From contig JAFQXN010000006.1 in NCBI GenBank assembly GCA_017406905.1, positions 62,001 through 126,000 of the forward strand: a stretch of DNA of 64,000 bases, read 5' to 3'. Below are positions 1 through 64,000 of this stretch, in pieces. Source of the stretch: Candidatus Saccharimonadota bacterium (GTDB lineage: Bacteria > Patescibacteriota > Saccharimonadia > Saccharimonadales > Saccharimonadaceae). How positions within the stretch are numbered: the stretch's first letter is position 1; each line of letters opens with the position of its first letter. The notes under the pieces were generated by a model, which was not told the DNA's origin, did not search any database, and worked only from the letters and a program-made list of their open reading frames with translations. The position numbers were made by a program, and so were the translations under genes.

Positions 1-5
1 TGTCT

Positions 6-11
6 ATTATA
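6..11 (-). promoter_or_regulatory. Promoter -10 box for a gene left of the window
   Basis: On the minus strand TATAAT is preceded by TGTGA, the same form as many start sites in this window. The gene it serves lies beyond the left edge; by analogy it may begin a few bases outside with a leaderless transcript. Confidence 0.5.
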
Positions 12-35
12 TCACATAATCAACTTAAGCGAAAT

Positions 36-1064
36 TTATATATGTCGTTTTTTCTTGCGCGCAGTTTCTACTAACTTTGTTATTTGGTATTTCGCTGGCT
101 TTAAAATCATATCGTGGGCCGGCGTGTATCTTAACTCCTCACATCCAAAAGAACGCTTAAACTCGCTTACCCCATAGAAACGATGCGATTTTTCCTCTGT
201 GCCTACAATCCCCCACAAATTATACCTAATACAGCCTCGTCGTCTAGCCTCTTCCATCGCTTCAATATGCAGAAGTGGTGCGGCGGAGTACCTCGTACCC
301 ATCTCAGAAGATACGCCATAATGATAGCTTGCTTCTGGCCCATAAAAAATCATAAAATTCTGTGCCAGGATTTCTCCGTCTTTCCGTGCCGTATAAATCA
401 ACACCTCTCTGTTCTCGCGAAAAGCTTCGAATTGTTTTGTCAAAAAACTCTCCGAAAACGCTACATACCCCTGTCGTTCAGCATGTTTTTTCTCTAATTT
501 ACAGAATTCTCGTATTGCTGCGTCATCATCGCTTGCCGTCACCTGAATCTCGGACTTTTCAGCTTTGCGCAGCTTCCTGCGAAATCCTTGCGACGTTCCC
601 GCCAAGATTTCCTCTTCTGATTTCGTTAAATCTAGCACCCCAGCATATTCAACAGATAAATACATCGGCGCCTTCTTTAATCCGAGCTCCTTCATTAGTT
701 GTAAAGATTTTTCTGATAAAATCAGCTGCGGCCTCACCCGCGCGAACGCACATCCAGCCCCAGTCGCTTCTTTGCGAATATCGTCAAACACCATACGTAC
801 TAATTTCTTATCTCCCCAATCTAAAATTGGGCCGCCCGCAATCGCCAGATATTTCCCCCTCTTAGCAGTTTCTACCACTCCAGCATAAGCTCCCACAATC
901 CTTTCACCTCTCATGGCAACGCGCCGTACTATTTTCTTCCCTCTAGCAAGGTGAAACTCATAAAAATCCCACGACTGCAAAAAATTCGCTTCCTCGTGAG
1001 ATTTGATAAAGTCATCCCAGACATTTCTATCTAGGCAGTCCGTCAAAATCTCTCCGTTACTCAC
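36..1064 (-). CDS. FemAB/FemX-family peptidyltransferase, second copy
   Basis: 342 residues. Family members transfer amino acids from aminoacyl-tRNA to the stem peptide of lipid II, building peptidoglycan cross-bridges at the inner face of the membrane. Support: an N-terminal block with ANFLQSWDF, a glycine-rich GGPILDWGD segment, a RKLRKAEK basic helix and a C-terminal RYNLWGIVGT strand, all typical of the double GNAT-like fold. It starts with GTG and overlaps the stop of the upstream paralogue by GTGA, so the two are probably translationally coupled. It is last in the rpsJ-led cluster. Which amino acid it adds cannot be read from the sequence. Confidence 0.85.
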   Translation of the reverse strand: MSNGEILTDCLDRNVWDDFIKSHEEANFLQSWDFYEFHLARGKKIVRRVAMRGERIVGAYAGVVETAKRGKYLAIAGGPILDWGDKKLVRMVFDDIRKEATGAGCAFARVRPQLILSEKSLQLMKELGLKKAPMYLSVEYAGVLDLTKSEEEILAGTSQGFRRKLRKAEKSEIQVTASDDDAAIREFCKLEKKHAERQGYVAFSESFLTKQFEAFRENREVLIYTARKDGEILAQNFMIFYGPEASYHYGVSSEMGTRYSAAPLLHIEAMEEARRRGCIRYNLWGIVGTEEKSHRFYGVSEFKRSFGCEELRYTPAHDMILKPAKYQITKLVETARKKKRHI

Positions 1065-2146
1065 AGATGCCTCCTTTTCTTTCTAGCCTTTTCCACCACC
1101 AGATCTTTCATATACCCCATACGCGAAATTACTAAATCATGCGCTGGCACAAATTCTACCACTTTTCCGCCAAACCCAGTCTTAAATGTCGTCACCCCAG
1201 AATAACGATGCCCTGGCTGGCCGGCCGGTGCAATCCCCCACAGATTGAATCTCTCATAACCTTCGCTCTTTAGGTCTCTCATCGCCTGCCACAACAGCGC
1301 GTATGCTCCAGGTAATTTTCTATTTAATAACGTTGAAGCTGCCTCGTAATAATCTCCCTCGCGACCACTCTTTACTATCAACCCATACGCTATTGGCTCC
1401 CCGCCCCTGTTTTGCGGAGTTTTCATAGGCGCTTCCTTCGCGCCATTATCTGTTTTGTCTGAAGTTCTTGCTACATAAATCTCAATCTTATCACCAAATG
1501 CTTCTCTCTCTGCCATTAATGTCTTTAAATTCGGTGGAACGAAGTTTTGCCGTCTCGCCGTCTCTACTTGTACTTCATGAAATTCCTTAAAAATCTCCTC
1601 TGTCCTCTCTCTATGAACTTTTATGCCAATTTTCTCCGCTCGCCTTACCTCATATCTTGTCTGCCTACGCATCTCGGCCAGTAGCTCCTCCTCTTCATGC
1701 TTCAAATCTATCATTACTGTATGCTCTGCCGCTAGATGCATCGGCGATTTTTTTAACCCTAAATCTGCCAGAATCTTCAAATTCTTAGAATTTGACTCTA
1801 GCTGCGGCCTTACCCGCACAAATACACATTTTTCTCTCTTAGCAACTTCTGCAATTCTGTCAAATACCCTTTTCACCGCTTCTTTATCTCCCCAATCTAC
1901 CAGGGGCCCACATGGTACCTCTAAGTATCTCCCCCTCTTCGCATCTCTGACTATCAAAATCGCCCATCCAAATCCGCCAAAATCTTCCGCTACTACCTTT
2001 GCGCCCAAAATCTCATTCATTTTGCCATATTCTATTGACTGCAAAAAATTCGCCTCAGGAAATCTTTCCACAATCTTTCCCCAATCTTCCGAGGTGCATT
2101 TATCTAGCGTTACGCCACCTTCGCTGCCGTATATAATCTCACTCAT
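1061..2146 (-). CDS. FemAB/FemX-family peptidyltransferase, first copy, with in-frame repeat insertion
   Basis: 361 residues, paralogous to the next gene (shared ANFLQS, GPLVDWGD, RPQL, YERFNLWGIAP blocks). Likely adds one residue of the peptidoglycan bridge. It starts at ATG after a strong AAGGAGG site inside the end of the DegT-like gene. Residues about 228-250 (TSDKTDNGAKEAPMKTPQN and following) have no counterpart in the second copy. They are encoded by a family A palindromic repeat at 1402-1445, inserted without breaking the frame between two conserved strands. The gene therefore appears functional but carries a peptide of mobile origin. Confidence 0.85.
   Translation of the reverse strand: MSEIIYGSEGGVTLDKCTSEDWGKIVERFPEANFLQSIEYGKMNEILGAKVVAEDFGGFGWAILIVRDAKRGRYLEVPCGPLVDWGDKEAVKRVFDRIAEVAKREKCVFVRVRPQLESNSKNLKILADLGLKKSPMHLAAEHTVMIDLKHEEEELLAEMRRQTRYEVRRAEKIGIKVHRERTEEIFKEFHEVQVETARRQNFVPPNLKTLMAEREAFGDKIEIYVARTSDKTDNGAKEAPMKTPQNRGGEPIAYGLIVKSGREGDYYEAASTLLNRKLPGAYALLWQAMRDLKSEGYERFNLWGIAPAGQPGHRYSGVTTFKTGFGGKVVEFVPAHDLVISRMGYMKDLVVEKARKKRRHL
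1402..1445. repeat. Family A palindromic repeat, copy 1 (inside femAB gene)
   Basis: On the plus strand it has left arm CCCCTGT, core GCGGAGTTTTCATAGGCGC and then a small hairpin GGCGC-ttccttc-GCGCC. The stretch from the left arm through the core is nearly identical to copy 2 at 32506-32541. In the coding frame it reads APMKTP. Confidence 0.75.
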
Positions 2147-3329
2147 CCACCTCCTTTTCTAAGTAATCTTTTATGATTTTACGCGCTGGTTCCAGCTCGC
2201 GCTTACTGTAATAAGTTGGAAAATTGATGATTTTACCCGCTACTTCCGTGGATACTGGGCAGGCTTGTTCGTCAAAATGCACCTTTTTGTAATATCTCTC
2301 TGGAGATACTGGCTTTTCATACCAGAACCCACCAAAATAATACCCGGATTTCTCTAACCGCTTCAATACTTCATTTCTATCCCTCACTAAATAAAATTCC
2401 CTAATCGGTGGCTCACCAGATCTTTTTAGGCTCCGTATCTGTCCGAGCGCCATCTTTGCCTCAAATTTACTTATTTTACGCGTCAAATCCAACTTATTAT
2501 CCGCTGATTTCTCCACCCAGTGCATCGCCAACAAAAGCCGCATCAAGGCGCCGTTCAAATGGATATAAGATAATCCTCGGTACATCGCTCCAAACAATGG
2601 ATAAAATCTCACTCTCAGCGCATCAGACGGTCTCGGAGTTTTACTAGGCGCTTGAATCGCATTTTTACAGGGGTGACGCAAAATCACCGCACCGCCAGAG
2701 ATTGTATCAATAGACTTTTCCTTGCCAAAAGACAACGCCGTTGCCGCCCCTATAGTGCCGGCCTCTCGGCCGTCTGCGTACTTCACTCCAGTACAGTGCG
2801 CCAAATCCTCAATTATCGTCAATCCATGTTTTTCGGCAAACTTCTCTATCGCGACAATATCCACCGGATTCCCGAGCGTATTCTGAACAATTATGCCCTT
2901 CACCTTGTCTGGTGCAGTATCAACTGCGGCGTGCCCTTCGGGCACGCTCCGGGCCGCTCTGGCCGAGTCCTCATGTCCCGCAGAGCAAGTCGCAGTTAAT
3001 ACTGCACCGATGCTGCAAACATCAAAATTCAAATCCTTACGTGAAATATCTGCAAATATCGGCACTAGCCCCGCCGCTTTCACCGCCTCATATACCGCAT
3101 AACATGTAAAACCATTCACGATTATCGCATCACCCCTATTAAAATATGCCTTTAAGGCCAAAGCCAAACTAGAACGCCCATTTTTACATAAAATCGCCTC
3201 ACCACCGTATTTAGCCTCCAGCAATCTCTTTAAATCTTCACAATCTTTTTTTCGTCCGATGGCAAAAGTATGCGCCCATCTTTGTCTCCTCGTATAATTT
3301 GCTGCCGCGCCTAAGAAATAATGCCTCAC
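2139..3329 (-). CDS. DegT/DnrJ/EryC1-family PLP aminotransferase with two in-frame palindromic insertions
   Basis: 396 residues. The family uses PLP to aminate sugars or related substrates; in this cluster it may make or modify a precursor used in wall assembly, but the substrate is unknown. Visible are KNGRSSLALALKAY near the N-terminus, IIEDLAHCTG (PLP-contacting Asp) and SFGKEKSID with the presumed Schiff-base lysine. It starts with GTG (GTGA overlap with the hydrolase stop) after AAGGAGG. Two segments are foreign to the family: about residues 108-139, encoded by the family B palindrome at 2913-3006, and about residues 219-232 (contains APSKTP), encoded by the family A repeat at 2634-2675. 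Both keep the frame open. Confidence 0.85.
   Translation of the reverse strand: MRHYFLGAAANYTRRQRWAHTFAIGRKKDCEDLKRLLEAKYGGEAILCKNGRSSLALALKAYFNRGDAIIVNGFTCYAVYEAVKAAGLVPIFADISRKDLNFDVCSIGAVLTATCSAGHEDSARAARSVPEGHAAVDTAPDKVKGIIVQNTLGNPVDIVAIEKFAEKHGLTIIEDLAHCTGVKYADGREAGTIGAATALSFGKEKSIDTISGGAVILRHPCKNAIQAPSKTPRPSDALRVRFYPLFGAMYRGLSYIHLNGALMRLLLAMHWVEKSADNKLDLTRKISKFEAKMALGQIRSLKRSGEPPIREFYLVRDRNEVLKRLEKSGYYFGGFWYEKPVSPERYYKKVHFDEQACPVSTEVAGKIINFPTYYSKRELEPARKIIKDYLEKEVDE
2634..2675. repeat. Family A palindromic repeat, copy 3 (inside degT-like gene)
   Basis: Plus strand: core CGGAGTTTTACTAGGCGCTT followed by the right arm CGCATTTTTACAGGGGTGA. The right arm is the reverse complement of the left arm of copy 2 (CACCCCTGTTTATGCG) apart from small changes. 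This copy therefore shows the half of the palindrome that copies 1 and 2 lack. Encodes APSKTP in the gene frame. Confidence 0.7.
2913..3006. repeat. Family B palindromic element, copy 1 (inside degT-like gene)
   Basis: A 94-bp element bounded by 16-bp inverted ends, TGCAGTATCAACTGCG and CGCAGTTAATACTGCA, with one mismatch. Inside is a perfect hairpin, GCGTGCCC-ttc-GGGCACGC at 2929-2947, then a GC-rich core (CGCTCCGGGCCGCTC) also found in trmD in the opposite orientation. It adds about 31 residues to the encoded protein. Confidence 0.8.
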
Positions 3330-4087
3330 TTATTTATCCTCCTTAGCAACACGCTTAATGCTCTCGCTAGCTCTTCTGGGCTAGAGATATAGGGCGCGTG
3401 TGTCCAGTTGGCATAAAATTTCAATTCTGCATTTGGCAATCTCTCGTACATCGCCGTCGCCTGCCGCGGTGGAGTGGTAGTATCTTTCTTCCCCCACAAG
3501 ATAAATGTCTTAGTGGTGACTTTTTTAAAATCTAAATCCTTATCTGACTCTAGCATATTTACTAAAGTCTTTTTCATATTTTCCGGCGCCCTAGAATAAT
3601 CTGTCGAACCAGTAATCTTATGAAAAGCCTTATCTACTACCGCAATCTTTTTCAATGGCTTACCTATTTTTGATACTTTTTCTACAAATCTCTTTCGCGC
3701 AGACGGCTCATAAATCCCCGCGCTATCTAACAGAATCAAATATTTTAGCTTATCCGGCTTTTTGGCGCACAGGTTAAGTAAAATCCGCCCACCGTTAGAG
3801 TGCCCCAAAGCGATAGCACCATTTGGGATATTCCTATCTGCCCACGCCATATAATCTTCAATCGTGAAAACTTTATCAGAGTGCTCTGTCAACCCCGGCA
3901 CATGCAACATTTTAGCATTAATCCCGGCATCTTTCAGCATTTTTAGCGTGGCCCGCCACGGCTCCACCGTATAAGTCCAACCATGAATAATGTAAAAATC
4001 CACTTTCCCGGCGTTTTCAACGCTAGTCGCCTTTTCTTTTATTTTATCCACACGCCGTTTTTCCAAAAGTCCTGTCCCACTACTCAT
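3326..4087 (-). CDS. Alpha/beta-fold hydrolase
   Basis: About 253 residues. A serine hydrolase of the lipase/esterase/peptidase superfamily, probably cytoplasmic as no signal peptide is seen. The nucleophile elbow is GHSNGG, the likely acid is in LWGKKDTTTP and the catalytic histidine is in NWTHAPY near the C-terminus. HGWTYTVEPW forms the oxyanion-side strand. The best start is ATG at 4087, which overlaps the MurF-like stop by ATGA; an in-frame TTG 15 bases upstream is less likely. It lies in the wall-precursor cluster, so a role in trimming or esterifying precursors is possible but only inferred. Confidence 0.8.
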   Translation of the reverse strand: MSSGTGLLEKRRVDKIKEKATSVENAGKVDFYIIHGWTYTVEPWRATLKMLKDAGINAKMLHVPGLTEHSDKVFTIEDYMAWADRNIPNGAIALGHSNGGRILLNLCAKKPDKLKYLILLDSAGIYEPSARKRFVEKVSKIGKPLKKIAVVDKAFHKITGSTDYSRAPENMKKTLVNMLESDKDLDFKKVTTKTFILWGKKDTTTPPRQATAMYERLPNAELKFYANWTHAPYISSPEELARALSVLLRRINK

Positions 4088-5355
4088 GAATCTAGCCCCC
4101 AACTCTTACGCCGGTTCACTGCAGCTTTTTCGCGCCTGCACAATCTTTTCGCGTCTTCCGGATTTGCTAACAATTTTTCAATAATCCATTCCAGATATTG
4201 ACTTCCCTTAAAAATCAAAGTCTCGTCGCCCGTTATGTTCTTTTCGATATACTCAAGCGCCTTGCGCGGATCCGTAGTGGCCACCGCTGAAACACCCAAA
4301 CTCTTCAGCTCCGGTGCGGTATATTGTTTTGTTCTCCTACCCACTAGAATTACCCTATCAGGATTCATCTCGGCAATTAATTTCGCTAGCTTTTTATGCT
4401 CCTCTCCAGTAATGGAGCCCTGATCCACTATATCGCCAATTATCAACCATTTATGCTCGGCATGCATCCTTTTGGTCATATCTAAAATCGAAGCCACTGA
4501 AATCAAATGTGCATTATAGCTACTATCTACGATGTTGATACCCTTTTTACCCATAAAATACGAGCTCCGTCCGGGCGCCATTTTAATCTCCGAAAAATCC
4601 GCTTTAAAAGGCATCTTAAGGTATCGCATCAAATCTTGCAGTACCAACAAATGAAATGCAATATCTCTCGGCTCCGGATGATTAAAATGAAACACTGTAT
4701 CTCCGTAAGTAAAATCCGTATAGTCCGGATATACTACATATTTTTTGATTTCATTCTTCTTAATCGGTACCACTTTTGCCTTTATCCCCTCCGTGGCAAC
4801 CCTCATCGCTTTTGAATCAGCATCTATATAGACGATTTTCTTTGTGTTCTGTGGCAACGTCGCGAACTCTGCCGCTATTGCCTCATCCAGGCTATCAAAC
4901 CTCCCATCTTCTACTTCTTTTTCAAATTGCACTGCGTGCGACAGCCCCACCGAAACCCATATCGTCACCTCTGGCTTCAGCCATTCAGCCAAAAATTCCG
5001 CCTCATGTGGCCGCTCACCGTCTATCTCTACTACATAAAACTTCTGATTGTATCTATGGAACAGCGATTTCACCGGTGCTGCCACCAAAAGATACAACCA
5101 CCTTAATTTGGACCCTTTGATTCCTTCCAGCCCCAACAAATCAAAAGAAATCCCAAAAGCCGAATTTGCATCATGAGAATAATGTGCCTTATCGCCCATC
5201 TCATGCTCAATTAAGTGCAGCATTGTAGTCTTGCCGGCTGAACCGGTAATCGCAATTATTCTCGGGCTCCACCGCCTTAACACTCTATTGGCAAAATGCC
5301 GAAAATATTTTGCCACCACGAAATAAAAACGCTTCTTAAATTTAGCAGCAGTCAT
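4084..5355 (-). CDS. Mur ligase-family protein, MurF-like, no substrate-binding N-terminal domain
   Basis: 423 residues. Mur ligases join amino acids or peptides to nucleotide-linked muramyl precursors using ATP. ITGSAGKTT (about residues 36-44) is the P-loop, DSSYNAHLIS matches the MurF motif around the adenine-binding loop, and IIGDIVDQG followed by DRVILVGRRT matches the C-terminal Rossmann domain. The usual MurF N-terminal domain is absent; instead there is a basic amphipathic stretch of about 30 residues, so it may act on an unusual precursor. It has its own leaderless-type promoter, although rpsJ lies only 39 bases upstream. First gene of the FemAB cluster. Confidence 0.8.
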   Translation of the reverse strand: MTAAKFKKRFYFVVAKYFRHFANRVLRRWSPRIIAITGSAGKTTMLHLIEHEMGDKAHYSHDANSAFGISFDLLGLEGIKGSKLRWLYLLVAAPVKSLFHRYNQKFYVVEIDGERPHEAEFLAEWLKPEVTIWVSVGLSHAVQFEKEVEDGRFDSLDEAIAAEFATLPQNTKKIVYIDADSKAMRVATEGIKAKVVPIKKNEIKKYVVYPDYTDFTYGDTVFHFNHPEPRDIAFHLLVLQDLMRYLKMPFKADFSEIKMAPGRSSYFMGKKGINIVDSSYNAHLISVASILDMTKRMHAEHKWLIIGDIVDQGSITGEEHKKLAKLIAEMNPDRVILVGRRTKQYTAPELKSLGVSAVATTDPRKALEYIEKNITGDETLIFKGSQYLEWIIEKLLANPEDAKRLCRREKAAVNRRKSWGLDS

Positions 5356-5361
5356 AGAATC

Positions 5362-5367
5362 ATTATA
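5362..5367 (-). promoter_or_regulatory. Leaderless-type promoter of MurF-like gene
   Basis: Extended -10 (TGG then TATAAT) with exactly six bases before the ATG at 5355, which puts the predicted transcript start at the start codon. No ribosome-binding site is present. Confidence 0.65.
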
Positions 5368-5394
5368 CCATATAGAAACACAGTATAAATATCT

Positions 5395-5721
5395 TTACAT
5401 TTTAATTTCGGCGTCTACACCAGCAGGAAGCGAAAGATTCTGTAAGCTTTCAATCGTTTTTGGATTTGCGTTAGAAATATCAATCAACCTCTTATGTACT
5501 TTCATTTCGAAAGCCTCACCACCAGTTTTATAAACATGCGGCGATTTCACTACGGTAAAAGTTGAACGCTTAGTCGGTAGCGGAATAGGCCCACTAATTG
5601 AAGCGCCAGTGCGAATGGCCGTTTCTACAATTTGGCGTGCGCTCTGGTCAATTACGCGGTGGTCATAAGCCTTCAAGCGAATCCGAATTTTTAAGCCTTC
5701 ATCTTTTTTAGCTTCTGTCAT
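5395..5721 (-). CDS. rpsJ: Small ribosomal subunit protein uS10
   Basis: 108 residues, normal length. Binds 16S rRNA in the 30S head and, as NusE, takes part in antitermination. [39 protein letters not shown] and the [11 protein letters not shown] strand are diagnostic. Read from AAGGAAA upstream of the ATG. It stands alone instead of heading the usual S10 operon; the genes downstream concern the cell wall. Confidence 0.97.
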
Positions 5722-5795
5722 TTTTTCCTTTCTTACCTGATAACCTCTTAAGACATGAGTTTTTCAAGCTTGATAATTAATGTTAATATAGCCCC

Positions 5796-5823
5796 ATTAT
5801 ACCACACTTTTCTTAAAAATCAA
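5796..5823 (-). promoter_or_regulatory. Promoter of rpsJ
   Basis: Minus strand TTGATT, 16 nt, TATAAT with TGTGG just before the -10. The leader to the ATG is about 70 nt. Confidence 0.75.
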
Positions 5824-5838
5824 GACGGCGCTAGTCAT

Positions 5839-5868
5839 AAAAAAGCCGGGCGGTTTCACCAGCCCGGC
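5839..5868 (-). terminator. Intrinsic terminator of the 209-residue membrane protein gene
   Basis: Minus strand hairpin GCCGGGCT-ggtgaaacc-GCCCGGC followed by TTTTTT. Confidence 0.8.
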
Positions 5869-5876
5869 AGGTAGGT

Positions 5877-6506
5877 TTATCTTTTTTTGTTGCCGTTGCG
5901 CCATATAGGCCGCCAGTCGCTCGGATGACGGGCATTCATATCAACTGTATCTGGCTGATTGACAAAGTCAACCGCAACACAGGTGAGAAAGAATGCCACT
6001 GCGAAAGTAAATGCTAACCAGCAATTCTTGGTGACATCTAATACTCCATCGCCAATTATCATCTCCACGAGCTGGGGCATTCCTAGGCCAGCCAACAACA
6101 TCGGGATAATAAAATATCCCATTACGTCGTGCGTCATCTTCGTAGGGCTGCACACGGCGCGCCGCGTCGGATAGTTCGCCACGTCGTTTTTTCTCAATGC
6201 CCAAGCCACGATTGCCATTGCAATAATCACAATCAGCCACCAGCACAACGAATCCACCATGGCCACCCCTCTTACGCCAGTTTTGGCGTACATTCCGATT
6301 AGCGCCACCAGCATAATGGATAACGACAGGTCTCCTGGAAAAAACGCTTTGGACTGGTGTTTCCACAAAGGCACTTCGCGGGACTCAAACACAACTCCCA
6401 CGAAGAACATCAGGCCCGGCCAGATTATCCAAGCCACGATTGTCATTAAGAATCGGTTTATTACTGCCTCACGATAAAATGCCGAAAGCGACTCTAAAAA
6501 ATACAT
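5877..6506 (-). CDS. Polytopic membrane protein of unknown function
   Basis: 209 residues, not recognised. About five hydrophobic segments are visible (residues about 18-42, 61-80, 84-104, 128-146, 162-182), with a polar C-terminal tail containing DTVDMNARHPSDWRPIW. The translation start is backed by a GAGGGGGGG site 6-7 bases before ATG. It has its own promoter and terminator, and base composition is richer in G+C than the genes around it. It is one of a group of stand-alone genes placed around tuf and fusA. No catalytic motif is obvious. Confidence 0.75.
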   Translation of the reverse strand: MYFLESLSAFYREAVINRFLMTIVAWIIWPGLMFFVGVVFESREVPLWKHQSKAFFPGDLSLSIMLVALIGMYAKTGVRGVAMVDSLCWWLIVIIAMAIVAWALRKNDVANYPTRRAVCSPTKMTHDVMGYFIIPMLLAGLGMPQLVEMIIGDGVLDVTKNCWLAFTFAVAFFLTCVAVDFVNQPDTVDMNARHPSDWRPIWRNGNKKR

Positions 6507-6550
6507 AGATTTACCCCCCCTCGAAATACAAAAATAAACCTACCACCTTA

Positions 6551-6579
6551 ATTATATCATACTTACGCCAAAAAGTCAA
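6551..6579 (-). promoter_or_regulatory. Promoter of the 209-residue membrane protein gene
   Basis: TTGACT, 17 nt, TATAAT on the minus strand, close to consensus. Confidence 0.85.
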
Positions 6580-6589
6580 TCTTGCCATC

Positions 6590-6617
6590 AAAAATCCCTC
6601 AGCCAAGAGGGATTTTT
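6590..6617 (-). terminator. Intrinsic terminator of tuf
   Basis: Minus strand AATCCCTC-ttggct-GAGGGATT then a T-run; lies just past the tuf stop. Confidence 0.85.
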
Positions 6618-6635
6618 GCTAAAATAACAATGATA

Positions 6636-7820
6636 TTATTTTATAACTTTGGTGATAACACCAGAACCTACCGTCTTACCACCTTCACGGATAGCGAAGC
6701 GGTCGTTGTTGTTCATAGCCACCGGCGCGAGCAACTTAACCTTAAAGGTTACCTGATCGCCAGGCATCACGATTTCCTTATCGGCAGGCAATTCCACCTC
6801 ACCGGTCACATCGGTAGTGCGGAAGTAGAATTGTGGCTTGTAGCCCTTAGAGAATGGCGTATGACGACCACCTTCCTCTTTCTTAAGGATATAAACCTCT
6901 GCTTCAAATTCAGTGTGTGGGGTAATAGTGCCAGGAGCAGCAATTACCTGACCACGCTCAATCTGGTCGCGCTCAATACCGCGAAGAAGAAGACCTGCGT
7001 TGTCGCCAGCTTGACCTTGATCCAAAGTCTTGTGGAAAGCCTCAATTCCAGTCACAACTGATTTCTGAGTGTCTTTCAAACCAACGATTTCTACCTCATC
7101 GTTCAATTTTACGACGCCCTGCTCAATACGACCAGTAGCTACAGTACCACGGCCCTTAATTGAGAATACGTCCTCAATTGGCATCAAGAATGGTTTGTCG
7201 AGGTCGTGCTCAGGGATGTCGAAGTATTCATCCATCGCCTTGACAAGCTCCATGATGGCGTCTTCGTTCTCTTTGTCGCCCTCAAGCGCCTTAGTAGCAG
7301 AACCCTTAATAATTGGTGCGTTGTCGCCATCAAAACCGTACTTGTTCAAGAGGTCACGTACATCCATTTCCACAAGCTCTACGAGCTCTGGATCGGCCAA
7401 GTCCATCTTGTTAAGGAATACGATAATTTTCGGCACGTTCACCTGGTGAGCCAAGAGCACGTGCTCACGAGTCTGTGGCAACGGGCCATCGTTTGCAGCC
7501 ACTACGAGGATAGCGCCATCCACCTGTGCAGCACCGGTAATCATGTTTTTAATGTAATCTGCGTGGCCTGGCATATCTACGTGCGCATAGTGACGCTTGT
7601 CAGACTCATACTCCTGGTGTGAGGTCGCAATAGTGATACCGCGAGCCTTTTCCTCTGGGGCATTATCAATTTGATCATAAGCGACTGCCTTGTTGACATC
7701 TGAAGGAAGACGCTTCGCGAGTACGTTAGTAATCGCAGCAGTTAAAGTGGTTTTACCATGGTCGACGTGACCCATGGTGCCGACGTTAATATGCGGCTTG
7801 GAACGGTCAAAATTTGCCAT
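6636..7820 (-). CDS. tuf: Elongation factor Tu
   Basis: 394 residues, full length. GTPase that carries aminoacyl-tRNA to the ribosome. G1 is [10 protein letters not shown]3 [10 protein letters not shown]4 NKMD, and switch I has [16 protein letters not shown]. Domains 2 and 3 follow, with [13 protein letters not shown] and [12 protein letters not shown]. Preceded by AAGGAGA. Not in an operon with fusA or rpsG-rpsL, which lie kilobases away, so the str operon is broken up here. Confidence 0.98.
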
Positions 7821-7888
7821 TCAATCTCCTTTTAATTTTATTACGTCTGGAGCGCTAATAAAAACCAGCTCCAAAACTCTACAGTACT

Positions 7889-7917
7889 ATTTTAGACTAT
7901 TTTCTTCAGCTTGTAAA
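7889..7917 (-). promoter_or_regulatory. Promoter of tuf
   Basis: TTTACA, 17 nt, TAAAAT on the minus strand. The leader of about 60 nt includes a possible hairpin, TGGAGC with GCTCCA. Confidence 0.75.
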
Positions 7918-7960
7918 GAGTAAAATCACTAAAACCCCATAATACAAAAATTTCACCCAT

Positions 7961-7990
7961 AAAAACGCCCCCGCATCACAATACGGGGGC
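7961..7990 (-). terminator. Intrinsic terminator of the 115-residue protein gene
   Basis: Minus strand GCCCCCGTAT-tgtg-ATGCGGGGGC then GTTTTT. Confidence 0.85.
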
Positions 7991-8005
7991 AAAGGCATAG
8001 TTGCA

Positions 8006-8353
8006 TTATTCAGTAAGATTCCAGTCAAAATACTCCATACAGTGACGCCGCACTTCCCCCGCGAACGAATCGTCGGATACAGCACTCACTACACGCACAA
8101 TGGCGCTAGCTTGCTCAAGAATCTCATTCTCTCGGCCCTCAAATTCCGGCGGAATTTCGCCGCCGTTTAAAGAGTATCTTCCAGTCACGATGTCATGCAT
8201 TGCGCGAGCAATTATCATCAACATTCCTATCGGCGCAACAGGCTTGTCGATTGCCGACGCGACATACTCCACGAACAGACAAGCCTCTTCGGATAAATCC
8301 GGACATACTTTTTGCGGGTTTTTCAATTTACTTCCGATATTGACAATCATCAT
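8006..8353 (-). CDS. Small soluble protein of unknown function
   Basis: 115 residues, not recognised. Predicted largely alpha-helical, acidic, no signal peptide or membrane span. The start is supported by AGGAGGTG five bases before ATG. Its promoter is back to back with that of the HD-domain gene at 8565; the two promoters together span only 74 bases, so co-regulation by a shared protein is possible. Stand-alone gene with its own terminator. Confidence 0.65.
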   Translation of the reverse strand: MMIVNIGSKLKNPQKVCPDLSEEACLFVEYVASAIDKPVAPIGMLMIIARAMHDIVTGRYSLNGGEIPPEFEGRENEILEQASAIVRVVSAVSDDSFAGEVRRHCMEYFDWNLTE

Positions 8354-8449
8354 AAAGACACCTCCTAATCATCATCGCTGCTAGAACCTTCCTGCCGAGT
8401 AACGCAATTTGCCTTAACGTCCCTAGATTGCCCACTAACCTACACCGTA

Positions 8450-8478
8450 ATTACATCACATCTAATCTTAAAAGTCAA
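8450..8478 (-). promoter_or_regulatory. Promoter of the 115-residue protein gene
   Basis: TTGACT, 17 nt, TGTAAT preceded by TGTGA, minus strand. Confidence 0.75.
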
Positions 8479-8494
8479 TAACCGCCCATCTTAA

Positions 8495-8523
8495 TTTACA
8501 TTTTAAACAAAGTATTGTATAAT
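8495..8523 (+). promoter_or_regulatory. Promoter of the HD-domain gene
   Basis: TTTACA, 17 nt, TATAAT on the plus strand. Confidence 0.8.
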
Positions 8524-8564
8524 AGCATAAGGTTGGGAGTAGTTTTACAAGGAGCGTGATTTTA

Positions 8565-9353
8565 TTGTCCATTTATTATGACGAAGGCCATGTGCGCATC
8601 TGGCACGGCTACAAAATTTATGAAATGGGTGAGTTCACCTTGCGCAGCGGCGTTGGTCTGATTGGCTTGACCGATATGGCTAACCCTCACGAAACTATCG
8701 CTGAGCGGTTTTATCGCCGAGGCGAATCCATTCTCGAACATACCTCTAAGCTTGCTTATCTTTGTTCGACCTTCAGCAGCAATTTTCCAGGCGGGTTCAA
8801 TGCACTCAATCCTTTCACCGACCGGTTTTATAAGTCGGATTCCGGCATCATTGAAGATTGGCTTATCTTCGCCGTAGCACTGACTCATGATATTCCCGAA
8901 GTTTTTACCGGAGACATCCCAGATGATGGTAGCAGAGCGCACGCAGACAAAGACGAAATTGAACGTATGCTTTACGAAGAGAAAATCGCCCCCGCCTATT
9001 CGCATGAAGATTATATGCTCATTAGGGAGTTTTTCAACTCTTTTCAAAATCATGATACCCCTGCTGGGCGAGCTCTTTACTGCTTGGATAAGCTGGAGGC
9101 CGTCTTGCAGTTGCTTTGGCTTGAGCGGTATGAGGCTTACGGCTTAATCACCGCTAAACTTTCCCCTACCGGCCAAGACATTCACTATATGAAATTGACC
9201 GGTACCCCTTGCGCCACCGACTGTTGGGCCGCACATTTAAAAGATCGCATCAAAGACTTCCCTACGGCCATTACGCGACATATTTACGGCGTGCTCTACG
9301 TTGCCGTTATGGATATTCGTGGCGAATGGTTTCCCTGGTGGAACAAAATCTAA
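8565..9353 (+). CDS. HD-domain phosphohydrolase, YfbR/HDDC2-like
   Basis: About 262 residues. HD-domain proteins of this kind are metal-dependent phosphohydrolases, often 5'-deoxynucleotidases; the substrate here is unknown. The metal ligands can be traced: His in ESILEHTSK, the HD pair in ALTHDIPEVFTGD and the distal Asp in CLDKLEA. The start is probably TTG at 8565, ten bases after AAGGAG; the GTG at 8556 is only one base from that site. The C-terminal third (GQDIHYMKLTG onward) is outside the core domain. Stand-alone gene with strong promoter and terminator. Confidence 0.75.
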   Translation: MSIYYDEGHVRIWHGYKIYEMGEFTLRSGVGLIGLTDMANPHETIAERFYRRGESILEHTSKLAYLCSTFSSNFPGGFNALNPFTDRFYKSDSGIIEDWLIFAVALTHDIPEVFTGDIPDDGSRAHADKDEIERMLYEEKIAPAYSHEDYMLIREFFNSFQNHDTPAGRALYCLDKLEAVLQLLWLERYEAYGLITAKLSPTGQDIHYMKLTGTPCATDCWAAHLKDRIKDFPTAITRHIYGVLYVAVMDIRGEWFPWWNKI

Positions 9354-9370
9354 ATCACTACTCCCCCGCC

Positions 9371-9397
9371 CCCCGCACTCGCTGCGGGGGATTTTTC
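9371..9397 (+). terminator. Intrinsic terminator of the HD-domain gene
   Basis: CCCCGCA-ctcgc-TGCGGGG followed by ATTTTT. Confidence 0.85.
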
Positions 9398-9404
9398 TGC
9401 CGTA

Positions 9405-9431
9405 GAAAAGCCGGGCGGTTAAGCCCGGCTT
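9405..9431 (-). terminator. Intrinsic terminator of the two-span membrane protein gene
   Basis: Minus strand AGCCGGGC-ttaacc-GCCCGGCT then TTTCT; overlaps the last codons of the gene. Confidence 0.75.
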
Positions 9432-9949
9432 GGGTCTTGATTTTGGCGGCTTTGATGGACATATGTGTATAGAACGGTACCGGCGGGCACGCGGAATATA
9501 TATCTATATTCTTCTATTTCGTCTTTAAATCCTTTCAAAAACCACCATTTTTTGTAAGAGGTTCTTACGGTGTGACTCATGGTCACCGTTCGCTTATCTT
9601 GTCGATAATAAATATCAATATTCGATACGTCTACTTTCGCTATTTGTATCTCGTCATTCTCTCCATGATAGGCAAAATACGCCATGTGCCCGTCTATTAT
9701 CGCATAACACGGCATCCCGTCTGACACGTCTTGGTCAATCAGGGTGCAAGTCTCCGTTGCCGGGCTAGACACATCCGTATATTCCTTTCCAAATGATATA
9801 AACATAAAGATTGCCACGGATGACAATAGCACAATTGCCACAAGCACTAAAAACACCCCCTTGTATTCCTTGCAACTGGGCGCATACCCAAAAAACACCA
9901 CAGCTAGAAGCGAAATCGAAAGTACGCTTGCCATTATCATTATGTGCAC
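9419..9949 (-). CDS. Small membrane protein of unknown function
   Basis: 176 residues from the preferred start. Two hydrophobic helices near the N-terminus (SVLSISLLAVVFFGYA and VFLVLVAIVLLSSVAIFMF), then an outside or inside beta-rich domain of about 110 residues that is not recognised. An ATG at 9988 opens the same frame but lies at the predicted transcript start; GTG at 9949 is seven bases after a good GGAGG, so it is preferred. Own promoter and terminator; part of the stand-alone group around tuf and fusA. Confidence 0.65.
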   Translation of the reverse strand: MHIMIMASVLSISLLAVVFFGYAPSCKEYKGVFLVLVAIVLLSSVAIFMFISFGKEYTDVSSPATETCTLIDQDVSDGMPCYAIIDGHMAYFAYHGENDEIQIAKVDVSNIDIYYRQDKRTVTMSHTVRTSYKKWWFLKGFKDEIEEYRYIFRVPAGTVLYTYVHQSRQNQDPSRA

Positions 9950-9992
9950 GTAAACACCTCCAGAAATATCAAAGTGCAACCCCGCCACTTTA

Positions 9993-10021
9993 ATTATAGC
10001 ATTTTATGCATATTTTTGCAA
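9993..10021 (-). promoter_or_regulatory. Promoter of the two-span membrane protein gene
   Basis: TTGCAA, 17 nt, TATAAT, minus strand. Its position rules against the upstream ATG at 9988 as start. Confidence 0.7.
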
Positions 10022-10024
10022 ATC

Positions 10025-10056
10025 AAAAATCCCCCTCCCGTACCGAGGGGAATTTT
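10025..10056 (-). terminator. Intrinsic terminator of fusA
   Basis: Minus strand TTCCCCTC-ggtacg-GGAGGGGGA then TTTTTGA. Confidence 0.8.
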
Positions 10057-10075
10057 ACAAGTCAAAGCAATATTA

Positions 10076-12178
10076 TTACTTCGCTGCGCTGCGCTTCTCG
10101 ATAATCTCTTGCGCTACATTCGGTGGTACTTCCTCGTACGCATAAAGCTCCATCGAAGAAGCTGCCCGCCCCTGCGTCATTCCGCGGAGGTCGCCAGTAT
10201 AACCAAACAAATTCGCCAATGGGCAGAATGCCTTAATTAGTTTTGCTCCACCGTTCAAATCTTCCATTTCGTCAATTCGCCCACGGCGTGAGTTGATATC
10301 GCCAATTACGTCACCCATGAAATCTTCTGGAGTAGTGATCTCCAGTTTCATCACTGGCTCGAGTAATACCGGATTCGCTTTTTTGATACCTTCACGAGTA
10401 GCCAACGAACCAGCCAAGGTAAAGGCGAGTTCTGAGGAGTCCACATCGTGGTACGAGCCATCATATAGGGTAGCCTTAATATCTACCACCGGATAACCAG
10501 CAATCACACCGCCAGCCAGTGTATCTTCCACACCCTTTTGTACTGGCTTGCGATACTCTTGCGGCACCACGCCACCTTTAATCATATCAATAAATTCAAA
10601 TCCCTTACCCGGTTCGTTTGGCTCAAACTTAATCCATACATCACCATACTGGCCACGACCACCAGACTGCTTGATGTGTTTACCCTGGGCTTCCGCCGTA
10701 CCACGGATTGTTTCGCGATAAGCCACTTGTGGTGCGCCAGTATTGGCCTCCACACCGTGCTCACGCTTGAGGCGGTCGATAATAATCTCAAGATGCAACT
10801 CGCCCATACCAGAGATAATTGTCTGCCCGGTCTCTTCGTCTGTATGTACACGGAAAGTCGGATCTTCTTCAGCCATCTTAGAAAGACCGATGCCCATTTT
10901 CTCTTGATCCGCCTTTGTCTTAGGCTCTACAGCAATAGACACTGGTGGATCCGGGAAGTCAATGCTTTCAAGCAAAATCGGATGTGCCGGGTCGCAAAGA
11001 GTTGTGCCAGTAGTTACATTTTTTAACCCCACTACCGCAGCAATATCACCTGCGCCAATTTCCGAAATATCCTTCCGGTCGTTTGCGTGCATCCGCACTA
11101 AGCGCCCAATTCTCTCTTTATCGCCAGTAGATGCATTAAGCACTGTATCGCCAGACTTCAATTTCCCGGCATACACGCGGATAAAGATCAACTTACCCAC
11201 AAACGGATCTGTCGCAATCTTAAATGCTAGTGCCGTTAGCGGCTCAGAGTTATCGGCTTTGCGTACAATCTGGTCGCCAGTTTTCGGGTTAGTGCCTACC
11301 GTCTGACCTTGATCACGATCGAGTGGTGAAGGTAGATAGTCAGTCATCAAATCCAAAACTTTCTCCACAATCACCCCACGACCATCACCGCCAGTCACCA
11401 AGAAGAAATCGCCGTCCAACACTCTCTTGCGCAACGCTGCCTTCAATTCATCTACCGTAATCGCCTCTTCGCCCTCATTGAAGAATTTCTCCATCAAAGC
11501 CTCGTCAGCCTGCACAGCCTCCTCAATCAGCATGGAGCGAGCATTTTTTGCTTTCTCCACCATATCCGCCGGAATCTCGCCCACCGTCAATTCATGATCT
11601 GCATAATCTTTGTAGGTGTAGGCTTTCATATCAATCAAATCCACCACGCCACAAATATCTTTTTCAAATCCGATAGGAAGATGAATTGCCACCGCATTTT
11701 TAGACAAACGCTTATGAATTGATTCCAAAGATTTATAGAAATCCCCACCGATCTGATTAATTTTGTTCACAAAACAAATCCGTGGCACACCATATTTAGT
11801 TGCCTGACGCCACACTGTTTCGGATTGTGCTTCCACTCCCATCTTACCATCAAATACCACTACGGCACCATCTAGCACACGCAAGCTACGCTCTACTTCT
11901 GCCGTAAAATCAATGTGTCCTGGGGTATCGATAATGTTAATCTGGTGATTTTTCCAATACACGGTCACAGCAGCAGAAGTAATCGTAATTCCTCGCTCCT
12001 TCTCTTGCTCCATCCAGTCAGTATCGGCACCACCAGTACCGCCCTTCACTAGGTCAATCTTGTGCTTCAACCCCGTACGATACAAAATCGCCTCCGAAGT
12101 CGTAGTCTTACCCGCGTCAATATGAGCAATAATCCCAATATTTCGCAGTTTACTTAAATCTTTGATTTCAGTAGCCAT
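10076..12178 (-). CDS. fusA: Elongation factor G
   Basis: About 700 residues. GTPase driving ribosomal translocation and, with RRF, recycling. G1 is AHIDAGKTT, G3 DTPGHIDF, G4 NKIN; domain IV contains SGGRGQYGDVWIKFEP and domain V ends near GRAASSMELYAYEEVP. Two consecutive ATG codons follow AAGGAG; the second (12178) has the better spacing, and an upstream in-frame extension of 18 codons is not supported. G4 is NKIN instead of the usual NKMD, a change worth noting although position and context fit. Confidence 0.97.
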   Translation of the reverse strand: MATEIKDLSKLRNIGIIAHIDAGKTTTSEAILYRTGLKHKIDLVKGGTGGADTDWMEQEKERGITITSAAVTVYWKNHQINIIDTPGHIDFTAEVERSLRVLDGAVVVFDGKMGVEAQSETVWRQATKYGVPRICFVNKINQIGGDFYKSLESIHKRLSKNAVAIHLPIGFEKDICGVVDLIDMKAYTYKDYADHELTVGEIPADMVEKAKNARSMLIEEAVQADEALMEKFFNEGEEAITVDELKAALRKRVLDGDFFLVTGGDGRGVIVEKVLDLMTDYLPSPLDRDQGQTVGTNPKTGDQIVRKADNSEPLTALAFKIATDPFVGKLIFIRVYAGKLKSGDTVLNASTGDKERIGRLVRMHANDRKDISEIGAGDIAAVVGLKNVTTGTTLCDPAHPILLESIDFPDPPVSIAVEPKTKADQEKMGIGLSKMAEEDPTFRVHTDEETGQTIISGMGELHLEIIIDRLKREHGVEANTGAPQVAYRETIRGTAEAQGKHIKQSGGRGQYGDVWIKFEPNEPGKGFEFIDMIKGGVVPQEYRKPVQKGVEDTLAGGVIAGYPVVDIKATLYDGSYHDVDSSELAFTLAGSLATREGIKKANPVLLEPVMKLEITTPEDFMGDVIGDINSRRGRIDEMEDLNGGAKLIKAFCPLANLFGYTGDLRGMTQGRAASSMELYAYEEVPPNVAQEIIEKRSAAK

Positions 12179-12300
12179 CATGCTCCTTTTGCTTATTATT
12201 TTATTGATTTCTGTCGTGAGCTCCACACTCAAAAAACAAGAAACACTACTTCAAAATAATTCTATCATAAAATCTTTAAAAACAAAAGATGTAAAATTGG

Positions 12301-12328
12301 AAAAGCCCCGAGCACATGGCCCGGGGCT
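12301..12328 (-). terminator. Intrinsic terminator of the 218-residue protein gene
   Basis: Minus strand AGCCCCGGG-ccatgtg-CTCGGGGCT followed by TTTCC. Confidence 0.8.
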
Positions 12329-12338
12329 GGATTGTCAG

Positions 12339-12995
12339 TTAGGTGTTGACAATCATGATACCAGTCTTCACGACGGAGTATTTCTCCGTCTGCTGGTTGT
12401 TGTAGGCGATGATTTCGCCCAACAGTTTAATGATGGTTTGGTAAACGAACCGCTGCTTGCGTCTCGGTACACCCGACCATTCAGCCAGGACGTGTGCCGG
12501 GGTTTCGCAGCCCTTCTGCCAAATCAAGAAATCCTTGACCGGCATCCCCACGGGACGGGGGCTCAGCAGCACGCTCCTGTCGCTATTGACAGGCTGCGCC
12601 GCCAGGGTGAGCTCAGGGTCAATTTCCTCGTCACCGCCGGCGAAGATGATATCCTGGTCGCCGATTTCCTTCAGGGCTCGGACAATGGCGTCCGCCATTT
12701 CCTTCACCATCCAGTTCTGCGCCAGAAGGTTGTCTTTCACGCTCACGGGCAGACGCTCTAGGGTATCGGCGTATACGTCGTTGAACAGGCTTTTCGCCAG
12801 GTGGCCTACTCTAGCCGAGCTATCGCGGTAATAATAGGCGAAGCTGCTTGCCCAGGCGTAGTCACCTGCGGCGATGTGGGTGCCAGCAAAGGCGAACACA
12901 GCGAAGCTCTCCTTGCGCTTGGCTTCCAGAGACCAAGTCTGTTTCGTTCGCCAGTTACCAACCCTGACGGCCGGCTTTTTGCGATTTTTACCCAT
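12339..12995 (-). CDS. Protein of unknown function, G+C-rich stand-alone gene
   Basis: 218 residues from ATG 12995, which sits behind GAGGAGGTG; an earlier in-frame ATG is upstream of the predicted transcript start. Not recognised. The N-terminus is basic (MGKNRKKPAVRVGNWRTK), followed by an aromatic, alanine-rich segment (ASSFAYYYRDSSARVGHLAK) and a mostly helical acidic middle part. No membrane span. Codon use is clearly richer in G and C than fusA or gatB beside it, suggesting transfer from another genome. Own consensus promoter and terminator. Confidence 0.65.
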   Translation of the reverse strand: MGKNRKKPAVRVGNWRTKQTWSLEAKRKESFAVFAFAGTHIAAGDYAWASSFAYYYRDSSARVGHLAKSLFNDVYADTLERLPVSVKDNLLAQNWMVKEMADAIVRALKEIGDQDIIFAGGDEEIDPELTLAAQPVNSDRSVLLSPRPVGMPVKDFLIWQKGCETPAHVLAEWSGVPRRKQRFVYQTIIKLLGEIIAYNNQQTEKYSVVKTGIMIVNT

Positions 12996-13050
12996 TTCAG
13001 GGCACCTCCTCAAATATTTTTTAGGGTACGCAAAATTCACCCTAACCTTA

Positions 13051-13079
13051 ATTATAGCACACTTTACTGAAAATGTCAA
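13051..13079 (-). promoter_or_regulatory. Promoter of the 218-residue protein gene
   Basis: TTGACA, 17 nt, TATAAT: full consensus, minus strand. Confidence 0.9.
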
Positions 13080-13113
13080 TATCCGGCACCATTTTGCAGG
13101 TTAATTAACCATA

Positions 13114-13145
13114 GAAAATCCCCCGGCGCATATTGCGCCAGGGGG
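13114..13145 (-). terminator. Terminator of the 260-nt RNA
   Basis: Minus strand CCCCCTGGCGCA-ata-TGCGCCGGGGG followed by ATTTTC. Confidence 0.8.
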
Positions 13146-13377
13146 CGGGAGACTGGTAGCAACAGGGGAGTTGCTACGTAAGGTACAAGTTGTTTTAGAG
13201 GAGTTTGGGAAATGAACTAAACCATAGGCCCATCGGAAAAGAGAGATATAGAGGAAAAATGAAAAAGTTTGCACGTCTGGAGTAGAGAGACAGTTTATGT
13301 GCGCAGCAGTACGACCAGCGCAGTATATTAACCAAACTCTTAAAACAACACCGAGCGACCCAACCAGCATCGCTCGT
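13114..13377 (-). ncRNA. Candidate stand-alone structured RNA of about 260 nt
   Basis: No convincing protein gene fills this 348-base gap. On the minus strand a consensus promoter fires at about 13377 and a strong terminator ends the unit. The 5' end is a hairpin, CGAGCGA (13370-13376) with TCGCTCG (13352-13358). A long-range helix then encloses the middle: 13332-13349 pairs with 13189-13208 over about 18 positions. Inside are a TGCGC/GCGCA hairpin and a pyrimidine-rich tract; after it come GTAGCAAC-tcccct-GTTGCTAC (13156-13177) and the terminator. I do not see the conserved cores of RNase P RNA, SRP RNA or tmRNA. A 6S-type role is possible but not shown. Confidence 0.6.
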
Positions 13378-13384
13378 GAGAGCC

Positions 13385-13413
13385 ATTATATCACGACCTG
13401 TCCACCGCGTCAA
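13385..13413 (-). promoter_or_regulatory. Promoter of the 260-nt RNA
   Basis: TTGACG, 17 nt, TATAAT on the minus strand, just downstream of the gatB stop. Confidence 0.85.
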
Positions 13414-13427
13414 CCTCACACTAAACA

Positions 13428-14840
13428 TTAAGCTAATTTTTTTCGCAAGATTTCTTGCACTGCGCTTGGATTAGCTTTGCCATGCGACTCTTTCATTACT
13501 TGTCCCACCAAAAAGCCAATCACTTTCTCCTCACCATTACGGAAATCATCCTGCGCCTTCTGAGTCTCTGGTTTCGCTAATACGGCATCTACTATTTCCT
13601 CTAAGGCCCCCAAATCGTTCTCCTGAATTAACCCAAGCTCCTTTGCTATCGTCTTAGCCCCCCGCCCTTTCATCTGCGGATCAAACAGCCTCAAGAACAC
13701 TTCCTTGGCAGCCGTTGATGACAGCTCTTTCTTAGCGTTCATCTCAGCAAGTTCTTCCAGATCTTTCGCGGCCGGCAAATCATTTAAATACTCTGCCGAT
13801 TTTTCTTCTGCCAGCAAAACAGATGTGAACAAATTAGAGATACTCTTGACATACTCCTTGTTAATTTCATTCAATTTATGCATCAACTCCGGATAATCTA
13901 GTAGCACCTCTAGCGTATCAGGCTTGATAATCTCGTGGAATAAAGCTCTATAATTATTAGGCATCAGTGGCAACTTCGCGCTTTCCGCCTCAATAAATTC
14001 ACTTGATAACCTAATCGGCGGCAAATCCGGCTCCGGCATATAACGATAATCCGCCGCCACTTCTTTAGACCTCTGTGGGGAAGTCTTACCGGTAGCATCA
14101 CTCCAGCCCAAGGTTTGTTGAATTACTTTTTCGCCCGCCTCTAAGACTTTAGTCTGCCTTGCAATCTCATATTCCGCCGCTCGCTCCACCGACCGGAAAG
14201 AATTAAGGTTTTTGATTTCTGTTCGTGTCCCCAAAGTTTTTGAGCCTTCTGGCGCCAACGACGTATTCACGTCGAACCGCATATTACCATTATATAAATC
14301 ACCATTCGTAACGCCAGCATAACACATCAACCGCCACAATTCTTTACAATAATCATGTGCTTCTTTCGCCGAATGTATATCTGGCATAGATACTATCTCA
14401 ATCAACGGCGTATCTACCCGATTTAAATCTACCAATGAATAATTATCAAAATGTGTCAATTTACCAGCATCACCCTCTAAATGTGCATGTTCGATTCTGA
14501 TTTTGTTGCCAGAAGGTAGCTCTACATATCCAGCACCGATAATCGGTTGATAAAATTGTGTAATCTGATAACCTTTTGGCGAATCTGGATAAAAATAATG
14601 CTTTCTATCGAAACGAGAGTATGCATTAATCTCGCAGTTCATCGCTCGCCCTGCCAAAATCGCAAATTTTACAGCCGTGCCGTTTAATCGTGGCAGCATC
14701 CCAGGTAATGCATAATCTACCGGTGATACGCACGAATTTGGTTCTTTTCCGCGCGCATCATTATCTACCTCGGAAAACAACTTAGTTTTCGTGCAAAGCT
14801 GCACGTGACATTCTATACCTATAGTTGGAATGTATCTCAT
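13428..14840 (-). CDS. gatB: Aspartyl/glutamyl-tRNA amidotransferase subunit B
   Basis: 470 residues. With GatA and GatC it converts Glu-tRNA(Gln) and/or Asp-tRNA(Asn) to the amidated forms. GIECHVQL at the N-terminus, YFYPDSPKGYQI, RTEIKNLNSFRSVERA and ADYRYMPEPDLPP are hallmark blocks, and the C-terminal YqeY-like tail ends in NPSAVQEILRKKL. ATG 14840 overlaps the stop of the upstream gene (TGATG); the preceding TTG is less likely. Last gene of gatC-gatA-x-gatB. Confidence 0.96.
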   Translation of the reverse strand: MRYIPTIGIECHVQLCTKTKLFSEVDNDARGKEPNSCVSPVDYALPGMLPRLNGTAVKFAILAGRAMNCEINAYSRFDRKHYFYPDSPKGYQITQFYQPIIGAGYVELPSGNKIRIEHAHLEGDAGKLTHFDNYSLVDLNRVDTPLIEIVSMPDIHSAKEAHDYCKELWRLMCYAGVTNGDLYNGNMRFDVNTSLAPEGSKTLGTRTEIKNLNSFRSVERAAEYEIARQTKVLEAGEKVIQQTLGWSDATGKTSPQRSKEVAADYRYMPEPDLPPIRLSSEFIEAESAKLPLMPNNYRALFHEIIKPDTLEVLLDYPELMHKLNEINKEYVKSISNLFTSVLLAEEKSAEYLNDLPAAKDLEELAEMNAKKELSSTAAKEVFLRLFDPQMKGRGAKTIAKELGLIQENDLGALEEIVDAVLAKPETQKAQDDFRNGEEKVIGFLVGQVMKESHGKANPSAVQEILRKKLA

Positions 14841-15259
14841 CAAATGGCTCCCAAATCTTTTAAAGCTTGTTTGTAAATGGCTAAAGCATTTGCGGCTTGC
14901 TTGTAGCTTATCTCTAAATCGGCCTCATGCGCAATCGCATTACGCAATTTATGTGCTCGCCACACTGCGTTCAAATTCGTAAAACGCCCGCCGATTCTTT
15001 TTAACCTATCCCCCATTGTTTTTCCAGGCACTCCCATTTCCATCATTGCCTTGTCTAGCAATTTATCCCCCTCTATGATCGTCGCGACGTAACTTGTGGG
15101 GCTATCTTGTCTTAATTTATTCTCAATAGCCAAAAACCGTGCTTGGTAAGCCTCAACGTTAAAATGGTAACCACGTTTCCCCGTCAATAAAATCGCCACA
15201 AACACTAATACTGCTACGATCAACACGGCGATTATAAAAGTCACTACGCCCCCATCCAT
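14840..15259 (-). CDS. Membrane-anchored HEPN-like small protein within the gat operon
   Basis: 139 residues. One N-terminal transmembrane helix (residues about 5-27), then a helical domain. KLRNAIAHEADLEISYKQA near residue 110 matches the R-N-x3-H pattern of HEPN-fold proteins, several of which are RNases, but the catalytic assignment is only inference. It overlaps gatA by one base and gatB by one base, so expression is tightly coupled to the amidotransferase. The family is unnamed as far as I can tell; a scaffold or quality-control role near tRNA amidation is one idea. Confidence 0.7.
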   Translation of the reverse strand: MDGGVVTFIIAVLIVAVLVFVAILLTGKRGYHFNVEAYQARFLAIENKLRQDSPTSYVATIIEGDKLLDKAMMEMGVPGKTMGDRLKRIGGRFTNLNAVWRAHKLRNAIAHEADLEISYKQAANALAIYKQALKDLGAI

Positions 15260-16635
15260 TATGCCAGCTCCTTCGCGAATTCAATTAATTGCCTGTCGCT
15301 ACGCCGTGGTCCAACAATTTGTAGGCCTACCGGTAGCCCCTCACCACTCATGCCGGCCGGGATTGCCAGTCCTGGCACACCAGCCAAATTCAGCGATACG
15401 CTCATCAAATCTTCCAGATACATCGCCACCGGATCATTAACTTTCTCGCCTAATTTGAACGCCAAATTTGGCGATACAGGAGTCAAAATATAATCACACT
15501 TTTTAAAAGCTTCTTCATATTCCTTTACGATTAAAGTACGCGCTTTTGCCGCTTTCAAGAAATACGCGTCATAAAATCCAGAAGACAACACGAAATTACC
15601 AATCATAATTCGGCGCTTATTTTCTGACATAAACCCCTCATTTCGGGTATTTTCGTAAAGATTTTCAAGATTACTAGAATCGTCCGAACGAAAACCATAT
15701 CTCACCCCATCGTGACGTGACAAATTACTCGCCACCTCTGCCGGCTGTATTATATAATACGCCGCCAAAGCATACTTCAACGTGGGCATATCAAGCTCTA
15801 CGATCTCGAAGCCTTTTTCTTTCAATATTTTACATTTAGCCTTTAGTGCCTCGCGGATATTTGCATCAACCGCCTCATTATCAAAATCTTTAATAACGCC
15901 TATGCGGGTAGCGGAATTCTTCTTTGTGGCATCAGCATTATAGAAATCCGGCAATGTTGTCATATCTTTCGGATCTTGCCCGCTTGCCACCTCCATTAGC
16001 AAATTCATATCCTCCGGCGTCTTCGTGAAGAATCCTATGCAATCAAGCGAAGATGCCATAGCCACCACACCGTAGCGCGAAACCGTGCCATAGGTTGGCT
16101 TAAAACCATAAATACCGTTAAACGACGCCGGCTGTCGAATTGAACCGCCCGTATCGGTACCGGTGGCAAATTCCACAATATCAAGTGCTACAGCCACCGC
16201 AGAACCGCCCGACGAACCGCCGGCCACCCGCCCCTTGTCAAACGCATTAAGTGTCGGCCCATAATAAGAATTCTCGGTGGAAGAACCGTGTGCGAAAGCG
16301 TCCAGGTTTGTTCGCCCAATCATAATTGCTCCCTCGGCCTCTAGCTTTTCCACTGCAGTAGCCGTAACCGGGGATTTAAATCCTTCTAAAATGTGTGCCG
16401 AAGCTGTAGTTTCTCCATTTTCGCTCAAGAAGTTATCTTTCAGAGCATAAGGCACACCGGCCAATCTTCCCACATCTTCGCCTCGCGCAATTTTTTCATC
16501 AATCTCTCGCGCTCTTTTAATTGCTCCCTCTTCGTCCAAAAATGTAAATATATTATAATCGGCAAAATGCTTCGCTTTCTCCAAAGCATCCTTCACTAAT
16601 CTCTCGGCTGTAACTTTTTTATTTGCTATTTTCAT
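15259..16635 (-). CDS. gatA: Aspartyl/glutamyl-tRNA amidotransferase subunit A
   Basis: 458 residues. Amidase-signature glutaminase that supplies ammonia to GatB. The Ser-cisSer-Lys triad is visible: Lys in YALKDNF (about residue 70), cis-Ser in GGSSGGSAVAV and nucleophile Ser in GTDTGGSIRQPA. The C-terminus PVGLQIVGPRRSDRQLIEFAKEL is typical, slightly short. ATG overlaps the gatC stop. Confidence 0.96.
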   Translation of the reverse strand: MKIANKKVTAERLVKDALEKAKHFADYNIFTFLDEEGAIKRAREIDEKIARGEDVGRLAGVPYALKDNFLSENGETTASAHILEGFKSPVTATAVEKLEAEGAIMIGRTNLDAFAHGSSTENSYYGPTLNAFDKGRVAGGSSGGSAVAVALDIVEFATGTDTGGSIRQPASFNGIYGFKPTYGTVSRYGVVAMASSLDCIGFFTKTPEDMNLLMEVASGQDPKDMTTLPDFYNADATKKNSATRIGVIKDFDNEAVDANIREALKAKCKILKEKGFEIVELDMPTLKYALAAYYIIQPAEVASNLSRHDGVRYGFRSDDSSNLENLYENTRNEGFMSENKRRIMIGNFVLSSGFYDAYFLKAAKARTLIVKEYEEAFKKCDYILTPVSPNLAFKLGEKVNDPVAMYLEDLMSVSLNLAGVPGLAIPAGMSGEGLPVGLQIVGPRRSDRQLIEFAKELA

Positions 16636-16922
16636 TATAGTACTTTCGGAACTTTAATTTGATTATCTTTTTCTTCTTTTGTTAATGTCAGTAATGCTTC
16701 CCTGTTAGCCTCTTGCTCCACAATTTCATCGTCTCGCCACACGTTCTCCATTTCAAATACCTGATAAGTTGGCTCTACCGAATCAGTATTTAATTCGTCA
16801 AGTTGCGAAATATATTTTATAATATCTTGCAAATTCTTGCTCAAATTACCAATTTCCGCATCAGACAACGAAAAATTCGACAAATCCGCCAAATGTACTA
16901 TATCCTCGCGTTTTATATCCAT
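16635..16922 (-). CDS. gatC: Aspartyl/glutamyl-tRNA amidotransferase subunit C
   Basis: 95 residues. Small subunit that holds GatA and GatB together. IVHLADLSNFSLSDAEI and YISQLDELNTDSVEPTYQ are family blocks. First gene of the operon and predicted leaderless. Confidence 0.93.
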   Translation of the reverse strand: MDIKREDIVHLADLSNFSLSDAEIGNLSKNLQDIIKYISQLDELNTDSVEPTYQVFEMENVWRDDEIVEQEANREALLTLTKEEKDNQIKVPKVL

Positions 16923-16928
16923 GAAAAC

Positions 16929-16934
16929 ATTATA
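16929..16934 (-). promoter_or_regulatory. Leaderless-type promoter of gatC
   Basis: TGT then TATAAT, six bases before ATG 16922; no ribosome-binding site. Confidence 0.7.
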
Positions 16935-16976
16935 ACATAAAAACTCGCAATCTTACACTTTACTACAACGTATAAA

Positions 16977-18617
16977 TTATTTTACATTCTTAAACAATGT
17001 TTTCTTCAAATACTCAAAAATCGGCTTCGACTCTTTCAGATTTAGGAAATAACTCGCCAGAAGATAAGCCAGCATGGAAATCGCCGATATTACTAAGAAT
17101 TTAGGAATCGTAATTACTAAAGATGTATCGGTCGCCATTAGCGGGATAAATTTTGTCATCGAAAACGCCACGCAGCCAGTAATAGCAGTGGCAAACAACA
17201 TTCTTAACATTGCCTTCCAAAATGATTTATCTAGCAATTCTTTGTGCGATCTCCGCTGCAGTATATATAACAAGATAATTATTTCCACTATTGCACCAAT
17301 AGATTGCGCCAAACCTAGCCCATCCACGCCCCAATTTATTGAATAGAACCATACCGACAGTAAAATTGTTAGTCCAATTGCAAAAATCGACACGATAAAA
17401 GGCGTCTTCGTATCTTGATATGCGTAGAACCCGCGCGAGGCGATATGGAATACCGACCTCGCAAAAATCGCAATACACAAAGTCCCTAAAATCGACGCAA
17501 TAGTACCATTGCTGTCATTATTACCGATGTTTGAGATAAAACTCGTCACATAACCTCTTCCAAAGAACGCAATTACCGACACTGGCAGGGCAATCCAGAT
17601 AATCGTCCTCAACGCTTGCCTAAAAGTATTATAAAATTCTTTTTTATCTCCACTTCCCAATTCCTCAGTCAATTTCGGGAAAAACGCTGTGGAAATCGCC
17701 ACGCCAATCAAGTTCACTGGCATCTGATGCAATGACGAAGCCTGGTTGAAAGACCTCACGGCTCCCGCACCCATCCTAGAAGATAAATTCGTATTGACGA
17801 TACCGTTGATATAATCTATTCCCTGGTCTAATGATCTCGCCGGCAAGAGTTTTAGAATTGAACGAAACCCTTGATTTTTGCGATAAATCTTAAACTCATA
17901 ATCCATCCCTAACCCAAACAAACCAATCAGTGATACGATAAGCTGCATAATCGCCCCCAGAATCACGCCTAGCGCTACACCCATGATACCGCCACCAAAT
18001 ACCTGCACCCCAAATAAATCAATCCCGCCAGTAAAGCATGTAATCCCTATAATAATACCTATATTATATATGGCCGGGGCAAATGCGTAAAAAATAAATC
18101 TCCCCACAGCTTGTTGTATCGACGTTAGCACCGTCGCGATTGAAAACAAAAACGGATTAATCGCAATCACACGGGTCATATTGATAGCCAGAATCATCCC
18201 CGATTCATCTAGGCCAGGACTCACCACGTATCTAATCAGCGGATCGGCAAAAATCATGATCAATATGCTCGCTATAAAAGTCAATAGAGCCATTAAATTC
18301 AATAGGCTGGATGATAGTTCCCAAGCGGATTTTTTATTACCGGTCGCTAATCTTTGATTAAAAACCGGAATGAAAGATACCGCCAAAGCCCCAGAAGTTA
18401 AGATAAAAAACATAAAATCTGGGATAGTAAAGGCCGCCGTGTACGCATCAATTCCTGTAGGATAAGTGCCAAGATAGTAAGAGTTTAACAATCGGTCGCG
18501 AAATAGCCCCAATAGTGCTGAAATCAACGTAGAACTCGCCAAAACAATTGCCGCATTTTTTACCGACAATTTCATATTTGCAAGCGCAACAACCGACCGG
18601 AATTTAAACTTTCTCAT
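16977..18617 (-). CDS. murJ: Lipid II flippase MurJ
   Basis: 546 residues, about 14 hydrophobic segments. Moves lipid II across the membrane for peptidoglycan synthesis. SALLGLFRDRLLN, the FFILTSGALAVSFIPVFN stretch and LPVSVIAFFGRGYV are characteristic of the MVF family. Transcribed away from the PBP gene, with which it shares a 98-base promoter region; the two act in consecutive steps. Its -10 (18629-18634) is 11 bases before ATG, giving a leader of only a few bases. Confidence 0.93.
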   Translation of the reverse strand: MRKFKFRSVVALANMKLSVKNAAIVLASSTLISALLGLFRDRLLNSYYLGTYPTGIDAYTAAFTIPDFMFFILTSGALAVSFIPVFNQRLATGNKKSAWELSSSLLNLMALLTFIASILIMIFADPLIRYVVSPGLDESGMILAINMTRVIAINPFLFSIATVLTSIQQAVGRFIFYAFAPAIYNIGIIIGITCFTGGIDLFGVQVFGGGIMGVALGVILGAIMQLIVSLIGLFGLGMDYEFKIYRKNQGFRSILKLLPARSLDQGIDYINGIVNTNLSSRMGAGAVRSFNQASSLHQMPVNLIGVAISTAFFPKLTEELGSGDKKEFYNTFRQALRTIIWIALPVSVIAFFGRGYVTSFISNIGNNDSNGTIASILGTLCIAIFARSVFHIASRGFYAYQDTKTPFIVSIFAIGLTILLSVWFYSINWGVDGLGLAQSIGAIVEIIILLYILQRRSHKELLDKSFWKAMLRMLFATAITGCVAFSMTKFIPLMATDTSLVITIPKFLVISAISMLAYLLASYFLNLKESKPIFEYLKKTLFKNVK

Positions 18618-18628
18618 AGTATAAGCTA

Positions 18629-18634
18629 ATTATA
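18629..18634 (-). promoter_or_regulatory. Promoter -10 of murJ
   Basis: TATAAT preceded by TGG on the minus strand; ATG follows after 11 bases, so the leader would be about 4-5 nt. Confidence 0.55.
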
Positions 18635-18702
18635 CCACGTAAAATACATATCAAAAGTAATCGAATAAAATATAAAACTTTTGGTTTTTGCACGGTTTAG
18701 TG

Positions 18703-18708
18703 TATAAT
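18703..18708 (+). promoter_or_regulatory. Leaderless-type promoter of the PBP gene
   Basis: TATAAT seven bases before ATG 18716; no ribosome-binding site in between. Confidence 0.65.
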
Positions 18709-18715
18709 AATATAC

Positions 18716-21433
18716 ATGAAGAAGAAAAAATCTGAAGTGATTTTGCCGTCTGAAAAGAAAAAATCGACAAAATCCTCTAAAAAAACTGCGAAAAAGAACA
18801 TGAATCTTTATTCGAGTCTCAGTTATAAGTATCGAGCCAAACAAGAGGCCACCGCTAGGCGGCGAGCTGAAGATTTGGCCAAATTACCTAAAGAGCCAGT
18901 TAAGAGATTCTTTGCCAGGCTTCATCCGAAACGCGTCTTCAAGTGGTGGTTCTCTTGGCGTGGCCAGAAAGCCATTCTCAAATTCTTTGCGGCCTGTGCC
19001 TTAATTTTCATTATCGTCATTGGTGGTCTTTTCCTCTACTACAAGAAAGACCTTGAAGAAATCCGTCTCGACGAAATGGCCATTTCTGAAACCGTCAATA
19101 CCTACCTGGATCGTAACGGCGTAGTTCTGTGGAAAGATACCGGTAATGAAGATTATCGCCTCGTCGTAGACGCCGAGGACATCTCTCCGTACATGTACAA
19201 AGCCACTGTGGCCATCGAGGATAAGAATTTCTACGACCACATCGGCGTAGATATTGGTGCATTAATTCGCGCTGCTTTCTCTACTGTTTCCGGTCACGGC
19301 GTACAGGGTGGCTCCACCTTAACTCAGCAGCTCATTAAACAGGTTTATTTCTCTGACGAAGCTGCCAGTGAGAACCGCGGTGGTCTTTCCCGTAAAATCA
19401 AAGAGCTCATTCTCTCCGTAGAATTAGAGCGTATGTATTCTAAAGACCAGATCCTCACCATGTATCTCAACCAATCTCCTTATGGCGGTCGCCGTAACGG
19501 TGTCGAATCTGCCGCGCAGACTTACTTTGGCAAGTCCGCCAAAGATCTCACCCTCGCCGAATCAGCACTACTTGCCGCCATCCCGAACAATCCAGGCGTT
19601 CTCAACCCATACAATACTTACGGCAACGAAATGCTTATCGAGCGTCAGCACAAAGTCCTAGACGACATGGTGTCCATGAATTATATTTCCGAAGATGAAG
19701 CCAAAGAAGCTAAAGAAGTAGCCATTCTTGATACTATTCGGCCCGAATCTAGCCAATACGCCGATATGTTAGCGCCGCACTTCGTTCTCGAAGTCAAATC
19801 TCAATTAGAGGAAAAGTACGGTATTTCCACCATGCGCGCCGGCGGCTGGACTATTACCACCACGCTTGACTATCGCGCTCAGAAAATTGCCGAAGATGCC
19901 GTAGCGGTCGGCGCTGGTTACACTTACAAAAACCACAGTGACGACATCGCTCTCGTCTCTATTGATGTTGAAACTTCTCAAGTCGTAGCCATGGTTGGCT
20001 CCATCGATTTCTTCAATACTACCTATGGCGAGTTGAATGCCACTACTGATTCTCTCATTGAACCAGGTTCTTCTATCAAGCCCATCCTTGACTACGCACC
20101 ATTGTTCATGCAACGTGATGGCATTAACTATGGCCCAGGCTCAATCTTAAAAGATGAGAACATCAATAAACTTTACTGTTCTGGCTATTCTGGTAGCTGT
20201 GCACTTACCAATGCTACTGGCACTTTCTACGGTAATGTCACTATTCGCTTCTCGCTTGGCCACTCGCTTAACATTGCAGCTGTTAAGGCTCTATACATTA
20301 ATGGCATCGATAATTCCCTAGAAATTGCTCACGCACTTGGTGATAAGACTTATTGCGCAGGTCGCGAAGGCTATGGTCTATCTATCGCTATTGGCTCCGG
20401 CTGTGGTGTCAAGATGGTCGAACATGCTAACGCATACGCTTCGCTTGCTCGCGGTGGCTCCTATAAAGACCTTGCCTACGTACTTGAAGTTAAGAATTCC
20501 TCCGGCGAAGTTATAGATTCCTGGACAGATTCTGAAGCTACTCGCGTAGTAGATGAGCAAGTCGCATATATGATTTCAAGCATTCTAAGTGATCGCTCAG
20601 CCCGCTGGTTTAACAACGAAGGTTTCGTAGTGCCGGATGTCTGGACCGCTACTAAGACCGGTACCACTACTACTACTAACTCTGCCGTCACTAAAGATTC
20701 CCTTATCGAAAGTTATTCCACTGCATTATCTACTTTCGTCTGGAACGGTAATCATGACGGCGCTGGCTTAACTTCAAATACAAACGACATCGTCAGGCAC
20801 ACAGTAGGTACTTACATGGAGCGTGTTCACAAGGAAGTGTACGAGCCAGATGGCAAATGGCACTATGGCGACCAACCAGTCAAGCCAGCTGGCATCCAGA
20901 CACTTACCGTCAACGGTAAGACAGACATCTGGCCAAGCTGGTTTAACGCCTCCAAGAACTCTGGCGTATCCAAAGAAACTTTAACATTTAACCGTTACAA
21001 TCATCTCCTCGCGTCTGAATGTACGCCAGAAGAATACAAAATCGAAGTTGAGGTCACTAAAGTTACCGATCCTATGACTGGCAACGACGTCTATAACGTA
21101 CCAGAGCCATATAATCGCGACACAAGCGACACCTGTGACTATTCTCCACCACAACTCTCTCTATCTACTAGCGGGAATAATATCATTGCCGCCATTCGGC
21201 GTGGTAGCTACGATATTTCTGGATACACTTTATATATCAATGGCGTAGAGCAAAGTGGCATTTCTCTTGGCAGCGACGGCGTAATTCGGGGCTATACCTT
21301 AAATGGTACCGAAACGTCAATCAAATTAACCGTCTCCGATTCGGCAGGTTACTCAGCCACTACCGAAATGACTATCACACCGACCGTCAACAGGAGAACC
21401 AACATCGACTCCAACGATTCCGGCAATCCGTAG
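18716..21433 (+). CDS. Class A penicillin-binding protein (glycosyltransferase/transpeptidase)
   Basis: 905 residues. Polymerises lipid II and cross-links peptides. A long lysine-rich cytoplasmic tail (about 90 residues) precedes one transmembrane helix (about residues 91-113). GT51 domain: ATVAIEDKNFYDHIG with catalytic Glu, QGGSTLTQQLIKQ, then YLNQSPYGGRRNGVE. Transpeptidase: SxxK in EPGSSIKP, KTGT near residue 650. The last 150 residues carry an Ig/fibronectin-like extension after a proline-rich linker. Divergent from murJ. Confidence 0.96.
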   Translation: MKKKKSEVILPSEKKKSTKSSKKTAKKNMNLYSSLSYKYRAKQEATARRRAEDLAKLPKEPVKRFFARLHPKRVFKWWFSWRGQKAILKFFAACALIFIIVIGGLFLYYKKDLEEIRLDEMAISETVNTYLDRNGVVLWKDTGNEDYRLVVDAEDISPYMYKATVAIEDKNFYDHIGVDIGALIRAAFSTVSGHGVQGGSTLTQQLIKQVYFSDEAASENRGGLSRKIKELILSVELERMYSKDQILTMYLNQSPYGGRRNGVESAAQTYFGKSAKDLTLAESALLAAIPNNPGVLNPYNTYGNEMLIERQHKVLDDMVSMNYISEDEAKEAKEVAILDTIRPESSQYADMLAPHFVLEVKSQLEEKYGISTMRAGGWTITTTLDYRAQKIAEDAVAVGAGYTYKNHSDDIALVSIDVETSQVVAMVGSIDFFNTTYGELNATTDSLIEPGSSIKPILDYAPLFMQRDGINYGPGSILKDENINKLYCSGYSGSCALTNATGTFYGNVTIRFSLGHSLNIAAVKALYINGIDNSLEIAHALGDKTYCAGREGYGLSIAIGSGCGVKMVEHANAYASLARGGSYKDLAYVLEVKNSSGEVIDSWTDSEATRVVDEQVAYMISSILSDRSARWFNNEGFVVPDVWTATKTGTTTTTNSAVTKDSLIESYSTALSTFVWNGNHDGAGLTSNTNDIVRHTVGTYMERVHKEVYEPDGKWHYGDQPVKPAGIQTLTVNGKTDIWPSWFNASKNSGVSKETLTFNRYNHLLASECTPEEYKIEVEVTKVTDPMTGNDVYNVPEPYNRDTSDTCDYSPPQLSLSTSGNNIIAAIRRGSYDISGYTLYINGVEQSGISLGSDGVIRGYTLNGTETSIKLTVSDSAGYSATTEMTITPTVNRRTNIDSNDSGNP

Positions 21434-21436
21434 TTG

Positions 21437-22120
21437 TTATTTCTTAGTAAGGCGGGCAAATATCATTTTGCCCGCCGGGGTTTCATGGAATCTTACGAAT
21501 TCCACTTTTACGGTTTGACCAATTTTCCCTGACGCCCTATCTACCACCACCATCGTTCCGTCCGGCAAATGCCCCACACCTTGCCCGTGGTTTGAACCTT
21601 TTTCTAGAATTTTTATATCCATTTTTTCGCCTGGCAAAAACTCACTTCTTACCGCCAGCGCCAAATTATTAATATTTAACGCTTCAATTTTTTCGGCTTC
21701 AGCTACTTTAATTAAATTATAATCAATCGTTAAAATTGCGCCTTTATTCTCTTTCGCAAGCTTCAAAAGAATCTCATCCACTTTTTTGCTATCAACTTTT
21801 TCATCTACTATTTCTGTATTTACATTCACTACTCTTTCCAATTCCGCTACTACGTCTAATCCGGCTCTTGCTCGATTACGCTTCTCCGCGTCCTTGCCAT
21901 CGGCCAAAAGCTGTAGCTCTAGTAATACATCTTTCATGATGATTAAATCACCATCGATAAAACCGCTTCTCGCAACATTTAAAATTCTTCCATCTATTAA
22001 AGCGGACGTATCTACATAAATTTTACGTCGCCCACTTTTCGCTGGTTTACGTTTGGCAAAAATCAAATAATTTGTTTCCGCAAAAATTCCAAGCGCCAAC
22101 AATAAAATAAATAATTCCAT
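21437..22120 (-). CDS. PIN-TRAM domain protein, YacL-like
   Basis: 227 residues. One N-terminal hydrophobic helix, then a PIN domain with acidic residues in YVDTSALIDGRI, a mid-domain DVLLELQLLADG and LTIDYNLIKVAEAE, and a C-terminal TRAM-like domain (GVGHLPDGTMVVVDRASGKIGQ). PIN domains are typically metal-dependent RNases; TRAM binds RNA. Orthologous in layout to Bacillus YacL, whose function is not settled. Tail to tail with the PBP gene, three bases apart. Confidence 0.85.
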   Translation of the reverse strand: MELFILLLALGIFAETNYLIFAKRKPAKSGRRKIYVDTSALIDGRILNVARSGFIDGDLIIMKDVLLELQLLADGKDAEKRNRARAGLDVVAELERVVNVNTEIVDEKVDSKKVDEILLKLAKENKGAILTIDYNLIKVAEAEKIEALNINNLALAVRSEFLPGEKMDIKILEKGSNHGQGVGHLPDGTMVVVDRASGKIGQTVKVEFVRFHETPAGKMIFARLTKK

Positions 22121-22169
22121 AATATCATTATTCTAACATCTTTTTATCATTATTGCTAGCACAAGAACT

Positions 22170-23348
22170 TTAAAGATTTTCAATCAAATCCCTACCGTAA
22201 GCAATTGCGTGCATATGGTTACGGTCTAATATGGATTGGTATTTATTCACCAAATCTTCTCGGCTTTTCACTTTTGCAATATCAATCGCTAAATCATATC
22301 TAGACGCCATATTCCTTCTCAACATCTCAAACGGCGTCGTAGTCGAACCTTCTTCGTTGAAGCCATGTACCCTCAATCTTCTTCTTTCCGTATAATTTTC
22401 TAAAATATTTTCTAAAGTTTCAGGATAGCCATGGAAGTTAGCCAAAATTGGTTTATCATGTGTGAATATCTCCATAAACTTTTCTTTGGAAAGTTTATTT
22501 TTAGTCGTACCTATGGCGCGATACGACAGGGCATTTATGCCAACAAATCTTAATCTTACGTCCGGCATATCCTCGTTTATTATCTTTATTGCTTCAAGAG
22601 TTTCATGTGTCACAATGTCTCCAGCTGCTGTCAATACGAAATCTGGCTCGTCATCTGAGGCAAACTCATAAATAGATGCACCACCATTTACAAATTGAAA
22701 ATTGGCATGATGTGAATCAATATATCTTGGCAATTCATTTTTGTTGAATGTCGCGAGATTTATCACATCATGTGAATCAATCATAAATCTAAATGTTTCT
22801 TCTGCCGCTACGTCATCTACCGGAAAAAGGCAATTCGCCAAGTTAGATGGCACGCTTAGTAGCGTAGAAATCAAAGCTGGAGACTGATGCGTAAAACCAT
22901 TATGATCTTGGCGCCAGCAAGTAGAAGTAGACAACAGATTAACCGCCGGTATATGATTGCGCCACGCAACACTACGCGACTGCTTTATAAATTTCATTTG
23001 TTGCAAAAGCTGCGCCGTAATAATCGGGAAAAACGCCTCATAGCTACCCAGCATTGCTTTTTCCCCATTCATCAGATGCCCGGTCATCACGGAAAACAAC
23101 ACATTTTCCGACAACATCTCTATAATTCTTCCGTTTGGGGATTCTGGCAAATCCCACGTCTTTTGTTTTAGCTCTCCCCAGGCTCTTTGTTCAACCTCAA
23201 AAACTTGGTCAAATCTATTTGAAGTTGTTTCGTCGGGCGAGAAAAAGTAAAAATGAGGATCTTTTTCTAGTTCTTCTGCTAACAGCTCACCAATTTTTAA
23301 TGCTGGCGAATACACATCTTTGCCCGGATCAAATACTTGCTCAATCAT
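22170..23348 (-). CDS. Phosphoketolase, C-terminal part, separate gene
   Basis: 392 residues. Matches the XFP middle and C-terminal domains: FSPDETTSNRF, the MLSENVLFSVMTGHLMNGEKAMLGSYEAF region split over the Pyr-type domain, SCWRQDHNGFTHQSP-like block with STCWRQDHNGFTHQ, and C-terminal RVHGFNEEGSTTTPFEMLRRN. Its ATG overlaps the stop of the N-terminal gene by ATGA. With its partner it should split xylulose-5-phosphate (or fructose-6-phosphate) to acetyl-phosphate and glyceraldehyde-3-phosphate. Confidence 0.9.
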   Translation of the reverse strand: MIEQVFDPGKDVYSPALKIGELLAEELEKDPHFYFFSPDETTSNRFDQVFEVEQRAWGELKQKTWDLPESPNGRIIEMLSENVLFSVMTGHLMNGEKAMLGSYEAFFPIITAQLLQQMKFIKQSRSVAWRNHIPAVNLLSTSTCWRQDHNGFTHQSPALISTLLSVPSNLANCLFPVDDVAAEETFRFMIDSHDVINLATFNKNELPRYIDSHHANFQFVNGGASIYEFASDDEPDFVLTAAGDIVTHETLEAIKIINEDMPDVRLRFVGINALSYRAIGTTKNKLSKEKFMEIFTHDKPILANFHGYPETLENILENYTERRRLRVHGFNEEGSTTTPFEMLRRNMASRYDLAIDIAKVKSREDLVNKYQSILDRNHMHAIAYGRDLIENL

Positions 23349-24280
23349 ATCATAAATCCTTTCTCGCGATCAAATAACTCCTCAGCATGATACGATTTCA
23401 ACCACTCTTCTAGCATTTGCAACTCGTCCTCATCGGTTTTTGGGTATTTTAACGGTATCTGATGAGCCGTATGGTATCTATTCGGACCGCCTTTGCCCTT
23501 TTCTGTTTTTAATACATAAAACGGTGAATCCACATCTAAGCTCAAGTCATTCTGAAAACTCTCAGGATTGTCTCCGTCAATTATTACGGGGTTAAAACCA
23601 AATCCGCGTATCAGTTCATTTAACTCCCGTTCAGACTTTCTCGCATAAATCGACGGCGCGGAAATTTTATATCCGTTTAGATGCAATGTTGGCAAAACTC
23701 TTCCATTGTTCGGCCCGGTCAAAATATCTCTTAAGTTCAACGAGCCAATCGCTGTCGCGGTCTCCAGCTCGCCGTCGCCAATCAGCACGGCCACGGTTTT
23801 TTCCGGATGCCCAAGACATAAACCATACGCATTTGCGGTTGCATAGCCTAGTTCTCCGCCCTCTGCAATAACTCCAGGCGTCATCGGACTGGCATGCGAA
23901 GGGAAACCATCCGGCCAAGAAAAATTCCGACAAATATAGGCAACACCATCGGCATCTGCGGTCGCTCGCGGATCAATCCTTGCAATCTCGCCGTCAACGA
24001 ATAAGTTTGCTTGTAACGCCGGGAATCCGTGCCCAGGTCCCAGTACAAAGGAAAAATTAGCGTCATCAGCAAAGAAACTTTTCAAATTAGCGTAAGCCAC
24101 ATTGATACCATGACATGTACCCCAGTGACCAAGCAATCTGGGCTTTATATCTTCTGGTCTAAGTTCGCGTTCCAACAAAAAATTATCTTGCAAATAAAGC
24201 TGTGCTACCGACAAATAATCACACAGTCGTATCCGTCTCTTGATTCTTTCAATCGTAGCAGCATCTACTCGCCCACTCAT
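23345..24280 (-). CDS. Phosphoketolase, N-terminal thiamine-diphosphate part, separate gene
   Basis: 311 residues. GHWGTCHGIN, GPGHGFPALQANL, EGGELGYATANAYG and the ThDP/Mg motif GDGELETATAIGS identify XFP_N. It ends in AEELFD plus seven residues, exactly where single-chain enzymes have a linker of roughly 50 residues before the next domain. The two gene products together (703 residues) are shorter than usual single-chain enzymes (about 800), the loss being mainly this linker. Predicted leaderless promoter. Confidence 0.92.
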   Translation of the reverse strand: MSGRVDAATIERIKRRIRLCDYLSVAQLYLQDNFLLERELRPEDIKPRLLGHWGTCHGINVAYANLKSFFADDANFSFVLGPGHGFPALQANLFVDGEIARIDPRATADADGVAYICRNFSWPDGFPSHASPMTPGVIAEGGELGYATANAYGLCLGHPEKTVAVLIGDGELETATAIGSLNLRDILTGPNNGRVLPTLHLNGYKISAPSIYARKSERELNELIRGFGFNPVIIDGDNPESFQNDLSLDVDSPFYVLKTEKGKGGPNRYHTAHQIPLKYPKTDEDELQMLEEWLKSYHAEELFDREKGFMI

Positions 24281-24286
24281 AACAAA

Positions 24287-24292
24287 ATTATA
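24287..24292 (-). promoter_or_regulatory. Leaderless-type promoter of phosphoketolase genes
   Basis: TGA then TATAAT, six bases before ATG 24280. Confidence 0.7.
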
Positions 24293-24333
24293 TCATAACC
24301 TTTATAAAAACGCACCGTAAAAATCGTATGGCA

Positions 24334-26367
24334 CTATTTTAAATACTCTTTAATCTTCTCAATTTCATCACGCAGTAGCGCCGCACGTTCGAATTCCAAA
24401 TTTGCCGCCGCAAGTTGCATTTCCGAAGATAACGATTTTATCAGCGCTGGCAGTTCATCTTTTGGAATTCGCTTAATATCCAGTTTGCTCTCCTTTTCTT
24501 TCTCTGGAATAATCGCCCTCAATCCGGCACCTATTTCCTTTTTTATAGAAGTTGGCGTAATATTGTGTTTAAAATTGTATTCTTTTTGAATTTCACGGCG
24601 CCGACTTGTTTCAGAAATCGCCTTCTCCATACTTTCAGAAATATAATTTGCGTACATGATTACTTTGCCCTCTTCGTGCCGCGCTGCTCGCCCGATAGTT
24701 TGAATCAACGCCGACTCCGAACGCAAAAAACCTTCCTTATCTGCATCTAGTATTGCCACCAACGACACTTCCGGCAAATCCAGCCCTTCACGCAACAAAT
24801 TTATCCCCACCAAAACATCATAAACTCCAGCACGCAAATCTCTCAAAATGTCTCCTCTTTCCAAAGTGTCAATATCTGAATGTATGTAGGCAGTTTTTAC
24901 ATTTCGTTCCTTTAAATGATCGGCCAAATCTTCTGCCATTCTTTTTGTAAGGGTAGTAATTAGTGTGCGTTGCCCCTTTGCTATTCGCCGATCGATCTCT
25001 TCCATGAGGTCGTCAATTTGTCCATCCGAACTCCGTACTTCTACTTCTGGATCTAGGAGCCCAGTTGGGCGAATCACCTGCTCAACCGGTTTGGGTGTAT
25101 TTTCTAACTCATACTTTCCTGGGGTTGCTGACACATAAATCGCTTGGTTAATTTTTTTCTGAAACTCATTATACATTAGTGGGCGATTATCTAACGCGCT
25201 TGGCAGCCTAAAACCATGCTCCACCAAAGAAAGTTTCCTTGAATGATCTCCGTGATACATCCCACGTATTTGCGGTAAAGTCATGTGCGACTCATCTACG
25301 AATAACAAAAAATCATCTGGAAAGAAATCTAACAACGTGCATGGTGGCTGACCTGGCCGCCGCCCCTCTAGATGACGTGAATAATTCTCAATCCCCTTTA
25401 CAAATCCAGTCTCTTTTAGCATTTCCAAATCATATTTTGTTCGCTGTGACAATCTCTGCGCCTCCAAATATTTCTGGTGTTTTTCAAAATACTTCATTCT
25501 CTCATCGAATTCTTCACGAATCGTCACAAGCGCCCTTTCTAGCTGATTCGCCGGCGTAGCGAAATGCGTATTTGGAAAAATATGTATGTGCTCCGGCTTT
25601 TCTCGTACTTCAAAAGTCAACGGATCCACAATTTTCACCTCTTCCAAAGTATCAAAACCGAATTCAAATCTATAAGCATATTCTCCATTGGCCGGAAATA
25701 AATCCACCGTATCGCCAACCACGCGAAAATTACCACGTTCAAACGCCAAGTCATTCCGACCATACTGCATACTAATAAGACGGCGAATAAAACTAAATTG
25801 ATCTAAATATTTATACGAAGAATTTTTCACCGAATTTAAAATTTCAGCACTAGGCTCACTCTCCATCCAACCATTTTGAGTTTCCCATAACGGTAAAGAC
25901 ATTTCGGTATAATTTTTAGGCGAACCAATACCGTAAATGCATGACACCGAAGCCACCACTATCACGTCTCGTCTCGTAAGCAATGCCTCAGTCGCGCCAT
26001 GTCTTAATCTATCGATTTCATCATTTATCGCTGAATCCTTTTCAATATAGGTATCCGTCGATGCAATATAAGCCTCTGGCTGATAATAATCAAAATAAGA
26101 TACAAAATAATGAACATCATTCTCTGGAAAGAATTCCCTGAATTCAGCATATAGCTGCGCCGCTAGAGTCTTATTATGTGCTAAAATCAGCGTAGGTCTC
26201 TGTACATTCTGAATAATATTTGCCATCGTAAAAGTTTTGCCAGAACCAGTCACCCCGAGCAATGTCTGCTCGCGTACGCCCGCCAAAAAACCATCCGTCA
26301 ACTGCCGGATCGCTTTTGGCTGGTCACCAGTGGGCTGATACTCGGAAACTAGCTTAAATTTTGCCAT
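24334..26367 (-). CDS. uvrB: Excinuclease ABC subunit B
   Basis: 677 residues, full length. Damage-verifying helicase of nucleotide excision repair. Walker A GVTGSGKT, the beta-hairpin region [17 protein letters not shown] box, helicase motifs [14 protein letters not shown] and [12 protein letters not shown], and a C-terminal UVR motif ([21 protein letters not shown]) for UvrC. Predicted leaderless; back to back with the DUF167 gene. Confidence 0.98.
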
Positions 26368-26373
26368 AACTAA

Positions 26374-26379
26374 ATTATA
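26374..26379 (-). promoter_or_regulatory. Leaderless-type promoter of uvrB
   Basis: TGA then TATAAT, six bases before ATG 26367. Confidence 0.7.
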
Positions 26380-26415
26380 TCACGTATCAATTAGATTATT
26401 CTAAGTCTTGTATGA

Positions 26416-26421
26416 TATAAT
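26416..26421 (+). promoter_or_regulatory. Promoter -10 of the DUF167 gene
   Basis: Extended -10, TGA then TATAAT; a short leader with AAAGGA precedes the ATG. Confidence 0.55.
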
Positions 26422-26442
26422 ACAAAAAAGGATACAACCTAA

Positions 26443-26664
26443 ATGACACAATATTTTATCACCGTCAAGCCCGGCACATCTCAAGAAAAAATTATTACTA
26501 CCAGCCCAAACGAGCTCACCGTTTATCTTCGTGCCAAACCACATGACGGCGAAGCCAATATTGCATTAGTTAAATTACTTTCCAAACATTTTGACGTGCC
26601 CAAAACTACCATTAAGATTATTCGTGGCAGCAATTCTCGCATTAAGACGATCGAAATCGACTAA
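26443..26664 (+). CDS. DUF167 / YggU-family protein
   Basis: 73 residues. VYLRAKPHDGEANIALVKLLSKHFDVP followed by IKIIRGSNSRIKTIEI matches the family along its whole length (the family is about 75-100 residues). Function unknown; the fold is a small alpha-beta sandwich. Ends tail to tail with the tetR gene, with no gap. Confidence 0.85.
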   Translation: MTQYFITVKPGTSQEKIITTSPNELTVYLRAKPHDGEANIALVKLLSKHFDVPKTTIKIIRGSNSRIKTIEID

Positions 26665-27243
26665 TCAGACTTTATAGTCAATCGGACTCAATCTTTTTGC
26701 TGTATTTTTGGCTAAAAATATCAAATTACGACAAATCTGCTCAATCTCAGTCTCCACAAAGCCTGTCTTTCTCCAATCCATCAACAACGCAGCAGCCCCG
26801 CCAGTGTATATATCGAAAAGCGTGCCGGGATAATCCGGGAAATTATATTCTTTGCTAACCTTGCGTCCAATAAAAGTTAACATATTCTTCGCAAGCTTTT
26901 CTCCATTTTCTTCCATCAATGGCGTAAGTAATCGCCTATTTTGTGATATAAATATCAACATCTTATATAACAATTTATCAGTTTCATATTTCTTTTTTAA
27001 CGGTCGCATCACAGATTTATATTTTTGTGAAATATATTTTTCATAATCGGGCCTAATTCTATACACGGAACGATGGTGCCGATAAAATGTAGACCTAGAT
27101 ATGCCGGCTTTTTTCGCTATTATTGCGGGGGTTAAATCCGTATCACCGTGACTAACTTCAAAAAACTCCCTAAAAATCGCCTCTTCGTTTTGCCGGAAAC
27201 GTCGATGCCGCAATTTTGCGTCCGATAGCCCAAAAACCAGCAC
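26665..27243 (-). CDS. TetR/AcrR-family transcriptional regulator
   Basis: 192 residues. The helix-turn-helix is TPAIIAKKAGISRSTFYRHHRSVYRI (about residues 38-63); the rest is the helical ligand domain. It starts with GTG at 27243 after AAGGAG, 13 bases after the lysS stop, so it is probably co-transcribed with lysS. No transporter or enzyme target is adjacent, so its regulon is unclear. A N-terminal arm of about 35 residues before the HTH is longer than common. Confidence 0.85.
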   Translation of the reverse strand: MLVFGLSDAKLRHRRFRQNEEAIFREFFEVSHGDTDLTPAIIAKKAGISRSTFYRHHRSVYRIRPDYEKYISQKYKSVMRPLKKKYETDKLLYKMLIFISQNRRLLTPLMEENGEKLAKNMLTFIGRKVSKEYNFPDYPGTLFDIYTGGAAALLMDWRKTGFVETEIEQICRNLIFLAKNTAKRLSPIDYKV

Positions 27244-27256
27244 TTGAATCTCCTTT

Positions 27257-28729
27257 TTACTCTTCAGGTTGGATTTCCGAGTTTACGCTCTTGCGCATAG
27301 TCGGGAAAGGCACTGCCTCTCTGCCCGGCACTCCTTCAAGTAACCAAAAATTCCGCTCAGAATTACCCCAACCACATGCCGGCGGCATTCCGTACTCAAG
27401 CATTTCTACAAAATCTAGATCCAACATCTGCGCCTCTTCGTCACCCGCATCCCGTGCCGCCTGTTGCTCTTCGAAGCGACCAAGCTGGTCCAGCGGATCA
27501 TTCAATTCGGAGAAACCATTCCCCATTTCAGTACCAGCGATCACTGGGTGAAATCTTTCCGTCACTAACGGGTTATCGGAAGACTTTTTCGCTAGTGGCG
27601 ACAATGACAAAGGTTCTTCTATTACCCAGTATGGCCCCGCCGAAGTTTTACGTATTAATTTCCATACATGATCAATCAGATGCGGTGTTGTCATATCAAA
27701 ATTGGACTCTACTCCATTTTCTTTCAAAATCCGAATTAGTTGTTCGCGATCCGGATTAAATACATCCACGCCAAATTTCTCAGCTAACAAATCCGCATAT
27801 TTTACGCGTGGCCATTCGCAATCCAAATCAATATCAAAACCGCCCACATGGAATTTCAGCGTTCCCCAAGTCTCCATCGCCACATATTTCATCATCTCTT
27901 CATAGAATTCCATCCCATCTTCGTAATTCTCATACGCAGCATAAGCCTCAAAGGCAATATGCTCCGGCAGGTGTTCATCATCTACGCCTTCATTTCTAAA
28001 TCTTGGGCCGATATCATAGACTTTTTCAAAACCGCCACCCAACAACCGCTTTAGTGGCAATTCGTGCGAAATTCTCAAATAAAAATCCTCATCCAATGCG
28101 TTCATATGCGTAGTAAAAGGAGTCGCATCTGCACCGCCAGTCGTATGTTCTAGCACCGGAATATTTATCTCTATAAATCCATGCTTATTCATAAAATCGC
28201 GTGTCGCCTGCCAGAACTTAGATCTACGCACCAGACGTTCCCTTACTTCGGGGTTCACATTCATATCTACGTAGCGCCGGCGGTATCGTTCTTCCTTGTT
28301 CGTGAATTTTTCCGGTAAAGGCCTTAGTGTCTTGGTCAAAAGCCGCACATAATCAGCAAACACCGATATCTCGCCGGTTTGTGATTTCCCAACTTTGCCT
28401 CGCACCTCAATAAAATCGCCATTATCTAGCAATTTTATATCTTTTACGCCAAACATCCCCTCCGGCGCATCTTCATTAGTTGCCTTCATGAAGATCTGCA
28501 CCTCACCAGTATAATCGCGAATTTTCACAAACACCAGTTTGCCAAATGATCTAATCGCTACTATTCTGCCAGCCACAATTACCTCTTGGCCATCTTTTTC
28601 CACGAAATGGTCAATCAACTCAGAAATCATCGTATTTCTGGAGCTTTTTGCTGGATAGGGATCAATTCCCCGCGCACGAATCTCGTCTAATTTTCTTAAT
28701 CTTTCATTTCGATAATCTTCAAGTAACAT
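27257..28729 (-). CDS. lysS: Lysyl-tRNA synthetase, class II, with altered motif 3
   Basis: 490 residues. OB anticodon-binding domain at about 55-140, then the class II core. Motif 2 is RFRNEGVDDEHLPEH and ERFHPVIAGTEMGNGFSELNDP is well conserved. The C-terminal motif 3, normally G-x-G-x-G-x-D-R, reads CGWGNSERNFWLL, so the ATP-contacting arginine is missing or shifted by one residue while flanking LEYGMPP and PFPTMR are intact. No frameshift is needed to read it. Predicted leaderless promoter. Confidence 0.92.
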   Translation of the reverse strand: MLLEDYRNERLRKLDEIRARGIDPYPAKSSRNTMISELIDHFVEKDGQEVIVAGRIVAIRSFGKLVFVKIRDYTGEVQIFMKATNEDAPEGMFGVKDIKLLDNGDFIEVRGKVGKSQTGEISVFADYVRLLTKTLRPLPEKFTNKEERYRRRYVDMNVNPEVRERLVRRSKFWQATRDFMNKHGFIEINIPVLEHTTGGADATPFTTHMNALDEDFYLRISHELPLKRLLGGGFEKVYDIGPRFRNEGVDDEHLPEHIAFEAYAAYENYEDGMEFYEEMMKYVAMETWGTLKFHVGGFDIDLDCEWPRVKYADLLAEKFGVDVFNPDREQLIRILKENGVESNFDMTTPHLIDHVWKLIRKTSAGPYWVIEEPLSLSPLAKKSSDNPLVTERFHPVIAGTEMGNGFSELNDPLDQLGRFEEQQAARDAGDEEAQMLDLDFVEMLEYGMPPACGWGNSERNFWLLEGVPGREAVPFPTMRKSVNSEIQPEE

Positions 28730-28735
28730 AAAATA

Positions 28736-28741
28736 ATTATA
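28736..28741 (-). promoter_or_regulatory. Leaderless-type promoter of lysS
   Basis: TGT then TATAAT, six bases before ATG 28729. Confidence 0.7.
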
Positions 28742-28744
28742 ACA

Positions 28745-28772
28745 TAAAAAAGAATGACGGTAAATCCGTCAA
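28745..28772 (-). terminator. Intrinsic terminator of greA
   Basis: Minus strand TGACGG-attt-ACCGTCA then TTCTTTTTT. Its T-run lies directly in front of the lysS -10 box. Confidence 0.8.
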
Positions 28773-28775
28773 ACT

Positions 28776-29222
28776 TTATTTTATCTCAATAATTTTTACC
28801 TTTTTGCCGTTAAATTCAAAATCTTCTCCGGCTTTACGTCCCAAAATCGCTTTCCCAATCGGCGATTCATTCGAAATCCTACCCTCAAGCGGATTTGCTT
28901 CAGTTGGCCCAACAATAGTATATTCGATTTTGCGACCACCCATGTCGAGTGCCACGCAGGCACCTAAATCAGCCTTATCTTTCTTGCCACCACGGATGAT
29001 TTTGGCATTTTTCAAGATATTCTGAATCTCCAGAATTCGCCCCTCAGCCATTTTTTGCTCGTTGCGTGCCGAGCTATACTCTTCATTCTCCGACAAATCA
29101 CCGAAAGCCCGCGCCGTTGCAATTTTTTCGGCAATTGCTGGCCGACTCTTTATTAAATCGTCTAGTTCTTTCTCTAGCTCCTTTTTTCCTTCGGGCGTCA
29201 AATTAATGCTTTTTTTAATCAT
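28776..29222 (-). CDS. greA: Transcription elongation factor GreA
   Basis: 148 residues. Binds in the RNA polymerase secondary channel and stimulates transcript cleavage. The coiled coil carries ARAFGDLSENEEYSSARNEQ with the tip acidic pair; the C-terminal globular part ends with FEFNGKKVKIIEI. The second of two ATGs is favoured, eight bases after GGAG. Confidence 0.95.
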   Translation of the reverse strand: MIKKSINLTPEGKKELEKELDDLIKSRPAIAEKIATARAFGDLSENEEYSSARNEQKMAEGRILEIQNILKNAKIIRGGKKDKADLGACVALDMGGRKIEYTIVGPTEANPLEGRISNESPIGKAILGRKAGEDFEFNGKKVKIIEIK

Positions 29223-29300
29223 AACCATAACTCCACATTAGAACTTAATATAGTTTACACGAAAACAATCAGCAAGTCAACCCCATTCCGCCCCAATTTA

Positions 29301-30530
29301 TTAGAATTTTTCAAACAATTCGTCTAATGCCACAGTCCAACTTTCCCCAGTCCGCCGGTCGGTCACTTCTGCAACATTCTCCGCCAAGGTCTTATCAGAT
29401 ATTACTAATCTTAACGGCATTCCCATTAAATCGGCATCAGCGAATTTCTCCCCTGGGCGCTTATCTCTATCATCGAACAATGTTATATCTTCTCGCCCTT
29501 TGTAAAATTTCTCCGCTTCAGCTATGCCATTTTCACCAATCCCTACCAAATAATAGCGAAAAGGCGCCACTTCTTCTGGCCACACAAGCCCCTTTTCATC
29601 GGCAAATTTCTCCGCAATTACCCCCATCAACCTCGATACTCCAATGCCATAACATCCCATATATACAATTTTTTGCTGATTTTCTTCATCGATATATTTC
29701 AAACCAAGCGGCTCAGAATATTTAAATTTCAACTTGAAAATATTCCCCACTTCGGCCGCCGTAGCCTCAGATAGCTCTTCGCGCTTTACCCCTAAATCTT
29801 CTAGCACTTCCGGCTCCAAAACCTCCTTGTTGAGCACTACTGATTTGTCTGCATTATAATACACCGTATCTTCACCTACCGGCAAAAAAGTCTGAAACTC
29901 ATGCGAATACTTTGAAAAAATCCCACCAGAGGCAAAAGTCTCGTATGTGCAATCTCCTACTCCTAAACGCGCATAAATCTTCTCGTAGGCTTTTTCTACT
30001 TCTGCATAAAATCTATCCAAATCCTCCTCAGAAGTATGGAAGCTATATAGATCCTTCATCAAAAACTCTCTACCCCTCAAAATCCCTGATTTTGCTCTCA
30101 ATTCATTCCTAAATTTCGTCTGAAATTGATAAACATAAAGAGGCAAATCCTTATAGCTAGAAATATAGGATTTTAGCATATTTACCATTGGCTCCTCATG
30201 GGTCGGCGCTAGTCCCAATTCGCCACCGCTCGAAAGCTCCGTCTTAAACCATATATCTACTCTCTCGCTGGAAAATCTCCCAGATTTCTCCCACGGCTCG
30301 GGATTCTGCAGAGCAGACATCAATACCTCTTCGCACCCTAATTTATTCAACTCTTCCCTTATGATGTTTTTTATATTATCTATTACCCTTAGCCCCAGAG
30401 GCAAATAATCGTATATCCCAGCCATTTCCTTATGCACATAACCCGCTCTAGTCAGCAGTGCGCCGTTTTTCGCTGTTTCGTCTTTTGGCGCTTCTCTTAA
30501 AGTTTTGATAAAAGTCTTTGATAATCTCAT
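29301..30530 (-). CDS. proS: Prolyl-tRNA synthetase, short form without editing insertion
   Basis: 409 residues from ATG 30530 (RLSKTFIKTLREAP). Motif 1 region ends in VLMSALQNPEPW, motif 2 is TKFRNELRAKSGILRGREFLMKDLYSF read in two parts, motif 3 GCYGIGVSRLMGVIAEKF. The INS editing domain of about 180 residues found in most bacterial ProRS is missing; only a short linker (DTVYYNADKSVVLNKE) is in its place. A C-terminal anticodon-binding domain follows. Confidence 0.94.
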   Translation of the reverse strand: MRLSKTFIKTLREAPKDETAKNGALLTRAGYVHKEMAGIYDYLPLGLRVIDNIKNIIREELNKLGCEEVLMSALQNPEPWEKSGRFSSERVDIWFKTELSSGGELGLAPTHEEPMVNMLKSYISSYKDLPLYVYQFQTKFRNELRAKSGILRGREFLMKDLYSFHTSEEDLDRFYAEVEKAYEKIYARLGVGDCTYETFASGGIFSKYSHEFQTFLPVGEDTVYYNADKSVVLNKEVLEPEVLEDLGVKREELSEATAAEVGNIFKLKFKYSEPLGLKYIDEENQQKIVYMGCYGIGVSRLMGVIAEKFADEKGLVWPEEVAPFRYYLVGIGENGIAEAEKFYKGREDITLFDDRDKRPGEKFADADLMGMPLRLVISDKTLAENVAEVTDRRTGESWTVALDELFEKF

Positions 30531-30570
30531 AATACCCCTATTATACCACACCTGTATAACAGAGAGAATA

Positions 30571-30599
30571 TTGACAAATTATTGAACTTGTGGTATAAT
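30571..30599 (+). promoter_or_regulatory. Promoter of the GH13-like gene
   Basis: TTGACA, 17 nt, TATAAT: exact consensus. Leader of about 50 nt with GGGAGG before the ATG. Confidence 0.9.
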
Positions 30600-30656
30600 G
30601 GGGGTATATCCTTGTACATTTTATAATTTTGCCGAAATAATAGGGAGGAATCTGAA

Positions 30657-31700
30657 ATGGCAAAAACACTGGTTTATAAGATGTGGGCGGCGGAGCAGAC
30701 CGTCCTCGACATGACTGAGCAGCTTACTAAAATGGCGATACTAGGCGCCACTCATGTTTACGTTGGCGGCCTCATGTCATCACCTCAACGTGACGGTTAC
30801 GGCATCTCCAATTATATGTGCGTCGATTTTCACATCGGCACCATGGGGGAGTTCAAGGAGTTTGTCGAAAGAGCACACGAGTTTAAGATCGAAGTAATTA
30901 TTGACTTGGTGCTTAACCACACTTCGACCCAGCACCCATGGTTCGCCAAATATCCGCGCTACTACTGCTGGACAGATCATGGCGTTCCCGGTTGGCTCAG
31001 CCAACAGGGCGGCGACGCCTGGTGGTACGACGAAAATCGGCACCGGCACTACCTCAGTTCTTTCGGGAAAGAAAGAGCGGATCTGCGCTGGTTTGAGCCT
31101 AACGGCGAAATCAACCAGCCATTGGTGGAAGAGTTTCAGCGTATAGTAAAATACTGGCGCGAGCATTATGGCGTGGACGGATTCTGTCTGGATACGCCGC
31201 AGCTTCTGAACAAAGATTACTCGTTCAGGAAGCCGACCTCGTCCCGCCAAGACATCATTTTTGGCGATAAGGATGAGCAAATCATCAACGCGCTCTTTCC
31301 GAACCGCGAAAAAGCACCATTCCTGATGGCGTACTGCTATGACCCCACCTTTGGAGATCTCATTGAGTATTATTCCGAGCAAACTCCAATCAAGTTCTTG
31401 ATGAACCCCCTTGTTCACGAATCCGCCTCCCGGCTCATCGCCGGCAATCTAAACGATTTTCTCCAGAATGCATATCGTTCTGAAGAGAATCAACACTTCA
31501 TGCTGCACTTGGAAGATCACGACACCTCTCGGTTCTCCGACTGGGCTGGCGTTAGTCCCGTTAATGGAATTTTTCACTTACTCAATTCTCAGGCCCAGGG
31601 CATCTGTCTCTACCAAGGGCAAGAATCATATCCCGCCGGCAGGTCGGATGCGATGTTCAATTACGTCCGCCACCTGGTCACCAGGTGGTACCATCTATAA
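30657..31700 (+). CDS. GH13-fold protein, likely catalytically inactive
   Basis: 347 residues. Alpha-amylase-family barrel, nearest in look to trehalose synthase/oligoglucosidase types: region I DLVLNHTSTQHPWF, region II DGFCLDTPQLL, region IV LEDHDTSRFSDW. The general acid Glu of region III appears replaced (FLMAYCYDP where relatives have LLAEA), and the invariant Arg two before the nucleophile Asp is Cys. It ends soon after strand 8 (GICLYQGQESYP), lacking domain C, and has no signal peptide. Own consensus promoter and terminator; G+C-rich. A binding or scaffold role is more likely than glycan cleavage. Confidence 0.8.
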   Translation: MAKTLVYKMWAAEQTVLDMTEQLTKMAILGATHVYVGGLMSSPQRDGYGISNYMCVDFHIGTMGEFKEFVERAHEFKIEVIIDLVLNHTSTQHPWFAKYPRYYCWTDHGVPGWLSQQGGDAWWYDENRHRHYLSSFGKERADLRWFEPNGEINQPLVEEFQRIVKYWREHYGVDGFCLDTPQLLNKDYSFRKPTSSRQDIIFGDKDEQIINALFPNREKAPFLMAYCYDPTFGDLIEYYSEQTPIKFLMNPLVHESASRLIAGNLNDFLQNAYRSEENQHFMLHLEDHDTSRFSDWAGVSPVNGIFHLLNSQAQGICLYQGQESYPAGRSDAMFNYVRHLVTRWYHL

Positions 31701-31703
31701 GCC

Positions 31704-31737
31704 AAAACCCGCGTTTAATATTAGGCGCGGGTTTTTA
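31704..31737 (+). terminator. Intrinsic terminator of the GH13-like gene
   Basis: AAACCCGCG-tttaatattagg-CGCGGGTTT then TTATT. Confidence 0.85.
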
Positions 31738-32562
31738 TTGTATCCCTAGCACAAACAACAAGAAAAACGCCGCGCCGTTTTTTAACATATGTAATAAAAT
31801 GCCAGCATATATTGTGCCAGTAATTTCCCTCAAGGCGCACATTACTATTGACAATGCAAATACATTTACGCCTACATTCCATTGTGCGTGCACCAGTCCA
31901 AAAAGCACCGATACTAGTAAAGACGACACCACAATCGATATAGCGTTTGAAGCACTCTTTGTCACCATATTTCTTAATTTTCCATATAGCCACCCACGAA
32001 AAATTATTTCCTCCACAATCGGCGCTATCACTACTAAAGTCACAAATGCAATCATTCTATCGACGCCTGTTGCATAGAGGCTGAAGCCCAGCTGCTGCGA
32101 TTCCGTTGCATCAAACCATGAGAATAAACTAAACAGCCCTGCCAACCCTGCCGCCAGTATCAGAGAAACCACAAAACCTACGGGTGCCAAACCTACATCC
32201 GTCCAGGTAGGCAAACCTCTTAACCCCAATTCGTTGCGGTCAATATCGGCCTCTGCTTTCAGGCCATCCACGATTCTTTTATTTTTATCAATCGTTTTCC
32301 ACCTTGTCGTCACTTTCGTAGGCACAAAAATCACTAGTACTAATGTCAAAATATAAGATAAGGCGGAAAAAATCGCTTCATACACTGACTGACTCATTTT
32401 ATCTTCACCCAAAATCAGTACCATCAAATAGCCTACCACTAGCTGAGCAGCCATTGTAGACATCCATGTCCATATTAAAAGCGCAATCACCCCCAAAAAC
32501 ACCTTCCACCCCTGTTTATGCGGAGTTTTCATAGGCGCTTGCTTTGTTTTGTACTTCATCAA
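31735..32562 (-). CDS. CPBP-family intramembrane metalloprotease
   Basis: 275 residues, about eight hydrophobic segments. Abortive-infection/CAAX protease family; in bacteria often linked to peptide maturation or immunity. Motif 1 EEIIFRG and motif 2 FGLVHAQWN supply the catalytic Glu and His residues. It overlaps rseP by ATGA and is probably co-transcribed with it. The N-terminal residues 8-20 (QAPMKTPHKQG) come from a family A repeat, so the natural start region has been rewritten by the element. Confidence 0.85.
   Translation of the reverse strand: MMKYKTKQAPMKTPHKQGWKVFLGVIALLIWTWMSTMAAQLVVGYLMVLILGEDKMSQSVYEAIFSALSYILTLVLVIFVPTKVTTRWKTIDKNKRIVDGLKAEADIDRNELGLRGLPTWTDVGLAPVGFVVSLILAAGLAGLFSLFSWFDATESQQLGFSLYATGVDRMIAFVTLVVIAPIVEEIIFRGWLYGKLRNMVTKSASNAISIVVSSLLVSVLFGLVHAQWNVGVNVFALSIVMCALREITGTIYAGILLHMLKNGAAFFLLFVLGIQ
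32506..32541. repeat. Family A palindromic repeat, copy 2 (inside CPBP protease gene)
   Basis: Plus strand left arm CCACCCCTGTTTATGCG then GAGTTTTCATAGGCGCTTG. Nearly identical to copy 1 (1404-1434). Encodes APMKTPHKQG near the protein N-terminus. Confidence 0.75.
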
Positions 32563-33830
32563 TGCGCCAACCTTACGATGTCAAGAATAGTTACGATAAA
32601 AATCAAAGCCAAAAGCACCATAAACGCCCTAGATACAATCTTTTCCTCTGTCTCTTTAGTAAGCTTCTTTCTGCGCACTTTATAGATTGCAATTAATAGC
32701 CATCTACCGCCATCAAGTGCCGGAATTGGTAACACATTCATACAGGCCAGAGACACAGAAATTAAAGCCGCCAAAAAAGCCAAATTTGTCGGCCCCGCCG
32801 CTGTGAACGCTGGGAATAATGTTCCGATTATCCCCACTGGCCCAGATACCGAATCGCCTACGGATGATATCGCCTCCTGACCGCTTTCGCGAACGTTCTC
32901 GTCGAAACTAAATTGCGAACCCACACCAGTCACTAGATTCCATAACATAATTCCTACCCCCTTAAAAGTCTCACCCGTCAGCTGCAAAGTTAACCCTGCG
33001 CCCACAATTGGCGCTGACCATGTTGAATATGCCAAAGTCTGCGAGGACATCATCGTTACGCCCAAAAGGTAATCCGCATCAGTACCATTTAAGGTCGCGG
33101 TTATTTCCCTCTCCACCGTCACGTCTGGCGTATCCGCCGCCACAGCTTTACATTCTTCGTATTCATTCAGATCCGCCTCATTGCAATTCACTGTTCTTTG
33201 CACTTTGTAAGTCATTTTCTCTCCTGCGTGCGCCTCATTGAGGTCTATTACGTCGCCAGCATGACTAACTTCTTCACCGTTCACTGATAATATCAAATCC
33301 CCAACCTGCATTCCGGACTGTTCTGCCGGCGAACCCTCCGCCACCGTCTTTATTTCTACCACGGACGCGTCGGCCCTCGTATCCGCCGCCACAGTAAATT
33401 GATTATCTAAGAATGTTGGCATTCCCACCCAAGCCAGAACCGTAAAAATCACAAATGCAATCAGCCAGTTCATCGCCACCCCACCAAACAAAATCTTTGT
33501 TTTAGCCCAAAAACTTGCCTTGCCAAACGTCCCCTCCCTAGTATCGGACGCTGACTCTCCATCCATCTGACAGAATCCACCGATTGGCAACCAGTTTAGG
33601 CTAAATACCAAACCTTCCTGTGGCTTTTTCCAATCTTTGCGAGGGATTCTTTTCCACTTGCCAGTTTTTGGATCTTTTACCCAGGCTATGGCTCTCGGTG
33701 GGAAACAAATCCCAAATTCCAGCACGCGCACCCCATTTCTCCGTGCCATAATGAAATGCCCGAATTCGTGTGCCGTTACTAAGAACATCAGCACTAATAG
33801 ACCAACAATAACTCCTACAACTATATCCAT
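32559..33830 (-). CDS. rseP: Site-2 intramembrane protease RseP
   Basis: 423 residues. Cleaves membrane-bound regulators within the bilayer. Zinc motif AHEFGH near the N-terminus, one PDZ domain (GSPAEQSGMQVGDLILSVNG), and the second motif MNVLPIPALDGGRW. Extra hydrophilic segments are inserted before and within the PDZ region. Leaderless promoter; lies downstream of uppS, but cdsA and dxr that usually separate them are absent. Confidence 0.93.
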   Translation of the reverse strand: MDIVVGVIVGLLVLMFLVTAHEFGHFIMARRNGVRVLEFGICFPPRAIAWVKDPKTGKWKRIPRKDWKKPQEGLVFSLNWLPIGGFCQMDGESASDTREGTFGKASFWAKTKILFGGVAMNWLIAFVIFTVLAWVGMPTFLDNQFTVAADTRADASVVEIKTVAEGSPAEQSGMQVGDLILSVNGEEVSHAGDVIDLNEAHAGEKMTYKVQRTVNCNEADLNEYEECKAVAADTPDVTVEREITATLNGTDADYLLGVTMMSSQTLAYSTWSAPIVGAGLTLQLTGETFKGVGIMLWNLVTGVGSQFSFDENVRESGQEAISSVGDSVSGPVGIIGTLFPAFTAAGPTNLAFLAALISVSLACMNVLPIPALDGGRWLLIAIYKVRRKKLTKETEEKIVSRAFMVLLALIFIVTILDIVRLAH

Positions 33831-33836
33831 AAACTT

Positions 33837-33842
33837 ATTATA
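33837..33842 (-). promoter_or_regulatory. Leaderless-type promoter of rseP
   Basis: TGA then TATAAT, six bases before ATG 33830. Confidence 0.7.
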
Positions 33843-33845
33843 TCA

Positions 33846-34523
33846 CTACTTCCCAAAACGTCGGTTACGTTTTTCGTATTCTTTTAATATTATTTCAATA
33901 TCATCTTCGTTCATATCTGGAAAATATTTTTCCATAAACATCAACTCGGCGTATGCAGCCCGCCATAGCATAAAGCCGCTCAATCTCTCCTCCCCACTTG
34001 TCCTTACTACCATATCTAGATTCGGTACTTCTGGGTGATACAAGTGCTTACGAATTGTCTCCGGTGTAATCTCACCCTCCGAAGCGGCTATTGTTGCCGC
34101 ATCAGCTATTTCTTGTTCCCCACCGTAATTAAAACAAAAACAAACCGTCGTGCCGGTGCAGTCGGCAGTTATGGCTTCCGCCTTTTCGCCCAAAGAAGTT
34201 AATTTAGGATTTACCTTGCCGCGCGCACCCAAAATCAGCAAACGTATATTATTTTTCGCCATTTTCTCTGCCATTTTTAAGATTTTAGTTTCAGCCATTT
34301 TCATAATATAATCAACTTCCGCCTTTTCGCGTTCCCAATTCTCCGTGCTGAAAACATAAAAAGTAATATAAGGTATCTTCGCCCCAGCGGCCGCCCCTAC
34401 TAATTTCTCAATTGTTTTTAGTCCGTGCCGATGCCCCTCAATTTTCGGCAATCCATTCTCTTTTGCCCAACGGCGATTGCCATCGGCTATAATCCCCAAA
34501 TGTTGGAGTTTTTGCTCTTCCAT
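33846..34523 (-). CDS. uppS: Undecaprenyl diphosphate synthase
   Basis: 225 residues. Makes the C55 carrier for wall synthesis from FPP and IPP. GIIADGNRRWAKENG holds the catalytic Asp, then HRHGLKTIEKLV, FYVFSTENW and the C-terminal VVRTSGEERLSGFMLW. The usual HMDGN is IADGN. Sits between frr and rseP. Confidence 0.96.
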   Translation of the reverse strand: MEEQKLQHLGIIADGNRRWAKENGLPKIEGHRHGLKTIEKLVGAAAGAKIPYITFYVFSTENWEREKAEVDYIMKMAETKILKMAEKMAKNNIRLLILGARGKVNPKLTSLGEKAEAITADCTGTTVCFCFNYGGEQEIADAATIAASEGEITPETIRKHLYHPEVPNLDMVVRTSGEERLSGFMLWRAAYAELMFMEKYFPDMNEDDIEIILKEYEKRNRRFGK

Positions 34524-34562
34524 ATTGTACCTATCCTTCCTCCGAAATTACACCATCAAGAA

Positions 34563-35108
34563 TTATATTTTCATAATTTCGTCTGATTTTGCCTTAAATT
34601 CGCTATCAATTTTGTCATTAAATTCTTTCGTCAGTTCGTCAATTTCCTTTTCCGCCCGCTTCTTGACATCTTCGCTCATTTCCTCTGCAATCTTCAGAGC
34701 TTTTCGTGCGTCTTCCCTTGCGTTACGGATTGCTACTTTTGCCTCTTCAACTTTCGCGGATGCATTTTTATCGATTTCCTTGCGACGTTCTTCAGTCAAT
34801 GGCGGAATCGGCACTCTAATCACGCGCCCATCGTCTGCCGGATTTAGACCTAGAGATTGGTCTGCCCTGATTGCTGCTGCGATAGCTTGGATATTAGAAG
34901 GATCAAAAGGCGTCACCACCAGCAAAGTCGCATCTGCCGCGGTGATATTTGCTGCTTGATTTAACGGCATATATTGTCCATAAACTTCCACTTTTACTCC
35001 GGCCAACATATCTGGGTGCGCTCTACCGGTGCGCACCTTTTTCATTTCATCTTTAAAGCGCTCTACTACCGCCTCCATTTTCGCGCGGTCATCTTTCGTA
35101 TCAAACAT
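34563..35108 (-). CDS. frr: Ribosome recycling factor
   Basis: 181 residues, standard length. Splits post-termination ribosomes with EF-G. KVRTGRAHPDMLAGVKVEVYG, VTPFDPSNIQAI and IRVPIPPLTEERRKEI are signature blocks. AAAGGAG before ATG. Starts the frr-uppS-rseP-CPBP run. Confidence 0.98.
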   Translation of the reverse strand: MFDTKDDRAKMEAVVERFKDEMKKVRTGRAHPDMLAGVKVEVYGQYMPLNQAANITAADATLLVVTPFDPSNIQAIAAAIRADQSLGLNPADDGRVIRVPIPPLTEERRKEIDKNASAKVEEAKVAIRNAREDARKALKIAEEMSEDVKKRAEKEIDELTKEFNDKIDSEFKAKSDEIMKI

Positions 35109-35161
35109 AGAAACTCCTTTATTATATTCTTATTATAACAGGCCAACCCTATCTTAGCAAA

Positions 35162-35191
35162 CAAAAATCCAGCTCCTCTAGAGCTGGATTT
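35162..35191 (-). terminator. Intrinsic terminator of rpmE2
   Basis: Minus strand AAATCCAGCTC-taga-GGAGCTGGATTT then TTGT. Confidence 0.85.
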
Positions 35192-35197
35192 GACTGA

Positions 35198-35548
35198 CTA
35201 TTTACCGATTTGTGCGGCCTTCTCTGCGGCTTTAGCCTTTTTCTCAGCTTCTTTTGCTGCTTTCTTGGCCTTGTTTTCGAGCGCTTCACGCATCTTCATC
35301 GCTTTTTCAGAACGCGCTTTAAAGCGATCTACGCGGCCCTCAGTATCGATAATCTTCTCTTCACCAGTGAAGAAAGGATGGGAAGCTGAGGAAATCTGCA
35401 CTTTTACGAGTGGGTATTCGTTGCCGTCTTCCCACTTTATAGTCTCTTCGCTTTTTGCTGTGGATTTGGTCAAAAACGAAAAACCAGCCGCTTCGTCCGA
35501 AAACACAACATCGCGATAGTCTTTAGGGTGTAATTCTTTTTTACTCAT
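35198..35548 (-). CDS. rpmE2: Large ribosomal subunit protein bL31, type B, with basic tail
   Basis: 116 residues. [24 protein letters not shown] and [25 protein letters not shown] are typical of the zinc-free L31 form. About 35 extra residues at the C-terminus form a lysine/alanine-rich helix ([20 protein letters not shown]), longer than the usual protein of about 80-90 residues; probably an rRNA-binding extension. Confidence 0.94.
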
Positions 35549-35560
35549 AATTGCCCCCTA

Positions 35561-35589
35561 ATTATATCAGACTTCCCTCAAAAAGTAAA
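35561..35589 (-). promoter_or_regulatory. Promoter of rpmE2
   Basis: TTTACT, 17 nt, TATAAT on the minus strand; short leader. Confidence 0.8.
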
Positions 35590-35627
35590 TACCGATTTAT
35601 CTAGGCCCTGCGCAGCGTATCTTTCGC

Positions 35628-35656
35628 TTGCACTTTTGTAAATTCTATGATACAAT
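35628..35656 (+). promoter_or_regulatory. Promoter of rpsB-tsf
   Basis: TTGCAC, 17 nt, TACAAT with TGA before the -10. Confidence 0.75.
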
Positions 35657-35682
35657 CATACAGATACTAATTTAACGAAACA

Positions 35683-35745
35683 GTCTCTGGGAGGTTTCCT
35701 AGCGCTTCATATATATAGGCGCAATAGTTCCTAGAGATAAAGAGA
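35683..35745 (+). promoter_or_regulatory. Folded leader of rpsB
   Basis: TCTCTGGGA near the start pairs with TCCTAGAGA near the end (nine pairs, one G-U), enclosing a GCGC/GCGC hairpin. Known rpsB leaders bind S2 for feedback; whether this one does is inference. Confidence 0.4.
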
Positions 35746-35759
35746 AAGGAAATCATATT

Positions 35760-36446
35760 ATGGCAGTTAATGTCGATATGAAAGCTTTGCTCGAAGCTGG
35801 TGCTCATTTTGGACACAAAACGAGCCGGTGGCACCCCAAGATGGCACCATACATTCACAGCAAGCGCCAAGACGCACACATTATTAACTTAGAGAAAACG
35901 GTCGAAGCGCTCGATTCCGCTCTTCCTAAGGTTTCTGAAATTGCCAAAAGTGGCAAGAAGATCCTCTTTGTGGGCACCAAGAAGCAGATGAAAGACATCG
36001 TCAAGGAAGCTGCGGCATCCGTTGATATGCCTTACGTCACAGTGCGTTGGGTTGGTGGTACTCTCACTAACGTTGAAACCATCAATCGCCAAATCAAAAA
36101 GCTCAAAGATTTAGAGCGCCGTATGGCTTCAGGCGAATTGGAAAATCGCTACTCCAAGCTTGAAGTACAGCGCTTCCAAGAAGAAATTGACTTGCTCAAC
36201 GAACGCTACGGTGGCATCAAAGATATGACTGAGCAGCCTGCCGCAATCATCGTGATTGACGCAATCGAAGACAAAAATGCCATCAAAGAAGCAAATGTTC
36301 TACGCATCCCGGTCTTCGCAATCTCTGACACCAACGTAGATCCGACAAATATTGACTACGTTATTCCTTGCAACGATGATTCTATAAAAGCTACAAAATT
36401 AGTTCTCGATTACTTTGTAGAAGCTATTAAAGAAGGTAAAAAATAA
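35760..36446 (+). CDS. rpsB: Small ribosomal subunit protein uS2
   Basis: 228 residues. LLEAGAHFGHKTSRWHPKMAPYIH, ILFVGTKKQ, VRWVGGTLTN and VDPTNIDYVIPCNDDS are diagnostic. AAAGGAA site before ATG. Transcribed with tsf, 13 bases downstream. Confidence 0.98.
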   Translation: MAVNVDMKALLEAGAHFGHKTSRWHPKMAPYIHSKRQDAHIINLEKTVEALDSALPKVSEIAKSGKKILFVGTKKQMKDIVKEAAASVDMPYVTVRWVGGTLTNVETINRQIKKLKDLERRMASGELENRYSKLEVQRFQEEIDLLNERYGGIKDMTEQPAAIIVIDAIEDKNAIKEANVLRIPVFAISDTNVDPTNIDYVIPCNDDSIKATKLVLDYFVEAIKEGKK

Positions 36447-36459
36447 TTTAGGAGGCAAA

Positions 36460-37056
36460 ATGGCAAAAACCGAAGTTACAATCGAACAAATCAAAAAACT
36501 CAAAGAGCTTTCGGGCGCCGGTCTTACTGACGCCAAGAAAGCCCTTGTTGAAGCTGACGGCGATTTCGATAAAGCACTCGAGGCTATGCGCAAAAAAGGC
36601 CTCACTAAGGCAGAAAAGCGCGGCGATCGCGAAACTCGCGAAGGTATCATTGATGCCTACATCCACGACGGTCGTCTTGGCGCTATCGTAGAGGTTAACT
36701 GCGAGACCAGCTTTGTTGCTAAGACCGACGAATTCAAGACTCTCGCTCACCAAATCGCTATGCAAGTTGCATCTATGGCGCCACTTTACGTTAGCGAAGA
36801 CGACATCCCGGCTGAAGTTAAAGAAGCTAAAATCAAAGAGCTCGAATCCAATTTTAAAGGCCCAGAAAACATGAAAGAAAAAATCCTCGAAGGCCAGGTC
36901 AAAAAAGCTTTCGCGGATAAAGTTCTTATGAACCAACCTTACATTTTGGATGATTCTAAAACCGTAGAACAATTCATTAAAGAGGCTATTGCCAAAACCG
37001 GTGAAAACATCACAGTACGTCAATTTAAGCGTATTGAACTTGGTGTGACCGAGTAA
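36460..37056 (+). CDS. tsf: Elongation factor Ts, short form
   Basis: 198 residues. Guanine-nucleotide exchange factor for EF-Tu. KELSGAGLTDAKKALVEADGDFDKALEAMRKKG is the N-terminal UBA-type domain and EVNCETSFVAKTDEF the first core motif. Shorter than E. coli Ts (283): the second subdomain is largely reduced, as in several lineages. Preceded by AGGAGG. Confidence 0.96.
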   Translation: MAKTEVTIEQIKKLKELSGAGLTDAKKALVEADGDFDKALEAMRKKGLTKAEKRGDRETREGIIDAYIHDGRLGAIVEVNCETSFVAKTDEFKTLAHQIAMQVASMAPLYVSEDDIPAEVKEAKIKELESNFKGPENMKEKILEGQVKKAFADKVLMNQPYILDDSKTVEQFIKEAIAKTGENITVRQFKRIELGVTE

Positions 37057-37070
37057 ATCTAATATTCAAA

Positions 37071-37105
37071 TTGGGCACCCTCGCAGTTAGGAGTGCCCAA
37101 TTTTT
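37071..37105 (+). terminator. Intrinsic terminator of rpsB-tsf
   Basis: TTGGGCAC-cctcgcagttagga-GTGCCCAA then TTTTTG. Confidence 0.9.
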
Positions 37106-37130
37106 GTGTAAAGTATAGAGTATTTATTGT

Positions 37131-37817
37131 TTATCGTTTGCGACGACTGCTGGCTTTCTTGTCCTTCTTAGACATCACAAACATCGCACCGCCAATTCCT
37201 ACCAAGAAGAACACGATCAGGCCCGTTACCAGGTAATCAGTTTGAGATATATTTAACTCTTGGAAAAAGCTACCAGTATCTGGCACCGGAATCGCATTAT
37301 ATACATACTCAAGCGTGTATGGTTTGTACAATAAGTTACCACTTCTATCATAAGCAGACACGGCAATTTTATAAGTGCCAGAAGGCAAATCATAATCCGC
37401 AAATGGTAATTCTACCCTTTTTGTCGGCGGCGTTACGGTAATCGGCGACATTGGCGAAACAAGATTTCCGTTCTGATCATAAATCTCTATTACAATCTTT
37501 GCTACGTCACCGGCACTCGTCTCCGTGCCATCGTCAGCGGTATATTCCAAATCAGCGTAGGTTGCGCCAGTATTTTCATCTTCCGTTATCTCCGCGTACA
37601 CCGGATAATAATAGAATACCACCTGATCCTTATCTAGGGCGCCATCCATGCCAATACCTTCAGCAGTCACGATATATTCACCGTAACCATAGTTTGCTAC
37701 ATTTATAATTATATCCTCTTCAATGGCATTTGTCGCAGGTGCAAGAGCGAGTAGTAAACCTGCTACCGACATCATTACTGAGCTAAAATAAGCAATTATC
37801 TTTCTTCTACTTTTCAT
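37131..37817 (-). CDS. Cell-surface protein with PDTG anchor-like end
   Basis: 228 residues. Signal peptide at about 1-31, a beta-sandwich ectodomain of about 150 residues with many Tyr and Asp, then VPDTGSFF, a hydrophobic helix (LVTGLIVFFLVGIGGAMFVM) and a lysine/arginine tail. This is the layout of LPXTG sortase substrates with Pro-Asp-Thr-Gly. Follows a secreted protein gene by 13 bases and is likely co-expressed with it. Confidence 0.75.
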   Translation of the reverse strand: MKSRRKIIAYFSSVMMSVAGLLLALAPATNAIEEDIIINVANYGYGEYIVTAEGIGMDGALDKDQVVFYYYPVYAEITEDENTGATYADLEYTADDGTETSAGDVAKIVIEIYDQNGNLVSPMSPITVTPPTKRVELPFADYDLPSGTYKIAVSAYDRSGNLLYKPYTLEYVYNAIPVPDTGSFFQELNISQTDYLVTGLIVFFLVGIGGAMFVMSKKDKKASSRRKR

Positions 37818-37830
37818 ATCTTATGCCCTC

Positions 37831-38187
37831 CTATTCCTTTACGAAATAAACATTATATGATCCAGTATAATAGTCTGAATAAGTTTCGGCCAACACATCG
37901 GTTGTCACTTCGCCAGCTACATTTGTATATTGCAGCGTCACCTTCACATTCTCAGCGTTCTCGTAGTCTATACCGAACGCGTGCCCAGTCGAAGTGAAAA
38001 TCTCACCGTAATTAATGTTATTGATATTTACATCTGGCACCGCACCGACCACTCTTACTTTTATAACGTCGGTGAGGGCCGTTGTGGCCGAGGCCTCTGG
38101 AACTGGCAAGTATGCCGCAAAAACAGTCATCGCGGCAACCAAGAGTAATCCAGAAAAGCCAAGTATTTTCTTTTGTGTCTTTTTCAT
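37831..38187 (-). CDS. Small secreted protein of unknown function
   Basis: 118 residues. Signal peptide (KKILGFSGLLLVAAMTVFAAYLP in its core region) with likely cleavage after SATT or ASA. The mature part of about 85 residues is predicted beta-rich, with no cysteine. Not recognised. Lies between two surface-protein genes and may form a surface structure with them. Confidence 0.65.
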   Translation of the reverse strand: MKKTQKKILGFSGLLLVAAMTVFAAYLPVPEASATTALTDVIKVRVVGAVPDVNINNINYGEIFTSTGHAFGIDYENAENVKVTLQYTNVAGEVTTDVLAETYSDYYTGSYNVYFVKE

Positions 38188-38259
38188 ACTCTACACTCTT
38201 GTTTATGTTTAATGTTTATTTTGGCTTTGTAAAGACATTCGCTCGCAACGAATACCAAT

Positions 38260-39276
38260 CTAAACTGCAAACCTAGATCGGCGCGCTTTACGCTTCCTAA
38301 CCATAATTATAATCCACACAATAATAATTGTCAATAGGATTATTGTTACAATTATTGCAATTGGTGAAATTAAGAATATAACCTTTTCGATTACCTGCGT
38401 TTCATTCCCGGCCATCACTGTCCATGTCACTTTGTATAGGCCAAAATCAGGAGTATCTGCCCATTCGTCAGTTACTGCTAGCTCTGCCTCTGGAATAATT
38501 GAGACTCTGCCGCTTGTAGATTGCGTTTCATAAGACGGCCCGCCCAAAATCGGCTCTACTTTTAGCACGCCAGAAGCGCTAAAATCTACGTTCCCAGTAT
38601 TTTTTACCTTTGCGCTTGCGCTAAAAACGGTCTTGCCGTTACCACCATCTACAGATTTTTGTTCAATCCTCATATCAGATATTTCTGCAGCAGTTATAGC
38701 CTCACCTTCTGTAGAGCGACCATATACTACGATGCCTGGACTAGCCTCAGTTTTGATGCCATTTGCTGCCACCACGCCATTGAGTGTATGCGCAAACATT
38801 ACCGCATACTGCCCGCCAGCTGGAATGTTATCTGGTGTCGTAATTCTATAATATACATCTAATGAATCTCCAGGAGCTATTGTAAAAGTCGGATTCTTAG
38901 CATAATTGCCGTCTTTATCTTTAAAAGTAATCCAACGAGAAATTTGTGTGAAATTATTTTCACTATTAAAGCCAAGTTTATAAGAATCTTCCTCGCTAGA
39001 ATATACGTATGAATAAGGTGATGCATAAACCTCAATCTTCATATCTGCACTACCCTCATTCTTTACCGTAAAATAGTCTTCATACACCGAATTGGAAGAA
39101 ATTTGAAGAATTTTACTCACTGGCGTCAGACTAATATTCGTACCAGGCGTAGTAGCCTCCTCCGAACTTTCAGACCCCTGCACTTCTTCTGCATAGGCCT
39201 GCGACGTTATCATACCGCCTAAGCCCAATAGCGTGACCAACCCCAAAGACAACATTCTCGCAATACTCTTTTTCAT
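38260..39276 (-). CDS. Membrane-anchored surface protein, DUF916/WxL-interacting-like
   Basis: 338 residues. Signal peptide 1-29, a low-complexity Ser/Glu stretch, then two Ig-like parts. SLTPVSKILQISSNSVYEDYFTVKNEG and DNIPAGGQYAVMFA resemble the DUF916 family of WxL-binding proteins in Gram-positives. C-terminal transmembrane helix (IAIIVTIILLTIIIVWIIIMV) and a basic tail. Read from AGGAGG. No WxL protein is visible nearby. Confidence 0.7.
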   Translation of the reverse strand: MKKSIARMLSLGLVTLLGLGGMITSQAYAEEVQGSESSEEATTPGTNISLTPVSKILQISSNSVYEDYFTVKNEGSADMKIEVYASPYSYVYSSEEDSYKLGFNSENNFTQISRWITFKDKDGNYAKNPTFTIAPGDSLDVYYRITTPDNIPAGGQYAVMFAHTLNGVVAANGIKTEASPGIVVYGRSTEGEAITAAEISDMRIEQKSVDGGNGKTVFSASAKVKNTGNVDFSASGVLKVEPILGGPSYETQSTSGRVSIIPEAELAVTDEWADTPDFGLYKVTWTVMAGNETQVIEKVIFLISPIAIIVTIILLTIIIVWIIIMVRKRKARRSRFAV

Positions 39277-39377
39277 TTACCTCCTTATTTACTCTATTAT
39301 AGCATAACCAATCAATAATAGAAAAAATTCATGTCAAACTTTCAATAAATGCAAAAAATATGGTATAATAACAATAT

Positions 39378-39468
39378 GCGCCTGTGGTGGAATTGGTAGA
39401 CACGCTACCTTGAGGTGGTAGTGGCCACATTTACGGCTGTGCTAGTTCGAGTCTAGTCAGGCGCACCA
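39378..39468 (+). tRNA. tRNA-Leu (anticodon GAG)
   Basis: Class II tRNA of 91 nt with encoded CCA. Acceptor GCGCCTG pairs with CAGGCGC; anticodon stem CTACC/GGTAG holds loop TTGAGGT; a long variable arm follows; T-loop TTCGAGT. Promoter -10 TATAAT is at 39364-39369. Confidence 0.95.
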
Positions 39469-39470
39469 TT
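39448..39470 (+). repeat. Direct repeat, copy 1 (tRNA-Leu 3' end)
   Basis: The last 21 bases of the tRNA plus TT. An identical 23-base copy lies at 39526-39548, as in attachment-site duplications. Confidence 0.8.
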
Positions 39471-39475
39471 GAAAC

Positions 39476-39502
39476 TCAGCACCTCCAACGGGTGTTTTTT
39501 TA
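39476..39502 (+). terminator. Terminator of tRNA-Leu
   Basis: CACCT-ccaac-GGGTG then TTTTTTT; a short stem of five pairs but a long T-run. Confidence 0.55.
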
Positions 39503-39525
39503 GTTGGGACTCGATGCTTCGCAAA

Positions 39526-39548
39526 CGAGTCTAGTCAGGCGCACCATT
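39526..39548 (+). repeat. Direct repeat, copy 2 (tRNA-Leu 3' end remnant)
   Basis: Identical to 39448-39470. Its upstream part forms GACTCG-atgcttcgcaaa-CGAGTC and does not restore a tRNA. A second terminator-like hairpin, AAGACG-attatgg-CGTCTT-ATTTTTT, follows at 39549-39575. Confidence 0.8.
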
Positions 39549-39555
39549 AAGACGA

Positions 39556-41292
39556 TTATGGCGTCTTATTTTTTAGTTCCCGAATCACCGCCCAAGAATT
39601 TACGTCCACAAAGCGGTCAAGCGCCGTCACCAATTTTACATTATTACCAAAAGTCTTTACATTTTTGTTATAATAATACGTCAAATTTGGCTGATATATC
39701 CCAATGGCCGGCACTCCAGTTACCCAATATTCCAAAAATGCTTCGTATTTTTTAGCTCTTAAGGCATCATCTGTTGTATCGCGCGCGCCAAGCAACAAAT
39801 CATCCACTAGCGAGTTCCGATAGTTCGAAAGATTCAAACCAGACGCCGAAGCCTGAGACGAATGGTAATATGGCAATAAGTCTGGATCCGCCCCCAACTC
39901 CACTTCATAAACTAATATGTCATAATTACGCTTAGAAACGATATTATTTATAAACTCCTGACTCTCGTCATACGTAGAAACAATCGCATCTAGACCCAGA
40001 CTCTTCAATTCATCCGCTACAGTATTGGCCACTCCGGGTAAATATCCTGAATCAACCGTAGCTATATTTATATGTATCGTTTCGCCACCAGCGATTTCTG
40101 CAATTTTATTTCTGGCAGCATCTACATCGCGCGCTGGAATTGCTGGATAGCTAGAAAGCGCAATTTGTGATGCGAGTAGCGGATAGTCTAATGGCATAGT
40201 TCCTGGCGCCGCTTGTCGGATTTTCGCGATGTCAATCCCCTGTCTTATCGCCGCTCTTAGCTCTACGTTTCTTACCCATTCGTTTGAAGTATTAAAGAAA
40301 ATGAATGCCCCAGAATTCAAACTGGATTCACGTCTATTGAATTGCGACGAAGTGATCAGATCAGACTCTGCCCCGGACAACTCCGCCGTTGCAGTCACGG
40401 CACCACTATTTATCGCTTCGATCAAATCTTCCGTGTCATTATAGGTATGTATGGCAAAACTGCTCAAAGCAGTCCTTCCCTTGTAATAATACTGATTTGA
40501 CGACAAATAAAAAACCTTTTCGTCATTAGAACTTCCAGTTTGCATAGCATTAAAACTAAAAGCGCCAGAAGTCACGGGAGAATTGGAAAAACTATCCTCG
40601 ATCAAAGTTTTCGGATCAGCGCCTTTTAAAATGTGTTCCGGCAAAACCGGTATATTCAAAGCCGAAATAAAATCTGCGTAAGTCGTTGGCAGATTAAAAA
40701 TTATTTCACCCGCCTCATTTTCTACCACTTCAACGTTTGATAAGTTTGAATCATATATGGAACTCACCGCCGGGTTCTTAATTAATTGCGCCGTAAACAA
40801 CACATCAGCATTCGTGATCGGCTCGCCATCCGACCATTTTAAACCATCACGTAACTTTACTGTCCACACTTTGCCATTTTCACTTGACGAAATAGATTCC
40901 GCCAACCCTATACCAGGATGGCCAGAATAATCATTAGCTGATATTGTCGCGAACATCAATTTACTCAATACTTTCTCACTATCGGTGATGGCAAACAGCG
41001 GGTTCATGGAGTTCACTTCGCCAATAGTAGCCTCCGTATAAGTACCACCAGCGGCGAAATCCCCTTCTGTGTATGAATCTTTAAACCAAAAAGCTTGAGT
41101 TGTTGCCAGCATAATTAATGCTAACACCAATAATCCCCACTCCAAAATCAATAACCTAATATTTGCAATATGGGAAAAACGATCCACCAAGTTCTCTTTG
41201 ATGTGATCTCTACCTCCAGCACTAGCCTTCATGGAAGCCCTGGAAAACTTCTTCGCAAATTTTTGCCCACGCTTTTTGAATGTTTTTCTCAT
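39556..41292 (-). CDS. Peptide/oligopeptide ABC transporter substrate-binding protein (SBP_bac_5)
   Basis: 578 residues. A basic cytoplasmic tail, one transmembrane anchor (about residues 45-66) and a family 5 solute-binding fold: NSMNPLFAITDSEKVLSKLMFATI, WTVKLRDGLKWSDGEPITNADVLFTAQ and VELGADPDLLPYYHSSQ. Probably captures peptides outside the cell. No permease or ATPase genes are near. Follows secG by one base. Confidence 0.9.
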   Translation of the reverse strand: MRKTFKKRGQKFAKKFSRASMKASAGGRDHIKENLVDRFSHIANIRLLILEWGLLVLALIMLATTQAFWFKDSYTEGDFAAGGTYTEATIGEVNSMNPLFAITDSEKVLSKLMFATISANDYSGHPGIGLAESISSSENGKVWTVKLRDGLKWSDGEPITNADVLFTAQLIKNPAVSSIYDSNLSNVEVVENEAGEIIFNLPTTYADFISALNIPVLPEHILKGADPKTLIEDSFSNSPVTSGAFSFNAMQTGSSNDEKVFYLSSNQYYYKGRTALSSFAIHTYNDTEDLIEAINSGAVTATAELSGAESDLITSSQFNRRESSLNSGAFIFFNTSNEWVRNVELRAAIRQGIDIAKIRQAAPGTMPLDYPLLASQIALSSYPAIPARDVDAARNKIAEIAGGETIHINIATVDSGYLPGVANTVADELKSLGLDAIVSTYDESQEFINNIVSKRNYDILVYEVELGADPDLLPYYHSSQASASGLNLSNYRNSLVDDLLLGARDTTDDALRAKKYEAFLEYWVTGVPAIGIYQPNLTYYYNKNVKTFGNNVKLVTALDRFVDVNSWAVIRELKNKTP

Positions 41293-41293
41293 A

Positions 41294-41521
41294 TTATGCC
41301 GGAATTAATAATAAACCCAGAATTGATAACGCAAAAACCACTGAAGAAACTATCGTTGCCACGAACAAAGATTTCTCCAACCCGCGCCTAGTTGTGTAGA
41401 GTTCGCCAGAACTACCAAAGCCTGCTCCGAGTGAGGCTCCACGCTTTTGCAACAAAATCAACAAAATAGCCAAAATCGCCGAGATAAACGTCACTACTTC
41501 TAAAAAACTTCCTATCTGCAT
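41294..41521 (-). CDS. secG: Preprotein translocase subunit SecG
   Basis: 75 residues, two helices. ILLILLQKRGASLGAGFGSSGELYTTRRGLEKSLF is the family signature read in parts. Part of SecYEG. AGGAG before ATG. Confidence 0.92.
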   Translation of the reverse strand: MQIGSFLEVVTFISAILAILLILLQKRGASLGAGFGSSGELYTTRRGLEKSLFVATIVSSVVFALSILGLLLIPA

Positions 41522-41593
41522 GAATGTCTCCTAATAGCCCCATTATACTCTACTCCAGGCCAAAAGTAAAGACAGAAGCCTAGCGCGCCGCAC

Positions 41594-42853
41594 TTACTTA
41601 CCCAACATCTTTTTTCTTTTCAAAAATGAATGATACGTGATTGCGAACCTATGCGATTCCTCGTCAATGCGCGCAATCAATCTTGCCACGTGCGAGCCAC
41701 TCGCTACTGGCACTATCCCCTTTCCGGGTACCACAATCTTTACGCTAGCCGATTTTGTGTGGTCGCCAGATTTATCTCGCCCAATCACAGGTATTTTGTA
41801 CGGCTCCACCAGCGGCAGAATCGCGTTTACCTGCCCAGCCCCCCCATCCAGAATAATCAAATCTGGCAATTCCCACTCTTTGTGTTTTAATCGCCGTTCG
41901 ATCACCTCTCGCATACTTTTTAAATCATCATTTGTAGAAGTCCTCACCCTAAATTTGCGATATTCACTCCGCGCGGAAGCTCCGTTAATAAATACCACCA
42001 TACTTCCTACTGTATTCTCTCCAGACTGATGCGAAATATCATACCCTTCAATTCGCCGTGGCGGCTCGTCCAGCCCTAGCATATCTTGTAGTTGCCGTAA
42101 GGCTTGGTCTGAAGAAATATCTAAAAATTCCCTATCGGAAAACACAATTTTCTTCTTTAATTCGCGAAGCCCGAATAATTGGTCTCGCGCTTCTGCTGCC
42201 AATTCATAATTGCCTTGCTCTGCTTCTTTGTTCATAGCCTTTTCCAAATCGCGCAGCAACTTTTCTTTATCTCCTTCCAGATACCTTATCAATTTTCGCA
42301 AATTGCGTTTGTAATCTTTTACATCCATCTTCCCCACTTCTATCCCGGGCGTCAATCCCAAATCTGTATCTAGATTCTTTTTGCCGCTATAAGGCTTTAC
42401 GTAATATGGAAAAATCCGCCTCAAAATTCTCAGTGCTTTCTCTACGGAAGTCTTGCCATAAAAGGGCCCGATATATGTCGCCTTGTCATCCATCGGAGTT
42501 CGTGTAAACGAAACGTATGGCACTTCGTCATTCATATTTATTCTTACATAAGATACCGTTTTATCATCGCGTAACAAAATATTCCATTTCGGCATATAGC
42601 GTTTTATCATCTCTGACTCTAAAAACAACGCATCCATTTCATTGTCCACTACAATCCAATCAGTATCAGCAATTTCTGCCACCAAAGCTTCCGTTTTTAC
42701 ATCTTTTTTAGACTTCTGAAAATACTGTCTTACCCTATTGCGCAGTACGGCTGCTTTTCCTACATATATTATTTCTCCATCTTTATTTTTATGAAAATAA
42801 ACCCCTGGTGCCAGGGGGAGATTTGCTAATTTTTGTTTCAAAACCTCATTCAT
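41594..42853 (-). CDS. uvrC: Excinuclease ABC subunit C, shortened
   Basis: 419 residues versus about 600 in most bacteria. GIY-YIG domain PGVYFHKNKDGEIIYVGKAA, UVR motif (KAMNKEAEQGNYELAAEARDQL, read in parts), then the RNase H-like half: RIEGYDISHQSG, PDLIILDGGAGQVN and RIDEESHRFAITYH. The helix-hairpin-helix tail and the usual inter-domain segment are missing. Leaderless promoter with a good -35. Confidence 0.94.
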   Translation of the reverse strand: MNEVLKQKLANLPLAPGVYFHKNKDGEIIYVGKAAVLRNRVRQYFQKSKKDVKTEALVAEIADTDWIVVDNEMDALFLESEMIKRYMPKWNILLRDDKTVSYVRINMNDEVPYVSFTRTPMDDKATYIGPFYGKTSVEKALRILRRIFPYYVKPYSGKKNLDTDLGLTPGIEVGKMDVKDYKRNLRKLIRYLEGDKEKLLRDLEKAMNKEAEQGNYELAAEARDQLFGLRELKKKIVFSDREFLDISSDQALRQLQDMLGLDEPPRRIEGYDISHQSGENTVGSMVVFINGASARSEYRKFRVRTSTNDDLKSMREVIERRLKHKEWELPDLIILDGGAGQVNAILPLVEPYKIPVIGRDKSGDHTKSASVKIVVPGKGIVPVASGSHVARLIARIDEESHRFAITYHSFLKRKKMLGK

Positions 42854-42859
42854 ATCTTA

Positions 42860-42888
42860 ATTATATCACACTTAAGCTAAAAAGTCAA
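42860..42888 (-). promoter_or_regulatory. Leaderless-type promoter of uvrC
   Basis: TTGACT, 17 nt, TATAAT preceded by TGTGA; six bases then ATG 42853. The clearest case of a strong promoter with no leader. Confidence 0.85.
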
Positions 42889-42913
42889 GATGTGACCGCC
42901 AGTGCGGCCACAT
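42886..42913 (-). terminator. Intrinsic terminator of the Cys-rich protein gene, overlapping the uvrC promoter
   Basis: Minus strand GATGTGGCCGC-actg-GCGGTCACATC followed by TTGACTTTTT, which also contains the uvrC -35 box. Confidence 0.75.
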
Positions 42914-42939
42914 CACGCCCATAAATCCAGCCAAACCGA

Positions 42940-44478
42940 TTACATATCTTCGTATGATAACTCATACATACTGGAGAAAATCTCCTGAATCAAGCTAGAA
43001 AAATCTACATACTCATTTGGCTCAACTATGTCTAGACTAGATGGGTAGTCAAACGACAAATCTATCGTCATTGAAGGCGCCACATAGCCCGTAGTGCAAG
43101 TATTTACATACGTGTCGCAATCCCATGTTCCGTCTGGATTCTCCACGCACGGATAATCTTCTTCTAGACAGTCAGCTTCCACGTCTTCGCCCACCGTCGT
43201 TTCAATATACAATCTCGTGAAGTTATCGTCCTTGTCTACTTCAGCGTAAATCTCTGGCAAATTCGCCACCATCGCTTTCACATCTGCCGCATCGGCACTC
43301 ACATTATTGCTCCAACCCAAACAAGAATATATATCGCTCACCATATCAGAATTTTGAATTGAATTCACAAAATTTGAAAAATTTTCACTATCAATACTTA
43401 GTTTATAGATAGGGTCCTTTTTGCTCAAGACTGTGACCTCTTCGCTAGAAGATTTGACGAATGGATATTGTGCGTAAAGCTTGGCCGCACTACTGCTGCT
43501 GGTGTTCATATTGCTGACCATATTAGTAATGCAACTTACATTGCTTTCCGTACCCATCCCACCAGATAGAGTATTAAGTTCATCCGTTGAAATCCTTAAC
43601 CATTCCCCGTCAATCGTTTCCACGACGCCCAAAACACCAGCCAGGGACTGCGTCAAACCGTAAGCCTGAGATTCCGTTACGCTGTATTCTTCTGCCGCCA
43701 CTAAGCAATCATCATCTTCACTATCACAATCAATCACTTCAGTAGCTGCTACGCAATTCGTGCTTTCACCTTCTTCGGTGCCAATACAGTTCGTCTCTGC
43801 CGACAATGCGTAAGGTGTCGCCATCAGCGACAAGAGTCCAGAATCTTCTAATGCATCAGTGATGCCATCCACCTTAAAATACAAATCACCATTATCTGCA
43901 TATACCTCATCAAATTCAAATGAAATATCATCTATACCCTGCATAGATAACGTCACTAACGCAGTAGAGGTATTTACCATCGAATTCGTAACCATGCCGG
44001 AATCCAAATCAATCTTCACGCCAGTCAGTAGTGATGAGGGGTCATTCATTGTGATATTTATGCTACCGTCAATCGCTACGTTCTTCGGAGCATTTCCGCT
44101 CATAATTTTATTCATCGCAGCGCTCACCGCATCATTTTTATTTAAATTCATTATTAAGAAAGCCGCCGCTACACCACCACCGATTAACACAATCAGACCG
44201 ATAATAATGCCCACAATCAACCCAGTCTTTTTCTTTGGTTTATCTACAAAAATCGGTGCCTGCTCCATAGTGCGACCGGTAGGATCTAATGATTCTACCA
44301 CCGTGTTAGTCGCTACTGTTTCTGATGCTACCGATGGTGCATTTTCCGTAACCTGCGTAGTGCTTTCCGCAACCGGTACGGTATTTTCCGTAGTCGGCAT
44401 AGCCACGCCACTTGAACCAGCGTTCGCCCCTGTGCTCGGATTTAGGGGATTCGGTGTTTCCCCAGGGTTTTCATTCAT
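42940..44478 (-). CDS. Membrane-anchored protein with disulfide-rich acidic ectodomain, unknown function
   Basis: 512 residues. About 85 N-terminal residues rich in Pro, Thr, Ser and Asn, then a KPKKK stop-transfer and one helix (GLIVGIIIGLIVLIGGGVAAAF). The ectodomain of about 400 residues is very acidic and has cysteines in close pairs: NCIGTEEGESTNC, DCDSEDDDC, DCLEEDYPC, DCDTYVNTC. Such loops could be disulfide-locked and bind calcium. No family recognised. AAGGAG before ATG. Confidence 0.7.
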   Translation of the reverse strand: MNENPGETPNPLNPSTGANAGSSGVAMPTTENTVPVAESTTQVTENAPSVASETVATNTVVESLDPTGRTMEQAPIFVDKPKKKTGLIVGIIIGLIVLIGGGVAAAFLIMNLNKNDAVSAAMNKIMSGNAPKNVAIDGSINITMNDPSSLLTGVKIDLDSGMVTNSMVNTSTALVTLSMQGIDDISFEFDEVYADNGDLYFKVDGITDALEDSGLLSLMATPYALSAETNCIGTEEGESTNCVAATEVIDCDSEDDDCLVAAEEYSVTESQAYGLTQSLAGVLGVVETIDGEWLRISTDELNTLSGGMGTESNVSCITNMVSNMNTSSSSAAKLYAQYPFVKSSSEEVTVLSKKDPIYKLSIDSENFSNFVNSIQNSDMVSDIYSCLGWSNNVSADAADVKAMVANLPEIYAEVDKDDNFTRLYIETTVGEDVEADCLEEDYPCVENPDGTWDCDTYVNTCTTGYVAPSMTIDLSFDYPSSLDIVEPNEYVDFSSLIQEIFSSMYELSYEDM

Positions 44479-44558
44479 AAAAAACTCCTTACATTAATAA
44501 CTCTTAAGCCTATTTTAACATACTATTTCGGTTATGGATAGTTTTTCAAACATCATGT

Positions 44559-44564
44559 TATAAT
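44559..44564 (+). promoter_or_regulatory. Leaderless-type promoter of eno
   Basis: TGT then TATAAT, six bases before ATG 44571. Confidence 0.7.
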
Positions 44565-44570
44565 ATACTT

Positions 44571-45851
44571 ATGGATAATTTTATGATTTCAGATATTAAA
44601 GCAAGGCAAGTTTTGGATTCCAGGGGCAACCCCACGGTAGAAGCCGAGGTCGTTCTCGAGAACGGTGGTTTTGGTCGTGCCATTGTGCCTTCTGGTGCTT
44701 CCACCGGAGCAGGAGAAGCCTTAGAGCTTCGCGACGGTGACAAAGCTCGCTATGGTGGCAAAGGCGTCTTAAAGGCCGTTTGGAATATCAATTCCAAGAT
44801 TCACGATGTTCTCATCAATAATACTTCCGATCCCCGCATCGTAGACCAAATGATGCTAGAGCTGGACGGCACTGATAACAAGTCCAACATCGGCGCCAAT
44901 GCAATACTTGCAGTCTCTTTAGCAAACGCTAAGGCCAATGCTCGCGCGCGCAAGATTCCCTTTTACAAATACATCGCCGAGCTCGCCGGCACTACCGACG
45001 AAATGTCTATCCCGATGCCCATGATGAATGTCATGAACGGCGGCGAGCACGCTTCCTGGGCTACAGATTTTCAAGAATACATGATTATTCCTAAAAGTGC
45101 TGGCAATATTGCTGATGCCGTACGCATGGGCGCCGAAGTCTTCCATGCTCTCAAAGACGTCCTTAAAGAACGCAATTATCCAACCACGGTTGGCGATGAG
45201 GGTGGTTATGCTCCTCGCGTTCGCGATGGCAATAACGAGCCTCTCGAATGTATCAAATATGCTGTCGATAAAACCAATTACCAATTCGGCAAAGATATAG
45301 CTATCGCTATGGACATTGCCGCTAGTGAATTTTATGACCACGATCATTACGCTCTCAAAACCAACGGTGATTGGAAATCAGCAGATGATTTAATTAACTG
45401 GTATGACTGGATTATTTCTAACTATCCAGTAGTTTCTATTGAAGATGGTCTTGCTGAAAATGATTGGCATAATTGGCAGACTATGACCGAGCGTCTCGGT
45501 TCTCGCATTCAGCTTGTCGGTGACGATCTATTTGTCACCAATGTAGAGCTCCTTGAACGCGGCATTCACGAAAAAGTCGCCAATGCCATTCTCGTCAAGC
45601 CCAATCAAATCGGCACCTTGTCAGAAACTATCGATGCCGTTCTCCTCGCTAAGCGAGCCGGTTATCGTACCATCATGTCACATCGTTCCGGCGAAACTGA
45701 AGACGTTAGCATCGCGCACCTTGCCGTCGGCCTCGGTACCGGCCAAATCAAGACTGGTTCCCTTTCGCGCTCCGAACGTATCGCTAAATACAACGAACTT
45801 ATCCGTATCGCCGATACCAATTCCCGTCTCGGCCTTACTTCTCCATTTTAA
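44571..45851 (+). CDS. eno: Enolase
   Basis: 426 residues. 2-phosphoglycerate dehydratase of glycolysis. ARQVLDSRGNPTVEAEV, PMPMMNVMNGGEHA, SIEDGLAENDW, GDDLFVTN, LVKPNQIGTLSE and SHRSGETED are all present. Predicted leaderless. Confidence 0.98.
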   Translation: MDNFMISDIKARQVLDSRGNPTVEAEVVLENGGFGRAIVPSGASTGAGEALELRDGDKARYGGKGVLKAVWNINSKIHDVLINNTSDPRIVDQMMLELDGTDNKSNIGANAILAVSLANAKANARARKIPFYKYIAELAGTTDEMSIPMPMMNVMNGGEHASWATDFQEYMIIPKSAGNIADAVRMGAEVFHALKDVLKERNYPTTVGDEGGYAPRVRDGNNEPLECIKYAVDKTNYQFGKDIAIAMDIAASEFYDHDHYALKTNGDWKSADDLINWYDWIISNYPVVSIEDGLAENDWHNWQTMTERLGSRIQLVGDDLFVTNVELLERGIHEKVANAILVKPNQIGTLSETIDAVLLAKRAGYRTIMSHRSGETEDVSIAHLAVGLGTGQIKTGSLSRSERIAKYNELIRIADTNSRLGLTSPF

Positions 45852-45855
45852 TTTA

Positions 45856-46560
45856 TTATTGAATCGAACTAGCTTCACGGAAGCCATCGTAGAAGTTTTC
45901 GGAAATCTTTGGATGTCCAATCTTATTGGCTGCTTTCACAACTTCCGTCAAATCGTCTGTAATCTTAAAAATTTTCACATCATTTTTGTTAATTAATTTC
46001 ATCTCCACCATTTTCTTAATTATCCTGTCAAAACTTCGCCAGTAAGCCTTGCCGATTAAGAAGACTGGCATCTTAGGCATCTTCATCTCTTGCATCAGGC
46101 ATAAAATCTCAGAAATCTCATCCATTGTGCCAAATCCACCCGGGAAAAACACGAAAACTTTCGCCGCCATCGCCAACGCGACTTTTCTCGCAAAGAAATA
46201 TTCAAAAGTTATACATTCCGTCAAATATGGATTCGGATATTGCTCGTGCATCAAAGTAATATTAAAGCCAATCGACCTACCACCAATTTCGTAAGAGCCG
46301 TGGTTGGCTGCTTCCATGATACCAGGCCCACCGCCAGTCACTACTGCGTGCCCATTCTGCGCCAATAGTCCTCCCAACTTGTATGCCATTTGGCAATACT
46401 TATCATCTTGCGGCAACCTGGCCGAACCAAAAATCGTTACTCCTTGCGGAAAAGAGCGTACCGCCTGCAGACCTCGCCCCAAATCTTTTGCATACGCATT
46501 CGCCCTCTCTATATCAGCGATTGATAATTTCCTTAATAATTCTTCTTCAGTTTTTAACAT
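45856..46560 (-). CDS. LOG-family Rossmann protein (TIGR00730-type)
   Basis: 234 residues. GGGPGIMEAANHG and PGGFGTMDEISE are the nucleotide-monophosphate-binding motifs of LOG/YgdH proteins, which cleave the N-glycosidic bond of NMPs. Some members make cytokinins, others salvage bases. Tail to tail with eno, four bases apart. Last in the run gap-rpiB-rpe-pfkB-LOG, so a link to ribose-phosphate release is plausible. Confidence 0.85.
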   Translation of the reverse strand: MLKTEEELLRKLSIADIERANAYAKDLGRGLQAVRSFPQGVTIFGSARLPQDDKYCQMAYKLGGLLAQNGHAVVTGGGPGIMEAANHGSYEIGGRSIGFNITLMHEQYPNPYLTECITFEYFFARKVALAMAAKVFVFFPGGFGTMDEISEILCLMQEMKMPKMPVFLIGKAYWRSFDRIIKKMVEMKLINKNDVKIFKITDDLTEVVKAANKIGHPKISENFYDGFREASSIQ

Positions 46561-46569
46561 AACATTTCC

Positions 46570-47532
46570 TTATAATTTCTGAATTGGCATTGGGTGTAGC
46601 GGCTCAATACCCGTCAAAACGCCCTTATTTGCGCCAAGCTTCGTCACCACCGATGTTGAGTTGGCCGAACCAAAAATCAAAGAACTCCTAAAAGATTTAC
46701 CGGCCGCAAAATGCGCCAAAAACCCAGAACCAAATGCATCACCGGCCCCAGTGACGTCCTTTACTTTTGCGTCCTCATAAATCCCGAACCGATATATTTC
46801 AGAACCATTTCCCGCGATTCCGCCCATCGCGCCGTCAGTGATTATCACAGTACTTACGTATCCGTTTAAGTGATATAGCAACTCCGTCAAAACCACTCCT
46901 GGCACAATCTTTGCTGCTTCAGATTTATTTACCAATAAAATATCGACATATTTTAGTAAATCAACCAGTTGTTTGCTATTTTCCAATTCCCGCACGCCGG
47001 GATTAAACATTACTCTTACGCCAACGCTTTTTGCTTTCGTCATAAATCTATTTAAAGTATCAAAATCCCCGCGCAAAGTCGTTACGTACATCCAATCCGG
47101 CTTTATCAAATCTAAATCATTCTCAGAAAAATTCCCAAATTGTTCAGATGCACCTCTACAAGTCAAAATCGTCCGTTCACCACTTTTTGAATCCAATAAG
47201 ATTACGGAAGTGCCAGTAGTTTTTCTTTCCAAAAAATTCACATAACTACTATCGATGCCCTCCCTATCTAGCATCTTTACAATTGCCAAGCCAGCTGAAT
47301 CTCTCGCCACATTTCCTATAAAAACCACTTCGTGCCCATGTCTTGCAAAAGAAATTGCCGAATTTACTCCACCACCACCAATCTCATACGAAATTTTGTC
47401 AATATCAACTTTCGAACCGACCAAGACTTTACCAAAAATCGCCTCTTCGCCAATAGTTGTTGGCACCAAATCGTCATGGTCAACCAAATATATATCTTGC
47501 AGTGCTGAACCTAGTGATAGAATACGCGCCAT
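46570..47532 (-). CDS. PfkB-family carbohydrate kinase
   Basis: 320 residues. GGGVNSAISFARHG near the N-terminus and DVTGAGDAFGSGFLAHFAAG with the catalytic Asp are PfkB signatures. Ribokinase or adenosine-kinase type is most likely by length; the substrate is uncertain. One-base overlap with rpe suggests a pentose link. Confidence 0.85.
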   Translation of the reverse strand: MARILSLGSALQDIYLVDHDDLVPTTIGEEAIFGKVLVGSKVDIDKISYEIGGGGVNSAISFARHGHEVVFIGNVARDSAGLAIVKMLDREGIDSSYVNFLERKTTGTSVILLDSKSGERTILTCRGASEQFGNFSENDLDLIKPDWMYVTTLRGDFDTLNRFMTKAKSVGVRVMFNPGVRELENSKQLVDLLKYVDILLVNKSEAAKIVPGVVLTELLYHLNGYVSTVIITDGAMGGIAGNGSEIYRFGIYEDAKVKDVTGAGDAFGSGFLAHFAAGKSFRSSLIFGSANSTSVVTKLGANKGVLTGIEPLHPMPIQKL

Positions 47533-48188
47533 TATATTACCACTCCATTCTTATCAATTTCCGCCACAAATTCCTGAAAAACTTCGGCCGGATTTTCTGC
47601 CTGCGAAATCGCCGAACCAACATTAATTATGTCTAAATCCGCGTGTGTCAGAGCGCGAATATTTGACATATTCACTCCGCCATCCCAACCTATTTCCACT
47701 TCTGGCTTCATATTGCGCACTAACGGAATTTTTTCCATTTGCATTAAATCGGCTTGTGAGCCCTGTACGCCTAATTGCCCCGCAAATATTAAAACATGGT
47801 CGGCTTCATCTATGTATGACCTCACATTTCCGGGGAAAGTAGATGGCAAGAGCGCCACGCCCACCTTAATCCCGGCCTCCTTCAAAACTCGGAAAGTTGG
47901 GAGTAAATCTTCGCTCGCCTCAGCGTGCAAAATGCATAGCGACGGGCCCAGCTTTAAAATCGTATCTACGTGCTCGGAAGGCCTTGCTGCCATCAGATGT
48001 AAATCCGTATCCCAATTTTTGGGCCACCAGATATTCGTTACGTCCAAAGTTTGTGTTGGTGTAAAAATTCCGTCAGATACATCAATCTGCACTCTACGAG
48101 TGAAAATATTAATGCGTTCTACCTGTGCGCGATAATCCTGTTTGTTGTCGGTCAAAATTGCCGGCACGATTGATACGGTTCTAAGCAT
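47532..48188 (-). CDS. rpe: Ribulose-phosphate 3-epimerase-like protein
   Basis: 218 residues. Interconverts ribulose-5-P and xylulose-5-P, feeding phosphoketolase. SIVPAIL, DLHLMAARP, EIGWDGGVN and INVGSAI fit the family. The metal-binding His before the first Asp (HVDVMDG in most) is Gln here (QIDVSDG), so metal use or substrate may differ. Overlaps rpiB by eight bases. Confidence 0.85.
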   Translation of the reverse strand: MLRTVSIVPAILTDNKQDYRAQVERINIFTRRVQIDVSDGIFTPTQTLDVTNIWWPKNWDTDLHLMAARPSEHVDTILKLGPSLCILHAEASEDLLPTFRVLKEAGIKVGVALLPSTFPGNVRSYIDEADHVLIFAGQLGVQGSQADLMQMEKIPLVRNMKPEVEIGWDGGVNMSNIRALTHADLDIINVGSAISQAENPAEVFQEFVAEIDKNGVVI

Positions 48189-48630
48189 AATCCTCCCTTT
48201 CGTCTAGACGATTTATCCGCCTCACTCGGCGCTCTAATTCTACAAAATTCGTTTCCAAAAAAACTTTTATGATTTTTTTCATGCTTTCTTCGTCTACAAA
48301 ATGCGCTGATAAACACAGTATATTTGCGTCGTCATGTTCTCTTGCCAACTTAGCCGATTCTACACTTTCACAATGTGCCGCACGCACCCCCTTAAACCTA
48401 TTTGCCTGAATCGTCACACCATGCGCTGAATCGCAAATCAATATTCCTCGCGCGCCGGCATTTTCCCGTACTGCTTTTGCCACCGCAACTGCCGGATCGT
48501 TAAAATCATCTCCCTCAGAATATTCGTAAGCCCCCTCATCTATCACCTCGTATCCATTTTGCACCAAAAACTCTAACGCAATTCGTTTTTTCTCAAATCC
48601 CCGATAATCTGCTCCGACGAAAATCGCCAT
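48181..48630 (-). CDS. rpiB: Ribose-5-phosphate isomerase B-like protein
   Basis: 149 residues. GADYRGFEKKR at the N-terminus, ILICDSAHGVTIQANRFKGVRAAHC at the active-site Cys loop and HDDANILCLSA are RpiB blocks. The usual CGSGIG is CDSAHG. Converts ribose-5-P to ribulose-5-P. One-base overlap with gap. Confidence 0.88.
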   Translation of the reverse strand: MAIFVGADYRGFEKKRIALEFLVQNGYEVIDEGAYEYSEGDDFNDPAVAVAKAVRENAGARGILICDSAHGVTIQANRFKGVRAAHCESVESAKLAREHDDANILCLSAHFVDEESMKKIIKVFLETNFVELERRVRRINRLDEREDYA

Positions 48631-49634
48631 TAAACACCCTTCCCGAAATCAACCGTTAATTCTACTAGTCGGTTCGAATATCCCCATTCGTTATCGTACC
48701 AAGCCACAACTTTTACCATGTTACCGCCCACCACGTCAATCAACGGTAAATCTACGATACAGGAATGTGGGTCACCGATAAAATCAGTAGAAACCAACTC
48801 CTCTTCCGTGACATCAATGATGCCTTCATAGTATGGCTCTTTTGCCGCTTTCTTAAAAACTGCAATCAACTCCTCCTTAGTGGTCTCGCGTTTCAATATT
48901 GCCGTAATATCAGATAATGATACTACGGGCGTAGGTACTCTCACTGAAAGACCATTAAACTTACCAGCTAAACTCGGTATAGTCAACGCTGCCGCTTTGG
49001 AGGCCCCAGTAGAAGTCGGTACTATATTTTCTGCCGCACTCCTTGCTTCGCGTAAATCTTTCGCCGGCGCATCAAGGATTCTTTGTGAACCAGTATAAGA
49101 ATGCACAGTCGTCATCATCGCTTTCTCAATACCAAATTCGTCTTCCAAAACTTTCATAATCGGGGCGATACAGTTGGTGGTGCAGGAAGCATTAGAAATT
49201 ACCTCATCCGATTCGTCCAAGACATCTTCGTTTACGCCAATTACTACGGTCTTAGCCCCCTCACCCTTCGCCGGCGCCGAAATTACTACTTTCTTTGCGC
49301 CTGCGGTAATATGCGCTCTAGCATCCTCAGGCTTCGTGAAAAAACCAGTAGACTCAATCACTGCATCTACGCCTAATTTTTTCCACGGCAAATTCAAAGG
49401 ATCTTTTTCCGCAAACACCGGAATCTCACGCGAATTTATAATAATGGAATTTTCGCCTGCCGAGACTTTTTTCTCATAAGTGCCATAAGAAGAATCATGT
49501 TTCAAAAGGTGCGCTAAAGTCTTCGCATCTGTAATATCATTTATCGCTACTACCTGTACATCGCGACGTTCTAATAATATTTTCAGTGCATTCCGGCCAA
49601 TCCTTCCGAAGCCGTTTATCGCAACTTTTACCAT
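48630..49634 (-). CDS. gap: Glyceraldehyde-3-phosphate dehydrogenase, type I
   Basis: 334 residues. INGFGRIGRNALK dinucleotide fold, ASCTTNCIAP with catalytic Cys, and VAWYDNEWGYSNRLVEL. AGGAGG before ATG. Leads the gap-rpiB-rpe-pfkB-LOG operon, which joins pentose phosphates and lower glycolysis. Confidence 0.98.
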   Translation of the reverse strand: MVKVAINGFGRIGRNALKILLERRDVQVVAINDITDAKTLAHLLKHDSSYGTYEKKVSAGENSIIINSREIPVFAEKDPLNLPWKKLGVDAVIESTGFFTKPEDARAHITAGAKKVVISAPAKGEGAKTVVIGVNEDVLDESDEVISNASCTTNCIAPIMKVLEDEFGIEKAMMTTVHSYTGSQRILDAPAKDLREARSAAENIVPTSTGASKAAALTIPSLAGKFNGLSVRVPTPVVSLSDITAILKRETTKEELIAVFKKAAKEPYYEGIIDVTEEELVSTDFIGDPHSCIVDLPLIDVVGGNMVKVVAWYDNEWGYSNRLVELTVDFGKGV

Positions 49635-49670
49635 TTTGCCTCCTAATTCTACTTATGCCTATTATAGCAC

Positions 49671-49676
49671 ACATTT
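49671..49676 (-). promoter_or_regulatory. Promoter -10 of gap
   Basis: TATAAT preceded by TGC; leader of about 30 nt. The -35 area falls in the end of the 195-bp inverted repeat. Confidence 0.55.
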
Positions 49677-49693
49677 TCGTATTATGTTAGACA

Positions 49694-49888
49694 AAAAAGA
49701 AAATGGATAGCTGGACTCATTTTTTAGTAGTATAAAAATGATTTGAAATTTTAACACGTATATTCCTGACGGCGCCGAGAAAATTGCCCATTAGGGCAAT
49801 TTTTCCCGAACGCCCAGCGTATGACGTGCTTAAAATTTCAAGTCCCACTACTAGAAAAATGAGTCCAGCTAGGACCCATTTTCTTTTT
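49694..49888. mobile_element. MITE-like imperfect palindrome
   Basis: About 195 bp, symmetric around 49791. Both ends read AAAAAGAAAATGG from outside in. The arms share TAGCTGGACTCATTTTT, TAGTAGT, TTGAAATTTTAA and the central ATTGCCC/GGGCAAT. No protein gene is inside. It fills the whole rpsG-gap gap; its right end supplies the last bases of rpsG including the TAA. No clear target duplication is visible. The centre may also act as a terminator. Confidence 0.75.
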
Positions 49889-50363
49889 AGCGCGCAAAAT
49901 GCGCAAATGCCCTGTTTGCTTCGGCCATACGATGACAATCTTCCTTCTTCTTGAAGGCTGCCCCGGCTTCATTATAAGCATCCACGATTTCCGCTTCAAG
50001 CCTTTTTGCATACGGCATCCCGCCTCTAGCTCTAGCAGATTGCACTAACCATGAAAACGCAAAGTGTAACTGTCGATGACCAGAAATTGGGAATGGAATT
50101 TGGTAGTTCGCACCACCTACGCGACGTGATTTCACTTCAAAATCTGGTGAAACGTTTGCGATAGCTTTTTCAAGCACCTCTACTGGGTTTTCGGAGTTTA
50201 GCTTTTTGGCTGCCCCCTCAATCGCAGCATACACGGCACGCTCCGCCACTTGCTTCTTGCCGTCGAGCATTGACTTATTTATTAATCTTTGTACCAAAAT
50301 CGACTGATACTTGCGATCTGGGCTAACTTTTCTTTCTAGGGATTTAGTAGTTTTACGTGGCAT
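49887..50363 (-). CDS. rpsG: Small ribosomal subunit protein uS7
   Basis: 158 residues. Nucleates the 30S head. QRLINKSMLDGKKQVAERAVY, GGANYQIPFPIS and RMAEANRAFAHFAR are typical. Follows rpsL; fusA and tuf are not adjacent. The stop codon is part of the inverted-repeat end. Confidence 0.98.
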   Translation of the reverse strand: MPRKTTKSLERKVSPDRKYQSILVQRLINKSMLDGKKQVAERAVYAAIEGAAKKLNSENPVEVLEKAIANVSPDFEVKSRRVGGANYQIPFPISGHRQLHFAFSWLVQSARARGGMPYAKRLEAEIVDAYNEAGAAFKKKEDCHRMAEANRAFAHFAR

Positions 50364-50365
50364 AA

Positions 50366-50779
50366 TTACTTATCCTCCTTCTTCGCGCCGTATTTAGAGC
50401 GACCTTGCTTACGGCCTTGTACGCCTTGCAAATCAAGCGTACCGCGCACGATATGATAACGCACACCAGGAAGATCTGGCACACGGCCACCGCGTACCAA
50501 TACTACAGCGTGCTCTTGCAAGTTGTGACCTTCGCCACCGATATAAGCCCAAACTTCTTGACCGTTCGTTAAACGTACACGCGCAACCTTACGCATCGCT
50601 GAGTTTGGTTTCTTCGGGGTCTTGGTTGTTACCTTGATACAAACACCACGCTTCAATGGCGCAGCCTTCTCATAGCGCTTGGTTTTCAAAGTATTTACGA
50701 TTGAACCAAGTGCTGGAGATTTGGATTTCTTCGCCGCCTTTTTACGAGGCTTACGAATCAACTGATTAATAGTTGGCAT
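50366..50779 (-). CDS. rpsL: Small ribosomal subunit protein uS12
   Basis: 137 residues. Decoding-centre protein. [20 protein letters not shown] contains the streptomycin-site lysine (wild type), and [17 protein letters not shown] the second. AAGGAAA before ATG. Confidence 0.98.
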
Positions 50780-50784
50780 CTAAT

Positions 50785-50934
50785 TTCCTTTTCTAATTAT
50801 ACATATAATATATAGTGACCTTTACTACGCTACATATAGCGTCAACCGCGACTAAAACACCGCAAAAACACTACATATAGTGGTCACAATCTTGCCAATT
50901 TGCTCACAGCAATCGCAAATCAGCCGAAACTCTT
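50785..50934 (-). promoter_or_regulatory. Structured leader of rpsL-rpsG
   Basis: Leader of about 155 nt. GTGACC and GGTCAC close a domain (about 50816-50885) holding two palindromic hairpins, CACTATATGTAGTG and CGCTATATGTAGCG, with a third GCG/CGC stem between. A junction of this kind suits feedback by a ribosomal protein, but the ligand is not known. Confidence 0.5.
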
Positions 50935-50940
50935 TAGCAA

Positions 50941-50969
50941 ATTATATCACACTTATCCTCAAAAGTCCA
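50941..50969 (-). promoter_or_regulatory. Promoter of rpsL-rpsG
   Basis: TGGACT, 17 nt, TATAAT preceded by TGTGA on the minus strand. Confidence 0.8.
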
Positions 50970-50970
50970 T

Positions 50971-50998
50971 AAAAATAGCCCCTCTTTCAGGAGCTATC
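50971..50998 (-). terminator. Intrinsic terminator of tig
   Basis: Minus strand GATAGCTCCT-gaaag-AGGGGCTAT then TTTTA, abutting the rpsL promoter. Confidence 0.8.
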
Positions 50999-51012
50999 TT
51001 TACTACGGCCCA

Positions 51013-52293
51013 CTACTTCTTATTTGCTTTCACCAAGAAATCTAAAGTTTGCTCAATAATCATCCGATTTTTAATATCCATTTTCACATTCGGATTCTTT
51101 AGATTTTTCAAAGCTTCTGGCGACTTTTTATACACATCTTTTAATTCGGCAATTTTTGCTGCTACCAAATCATCAGATACGGTGATTTTCTGCTCTACTG
51201 CCAAAGTCTGTAATGCCAAAGAAGCCTTTACTCTAGTCTCTGCAATCTTTCGCGCTTCTTTCTCCCAACTCTCCATTGTTTCATTATTACGCTCTAGAAA
51301 ATCTTCAAAACTCATTCCCTGCGACGCCGCATTCCTCGTCATATCTTCACGAATGGCTCGCACTTGATCATCAATCAAGATTTCTGGCGCGGGTATTTTA
51401 GAGTTTTTTACCAAAGCATTCACTAAATCATCTTTATACTTTTCTTCCAAACGGTGCTCGTTTTGGATTGTTAGGTTTTTCTTGATGTCTTCTTTCAATT
51501 CCTCAAGATTTTTAAATGGCCCGCACTTTTGCGCAAGTTCATCATCGACTTTTGGTTTTTTTACTTCGTTTACCTGTTTGAGTAATACCTCAAAGACGGT
51601 CTTCGCGCCCGCCAGATCTTTTACGCCGTAATCTTTAGGAAAAGTTAAATCTAACTCAAATTTATCACCTGGTTCATGGCCCACGATTCCATCTTCAAAT
51701 CCCGGAATGAAAGTACCTGAGCCTAGTCCAAGATGATAATCTTTCGCGGAGCCACCCTTAAACGCTTCACCGTCTTTTTTACCGACAAAATCAATAATTA
51801 CCTCATCACCTAGCTCTGCCGCCTTTTTCGCTGCTTTCTTCTCGGCAAAAGATGCAGCGATATTATCTAGCACGCCCTTAATGTCCTTTTCTGTGACTTT
51901 GGCTTCTTCTTTCTTCACGTCAAGCTTCTTAAAATCACCAAGCGTGACTTCTGGCACAATATCTGCCGTAGCGGTATATTCCACCACTTCATCCGGTACA
52001 TATTTAGTTACATTTACATTCGGTAAAACTAACGGAGATTTCTCCTCTTTCCTAAATGCTTCTACTACGGTAGTGCGTACTGCAATGTCCACAGTCTCCG
52101 CATTTAAGTCATTCTCGGGAATAAACTTTTTCGCGACTTCTAGCGGCACCTTACCTTTACGAAAACCTTCTACCTTTACTTCTTTTGCGAGTTTTTCCAA
52201 AGCCTTCGTTTTTGCCGGCTCCAAATCAGCGGCATCAAGCGTTACGGTCAACTCAACTCTTGAATCAGAAATCTTCTTCAATTTTGTCTTCAT
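51013..52293 (-). CDS. tig: Trigger factor
   Basis: 426 residues. Ribosome-bound chaperone. VEGFRKGKVPLEVAKKF holds the ribosome signature (GFRKGKVP); the FKBP-type PPIase domain is at about 150-235 (GDEVIIDFVGKKDGEAFKGG); the C-terminal arms follow. AGGAG before ATG. Confidence 0.96.
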   Translation of the reverse strand: MKTKLKKISDSRVELTVTLDAADLEPAKTKALEKLAKEVKVEGFRKGKVPLEVAKKFIPENDLNAETVDIAVRTTVVEAFRKEEKSPLVLPNVNVTKYVPDEVVEYTATADIVPEVTLGDFKKLDVKKEEAKVTEKDIKGVLDNIAASFAEKKAAKKAAELGDEVIIDFVGKKDGEAFKGGSAKDYHLGLGSGTFIPGFEDGIVGHEPGDKFELDLTFPKDYGVKDLAGAKTVFEVLLKQVNEVKKPKVDDELAQKCGPFKNLEELKEDIKKNLTIQNEHRLEEKYKDDLVNALVKNSKIPAPEILIDDQVRAIREDMTRNAASQGMSFEDFLERNNETMESWEKEARKIAETRVKASLALQTLAVEQKITVSDDLVAAKIAELKDVYKKSPEALKNLKNPNVKMDIKNRMIIEQTLDFLVKANKK

Positions 52294-52365
52294 AATAACT
52301 CCTATATAATTATATGTATTATACCATAAGTTTGCTACTTGCCCATCAATATCTTAGATTACAGT

Positions 52366-53952
52366 CTAAGTTATTATTCTTGGCAGTGCCGTATCTCTAA
52401 AATGAGTCAAAGTATATTTTGAGCTTGCTCCCATTTTGACGTCCGGATTCATCACGTTATTCGGATCAAAAATCTGCTTTATTTCTGTATAGAGATTTTT
52501 CTGTGGCTCTTGCATTTCGGTATTGGTCACCACTGCCTTTAATCTACCCTCTGGCGTACCGCCCGTCAATACACCCCCCTGGCGATCAATAATATAGGCA
52601 CCAGCTCTCAAAAACGTGGCTACTTTTCTGTTAAAATTACTATCATTCAAATCAAATTTTGGTCGCAAATTATAAATTGACGAATTATAAGAGCCGTATA
52701 GTGCCATCTCTAAATCCAGCTTATCTTCTAAAATCTTCAAATCTTTCAAGAAACTATCCAAATTACTTGCTGGCAAATAAAAATCCGTCAAAACCGGCAC
52801 TCGCTCGCCATTTTTTGCAAAATTCAAATAACTCGTTAAAGAATTTTCAAATTCATTCAAAACAGGAAGATTCTCAGGTGATTCAAAAATAAATTTCGCT
52901 GTACGCGGAAAACTATCACGTATGCCAGCAATTCTCTTCAAGCAGGTTTTTCCTCTTTCGTCAAAACTCGCGAAAACTACAAACCCATCTTCGAGTTTTC
53001 GTATTACGCCGTCCAGGTTTTTTCCAGTCTCACGTGCCTCTTGGATAATTTTTAAATCACACAGATTCAACTCGCGTGGGGACATCTTTTTAATTACATC
53101 CAAAAATCTCAAAGCAGAACTTAATTCTTTGAATGTCACTACCAATCTCTCCGGATGCCGCTTCATCGGTTCGGCTCGCAATATTACCTCAGATATTACA
53201 CCTAGCGTACCCTGCGCCCCAAAAAACAACGGCATTAAATCTAACGCCTCTCTCCTCAAAATTTTAGTCACCATCGGATAACCAGCTAAATCGTGATTAT
53301 CGCGCTTTATCTCGTCTATTAAATCGGCCTTTTCTTTTAGCACTTTCGACATTTTGCGATATATTGTGCCCTCAAAGGTTTTCTCGGCCGCCTTCTTGGC
53401 AACAGCATATTTCTTCAATCGCGTAGTTTGCAAACATTCGCCATTGGTTAATACAACTTCCAACCGTTCTACATAATTCCTAATCCCACCGTATTTTTTC
53501 GCATATAAATCCGAAGGACAATTAGAAATTAGCCCACCAATCGTGTCGTTATCGTGCCCACCAATCGGAATAGTTAACCCGGATACCGAAAGCGCCGTAT
53601 TTAATTCTTTCAAAGTAATCCCGGCTTGTACTCGCACTAGCCTATCGCGGGGGTCAATCTCTAGCATCCGATTTAACTTTTCGGTAGAAATTATCAACCC
53701 GCTAGATAAATCTGCGCCACCTTCATCTAAACCAGCCCCTCTCACCGTCACCGACACTGGGATTTCTTTTGCAGCAATTTGATTAAAGAATCGCATCAAT
53801 TTTCTAATATCTTCGGTAGATTCTGGAAATGCCACGAACTTCGGCTTCACCTTTAGTACCGAACGATCCACGGCGTACATATCTAATATTTCTGGACTAT
53901 CAAAAACATTGCCAATAATCAACTGATTCAAATACTTTGTGATTTTCCCCAT
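52366..53952 (-). CDS. FAD-binding oxidoreductase, GlcD/D-lactate dehydrogenase-like
   Basis: 528 residues. FAD_binding_4 domain with GAGLDEGGADLSSGLIIS, VQAGITLKELNTAL and GGHDNDTIGGLISNCPSD; C-terminal FAD-oxidase_C ends with IKQIFDPNNVMNPDVKMG. Oxidises a 2-hydroxy acid such as D-lactate; the acceptor is unknown. It could reoxidise carbon end products or pass electrons to a quinone-free route. Short leader. Confidence 0.85.
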   Translation of the reverse strand: MGKITKYLNQLIIGNVFDSPEILDMYAVDRSVLKVKPKFVAFPESTEDIRKLMRFFNQIAAKEIPVSVTVRGAGLDEGGADLSSGLIISTEKLNRMLEIDPRDRLVRVQAGITLKELNTALSVSGLTIPIGGHDNDTIGGLISNCPSDLYAKKYGGIRNYVERLEVVLTNGECLQTTRLKKYAVAKKAAEKTFEGTIYRKMSKVLKEKADLIDEIKRDNHDLAGYPMVTKILRREALDLMPLFFGAQGTLGVISEVILRAEPMKRHPERLVVTFKELSSALRFLDVIKKMSPRELNLCDLKIIQEARETGKNLDGVIRKLEDGFVVFASFDERGKTCLKRIAGIRDSFPRTAKFIFESPENLPVLNEFENSLTSYLNFAKNGERVPVLTDFYLPASNLDSFLKDLKILEDKLDLEMALYGSYNSSIYNLRPKFDLNDSNFNRKVATFLRAGAYIIDRQGGVLTGGTPEGRLKAVVTNTEMQEPQKNLYTEIKQIFDPNNVMNPDVKMGASSKYTLTHFRDTALPRIIT

Positions 53953-53989
53953 CCTGCTAACGATTATACCATATATTTATCATTTTTAG

Positions 53990-54190
53990 CTATTCTGCCT
54001 TTTTTGTTGCCGGCTTCTTGAAAATCAAATCTATTTCCAGAGTTTTTCCGCTTGGCCCAAATAAAACCGGTACAAAACCAAGATATTCCATGCCTTTCTT
54101 TTCTACGTATTCCTTTATAATATCGCGATGCTCTTTTATATCTGCGTTGATTAATTTGTTATTGGCATATTTTAATCTAACAAATTCCAT
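53990..54190 (-). CDS. Small protein of unknown function
   Basis: 66 residues. MEFVRLKYANNKLINADIKE opens a small alpha-beta domain; a lysine-rich tail closes it. GAGGAGA five bases before ATG supports a real gene. Just upstream of the FAD oxidoreductase gene, 37 bases apart. Confidence 0.65.
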   Translation of the reverse strand: MEFVRLKYANNKLINADIKEHRDIIKEYVEKKGMEYLGFVPVLFGPSGKTLEIDLIFKKPATKKAE

Positions 54191-54276
54191 TTGTCTCCTC
54201 TTCTAGATATAATACCTCTCTACGCCCATTGTACCATATACCATTCAATTTCTTATATATTTACACAATACAAAAA

Positions 54277-54352
54277 TGGAGCCGCGAGTCGGACTTGAAC
54301 CGACGACCTGCCGCTTACAAGGCGGCTGCTCTACCAACTGAGCTATCACGGC
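54277..54352 (-). tRNA. tRNA-Thr (anticodon TGT)
   Basis: 76 nt with encoded CCA. Acceptor GCCGTGA/TCGCGGC with one G-T pair, anticodon stem GCCGC/GCGGC, loop CTTGTAA, T-loop TTCAAGT. Promoter -10 TATAAT at 54363-54368. Confidence 0.95.
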
Positions 54353-54376
54353 AACCATCTTTATTATATCACAAAT

Positions 54377-54922
54377 TTAATAATTTTCAGCCTTAATTTC
54401 AAAATATGCTTGCGGGTGATCGCATACCGGGCAAACTTCGGGCGCTTCCTTGCCAATTACAATATGGCCACAATTTCTACATACCCAAATCATATCGCCG
54501 TCACGTGAGAACACTTTCTTTTCTTTGACATTCTCTAGTAATTTTAGATAACGTGCTTCGTGTGATTTTTCTATCGCCGCCACTTCCTCAAACTTTTTCG
54601 CCAATTCTTCAAAACCTTCCTCGCGAGCCGTCTCCGCAAACCCTACATACATATCGCTCCATTCGTATTTTTCTCCGTCTGCCGCAGCCTGCAGATTTGT
54701 CTCCGTATCTTCTACGGCGCCACCATGTAGCTCCTTATACCACATCTTTGCATGCTCTTTTTCGTTGAGTGCCGTTTCGGCGAAAATTGCCGCGATTTGC
54801 TCATATCCATCTTTTTTCGCCTTTGATGCGAAAAAATCATACTTATTTCTTGCTTCGCTCTCCCCCGCCAAGGCCTTTTTCAAATTTTCTAAAGTTTTAG
54901 TACCATCATATTTGGTTTTCAT
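54377..54922 (-). CDS. Rubrerythrin
   Basis: 181 residues from ATG 54922, five bases after GGAGG. Peroxide-reducing diiron protein. The ferritin-like domain has [38 protein letters not shown] and EKSHEARY; the rubredoxin tail has CRNCGH and CPVCDH. Points to defence against oxygen in a fermenter. Confidence 0.94.
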
Positions 54923-54955
54923 AATTTCCTCCAATTAAACTAGGCGATTTTAACA

Positions 54956-55717
54956 TTAAATAGCTGTGTAACCGCCGTCTACTGGTAATATAGCTCCAGT
55001 CACATACCGCGCCTCCTCGGAAGCGAGGAACACCACCGCTGCATCTAGCTCGCCAGCTTTGCCGTATCTTTGCATTGGTACGTGTGTGCGTGCAAATTCC
55101 TGAAATGTTTCCGTATCAAGTACCGCCGTGGTCAGCTCTGTGTAGAAAAATCCAGGGCAAATAGCATTACAAGTGATGCCATCAAGCGCCAATTCAGCTG
55201 CTACTGCACGTGTAAAGTTTACCACTGCGCCCTTCGATGTGTGATATGCAATCGTATGAATTTCGGTATTTCCGACCAACCCATAGATTGATGCAATATT
55301 AATAATGCGCCCATATTTATTTTTCTTCATGATTTTAGCAAAAGCTCTAGTCATCTTAAAGACGCTCGTCTCATCTGTGGCAATTGTGAAATCCCACTCT
55401 TCATCCGTCATTTCGGTCACGCCCTTATCTTTTGACGAACCGGCGCAATTTAGCAAAATGTCCACTTTTTTAAACTTTTTTTCTACCGCTTTGGCCGCCG
55501 CATTTATATCTTCCGAGGATGTCACGTCGCATTTTACCGTCAGCACTTCTGGCGCACCCGCCTTAATTAATTTTGGCTTGAACTCTTCTAACCTTTCAGT
55601 TCGGCGAGCCAAAATTGCCAACGATGCACCTTGCCGCGCCAACGCTAGTGCCATCTGCTGGCCTAACCCAGATGACGCCCCCGTCACCACTGCAACCCTA
55701 CCTTCTAGGCTGAACAT
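54956..55717 (-). CDS. Short-chain dehydrogenase/reductase, FabG-like
   Basis: 253 residues. NAD(P) motif TGASSGLG, NCAGSS, catalytic Ser in NIASIYG and YHTSK, and C-terminal GAILPVDGGYTAI. Classical SDR; with no fatty-acid genes nearby, the substrate may be a small alcohol or ketone. Upstream of rubrerythrin by 33 bases. Confidence 0.88.
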   Translation of the reverse strand: MFSLEGRVAVVTGASSGLGQQMALALARQGASLAILARRTERLEEFKPKLIKAGAPEVLTVKCDVTSSEDINAAAKAVEKKFKKVDILLNCAGSSKDKGVTEMTDEEWDFTIATDETSVFKMTRAFAKIMKKNKYGRIINIASIYGLVGNTEIHTIAYHTSKGAVVNFTRAVAAELALDGITCNAICPGFFYTELTTAVLDTETFQEFARTHVPMQRYGKAGELDAAVVFLASEEARYVTGAILPVDGGYTAI

Positions 55718-55776
55718 AGCATTACTCCTTTCTCTTTTCTACCATTATACCAACATATATGATAAAATAAAGTGTA

Positions 55777-56481
55777 ATGAATACAAAATCTGTCGCTTCC
55801 GCTCCGTCTCGTAGCGAGATTATTGTCAAATCCGGCTATTTATTTATTGCTACTAATTTTTTCCTTGCTGTTTTTAATATTATAGTTGGATTATTGTCTA
55901 ATTCTCTCGCTATTGTATCTGATGCCGCTCATAGTTTGATAGATGCTATTTCTGGTGCACTTATTATTATCAGCGAAAAACTCGCTAGCCACCATAAACT
56001 TACTCAACATCGCGCCAAAATCGAACGCATCACTACCGTTATTATTGCACTCATTATTATTGCCGTTGGTATCCATATCCTCATTGAGTCAATCACTAAG
56101 ATTTTTATGCCAGAAGATGTCAACTATTCCGTGCCCACTATTATAGTGTTGGTTGCTAGCATTATTGCCAAATATATTCTTGCCACATATCTTAAGCGTG
56201 CCGGTAAATCTTATAAGTCTGACGTTCTTATCGCTTCTAGTGCCGAAACTATGAATGACACTTGGATTTCCGTAGCTGTCCTCGCTTCGGCACTTATTTA
56301 TCTTATCACGGGCGCAGATATTGAGGCCTATGTTAGCATTGTCATTTCAATCATTATTATTAAAGTCGGTCTCGAATTTATCTTCCCGCACCTCTCCAAA
56401 CACCACCATCACCATCTCGAACAAACCCACGATCACGGCGCCCGCCCTCGCATCGCTAAATCAGATAAAACTGCCAAATAA
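55777..56481 (+). CDS. Cation diffusion facilitator transporter with His-rich tail
   Basis: 234 residues, six helices. SDAAHSLIDAISG and SSAETMNDTW carry the paired metal ligands of CDF exporters (Zn/Mn/Co/Fe). The usual cytoplasmic domain is absent; instead a short tail has HHHHH and THDHG, a likely metal-binding patch. The -10 (TGA then TAAAAT) is eight bases before ATG, so the leader is 1-2 nt. Confidence 0.88.
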   Translation: MNTKSVASAPSRSEIIVKSGYLFIATNFFLAVFNIIVGLLSNSLAIVSDAAHSLIDAISGALIIISEKLASHHKLTQHRAKIERITTVIIALIIIAVGIHILIESITKIFMPEDVNYSVPTIIVLVASIIAKYILATYLKRAGKSYKSDVLIASSAETMNDTWISVAVLASALIYLITGADIEAYVSIVISIIIIKVGLEFIFPHLSKHHHHHLEQTHDHGARPRIAKSDKTAK

Positions 56482-56527
56482 AAAATCCCCCTCAAGGTTA
56501 TGAAGCGGATTCCTATCCATAGATTCA

Positions 56528-56603
56528 TGGAGCCTTCTACCAGGCTTGAACTGGTGACCTCATCCTTACCATGGATGCGCTCTACCGACTGAGCTAAGAA
56601 GGC
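56528..56603 (-). tRNA. tRNA-Thr (anticodon GGT)
   Basis: 76 nt with encoded CCA. Acceptor GCCTTCT/AGAAGGC, anticodon stem CATCC/GGATG, loop ATGGTAA, T-loop TTCAAGC. Confidence 0.95.
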
Positions 56604-56697
56604 ACAAAACCATTCTACCACACTCCTCCGAAAAAATAAACTTTTTTACCGATGATTCTTGTTTATTATTTTTTCTAAAAAGCCAATGCAAATGTGA

Positions 56698-56703
56698 TAT
56701 AAT
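56698..56703 (+). promoter_or_regulatory. Promoter -10 of the 523-residue protein gene
   Basis: TATAAT preceded by TGTGA; start near 56710, just at the base of the leader hairpin. Confidence 0.7.
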
Positions 56704-56709
56704 TGTGCT

Positions 56710-56829
56710 AGCTAAACAAGAACAGTTTTTATTATGCGCCTTAATTAAGGATAAAAATGCGGCTATTTACGCAGATTCTTAATTAAGGGACTGTTCTAGT
56801 TTAGCGACTAAGTAAATAGTCGCATTTTT
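56710..56829 (+). promoter_or_regulatory. Switch-like leader: long hairpin, terminator and competing antiterminator
   Basis: Hairpin 1: GCTAAAC/GTTTAGC (56711-56717 with 56799-56805) and GAACAGT/ACTGTTC, then CCTTAATTAAG with CTTAATTAAGG, capped by TGCG/CGCA. Terminator: GCGACTA-agtaaa-TAGTCGC-ATTTTT (56804-56829). Antiterminator: 56753-56770 (AAAAATGCGGCTATTTAC) can pair along its whole length with 56812-56829, covering the terminator 3' arm and T-run, with only one G-U. The two states exclude each other. No known riboswitch class is recognised. Confidence 0.65.
56804..56829 (+). terminator. Attenuator terminator in the leader
   Basis: Seven-pair perfect stem followed by ATTTTTC, 35 bases before the ATG. 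Confidence 0.7.
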
Positions 56830-56863
56830 CGTTCTGCGGACGAAAATCGGCAGAGGAGAAACA

Positions 56864-58435
56864 ATGGAAAACTATCCAACGAATAATCAAGAAAACAATG
56901 GAAGTGAGGTGAAATTTCCATCTTTCGAAGAACACATGGCCGAATTACGCGGCGACAACACAGGTAACGAACCCGCCAATACGGCGGAGAGTATTATTAA
57001 GGCCGAAAAGACGCCCGAACAAAAACAAGTTGAAGATCTTGAAGTGTTATTTAGTTTTTGTGACGAAAAAGATGTTCTGGAAATATTAAAATCGGATAGC
57101 TACGGAGTCTTACTGAAAAACGATGTTTCATTAGTAGATTTATTCAATGCCGACGTACTTTTTAACGAACAATATTATGCTGACGGTTATACACGAGAAT
57201 TTGAAGAAAGAAGATACGGCAATAAATTAGAAAATTTTACCAAACGGCATAAAGACAATACTAAGAGACAATGGGGATTCGTACATTTTCTTGAGGAAGA
57301 AGGCGACTACAAACGTGCTCAAGAAGCAAAGAATGACGAGATTGGCTACTTAGTCGGTGATAAAATTCGCGCTCGTGAAGCTAAACAGACCATAGCCGAT
57401 GTGGCCGAATTATATTTCGGTGAGAATGCGCAGGATCATAAAACAATTCAATTCCTTAACGCAGTAATAGCTCGAGCCAACGGTAATTCGTTAACTGACG
57501 AACAAAAAGATTTTTTGAGAAACGAACAAAATGAAGTCGCAGACCGTTTACTTTACGGCGGCAAAGTTATAAACGAAGAGAGGGCTGGTCGCATCTTGAG
57601 CAGCTTAGATGGGTGTGAAGAGGATTATGAGCGAGAAAGTTCTTCCGATCATGAAGGGATTCGCGAGCGAGCGGATGATTCCTTAGTGGATAGGTTCGTT
57701 TATGCCGAAGCGGTAATCAACGACTATCTAGAAGCGGGAAAGCCTGAACTTGTTGCTGAAGCTACGCAAAAATTAAAACAATTAGTAGATAAGTATTTTG
57801 AAAAAATAGTGAACTATCGCGCTGGCGGGAATTCCGACGATTACGAATATCGTTTACCAGAGCTCATCTTAAACTATTCTAACCCATTTGAATTAATTGA
57901 GCGAGCTAGTGATTACGGGTTGACTCGGCGCATTGGCTATGATGGCAAAGTTTATCCGGGGATCATCGAAGCTGACTCCATCGTTGAAGCCATCGTCAAT
58001 GCTTGCGAAGGGCTCGGAACCTACGCATCTTTCTATATATCCGAGAGCGCCAAAGCATTAAAGGGGCTTGGCGCTAGTGACGAAGCTATTTTGATGGGCT
58101 GCCACAACTTGCGTCCAGTAGACTTCATTGGTGCGGAAAGAAACTTCGATGGGCGCGGTTCTAGATTGGTTGAAGCCGGCCTAGATAAGAAAAAAATAAT
58201 TAAAGAAGTATTTAGCTCTGACGCCGGAGATGTCGAACCATTTGAGAAAAATGGGTACCCTTTTAAAAATGAAAGCTATGTAGATGTGCTAGAAAGAAAT
58301 GGTTTCGATATAACCGACATTGCGAAAACTTTCAGCCCAGATGTCATATCCAAGAATCTGAAGGAGTTTATAGAAAGAGGTGCCGACGCTAAAGAATTGA
58401 TGAAATACGTGGCTAGTTATCGTGACTTGGTTTAG
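56864..58435 (+). CDS. Large protein of unknown function, possible island gene
   Basis: 523 residues, not recognised. Soluble and strongly charged; the first 50 residues are disordered and rich in Asn and Glu. The rest is helical with several Glu/Asp/Lys-rich repeats; residues about 370-520 look like ankyrin- or ARM-like helical pairs (LKGLGASDEAILMGCHNL, LVEAGLDKKKIIKEVF, FIERGADAKELMKYV). GAGGAG before ATG. It sits alone between two tRNA genes with a regulated leader, and codon use is more purine-rich than its neighbours. Confidence 0.7.
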   Translation: MENYPTNNQENNGSEVKFPSFEEHMAELRGDNTGNEPANTAESIIKAEKTPEQKQVEDLEVLFSFCDEKDVLEILKSDSYGVLLKNDVSLVDLFNADVLFNEQYYADGYTREFEERRYGNKLENFTKRHKDNTKRQWGFVHFLEEEGDYKRAQEAKNDEIGYLVGDKIRAREAKQTIADVAELYFGENAQDHKTIQFLNAVIARANGNSLTDEQKDFLRNEQNEVADRLLYGGKVINEERAGRILSSLDGCEEDYERESSSDHEGIRERADDSLVDRFVYAEAVINDYLEAGKPELVAEATQKLKQLVDKYFEKIVNYRAGGNSDDYEYRLPELILNYSNPFELIERASDYGLTRRIGYDGKVYPGIIEADSIVEAIVNACEGLGTYASFYISESAKALKGLGASDEAILMGCHNLRPVDFIGAERNFDGRGSRLVEAGLDKKKIIKEVFSSDAGDVEPFEKNGYPFKNESYVDVLERNGFDITDIAKTFSPDVISKNLKEFIERGADAKELMKYVASYRDLV

Positions 58436-58497
58436 ATAGGGCAACAAAATACTCTCAGTACGAGAGCGTTTCATTAAGAAGAATCTGATACTATCAA

Positions 58498-58582
58498 TGG
58501 TGCCCGAGACAAGACTTGAACTTGCACACCTTGCGGTATATGCTCCTAAGGCATACGTGTATACCAATTTCACCACTCGGGC
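58498..58582 (-). tRNA. tRNA-Leu (anticodon TAG)
   Basis: 85 nt with encoded CCA. Acceptor GCCCGAG/CTCGGGC, anticodon stem TATGC/GCATA, loop CTTAGGA, variable arm, T-loop TTCAAGT. -10 TATAAT at 58591-58596. Confidence 0.95.
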
Positions 58583-58607
58583 ACACTCACATTATATCAT
58601 ATTTCTC

Positions 58608-58640
58608 AAAAAGCCGCACCCCAAATCGGTAGTGCGGCTT
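58608..58640 (-). terminator. Intrinsic terminator of the Ser-rich surface protein gene
   Basis: Minus strand AGCCGCAC-taccgatttggg-GTGCGGCT then TTTTGAG. Confidence 0.85.
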
Positions 58641-58656
58641 CATCTATTAAAAGATA

Positions 58657-59106
58657 TTAACTTTCCCTTTTAGCTAAAGCTCTTGAGGAAAGATATGCTA
58701 CCAGCATACCAGCCATTAAGGCAATCGGTAAGGCATCTTCTGGGCCAGTATTTGGCATTTTAGACTCCGAAGTGCTCACGCTACTAGAGGCAGACTTGCT
58801 TGAGTTGCTCGTATTGCTGGTTTCTGTAGACAAGTTACCTACTTTCGAAGTGCTACTGGATTCCGATGAGCTAACCTCGCTATTACTAGACTCTGTGCTA
58901 GTGTTTTTATTCTCGGCCGAAGCGCTAGAATTATCATCAAGCACAATCGGCGTATTCTCTACAGAATTGACGCCAGTATGGCTAGATTTCTTCGTAGCTA
59001 CTACGACAATCGCAATAATCAGAATCAAAATCACAATCACTGCAATCGTTGCCACAGCAATAATCTTGCGACGCTCTTTTTTATCTGCATCTTCCTGATA
59101 ATACAT
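58657..59106 (-). CDS. Serine-rich LPXTG-like surface protein
   Basis: 149 residues. A charged N-terminal tail, one helix (IIAVATIAVIVILILIIAIV), a Ser/Thr/Asn-rich stalk of about 65 residues, then MPNTG and a second hydrophobic segment with a basic end. MPNTG plus helix resembles a sortase signal; having helices at both ends is unusual and would leave a short loop or a cleaved stalk outside. Confidence 0.7.
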   Translation of the reverse strand: MYYQEDADKKERRKIIAVATIAVIVILILIIAIVVVATKKSSHTGVNSVENTPIVLDDNSSASAENKNTSTESSNSEVSSSESSSTSKVGNLSTETSNTSNSSKSASSSVSTSESKMPNTGPEDALPIALMAGMLVAYLSSRALAKRES

Positions 59107-59127
59107 AATAAAACTCCTTATGCCACC

Positions 59128-59156
59128 ATTATATCACACTTTTGCTAAAAATGCAA
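59128..59156 (-). promoter_or_regulatory. Promoter of the Ser-rich surface protein gene
   Basis: TTGCAT, 17 nt, TATAAT preceded by TGTGA on the minus strand. Confidence 0.8.
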
Positions 59157-59158
59157 GT

Positions 59159-59674
59159 TTATCTCAAATAAACTGAGATTGTCGCCCCTGCGTACTTGCG
59201 TGATTTTTTGAGTGCCATACCAGGTAGCTCCGGTACCTCTCCTGGGTGTGACAGTACTAGCACTCCACCGGTGTCTAAGAACTGCGTCAAATGCTCCACC
59301 CCAGTCAATTCAAAATCATCATACGGTGGATCTGCGAGTATCACTCCAAACCTGTCATCCGTTGTAAAATTTATAACATTTTGCGTGAGCACCTCGCTAT
59401 CTACCCCTATATTTTGCAAGTTTTTACGAATAATTTTCGCCGCCTTTGGCGATTTCTCTATAAACACCACCTCACTTGCCCCGCGCGACAGTGCTTCAAT
59501 CCCCAAAGCTCCTGAGCCGGCATACGCATCTAGTACCTTCGCCCCAGGTAGGAAATCGTTTATTATGTTTAATAGCGCCAATTTCTCTCGTGCCCCCATT
59601 GGGTGTGTCCCCACCCCTGGAGTCTGCAAAACCATCCCCCGATATTTCCCTGATGAAATTCTTATGCTATTCAT
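59159..59674 (-). CDS. rsmD: 16S rRNA (guanine(966)-N2)-methyltransferase
   Basis: 171 residues. ISSGKYRGMVLQTPG, DAYAGSGALGIEALSRGA (SAM motif) and LADPPYDDF (catalytic DPPY) identify RsmD. The -10 TATATT lies about 11 bases before ATG. Downstream of recG. Confidence 0.92.
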   Translation of the reverse strand: MNSIRISSGKYRGMVLQTPGVGTHPMGAREKLALLNIINDFLPGAKVLDAYAGSGALGIEALSRGASEVVFIEKSPKAAKIIRKNLQNIGVDSEVLTQNVINFTTDDRFGVILADPPYDDFELTGVEHLTQFLDTGGVLVLSHPGEVPELPGMALKKSRKYAGATISVYLR

Positions 59675-59709
59675 GATTTTTACAAAATATATCTAAAACA
59701 CCTTAAATT

Positions 59710-61725
59710 CTAATTTAATGTTGTAATTTGCTGATATTTCGTAATCCCAGTCATTAACTCCTTATATTTTACCATGTTTTCCGAGTCTTGTAAAAATTTC
59801 TTTACATCCGCTTGTGCCCGGTGTATCAATCTTGTATCGGACAGCGTGGCAATACGTAAGTCTAAAGCCCCGTGCTGCAATGCTCCATAAATCTCCCCTG
59901 GGCCACGGAGTTTCAGATCCACTTCCGCCAGATAAAACCCATCGGATGATTTCTCCAACTCGCGCAATCTCCTTGAAGGTGACAAATCTCCAGAGGTCAA
60001 AAGATAGCAAAATGAAGCCGCCGAGCCACGCCCCACGCGCCCCCTTAGCTGATGCAGTTGTGCCAGCCCATAACTCTCTGCATTTTCAATTATCATCAGA
60101 GTAGAATTTGGCACATCTACCCCCACTTCCACCACTGTCGTAGATACCAAAATCTTGATTTCGCCCCTGGCAAACCGCTCCATTATCATATCTTTTTCTA
60201 TTGCTTTCATCCGCCCGTGCAAAAACTCAATCTCTACTCCAGGGAAATCCCTCTTTAACTTCTCGCAACGCGACTTTACAGAAGTGGTCTCTGTACGCGG
60301 ATCGTCATCTATTGCCTTGCAAATCCAATAAGCCTGTTGGCCCATTGCTAGAGTCTCGCGGATTTTTGGGTATAGACATTCCCTAGTCTCTACCTCAGTC
60401 ATTATACTAGTCTTAATCGGTTGTCGCCCCTTAGGCAGCTCATTTAATACCGACACGTCTAAATCTCCAAATACCGTTAGCTGCAAACTCCTCGGTATAG
60501 GAGTAGCGGTCATAGCTAACAAATGAGGGGCCAGCCCTTCGGGTGATTTTAACAGTAGTTTTTGTCTTTGTCCTACACCAAATCTGTGTTGCTCATCTAT
60601 TATCACTAAGGCGAGGTTTGCGAAATTCGTATCATCGGTCAAAATCGCGTGCGTCCCTATTACTAAATTGATTTTCCCAGAGGCAATCTCTTTTTTAAGC
60701 TCAGCCTTTCCTTTAGTCGCGCCAGTCAAAAGCGCCACTTTCACCCCAAATTTTTCTAATTTTTCCCTCAAATTCTCATAATGCTGAGTAGCTAAAATTG
60801 CCGTAGGTGCAAGCAATGCCACCTGATTGCCACTTAATGCCACCCCGTATGCCGCCAGGGCTGCCACCATAGTTTTACCGGAACCCACATCACCTTGTAG
60901 TAGGCGATTCATTGGGGTATCCTTCTCCATATTCTGAAAAATTTCCCAGGCCGCCAGCCTCTGCGCCCCTGTTAACTTAAAAGGCAAACTCGCCACAAAT
61001 TCTCTGATTTTTGGTGCCGAAAACGGTATCCGCATGGCTCTCAGCTTCTCATTTTCTTGTCTATTTAATTTTGATGCCAAAATTAGCTCAAATAGCTCTT
61101 CGTATGCCAGGTAATCCCTCGCATTTTTGGCCGTTTCTAATGAATTTGGAAAATGCACATAAAACAAGGCGTCTCGCCTTGCCCCAGTCCTCACGGTAGG
61201 TAGTAAATCGGGTATTTCGGCAAATTTATCGCGTACATTTGACATCAAACGTCTGAAGTCATATGATTTAATTGCTCCGTGAGCCACGTAGACTGGGCTC
61301 AGGCCCGTAGAGGTATCAATCTCGGCTATTTCGGCGGCCGAAGGCGAAACTAGGCTATAACGCCCGTTTTTGAGCTCGTAATTACCAGTAAAATAGTATT
61401 CCTTCTCTGGTGAAAATTGTTTAATCCTGTAACTTTGGTTAAACCATATCACCCTCACCGCCCCTGTATCATCTCTTATTACCCCCTCGGTGATGGATAA
61501 ATTACGTCGCTGCGCCCTCCGCGTAGAAAGCGAATCTATTTTCCCCTTTATTACTACTTTTCCCGGCCTTAATTCTGCAATAGAGGTGGCAGCTTGATAA
61601 CTCTCATAATCTCTCGGTAAATTATAAAAAAAATCCCGCACCGTCCGAATCCCGTGTTTACGCAACAATTCAGCTCGCTTCGGCCCCACACCTTTCAAAG
61701 TCTCGACATCGCCAAGCCAATTCAT
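59710..61725 (-). CDS. recG: ATP-dependent DNA helicase RecG
   Basis: 671 residues. Restarts stalled forks and resolves junctions. GVGPKRAELLRKHGI and the OB wedge come first, then Walker A GDVGSGKT, DEQH box, MTATPIPRSL, and RGRVGRGSAASFCYLL with the C-terminal TRG motif. Overlaps trmD by ATGA. Confidence 0.97.
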   Translation of the reverse strand: MNWLGDVETLKGVGPKRAELLRKHGIRTVRDFFYNLPRDYESYQAATSIAELRPGKVVIKGKIDSLSTRRAQRRNLSITEGVIRDDTGAVRVIWFNQSYRIKQFSPEKEYYFTGNYELKNGRYSLVSPSAAEIAEIDTSTGLSPVYVAHGAIKSYDFRRLMSNVRDKFAEIPDLLPTVRTGARRDALFYVHFPNSLETAKNARDYLAYEELFELILASKLNRQENEKLRAMRIPFSAPKIREFVASLPFKLTGAQRLAAWEIFQNMEKDTPMNRLLQGDVGSGKTMVAALAAYGVALSGNQVALLAPTAILATQHYENLREKLEKFGVKVALLTGATKGKAELKKEIASGKINLVIGTHAILTDDTNFANLALVIIDEQHRFGVGQRQKLLLKSPEGLAPHLLAMTATPIPRSLQLTVFGDLDVSVLNELPKGRQPIKTSIMTEVETRECLYPKIRETLAMGQQAYWICKAIDDDPRTETTSVKSRCEKLKRDFPGVEIEFLHGRMKAIEKDMIMERFARGEIKILVSTTVVEVGVDVPNSTLMIIENAESYGLAQLHQLRGRVGRGSAASFCYLLTSGDLSPSRRLRELEKSSDGFYLAEVDLKLRGPGEIYGALQHGALDLRIATLSDTRLIHRAQADVKKFLQDSENMVKYKELMTGITKYQQITTLN

Positions 61726-62456
61726 GCTTTACCCGAATGTTCTTCGCGCCACTTCGCGATTTCTCCATGGTTCCCAGAGAGAAGTATGTCGGGCACTTTC
61801 ATCCCGCGAAAATCATAGGGCTTAGTGTATTGCGGATATTCCAAGTTGTCTCCATCTGAAAACGACTCAATCTCTGCCGATTGTGCGCCACCTAGTACTC
61901 CTGGTATTAACCTCACTACGCTATCTATAATAATCAGCGCCGGCAATTCCCCTCCAGTCAACACGTATTTCCCTAGCGAAATCTTATAATCCACGATAGA
62001 CAAAATCCGTTCGTCGTACCCCTCGTAGTGAGGGCATAGGATGATGTAATGTGTGGCAGGAGTGGCTGAAATGCCCTTTTCGAAGGGCCTAAGACTTGGG
62101 CGAGCGCCCCGGAGCGGCCCGAGAAAAGGGCATTCAGGCAGAACTCCTGCCATCCACTGCGCCATACTCTGATTCCACACCTCACCTACAGGGGTAGGCA
62201 AAATCACCTTCGCACTCGGATCCTTAGCTTTAACGGACTCAATAGCTGCAAACACCGGCTCACAACGTAACAACATTCCGTCACCACCTCCATAAGGCGT
62301 ATCATCTACGCTTCGGTGTGGCCCCAGTCCAAACTCACGTAAATCCACAAAATCAAACCCCGCCAGCCCTTTATCTACCGCCTTCCACATCATCGAAGTC
62401 TTTAGATATGGCTCTATTGCCTCCCGGAACAACGTAATAACAGTAAATTTAATCAT
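61722..62456 (-). CDS. trmD: tRNA (guanine(37)-N1)-methyltransferase with in-frame palindromic insertion
   Basis: 244 residues. VDDTPYGGGDGMLLR, EGYDERI, GKYVLTGGELPALIIIDSVVRLIPGVLG and the CPHYEG variant of the usual CGRYEG identify TrmD; Arg to His and Gly to Pro in that loop are unusual. About 30 residues between the PTPVGEVWNQSMAQWMA segment and HYIILC are encoded by the family B palindrome at 62054-62152, at the edge of the knot core. Leaderless promoter. Confidence 0.92.
   Translation of the reverse strand: MIKFTVITLFREAIEPYLKTSMMWKAVDKGLAGFDFVDLREFGLGPHRSVDDTPYGGGDGMLLRCEPVFAAIESVKAKDPSAKVILPTPVGEVWNQSMAQWMAGVLPECPFLGPLRGARPSLRPFEKGISATPATHYIILCPHYEGYDERILSIVDYKISLGKYVLTGGELPALIIIDSVVRLIPGVLGGAQSAEIESFSDGDNLEYPQYTKPYDFRGMKVPDILLSGNHGEIAKWREEHSGKA
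62054..62152. repeat. Family B palindromic element, copy 2 (inside trmD)
   Basis: About 99 bp. Outer arms TGGCAGGAGT and ACTCCTGCCA, then AAATGCCCTTTTC with GAAAAGGGCATT. The core in reverse complement (CGCTCCGGGGCGCTC) matches the degT copy (CGCTCCGGGCCGCTC). Confidence 0.8.
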
Positions 62457-62462
62457 GCCTCT

Positions 62463-62468
62463 ATTATA
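62463..62468 (-). promoter_or_regulatory. Leaderless-type promoter of trmD
   Basis: TGTGA then TATAAT, six bases before ATG 62456. Confidence 0.7.
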
Positions 62469-62472
62469 TCAC

Positions 62473-62499
62473 ATAAAGAAACCGGCCTTCCGACCGGTT
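62473..62499 (-). terminator. Terminator of the 145-nt RNA candidate
   Basis: Minus strand AACCGG-tcggaagg-CCGGTT then TCTTTAT; a strong stem with a modest T-run. Confidence 0.65.
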
Positions 62500-62621
62500 C
62501 CGCGCTGATGCGCGCCCACCCTTGGGGCACATTGGTTTGTTTTAATCCGCTGTTTTTGTTTTTAATGAGTCTCCACACTCCACTAATCACTCAGTGGAAC
62601 CCCTGTGAAGCGTACCAGCTT
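62478..62621 (-). ncRNA. Candidate stand-alone small RNA of about 145 nt
   Basis: The 300-base gap between trmD and the next gene holds a minus-strand promoter and terminator with no protein gene between. Visible hairpins: CCACT/AGTGG at 62580-62597, a GCCC/GGGC stem, CGCGC-atca-GCGCG at 62501-62514 and the terminator. The middle is an A-rich, probably unpaired stretch. The SRP RNA core is not seen. Identity unknown; it might also be a long leader read into trmD. Confidence 0.5.
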
Positions 62622-62627
62622 ACTACC

Positions 62628-62656
62628 ATAATAAAGCATAAGCTTATCACTGTCAA
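62628..62656 (-). promoter_or_regulatory. Promoter of the 145-nt RNA candidate
   Basis: TTGACA, 17 nt, TATTAT on the minus strand. Confidence 0.75.
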
Positions 62657-62744
62657 GTACTTTTTGCAAAATTTTCCATAGTCGAAGTCACTGCCCATTA
62701 CGTTTTGATAGAAAGTTACAACACTGCCAACCAATAAAATAGTG

Positions 62745-62750
62745 TATAAT
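62745..62750 (+). promoter_or_regulatory. Leaderless-type promoter of the DUF5674-like gene
   Basis: TATAAT six bases before ATG 62757. Confidence 0.65.
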
Positions 62751-62756
62751 AAAATC

Positions 62757-63101
62757 ATGAAGATTTTAGATACTCCCATTACCAAATCAGAACTAATCAA
62801 AACATCTTCCAATTTTATTGATGAAAACACCATTAAGGCCGCAGTAGACATCAAACGCGAACTTCTCGCCGTTGATTCGCCTATGCACTATGACTGCGAG
62901 CAATTTCTCCTCGAAAATGGTTCTAGTCAGTCAGATATATGGGGAATTAATTTATATCTAGACGAGGATGACCTAGATGACTTAGTCGAATTTGACTCCA
63001 TGATTAATATTCGCCCCGCCCAGGGTAATCGTAGCCGTAGCGTCGAAGATCCCGCCATCCAGTCAAAAATTAAGTCCGTAGTAGCAAAATGGCTGATTTA
63101 A
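62757..63101 (+). CDS. DUF5674-like protein
   Basis: 114 residues from ATG 62757. KILDTPITKSELIK, then SSQSDIWGINLYLDED and EFDSMINIRPAQGNRSR near the C-terminus; this pattern fits my recollection of DUF5674, common in CPR genomes, function unknown. Overlaps the next gene by 13 bases. The small pair resembles toxin-antitoxin layouts, but no toxin motif is visible. Confidence 0.7.
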   Translation: MKILDTPITKSELIKTSSNFIDENTIKAAVDIKRELLAVDSPMHYDCEQFLLENGSSQSDIWGINLYLDEDDLDDLVEFDSMINIRPAQGNRSRSVEDPAIQSKIKSVVAKWLI

Positions 63102-63445
63102 AATACATCCACAGTGCCGAGCTACGCAAAAATTGGTCTAACTACCCTATCACCTACCAAATGGGCAATATCGGCAGCGAAGTTTCACGCTCTCTCAAAT
63201 GGACGGCGAAAGGTAATACGGAACGCGCCGCCACCGCTATCGACCGCGCACTTGAACTATTTGATTTCACTATCTCTGCCAATTGCAACAATCGCCCTCG
63301 GCTGCGTGAGCTTCTTATCGCAAGGGAGGAGTTCTGTGACTATTTTTTCGGCAACAATTCTTGGCACACTGATCCCAAAAAAATGCAAAAATACTACGAC
63401 GGTTTTGTTATGATGGCGCAATTGCATCCTAAATTAGCCGAATGA
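63089..63445 (+). CDS. Helical protein of unknown function paired with the DUF5674-like gene
   Basis: 118 residues. Predicted helical bundle: SEVSRSLKWTAKGNTERAA, IDRALELFDFTIS, RLRELLIAREEFCDYFF. No known catalytic motif; no RxxxxH motif. Its ATG lies within the end of the upstream gene, so translation is coupled. Confidence 0.7.
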   Translation: MADLKYIHSAELRKNWSNYPITYQMGNIGSEVSRSLKWTAKGNTERAATAIDRALELFDFTISANCNNRPRLRELLIAREEFCDYFFGNNSWHTDPKKMQKYYDGFVMMAQLHPKLAE

Positions 63446-63465
63446 TGAATACCGAGTCTGCGTAA

Positions 63466-64000
<535 letters not shown>

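Follow-up and report, generated by a model that had tools for sequence, protein, structure and literature searches.

The window, by which we mean the whole 64,000-nucleotide stretch that was analyzed, contains a gene of the DegT/DnrJ/EryC1 aminotransferase family, and inside this gene lies a long palindrome whose reading frame stays open. The parts of the palindrome are listed here together with those of a second copy found further along in the window.

2139..3329, minus strand: host gene degT, DegT/DnrJ/EryC1 aminotransferase family, 396 amino acids (PF01041, E 5e-29)
2911..3008, minus strand: whole palindromic element, 98 bp, with its core on the minus strand in the same sense as the gene
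2991..3008, minus strand: GGTGCAGTATTAACTGCG, the outer arm that comes first (5') in the sense of the gene, particular to this locus and encoding GAVLTA
2911..2928, minus strand: CGCAGTTGATACTGCACC, the outer arm that comes last (3') in the sense of the gene, particular to this locus and encoding AVDTAP
2936..2983, minus strand: conserved 48-nt apical core, degT copy, CTGCGGGACATGAGGACTCGGCCAGAGCGGCCCGGAGCGTGCCCGAAG (covariance model R1, 67 bits, E 1.2e-19)
2952..2964, minus strand: innermost hairpin of the core, degT copy, GGCC-AGAGC-GGCC
2929..2947, no strand assigned: perfect 8-bp hairpin GCGTGCCC-TTC-GGGCACGC in the degT element
62054..62152, plus strand: second copy, inside trmD and antisense to it, with a core of a divergent subfamily that is matched at 62081-62124, and with arms at 62054-62081 and 62121-62152
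61725..62468, minus strand: open frame holding the second copy, identified as trmD from the name given in the earlier note and from the residues HYIILCPHYEGYDER, without a family-library search

The inverted ends of 16 bp with a single mismatch that were described earlier are present as claimed (TGCAGTATCAACTGCG at 2913-2928 and CGCAGTTAATACTGCA at 2991-3006), the repeat being two bases longer on each side than first noted (GGTGCAGTATCAACTGCG/CGCAGTTAATACTGCACC, 2911-2928/2991-3008). Inward of these 18-bp ends the pairing continues imperfectly and gives arms of 32 nt that are 84% complementary, and the perfect eight-pair hairpin reported inside the element was found at 2929-2947. The frame is indeed open from 2139 to 3329 without interruption, the element making up residues 108-140 of the protein. 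The G+C content of the element is 64% compared with 46% in its flanks, its folding z-scores relative to shuffled sequence are -6.5 for the plus strand and -7.8 for the minus strand, and an 18-bp inverted pair of like quality and spacing appeared in none of three trials with first-order random sequences of the same composition. These data confirm that the degT palindrome is real and far beyond what chance would produce.

R1, a covariance model for which 28 copies of the core served as input, matched the window at exactly two places, 2936-2983 and 62081-62124. A family link between the degT and trmD elements had been proposed, and it is upheld by the model matching both (E 1e-19 and 5e-8, respectively). 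The tip of the trmD copy reads GGGC/GCCC where the degT copy has GGCC/GGCC, which is a compensated change. In the surroundings of the trmD copy (62035-62171) complementarity reaches outward, with 72% over 29 nt, and enters on both sides the codons for apparently conserved TrmD residues.

A conserved tip on private arms

Searching DNA and applying the core model gave nine copies in the genome from which the window comes, a 585-kb Saccharibacteria genome. They are located in tlyA, leuS, tsaD, lepA, degT and trmD and outside coding genes near rmuC and nusG (on their 3' sides), so that the refuting outcome named in the earlier note, trmD as the only further site, does not apply. Among 100 relatives examined, copies were present in 29 of the 60 genomes of the same genus and in none of the 40 from other genera of the order. 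Candidatus Nanosyncoccus alces belongs to this genus and has a copy in tlyA (L083), the surroundings of which read the same as those of the tlyA copy L019 of genome G001. An even sample of the phylum added one copy in each of two other Patescibacteria families (L370 and L371), each with arms of its own. A pattern scan of the GTDB species genomes returned at least 117 stretches; all the matches listed came from Candidatus Saccharibacteria or Bifidobacteriaceae, rare other carriers being possible, and a search of the class to which Bifidobacterium belongs gave convincing matches in Bifidobacterium only. Many Bifidobacterium genomes carry members of the family, placed between genes. The element search gave no match in viral contigs and none in phages or plasmids, and a phage or plasmid vehicle was rejected on this ground. 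A search of the literature on palindromes in Saccharibacteria or Bifidobacterium gave nothing relevant.

While the 48-nt core is strongly conserved over the 73 copies from the genus, the arms belong to their loci. The arm pairing score averaged 34.3 for the two arms of one copy, compared with 10.4 for arms taken from different copies and 10.7 for shuffled arms. Copies with identical cores in the same genome mostly have arms at chance likeness, as in the pairs L388/L404, L394/L395, L392/L393 and L015/L402 (0.40-0.57 against a shuffled median of 0.41). Since such copies have unlike arms, the arms did not come with the core from a donor. Copying from elsewhere in the genome was also considered and rejected for the degT arm in its own genome, where it has no second occurrence within two mismatches; within this scope, the result gives no support either to arms acting as guides to other DNA. 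The 16-bp ends described in the earlier note are private to the degT locus and no conserved ends of the element; it is the inside that is conserved. Exceptions with arms shared between dispersed copies are L018/L409 and the TTAAGCAT sub-family in genomes G043, G047 and G053, where the outermost 8-10 bp again look locus-specific by eye.

In the Saccharibacteria gene copies an inner stem of about 12 nt beyond the core is shared. The stem ends in Saccharibacteria lack a conserved border and cluster at a distance of 25-29 nt from the core, and weak complementarity is seen 30-75 nt outward from the cores (p 5e-9 to 8e-4). Often a TATAAT-like -10 box follows within a few bases of the end of an intergenic Saccharibacteria copy (L024, L063, L399, L412, L115), and L063 and L412 have TATAAT, in part inverted, in both outer flanks. 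At the copies beside tRNA genes, L029 and L138, a -10-like box is repeated in inverted form.

The Bifidobacterium copies have a sharper geometry. The stem outside GACCGT...GTC measures 26 bp in 65 and 27 bp in 22 of 112 Bifidobacterium-type copies, it is paired in about 94-99% at positions 4 to 22 and in 31% at position 27, and it ends with a G-C pair bordered by A (97%) and G (97%). At nearly every stem position 28-31 of 31 copies are paired, with up to six pair types, and the related copies L059, L251 and L290 show compensated changes. A single element at different stages, or put to different uses, may underlie the sharp geometry in Bifidobacterium and the loose one in Saccharibacteria. The elements of B. 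santillanense, B. callitrichos and B. rousetti (L276-L285) often come as inverted pairs separated by about 50-160 bp. At ddl the arms of two pair members look alike (L348-L350), and in genome G151 the ddl core is inverted between arms that resemble those of its relatives. Between nrdE and nrdF, genomes G145 and G109 differ in both cores and arms at the same position. No exact empty sites were found for the nrdE-nrdF and ddl copies in Bifidobacterium, these regions being too rearranged between species. The nrdE-nrdF region also holds a second Bifidobacterium hairpin family with the core GTTGCTCCTCGGTCGACGTACCTTCGTACGCCTTCCCTCGGTGCGCC (L329, L335, L337, L341, L343, L346), which by eye follows the same plan of a conserved tip and locus-specific arms.

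Copies carried in frame by protein genes

Open frames of at least 100 codons contain 46 of the 73 genus copies, a few of these frames being probably spurious. Scanning 20 of the host proteins with NCBIfam named IleS, TopA, exonuclease I, TlyA, a P-type ATPase, LeuS, UvrA, TatD, UvrB, GatA, XseA, LepA, MiaA, LysS, TsaD and Tgt, with two copies in a single Tgt gene. The host frames cross the copies in either orientation, and at least three frames of the element are in use (sense CSAEHKDLARAARSVSEGHA, antisense ACPSDTLRAALAKSSCSAEH, third frame PFGHAPGRSGQV), from which it follows that the encoded peptide is not a conserved trait. The suggestion made for degT, that the insertion was tolerated or selected for keeping the frame, therefore stands as far as the frame is kept; selection enters weakly, as the purging of frame-breaking copies from essential genes, and does not extend to the peptide.

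The insertion was said to interrupt a short link, and the reading as an insertion is supported by the DLNF-KGII linker of DegT, which varies in length and has 41 residues here, whereas in most of about 28 orthologues it has 9-22 and no element. The AlphaFold2 prediction with the insert present gives an unstructured loop for residues 115-137 (pLDDT < 50) in an otherwise confident fold (mean 83.5). GAVLTA, encoded by the 5' arm, falls within a predicted native helix (104-113), and AVDTAP, encoded by the 3' arm, has no secondary structure in the prediction. At the same DegT linker, genomes G052 and G058 have copies in antisense whose arms are different. For the G052 protein (L158) the prediction makes the antisense peptide TLRAALAKSLC a helix (132-142) where other members have the native TLEKVL helix, as though the insert had taken over from it; we take this as a lead only, as the alignment pairing both segments may have guided the prediction. 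The degT linker of G009 (L170) holds a coreless hairpin, GATACTTTCGGGC/GCCCGAAAGGTATTATC, the right arm of which encodes the conserved PKGIIV, which suggests that the hairpin is an inverted copy of native sequence.

Many congeners lack an element at the degT, tsaD and lepA sites; the comparison gave no two closely related genomes of which one has a filled site and the other its exact empty counterpart. In ileS and lepA removal of the core alone gives back the native linker length, while in tsaD the arms also look added. Linker length was for that reason abandoned as a test of whether arms are native, the answers from degT, tsaD, lepA and ileS being in conflict. The core family to which the palindromes at the ileS, lepA and tsaD linkers belong varies between species within the genus. 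Before KALIFDS in LepA (L186-L215) and YLLAWTTTPW in IleS (L430-L459), most species of the genus have in-frame palindromes of several other core families, one example in ileS being CGAGGGGCATCCGCGACGACGGGAGC...GTCCCGAG, and only a minority are empty. The tsaD genes of G047 (L217) and G009 (L236) share an orthologous antisense insert whose divergent core, GGACCATAAGCTYGRCCGAACGGCCTYGAGTGTGTCC, comes close to the subfamily GACCGTAAGCTTGGCCGAACGGCCTTGAGTGTGTC that Bifidobacterium also has.

How the palindromes may spread

Given the conserved core, the locus-specific paired arms, the many copies, the occurrence across phyla and the in-frame insertion in both orientations, all of which are observed, the degT element is very probably a member of a non-autonomous family of mobile palindromes. 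The empty degT, tsaD and lepA sites support mobility. The copying route and the machinery are what we infer from this pattern, and the family description taken together with arms formed by fold-back falls somewhat short of being probable.

The spreading unit would be the apical part of a long hairpin, that is the core of about 48 nt, together with about 12 nt of inner stem in the Saccharibacteria gene copies, and the outer stem would belong to the locus and not be inherited from the donor copy. Most likely the core would be copied into a new site as a folded single strand during DNA synthesis, whereupon its end would fold back and copy the adjoining target DNA, leaving target arm, core and an inverted copy of the target arm. 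Repair templated by the hairpin could later keep the drifting arms matched, and those insertions that keep an open frame in protein loops would survive as in-frame passengers. Fold-back is favored by the unrelated arms on identical cores and the residual outer complementarity, and by one DegT arm encoding part of a helix found in orthologues while the other does not. The PKGIIV arm of the coreless hairpin in G009 and the inverted -10-like box of L029 and L138 also support it. Against it are the conflicting linker lengths, with only the core added in ileS and lepA and the arms as well in tsaD, and the few dispersed copies with common arms mentioned above. The fixed 26-27 bp stem in Bifidobacterium, with its conserved A and G and its G-C end, likewise looks like a unit with its own boundaries and not like copied target.

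The ileS and lepA linkers, which return to native length without the core, could also be explained if long local hairpins existed beforehand and template switching or gene conversion passed the apical core from one to the next, the stems staying in place and drifting. One and the same linker with different core families according to species (ileS, lepA), or with both orientations (degT), fits such an exchange of cores, as do the nrdE-nrdF copies of G145 and G109 and the inverted ddl core of G151. It would however need a prior hairpin of 15-30 bp where most orthologues have none (degT, tsaD), and it leaves the narrow range of stem lengths unexplained, and we regard it as unlikely.

The Bifidobacterium stem, with near-complete pairing by many pair types, conserved borders and a sharp stop at position 27, could instead belong to an old functional structured element, an RNA or DNA hairpin in which core and stem length are selected and the stem drifts with compensation (L059/L251/L290), merely looking locus-specific. 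Against this speak identical cores with unrelated arms in one genome, presence and absence at loci differing between species, and the many copies that essential genes hold in one orientation or the other, as a regulatory role of an RNA is implausible there; we consider such an origin improbable. A known structured RNA was rejected, as cmscan of nine loci gave no Rfam family match at the element above the gathering score. The core looks by eye like the D-arm of a class II tRNA, but the pairing differs and a tRNA-like origin was set aside.

Small multi-copy hairpins, often in inverted pairs between genes as in B. santillanense, B. callitrichos and B. rousetti, recall REP/BIME or IS200-type hairpins moved by a Y1 (RAYT-like) transposase. 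This reading is largely refuted by the absence of Y1_Tnp (PF01797) from 10 of 11 carrier genomes tested, the window's organism included; in addition REP ends are conserved in sequence while the arms here are not, a GTAG-type conserved foot is absent, and copies occur in frame within genes, leaving it highly improbable. Ordinary gene sequence or an assembly artefact, which the mostly draft or metagenome assemblies might suggest, has a negligible probability in view of independent recovery in dozens of genomes, complete and isolate Bifidobacterium records among them, the 64% G+C in a 46% context and the empty sites in congeners.

Known palindromic repeats and significance

The closest comparison is with the Rickettsia palindromic elements (RPE), several families of palindromes of about 100-150 bp; in a reduced, host-dependent bacterium, genes unrelated to one another carry these in frame and are not destroyed by them (PMC10969869). 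The present family shares with them the in-frame occurrence in unrelated protein genes (46 of 73 genus copies), but RPE are described with a conserved encoded peptide, whereas several frames and both strands are used here with no one conserved peptide. The arms of RPE are conserved rather than made at the locus; the present family, which extends to Bifidobacterium, conserves the tip alone and has other arms at each locus. In its effect the Saccharibacteria element resembles RPE as described. Miniature inverted-repeat transposable elements (MITE) are similarly short, non-coding and dispersed, with inverted repeats and no enzyme of their own, but their terminal repeats match those of a parent transposon, whereas the terminal arms are the variable part here, alike between copies only in the TTAAGCAT sub-family and L018/L409. 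No parent transposon was found for the element and no mobilizing enzyme was identified for the family. As both the conserved peptide of RPE and the conserved terminal repeats of MITE failed, we do not class the element with either. The palindromic repeats of mitochondria (GC clusters in yeast; hairpins in sponges, placozoans and Volvox) are GC-rich hairpins for which no enzyme is known and which spread within genes as well as between them (PMC7813641), but their stems are much shorter and they are grouped by conserved stem sequence, in contrast to a conserved tip on a free stem.

In-frame palindromes have been thought of mainly as an oddity of Rickettsia and Wolbachia whose movement is not understood (see the review PMC10969869). 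The Saccharibacteria, tiny host-dependent bacteria of an unrelated lineage, now provide a second case, which is more extensive and has several families at each linker, and the pattern of an inherited tip with arms that seem to be made at the site is a clue to the mechanism. The palindromes also show a route by which short peptides enter loops of essential enzymes. The core common to both groups is a hint that gut Saccharibacteria and Actinomycetota may have exchanged DNA, and with Bifidobacterium there are cultivable hosts in which movement could be tested. Tentatively, and with more doubt than we attach to fold-back itself, the palindromes may represent a class of mobile DNA recognized by its folded shape, which would move only the tip of a hairpin, build its arms from each new site, comprise several unrelated core families on the same plan, be common to host-dependent Saccharibacteria and Bifidobacterium, and repeatedly add or swap peptide segments in essential proteins.

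Elsewhere in the window, at 30532-30607, a spacer of 38 nt is enclosed by a 19-bp inverted repeat (95%), and TGTGGTATAAT can be read on either strand; this is possibly a divergent promoter palindrome.

Follow-up and report, generated by a model that had tools for sequence, protein, structure and literature searches.

What kind of element is the long hairpin that lies between gap and rpsG in this genome, and how would such a sequence come to be there? The window, by which we mean the whole 64,000-nt stretch of Candidatus Saccharimonadota DNA analysed here, belongs to an assembly of 585 kb in 13 contigs. A first-pass annotation had read the hairpin as a MITE-like palindrome. Based on the copies that we collected from relatives, which we call family A, we consider it probable that this is a non-autonomous palindromic element of ~165–195 nt that resembles Rickettsia palindromic elements (RPEs) in the way it works. 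Its most important feature, in our view, is in-frame insertion in protein genes, which the first-pass annotation had no means of seeing. The features of the locus, together with a related insert further along the window, are as follows.

48630–49634, minus strand: gap (glyceraldehyde-3-phosphate dehydrogenase)
49694–49888, plus strand: whole palindromic element (family A), with the conserved fold on the plus strand
49694–49706, plus strand: left outer arm, 13 bp, pairing with 49876–49888; specific to this locus and absent from other copies
49708–49724, plus strand: left middle arm TAGCTGGACTCATTTTT, pairing with 49855–49871
49732–49739, plus strand: conserved A-rich bulge (ATAAAAT type) facing a short CA/CC, from the 75-copy alignment
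49740–49754, plus strand: left inner arm GATTTGAAATTTTAA, whose G.T wobble to CAAGTC is near-fixed
49756–49771, plus strand: core left strand ACGTATATTCCTGACG; no other stretch of the family is as conserved in the alignment
49780–49803, plus strand: apical stem-loop AAAATTGCCC-ATTA-GGGCAATTTT, differing in sequence among copies
49815–49827, plus strand: core right strand CAGCGTATGACGT, from the alignment
49830–49844, plus strand: right inner arm TTAAAATTTCAAGTC
49855–49871, plus strand: right middle arm AAAAATGAGTCCAGCTA
49872–49877, plus strand: GGACCC end motif
49876–49888, plus strand: right outer arm, its T-rich end overlapping the rpsG stop codon
49887–50363, minus strand: rpsG (Pfam Ribosomal_S7)
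62055–62152, minus strand: second hairpin insert, lacking the core, in the trmD ORF (61722–62456, minus strand)

The near-complete hairpin fills the gap–rpsG interval with its arms as first described, and contains no gene. Inverted-arm identity is 100% over the outer 13 nt, 100% over the middle 17 nt, and 93% over the inner 15 nt. Folded as single-stranded DNA, 221 nt reach −59.1 kcal/mol vs. −18.3 ± 3.3 for shuffles (z −12.4, 0/200), and the hairpin has the lowest folding z (−6.6) among 9222 windows from 513 kb of the same genome. The idea of two arms of ~97 bases is borne out by the matching stretches, but the structure is a stem with conserved bulges and an apical core rather than a simple two-arm palindrome. 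It is also strand-specific, as our covariance model scores this copy at 151.7 bits on the plus strand vs. 24.8 on the minus strand. A promoter-like site for gap, with an extended −10 TATAAT (49690–49661, minus strand), begins 4 nt outside the left end of the element, in agreement with the promoter placed there by the first-pass annotation. The claim that the element provides the rpsG stop codon is overstated. Two of the three stop bases do lie inside the palindrome, but relatives without the element have their stop at the same place. Elsewhere in the window (39448–39553), a 28-nt sequence occurs twice in direct orientation, at 93% identity and with a spacing of 78 nt.

The covariance model finds just one further copy in the 513 kb searched of the same genome, a full element at C8:37384–37569 (144.1 bits). 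Many further copies lie at unrelated sites in relatives of the same genus; by the model, the family is present in 63 of the 147 genus genomes, with 1–14 copies in each carrier. Order-wide sampling with the same model placed it in 1 of 122 genera, and the carriers recovered by a pattern scan of species genomes are nearly all ruminant-gut Ca. Saccharibacteria, with some from termite gut. In our searches, family A does not extend beyond a single Ca. Saccharibacteria genus from ruminant and termite guts. We considered spread to other phyla and rejected it: Mucilaginibacter, Treponema, and one further bin fit the short pattern and fail the covariance model. Carriage by phages or plasmids was likewise dropped, as viral, phage, and plasmid collections held no match. 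A search of the open literature, as distinct from subscription papers, for Saccharibacteria with palindromic or miniature inverted repeats returned no report of the family.

These results agree with the dispersed, non-autonomous, MITE-like behavior first proposed, in that the family is multi-copy, occupies unrelated sites, has empty orthologous sites in relatives, and carries no gene of its own. A single copy conserved across species would have pointed to a regulatory RNA; our searches found a multi-copy and patchy family. Part of the spread is vertical inheritance, since several sites (gap–rpsG, tsaD, xthA, and tatD) hold orthologous copies. The collected set comprises 136 distinct copies gathered from draft genomes through the core pattern, including two pattern matches (L115 and L128) later rejected by the covariance model.

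Copies outside genes sit mostly at gene 3′ ends, as in the window. Among the 43 copies outside ORFs that run through the element, most are intergenic and many start directly past a stop codon, in the position of a terminator; from this position, such copies may act as terminators. A comparison of the gap–rpsG interval across 61 genus genomes, as the first-pass annotation had suggested for this site, found that the closest relatives by RpsG sequence lack the element and have an ordinary terminator hairpin instead. The same interval carries family A in G055. Several other long palindrome types occupy it in other species (L246, L252–L255, L264/L312, L250, and L266–L268); the one in L264 has the ATAAWATGATTTG/CAAGTCC motif in common with family A and a different core, and the one in L252 receives a weak covariance model score of 28.6 bits.

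Most of the collected copies lie within protein genes. An ORF runs through the element in 88 of the 136 copies and extends 50 codons or more to either side of it, and the host genes include tsaD, xthA, tatD, and iscS. The host gene runs opposite to the element in 68 of these copies and in the same direction in 20. They use frame −2 in 58 cases, +1 in 20, −0 in 7, and −1 in 3. Outside such ORFs, frame −2 is stop-free in 17 of 43 copies and frame +1 in 4 of 43. Frame usage therefore tracks the frames that happen to be stop-free, as expected if insertion were random and only readable copies were kept. Judging from their open frames, the inserts within ORFs are likely translated. The clearest gain is in iscS, where a filled/empty pair (L168 vs. 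L209) differs by a clean 162-nt (54-codon) insertion. The flanks of this pair are ~80% identical, and it is the best one obtained when we looked for strain-level insertion polymorphism, which yielded no very recent case.

Some protein loops appear to have been used repeatedly. In xthA, the loop flanked by GYSGTA and EGR measures 81–102 nt with weak structure in most copies read; native loops of 81–87 nt compare with 159–192 nt where a hairpin is present. Family A occupies this loop in five genomes, with its orientation split three to two, and other palindromes do so in two, with the frame open throughout. In tsaD, three separate insertion sites are in use, and some species have two inserts. 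This is also true of the present genome, whose TsaD carries family A at residues 125–176 and a second palindrome family at 248–272. The C8 copy adds ~50 residues that AlphaFold2 predicts to be disordered. Both inserts have pLDDT < 50 in this model, and the remainder is confident and agrees with TsaD structures already solved (TM, normalized to target length, up to 0.84). In trmD, the core-less hairpin at 62055–62152 has outer arms GTGGCTGAA...TTCAGGCA as in family A and a different interior, and trmD orthologues in relatives carry a full family A element at this site.

Two other palindrome families were seen in the same genome. The second family, with GGGACATGAAGACTTGGCCAGAGCGGCCCGGAGCGTGCCC or a variant as its core, has unrelated near-perfect arms at each site (L229:8795–8900, L233:1040–1150, L239:17105–17215, L240:3589–3690, and L228:9070–9155), and its copies are mostly in ORFs, the one in tsaD among them. 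A third, small family has a GGACTATAARCGAAGCGGCGACAGCCGA core (L235:6795–6872 and L242:3233–3305), with 20-bp arms that are perfect and unrelated in sequence.

In 75 aligned copies of family A, the core strands ACGTATATTCCTGACG and CAGYGTATGACGT and the A-rich bulge are invariant or near-invariant and the arms vary. Compensatory change, with both sides altered and pairing kept, was found in 33 of 43 consensus pairs. Mismatches within the stem, scored alike for both types and with two near-fixed wobble positions left out, were G.T in 108 cases vs. A.C in 32 (p 8e-11). Beyond the stem, the counts were 68 and 103. The excess held when each orthologous site was counted once (101 vs. 30) and where the host gene runs opposite to the element (67 vs. 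14); in a small sense-oriented set, it was non-significant (8 vs. 6). This bias within the stem indicates that the folded strand is the plus strand of the element, whatever the direction of the host gene. The folding molecule is more likely single-stranded DNA or a transcript of the element than host mRNA. One-sided deamination of cytosines, instead of selection, could also account for part of the G.T excess. Among orthologous copies, the core was conserved at 94% vs. 73% for the flanks, a difference that is too large, since the core pattern was itself used to collect the copies. In the less biased xthA sample, the core was kept in five of seven hairpin inserts.

The outer arms behave differently from the core, as they change from copy to copy and remain complementary within each copy. 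This complementarity extends past the element: flanks pair better than swapped flanks at a distance of 60 nt from the core (p 5e-35) and of 70 nt (p 1e-23), and the effect has decayed by 100 nt (p 1e-3). Moreover, xthA and other loci show both core orientations at a single site, which could reflect independent insertions into a tolerant loop. Template switching between inverted repeats is reported to homogenize arms and invert spacers (PMC8604942), and to create and maintain hairpins (PMC8794818). The arms of family A are probably kept palindromic in part by such switching during replication. We also considered insertion into palindromes that already existed and set it aside, as empty sites are barely more palindromic than nearby controls (20.0 vs. 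18.2; p 0.015, with sites that are non-independent).

The first-pass annotation had pointed out that such elements usually depend on a transposase elsewhere. Of 80 genus genomes, 78 have none of the Y1 type (PF01797), among them every high-copy genome in the set, and neither of the two that do have one is a listed carrier. An origin as a REP/RAYT or IS200/IS605 derivative was therefore rejected, with Y1 so scarce in these 80 genomes. Among 12 high-copy genomes, 11 have reverse transcriptases. We rejected these as the mobilizer too, as those examined in this genome look like cassettes of diversity-generating retroelements and G269, with 14 copies, has none. The three reverse transcriptase genes of this genome (L297:363–2503, L230:13780–18373, and L234:2497–4523) each lie beside a similar accessory gene, and at least one adjoins repeated variable-type protein ends. 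In a genome of ~0.6 Mb, these loci are probably all diversity-generating retroelements.

A working account of the family can be put together from these observations. Copies would have spread to new sites within one Saccharibacteria genus, as dispersed copies and filled/empty sites indicate. At gene ends, they may survive by replacing the ordinary terminator hairpin, whose position they take. Inside genes, they could survive in loops that tolerate ~50 extra residues and in frames that the element leaves open, as the sequences suggest, provided that these are translated. Retention of the core and bulges on one strand may mean that the folded single strand is recognized by the mobilizing machinery or by another binding factor, a suggestion that we make because of the strand-specific wobble bias and the covariation. 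The arms would meanwhile drift and yet stay complementary, with complementarity creeping into the flanks in a manner that fits template switching within the hairpin.

Other explanations account for parts of this picture. A classical MITE, derived by deletion from an IS with a DDE transposase and mobilized in trans via terminal inverted repeats common to both, would also be small, palindromic, multi-copy, and at unrelated sites, and a few rve-type transposases (rve being the DDE family searched for) are present in three of 12 high-copy genomes (G005, G063, and G043). However, rve is absent from the other nine, including G122, G269, and G053 with 12–14 copies. The outer ends are not common to the copies: the 13-base ends proposed as shared termini are specific to the gap–rpsG locus, no IS with matching ends was found, and only an inner edge, GGGTGGC...CAGGACCC, is common to many copies, being the outer edge of those that are consensus-like. 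No target-site duplication was noticed in the flanks read, which include no young insertion and show inverted rather than direct similarity. Moreover, DDE ends acting as double strands need no long strand-specific fold with conserved bulges, and we regard a MITE as improbable. We are just as doubtful of a regulatory RNA or terminator selected for its function at each site (e.g., as a protein-bound mRNA hairpin) rather than a selfish insert. The conserved internal loops, strong covariation, strand-specific fold, orthologous copies held at the same sites across species, and preference of copies outside genes for 3′ ends would all suit such an RNA. Yet copies show no fixed position or sense orientation, occurring both ways round in many unrelated genes, and the folded strand is often opposite to the mRNA. 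Family A is missing from 84 of 147 genus genomes, and in other relatives the corresponding position is taken by simple terminators or different palindromes. None of the Rfam families passes its gathering threshold; the one match at E up to 1 scored 24.5 against a gathering score of 91 bits, so a known RNA family, riboswitch, or ribozyme was discarded.

It is also conceivable that no transposition took place, with palindromes made and rebuilt in place by template-switch errors of replication and a core shared through gene conversion. The arms are indeed locus-specific, near-perfect, and extending outward; both core orientations at one site are what spacer inversion predicts (PMC8604942), and template-switch events can create and maintain hairpins (PMC8794818). 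By contrast, unrelated genes could have a structured core of ~110 nt in common only if there were a source copy, iscS has gained 162 nt of new sequence, and conserved mismatched loops persist though template switching would tend to remove them. An origin wholly in place therefore seems very improbable to us. More speculatively, family A may represent a mobile class of folded single strands, recognized by their bulges in an attC-like manner and moved by an unrecognized Saccharibacteria enzyme, in which copies are selected to be readable as protein and arms are rewritten at each site, extending the palindrome into the host gene. We consider this rather unlikely as a whole.

To our knowledge, protein-coding palindromes are so far best known from Rickettsia, where they have been described as a unique and recurrent feature. 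The genomes of ultra-small Saccharibacteria are otherwise streamlined. If family A is an RPE-like element, as we favor, in-frame dispersed palindromes in Saccharibacteria would mean that coding palindromes have originated on more than one occasion in reduced genomes. With well over 100 copies, empty sites, and repeated insertions into the same protein loop, the comparative set allows tests of the way in which such palindromes move and of what keeps their arms perfect. There is also a consequence for annotation, in that extra loops of 40–60 residues in TsaD, XthA, TatD, TrmD, and other proteins from this genus would be inserts, not functional domains.

Compared by description, family A is similar in kind to RPEs, and we do not file it as an RPE family. 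RPEs are ~150-bp palindromes of several families, found in-frame in unrelated genes, according to PMC10969869 (citing Ogata 2000, 2002). Family A likewise is a long palindrome in dispersed copies with in-frame insertions in unrelated protein genes; several families share a genome, and there is no transposase of its own. It differs in belonging to another phylum, in sequence, in its conserved bulged core and strand-specific fold, and in its many copies at gene ends. It is also read in several frames and both orientations instead of as a single conserved peptide. Bacterial MITEs are similarly small, non-autonomous, and dispersed with inverted repeats (PMC10969869), but family A has no shared terminal repeats, no target duplication that we saw, and no parent IS that we found. 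REP/BIME sequences with their RAYT (TnpA-REP) are also folded single-strand palindromes scattered between genes; family A is much longer, lies in genes, and occurs in carriers that nearly all lack a Y1 transposase. The coding palindromes of Nematomorpha mitochondria resemble it in that long inverted repeats are kept in translated genes, but their arms encode conserved native protein and there is no shared dispersed element (PMC6649704). Finally, inverted repeats maintained by template switching offer, through arm homogenization and spacer inversion, an explanation for locus-specific complementary arms (PMC8604942 and PMC8794818). This is a mutational process rather than an element, however, and does not account for the core that the copies have in common.
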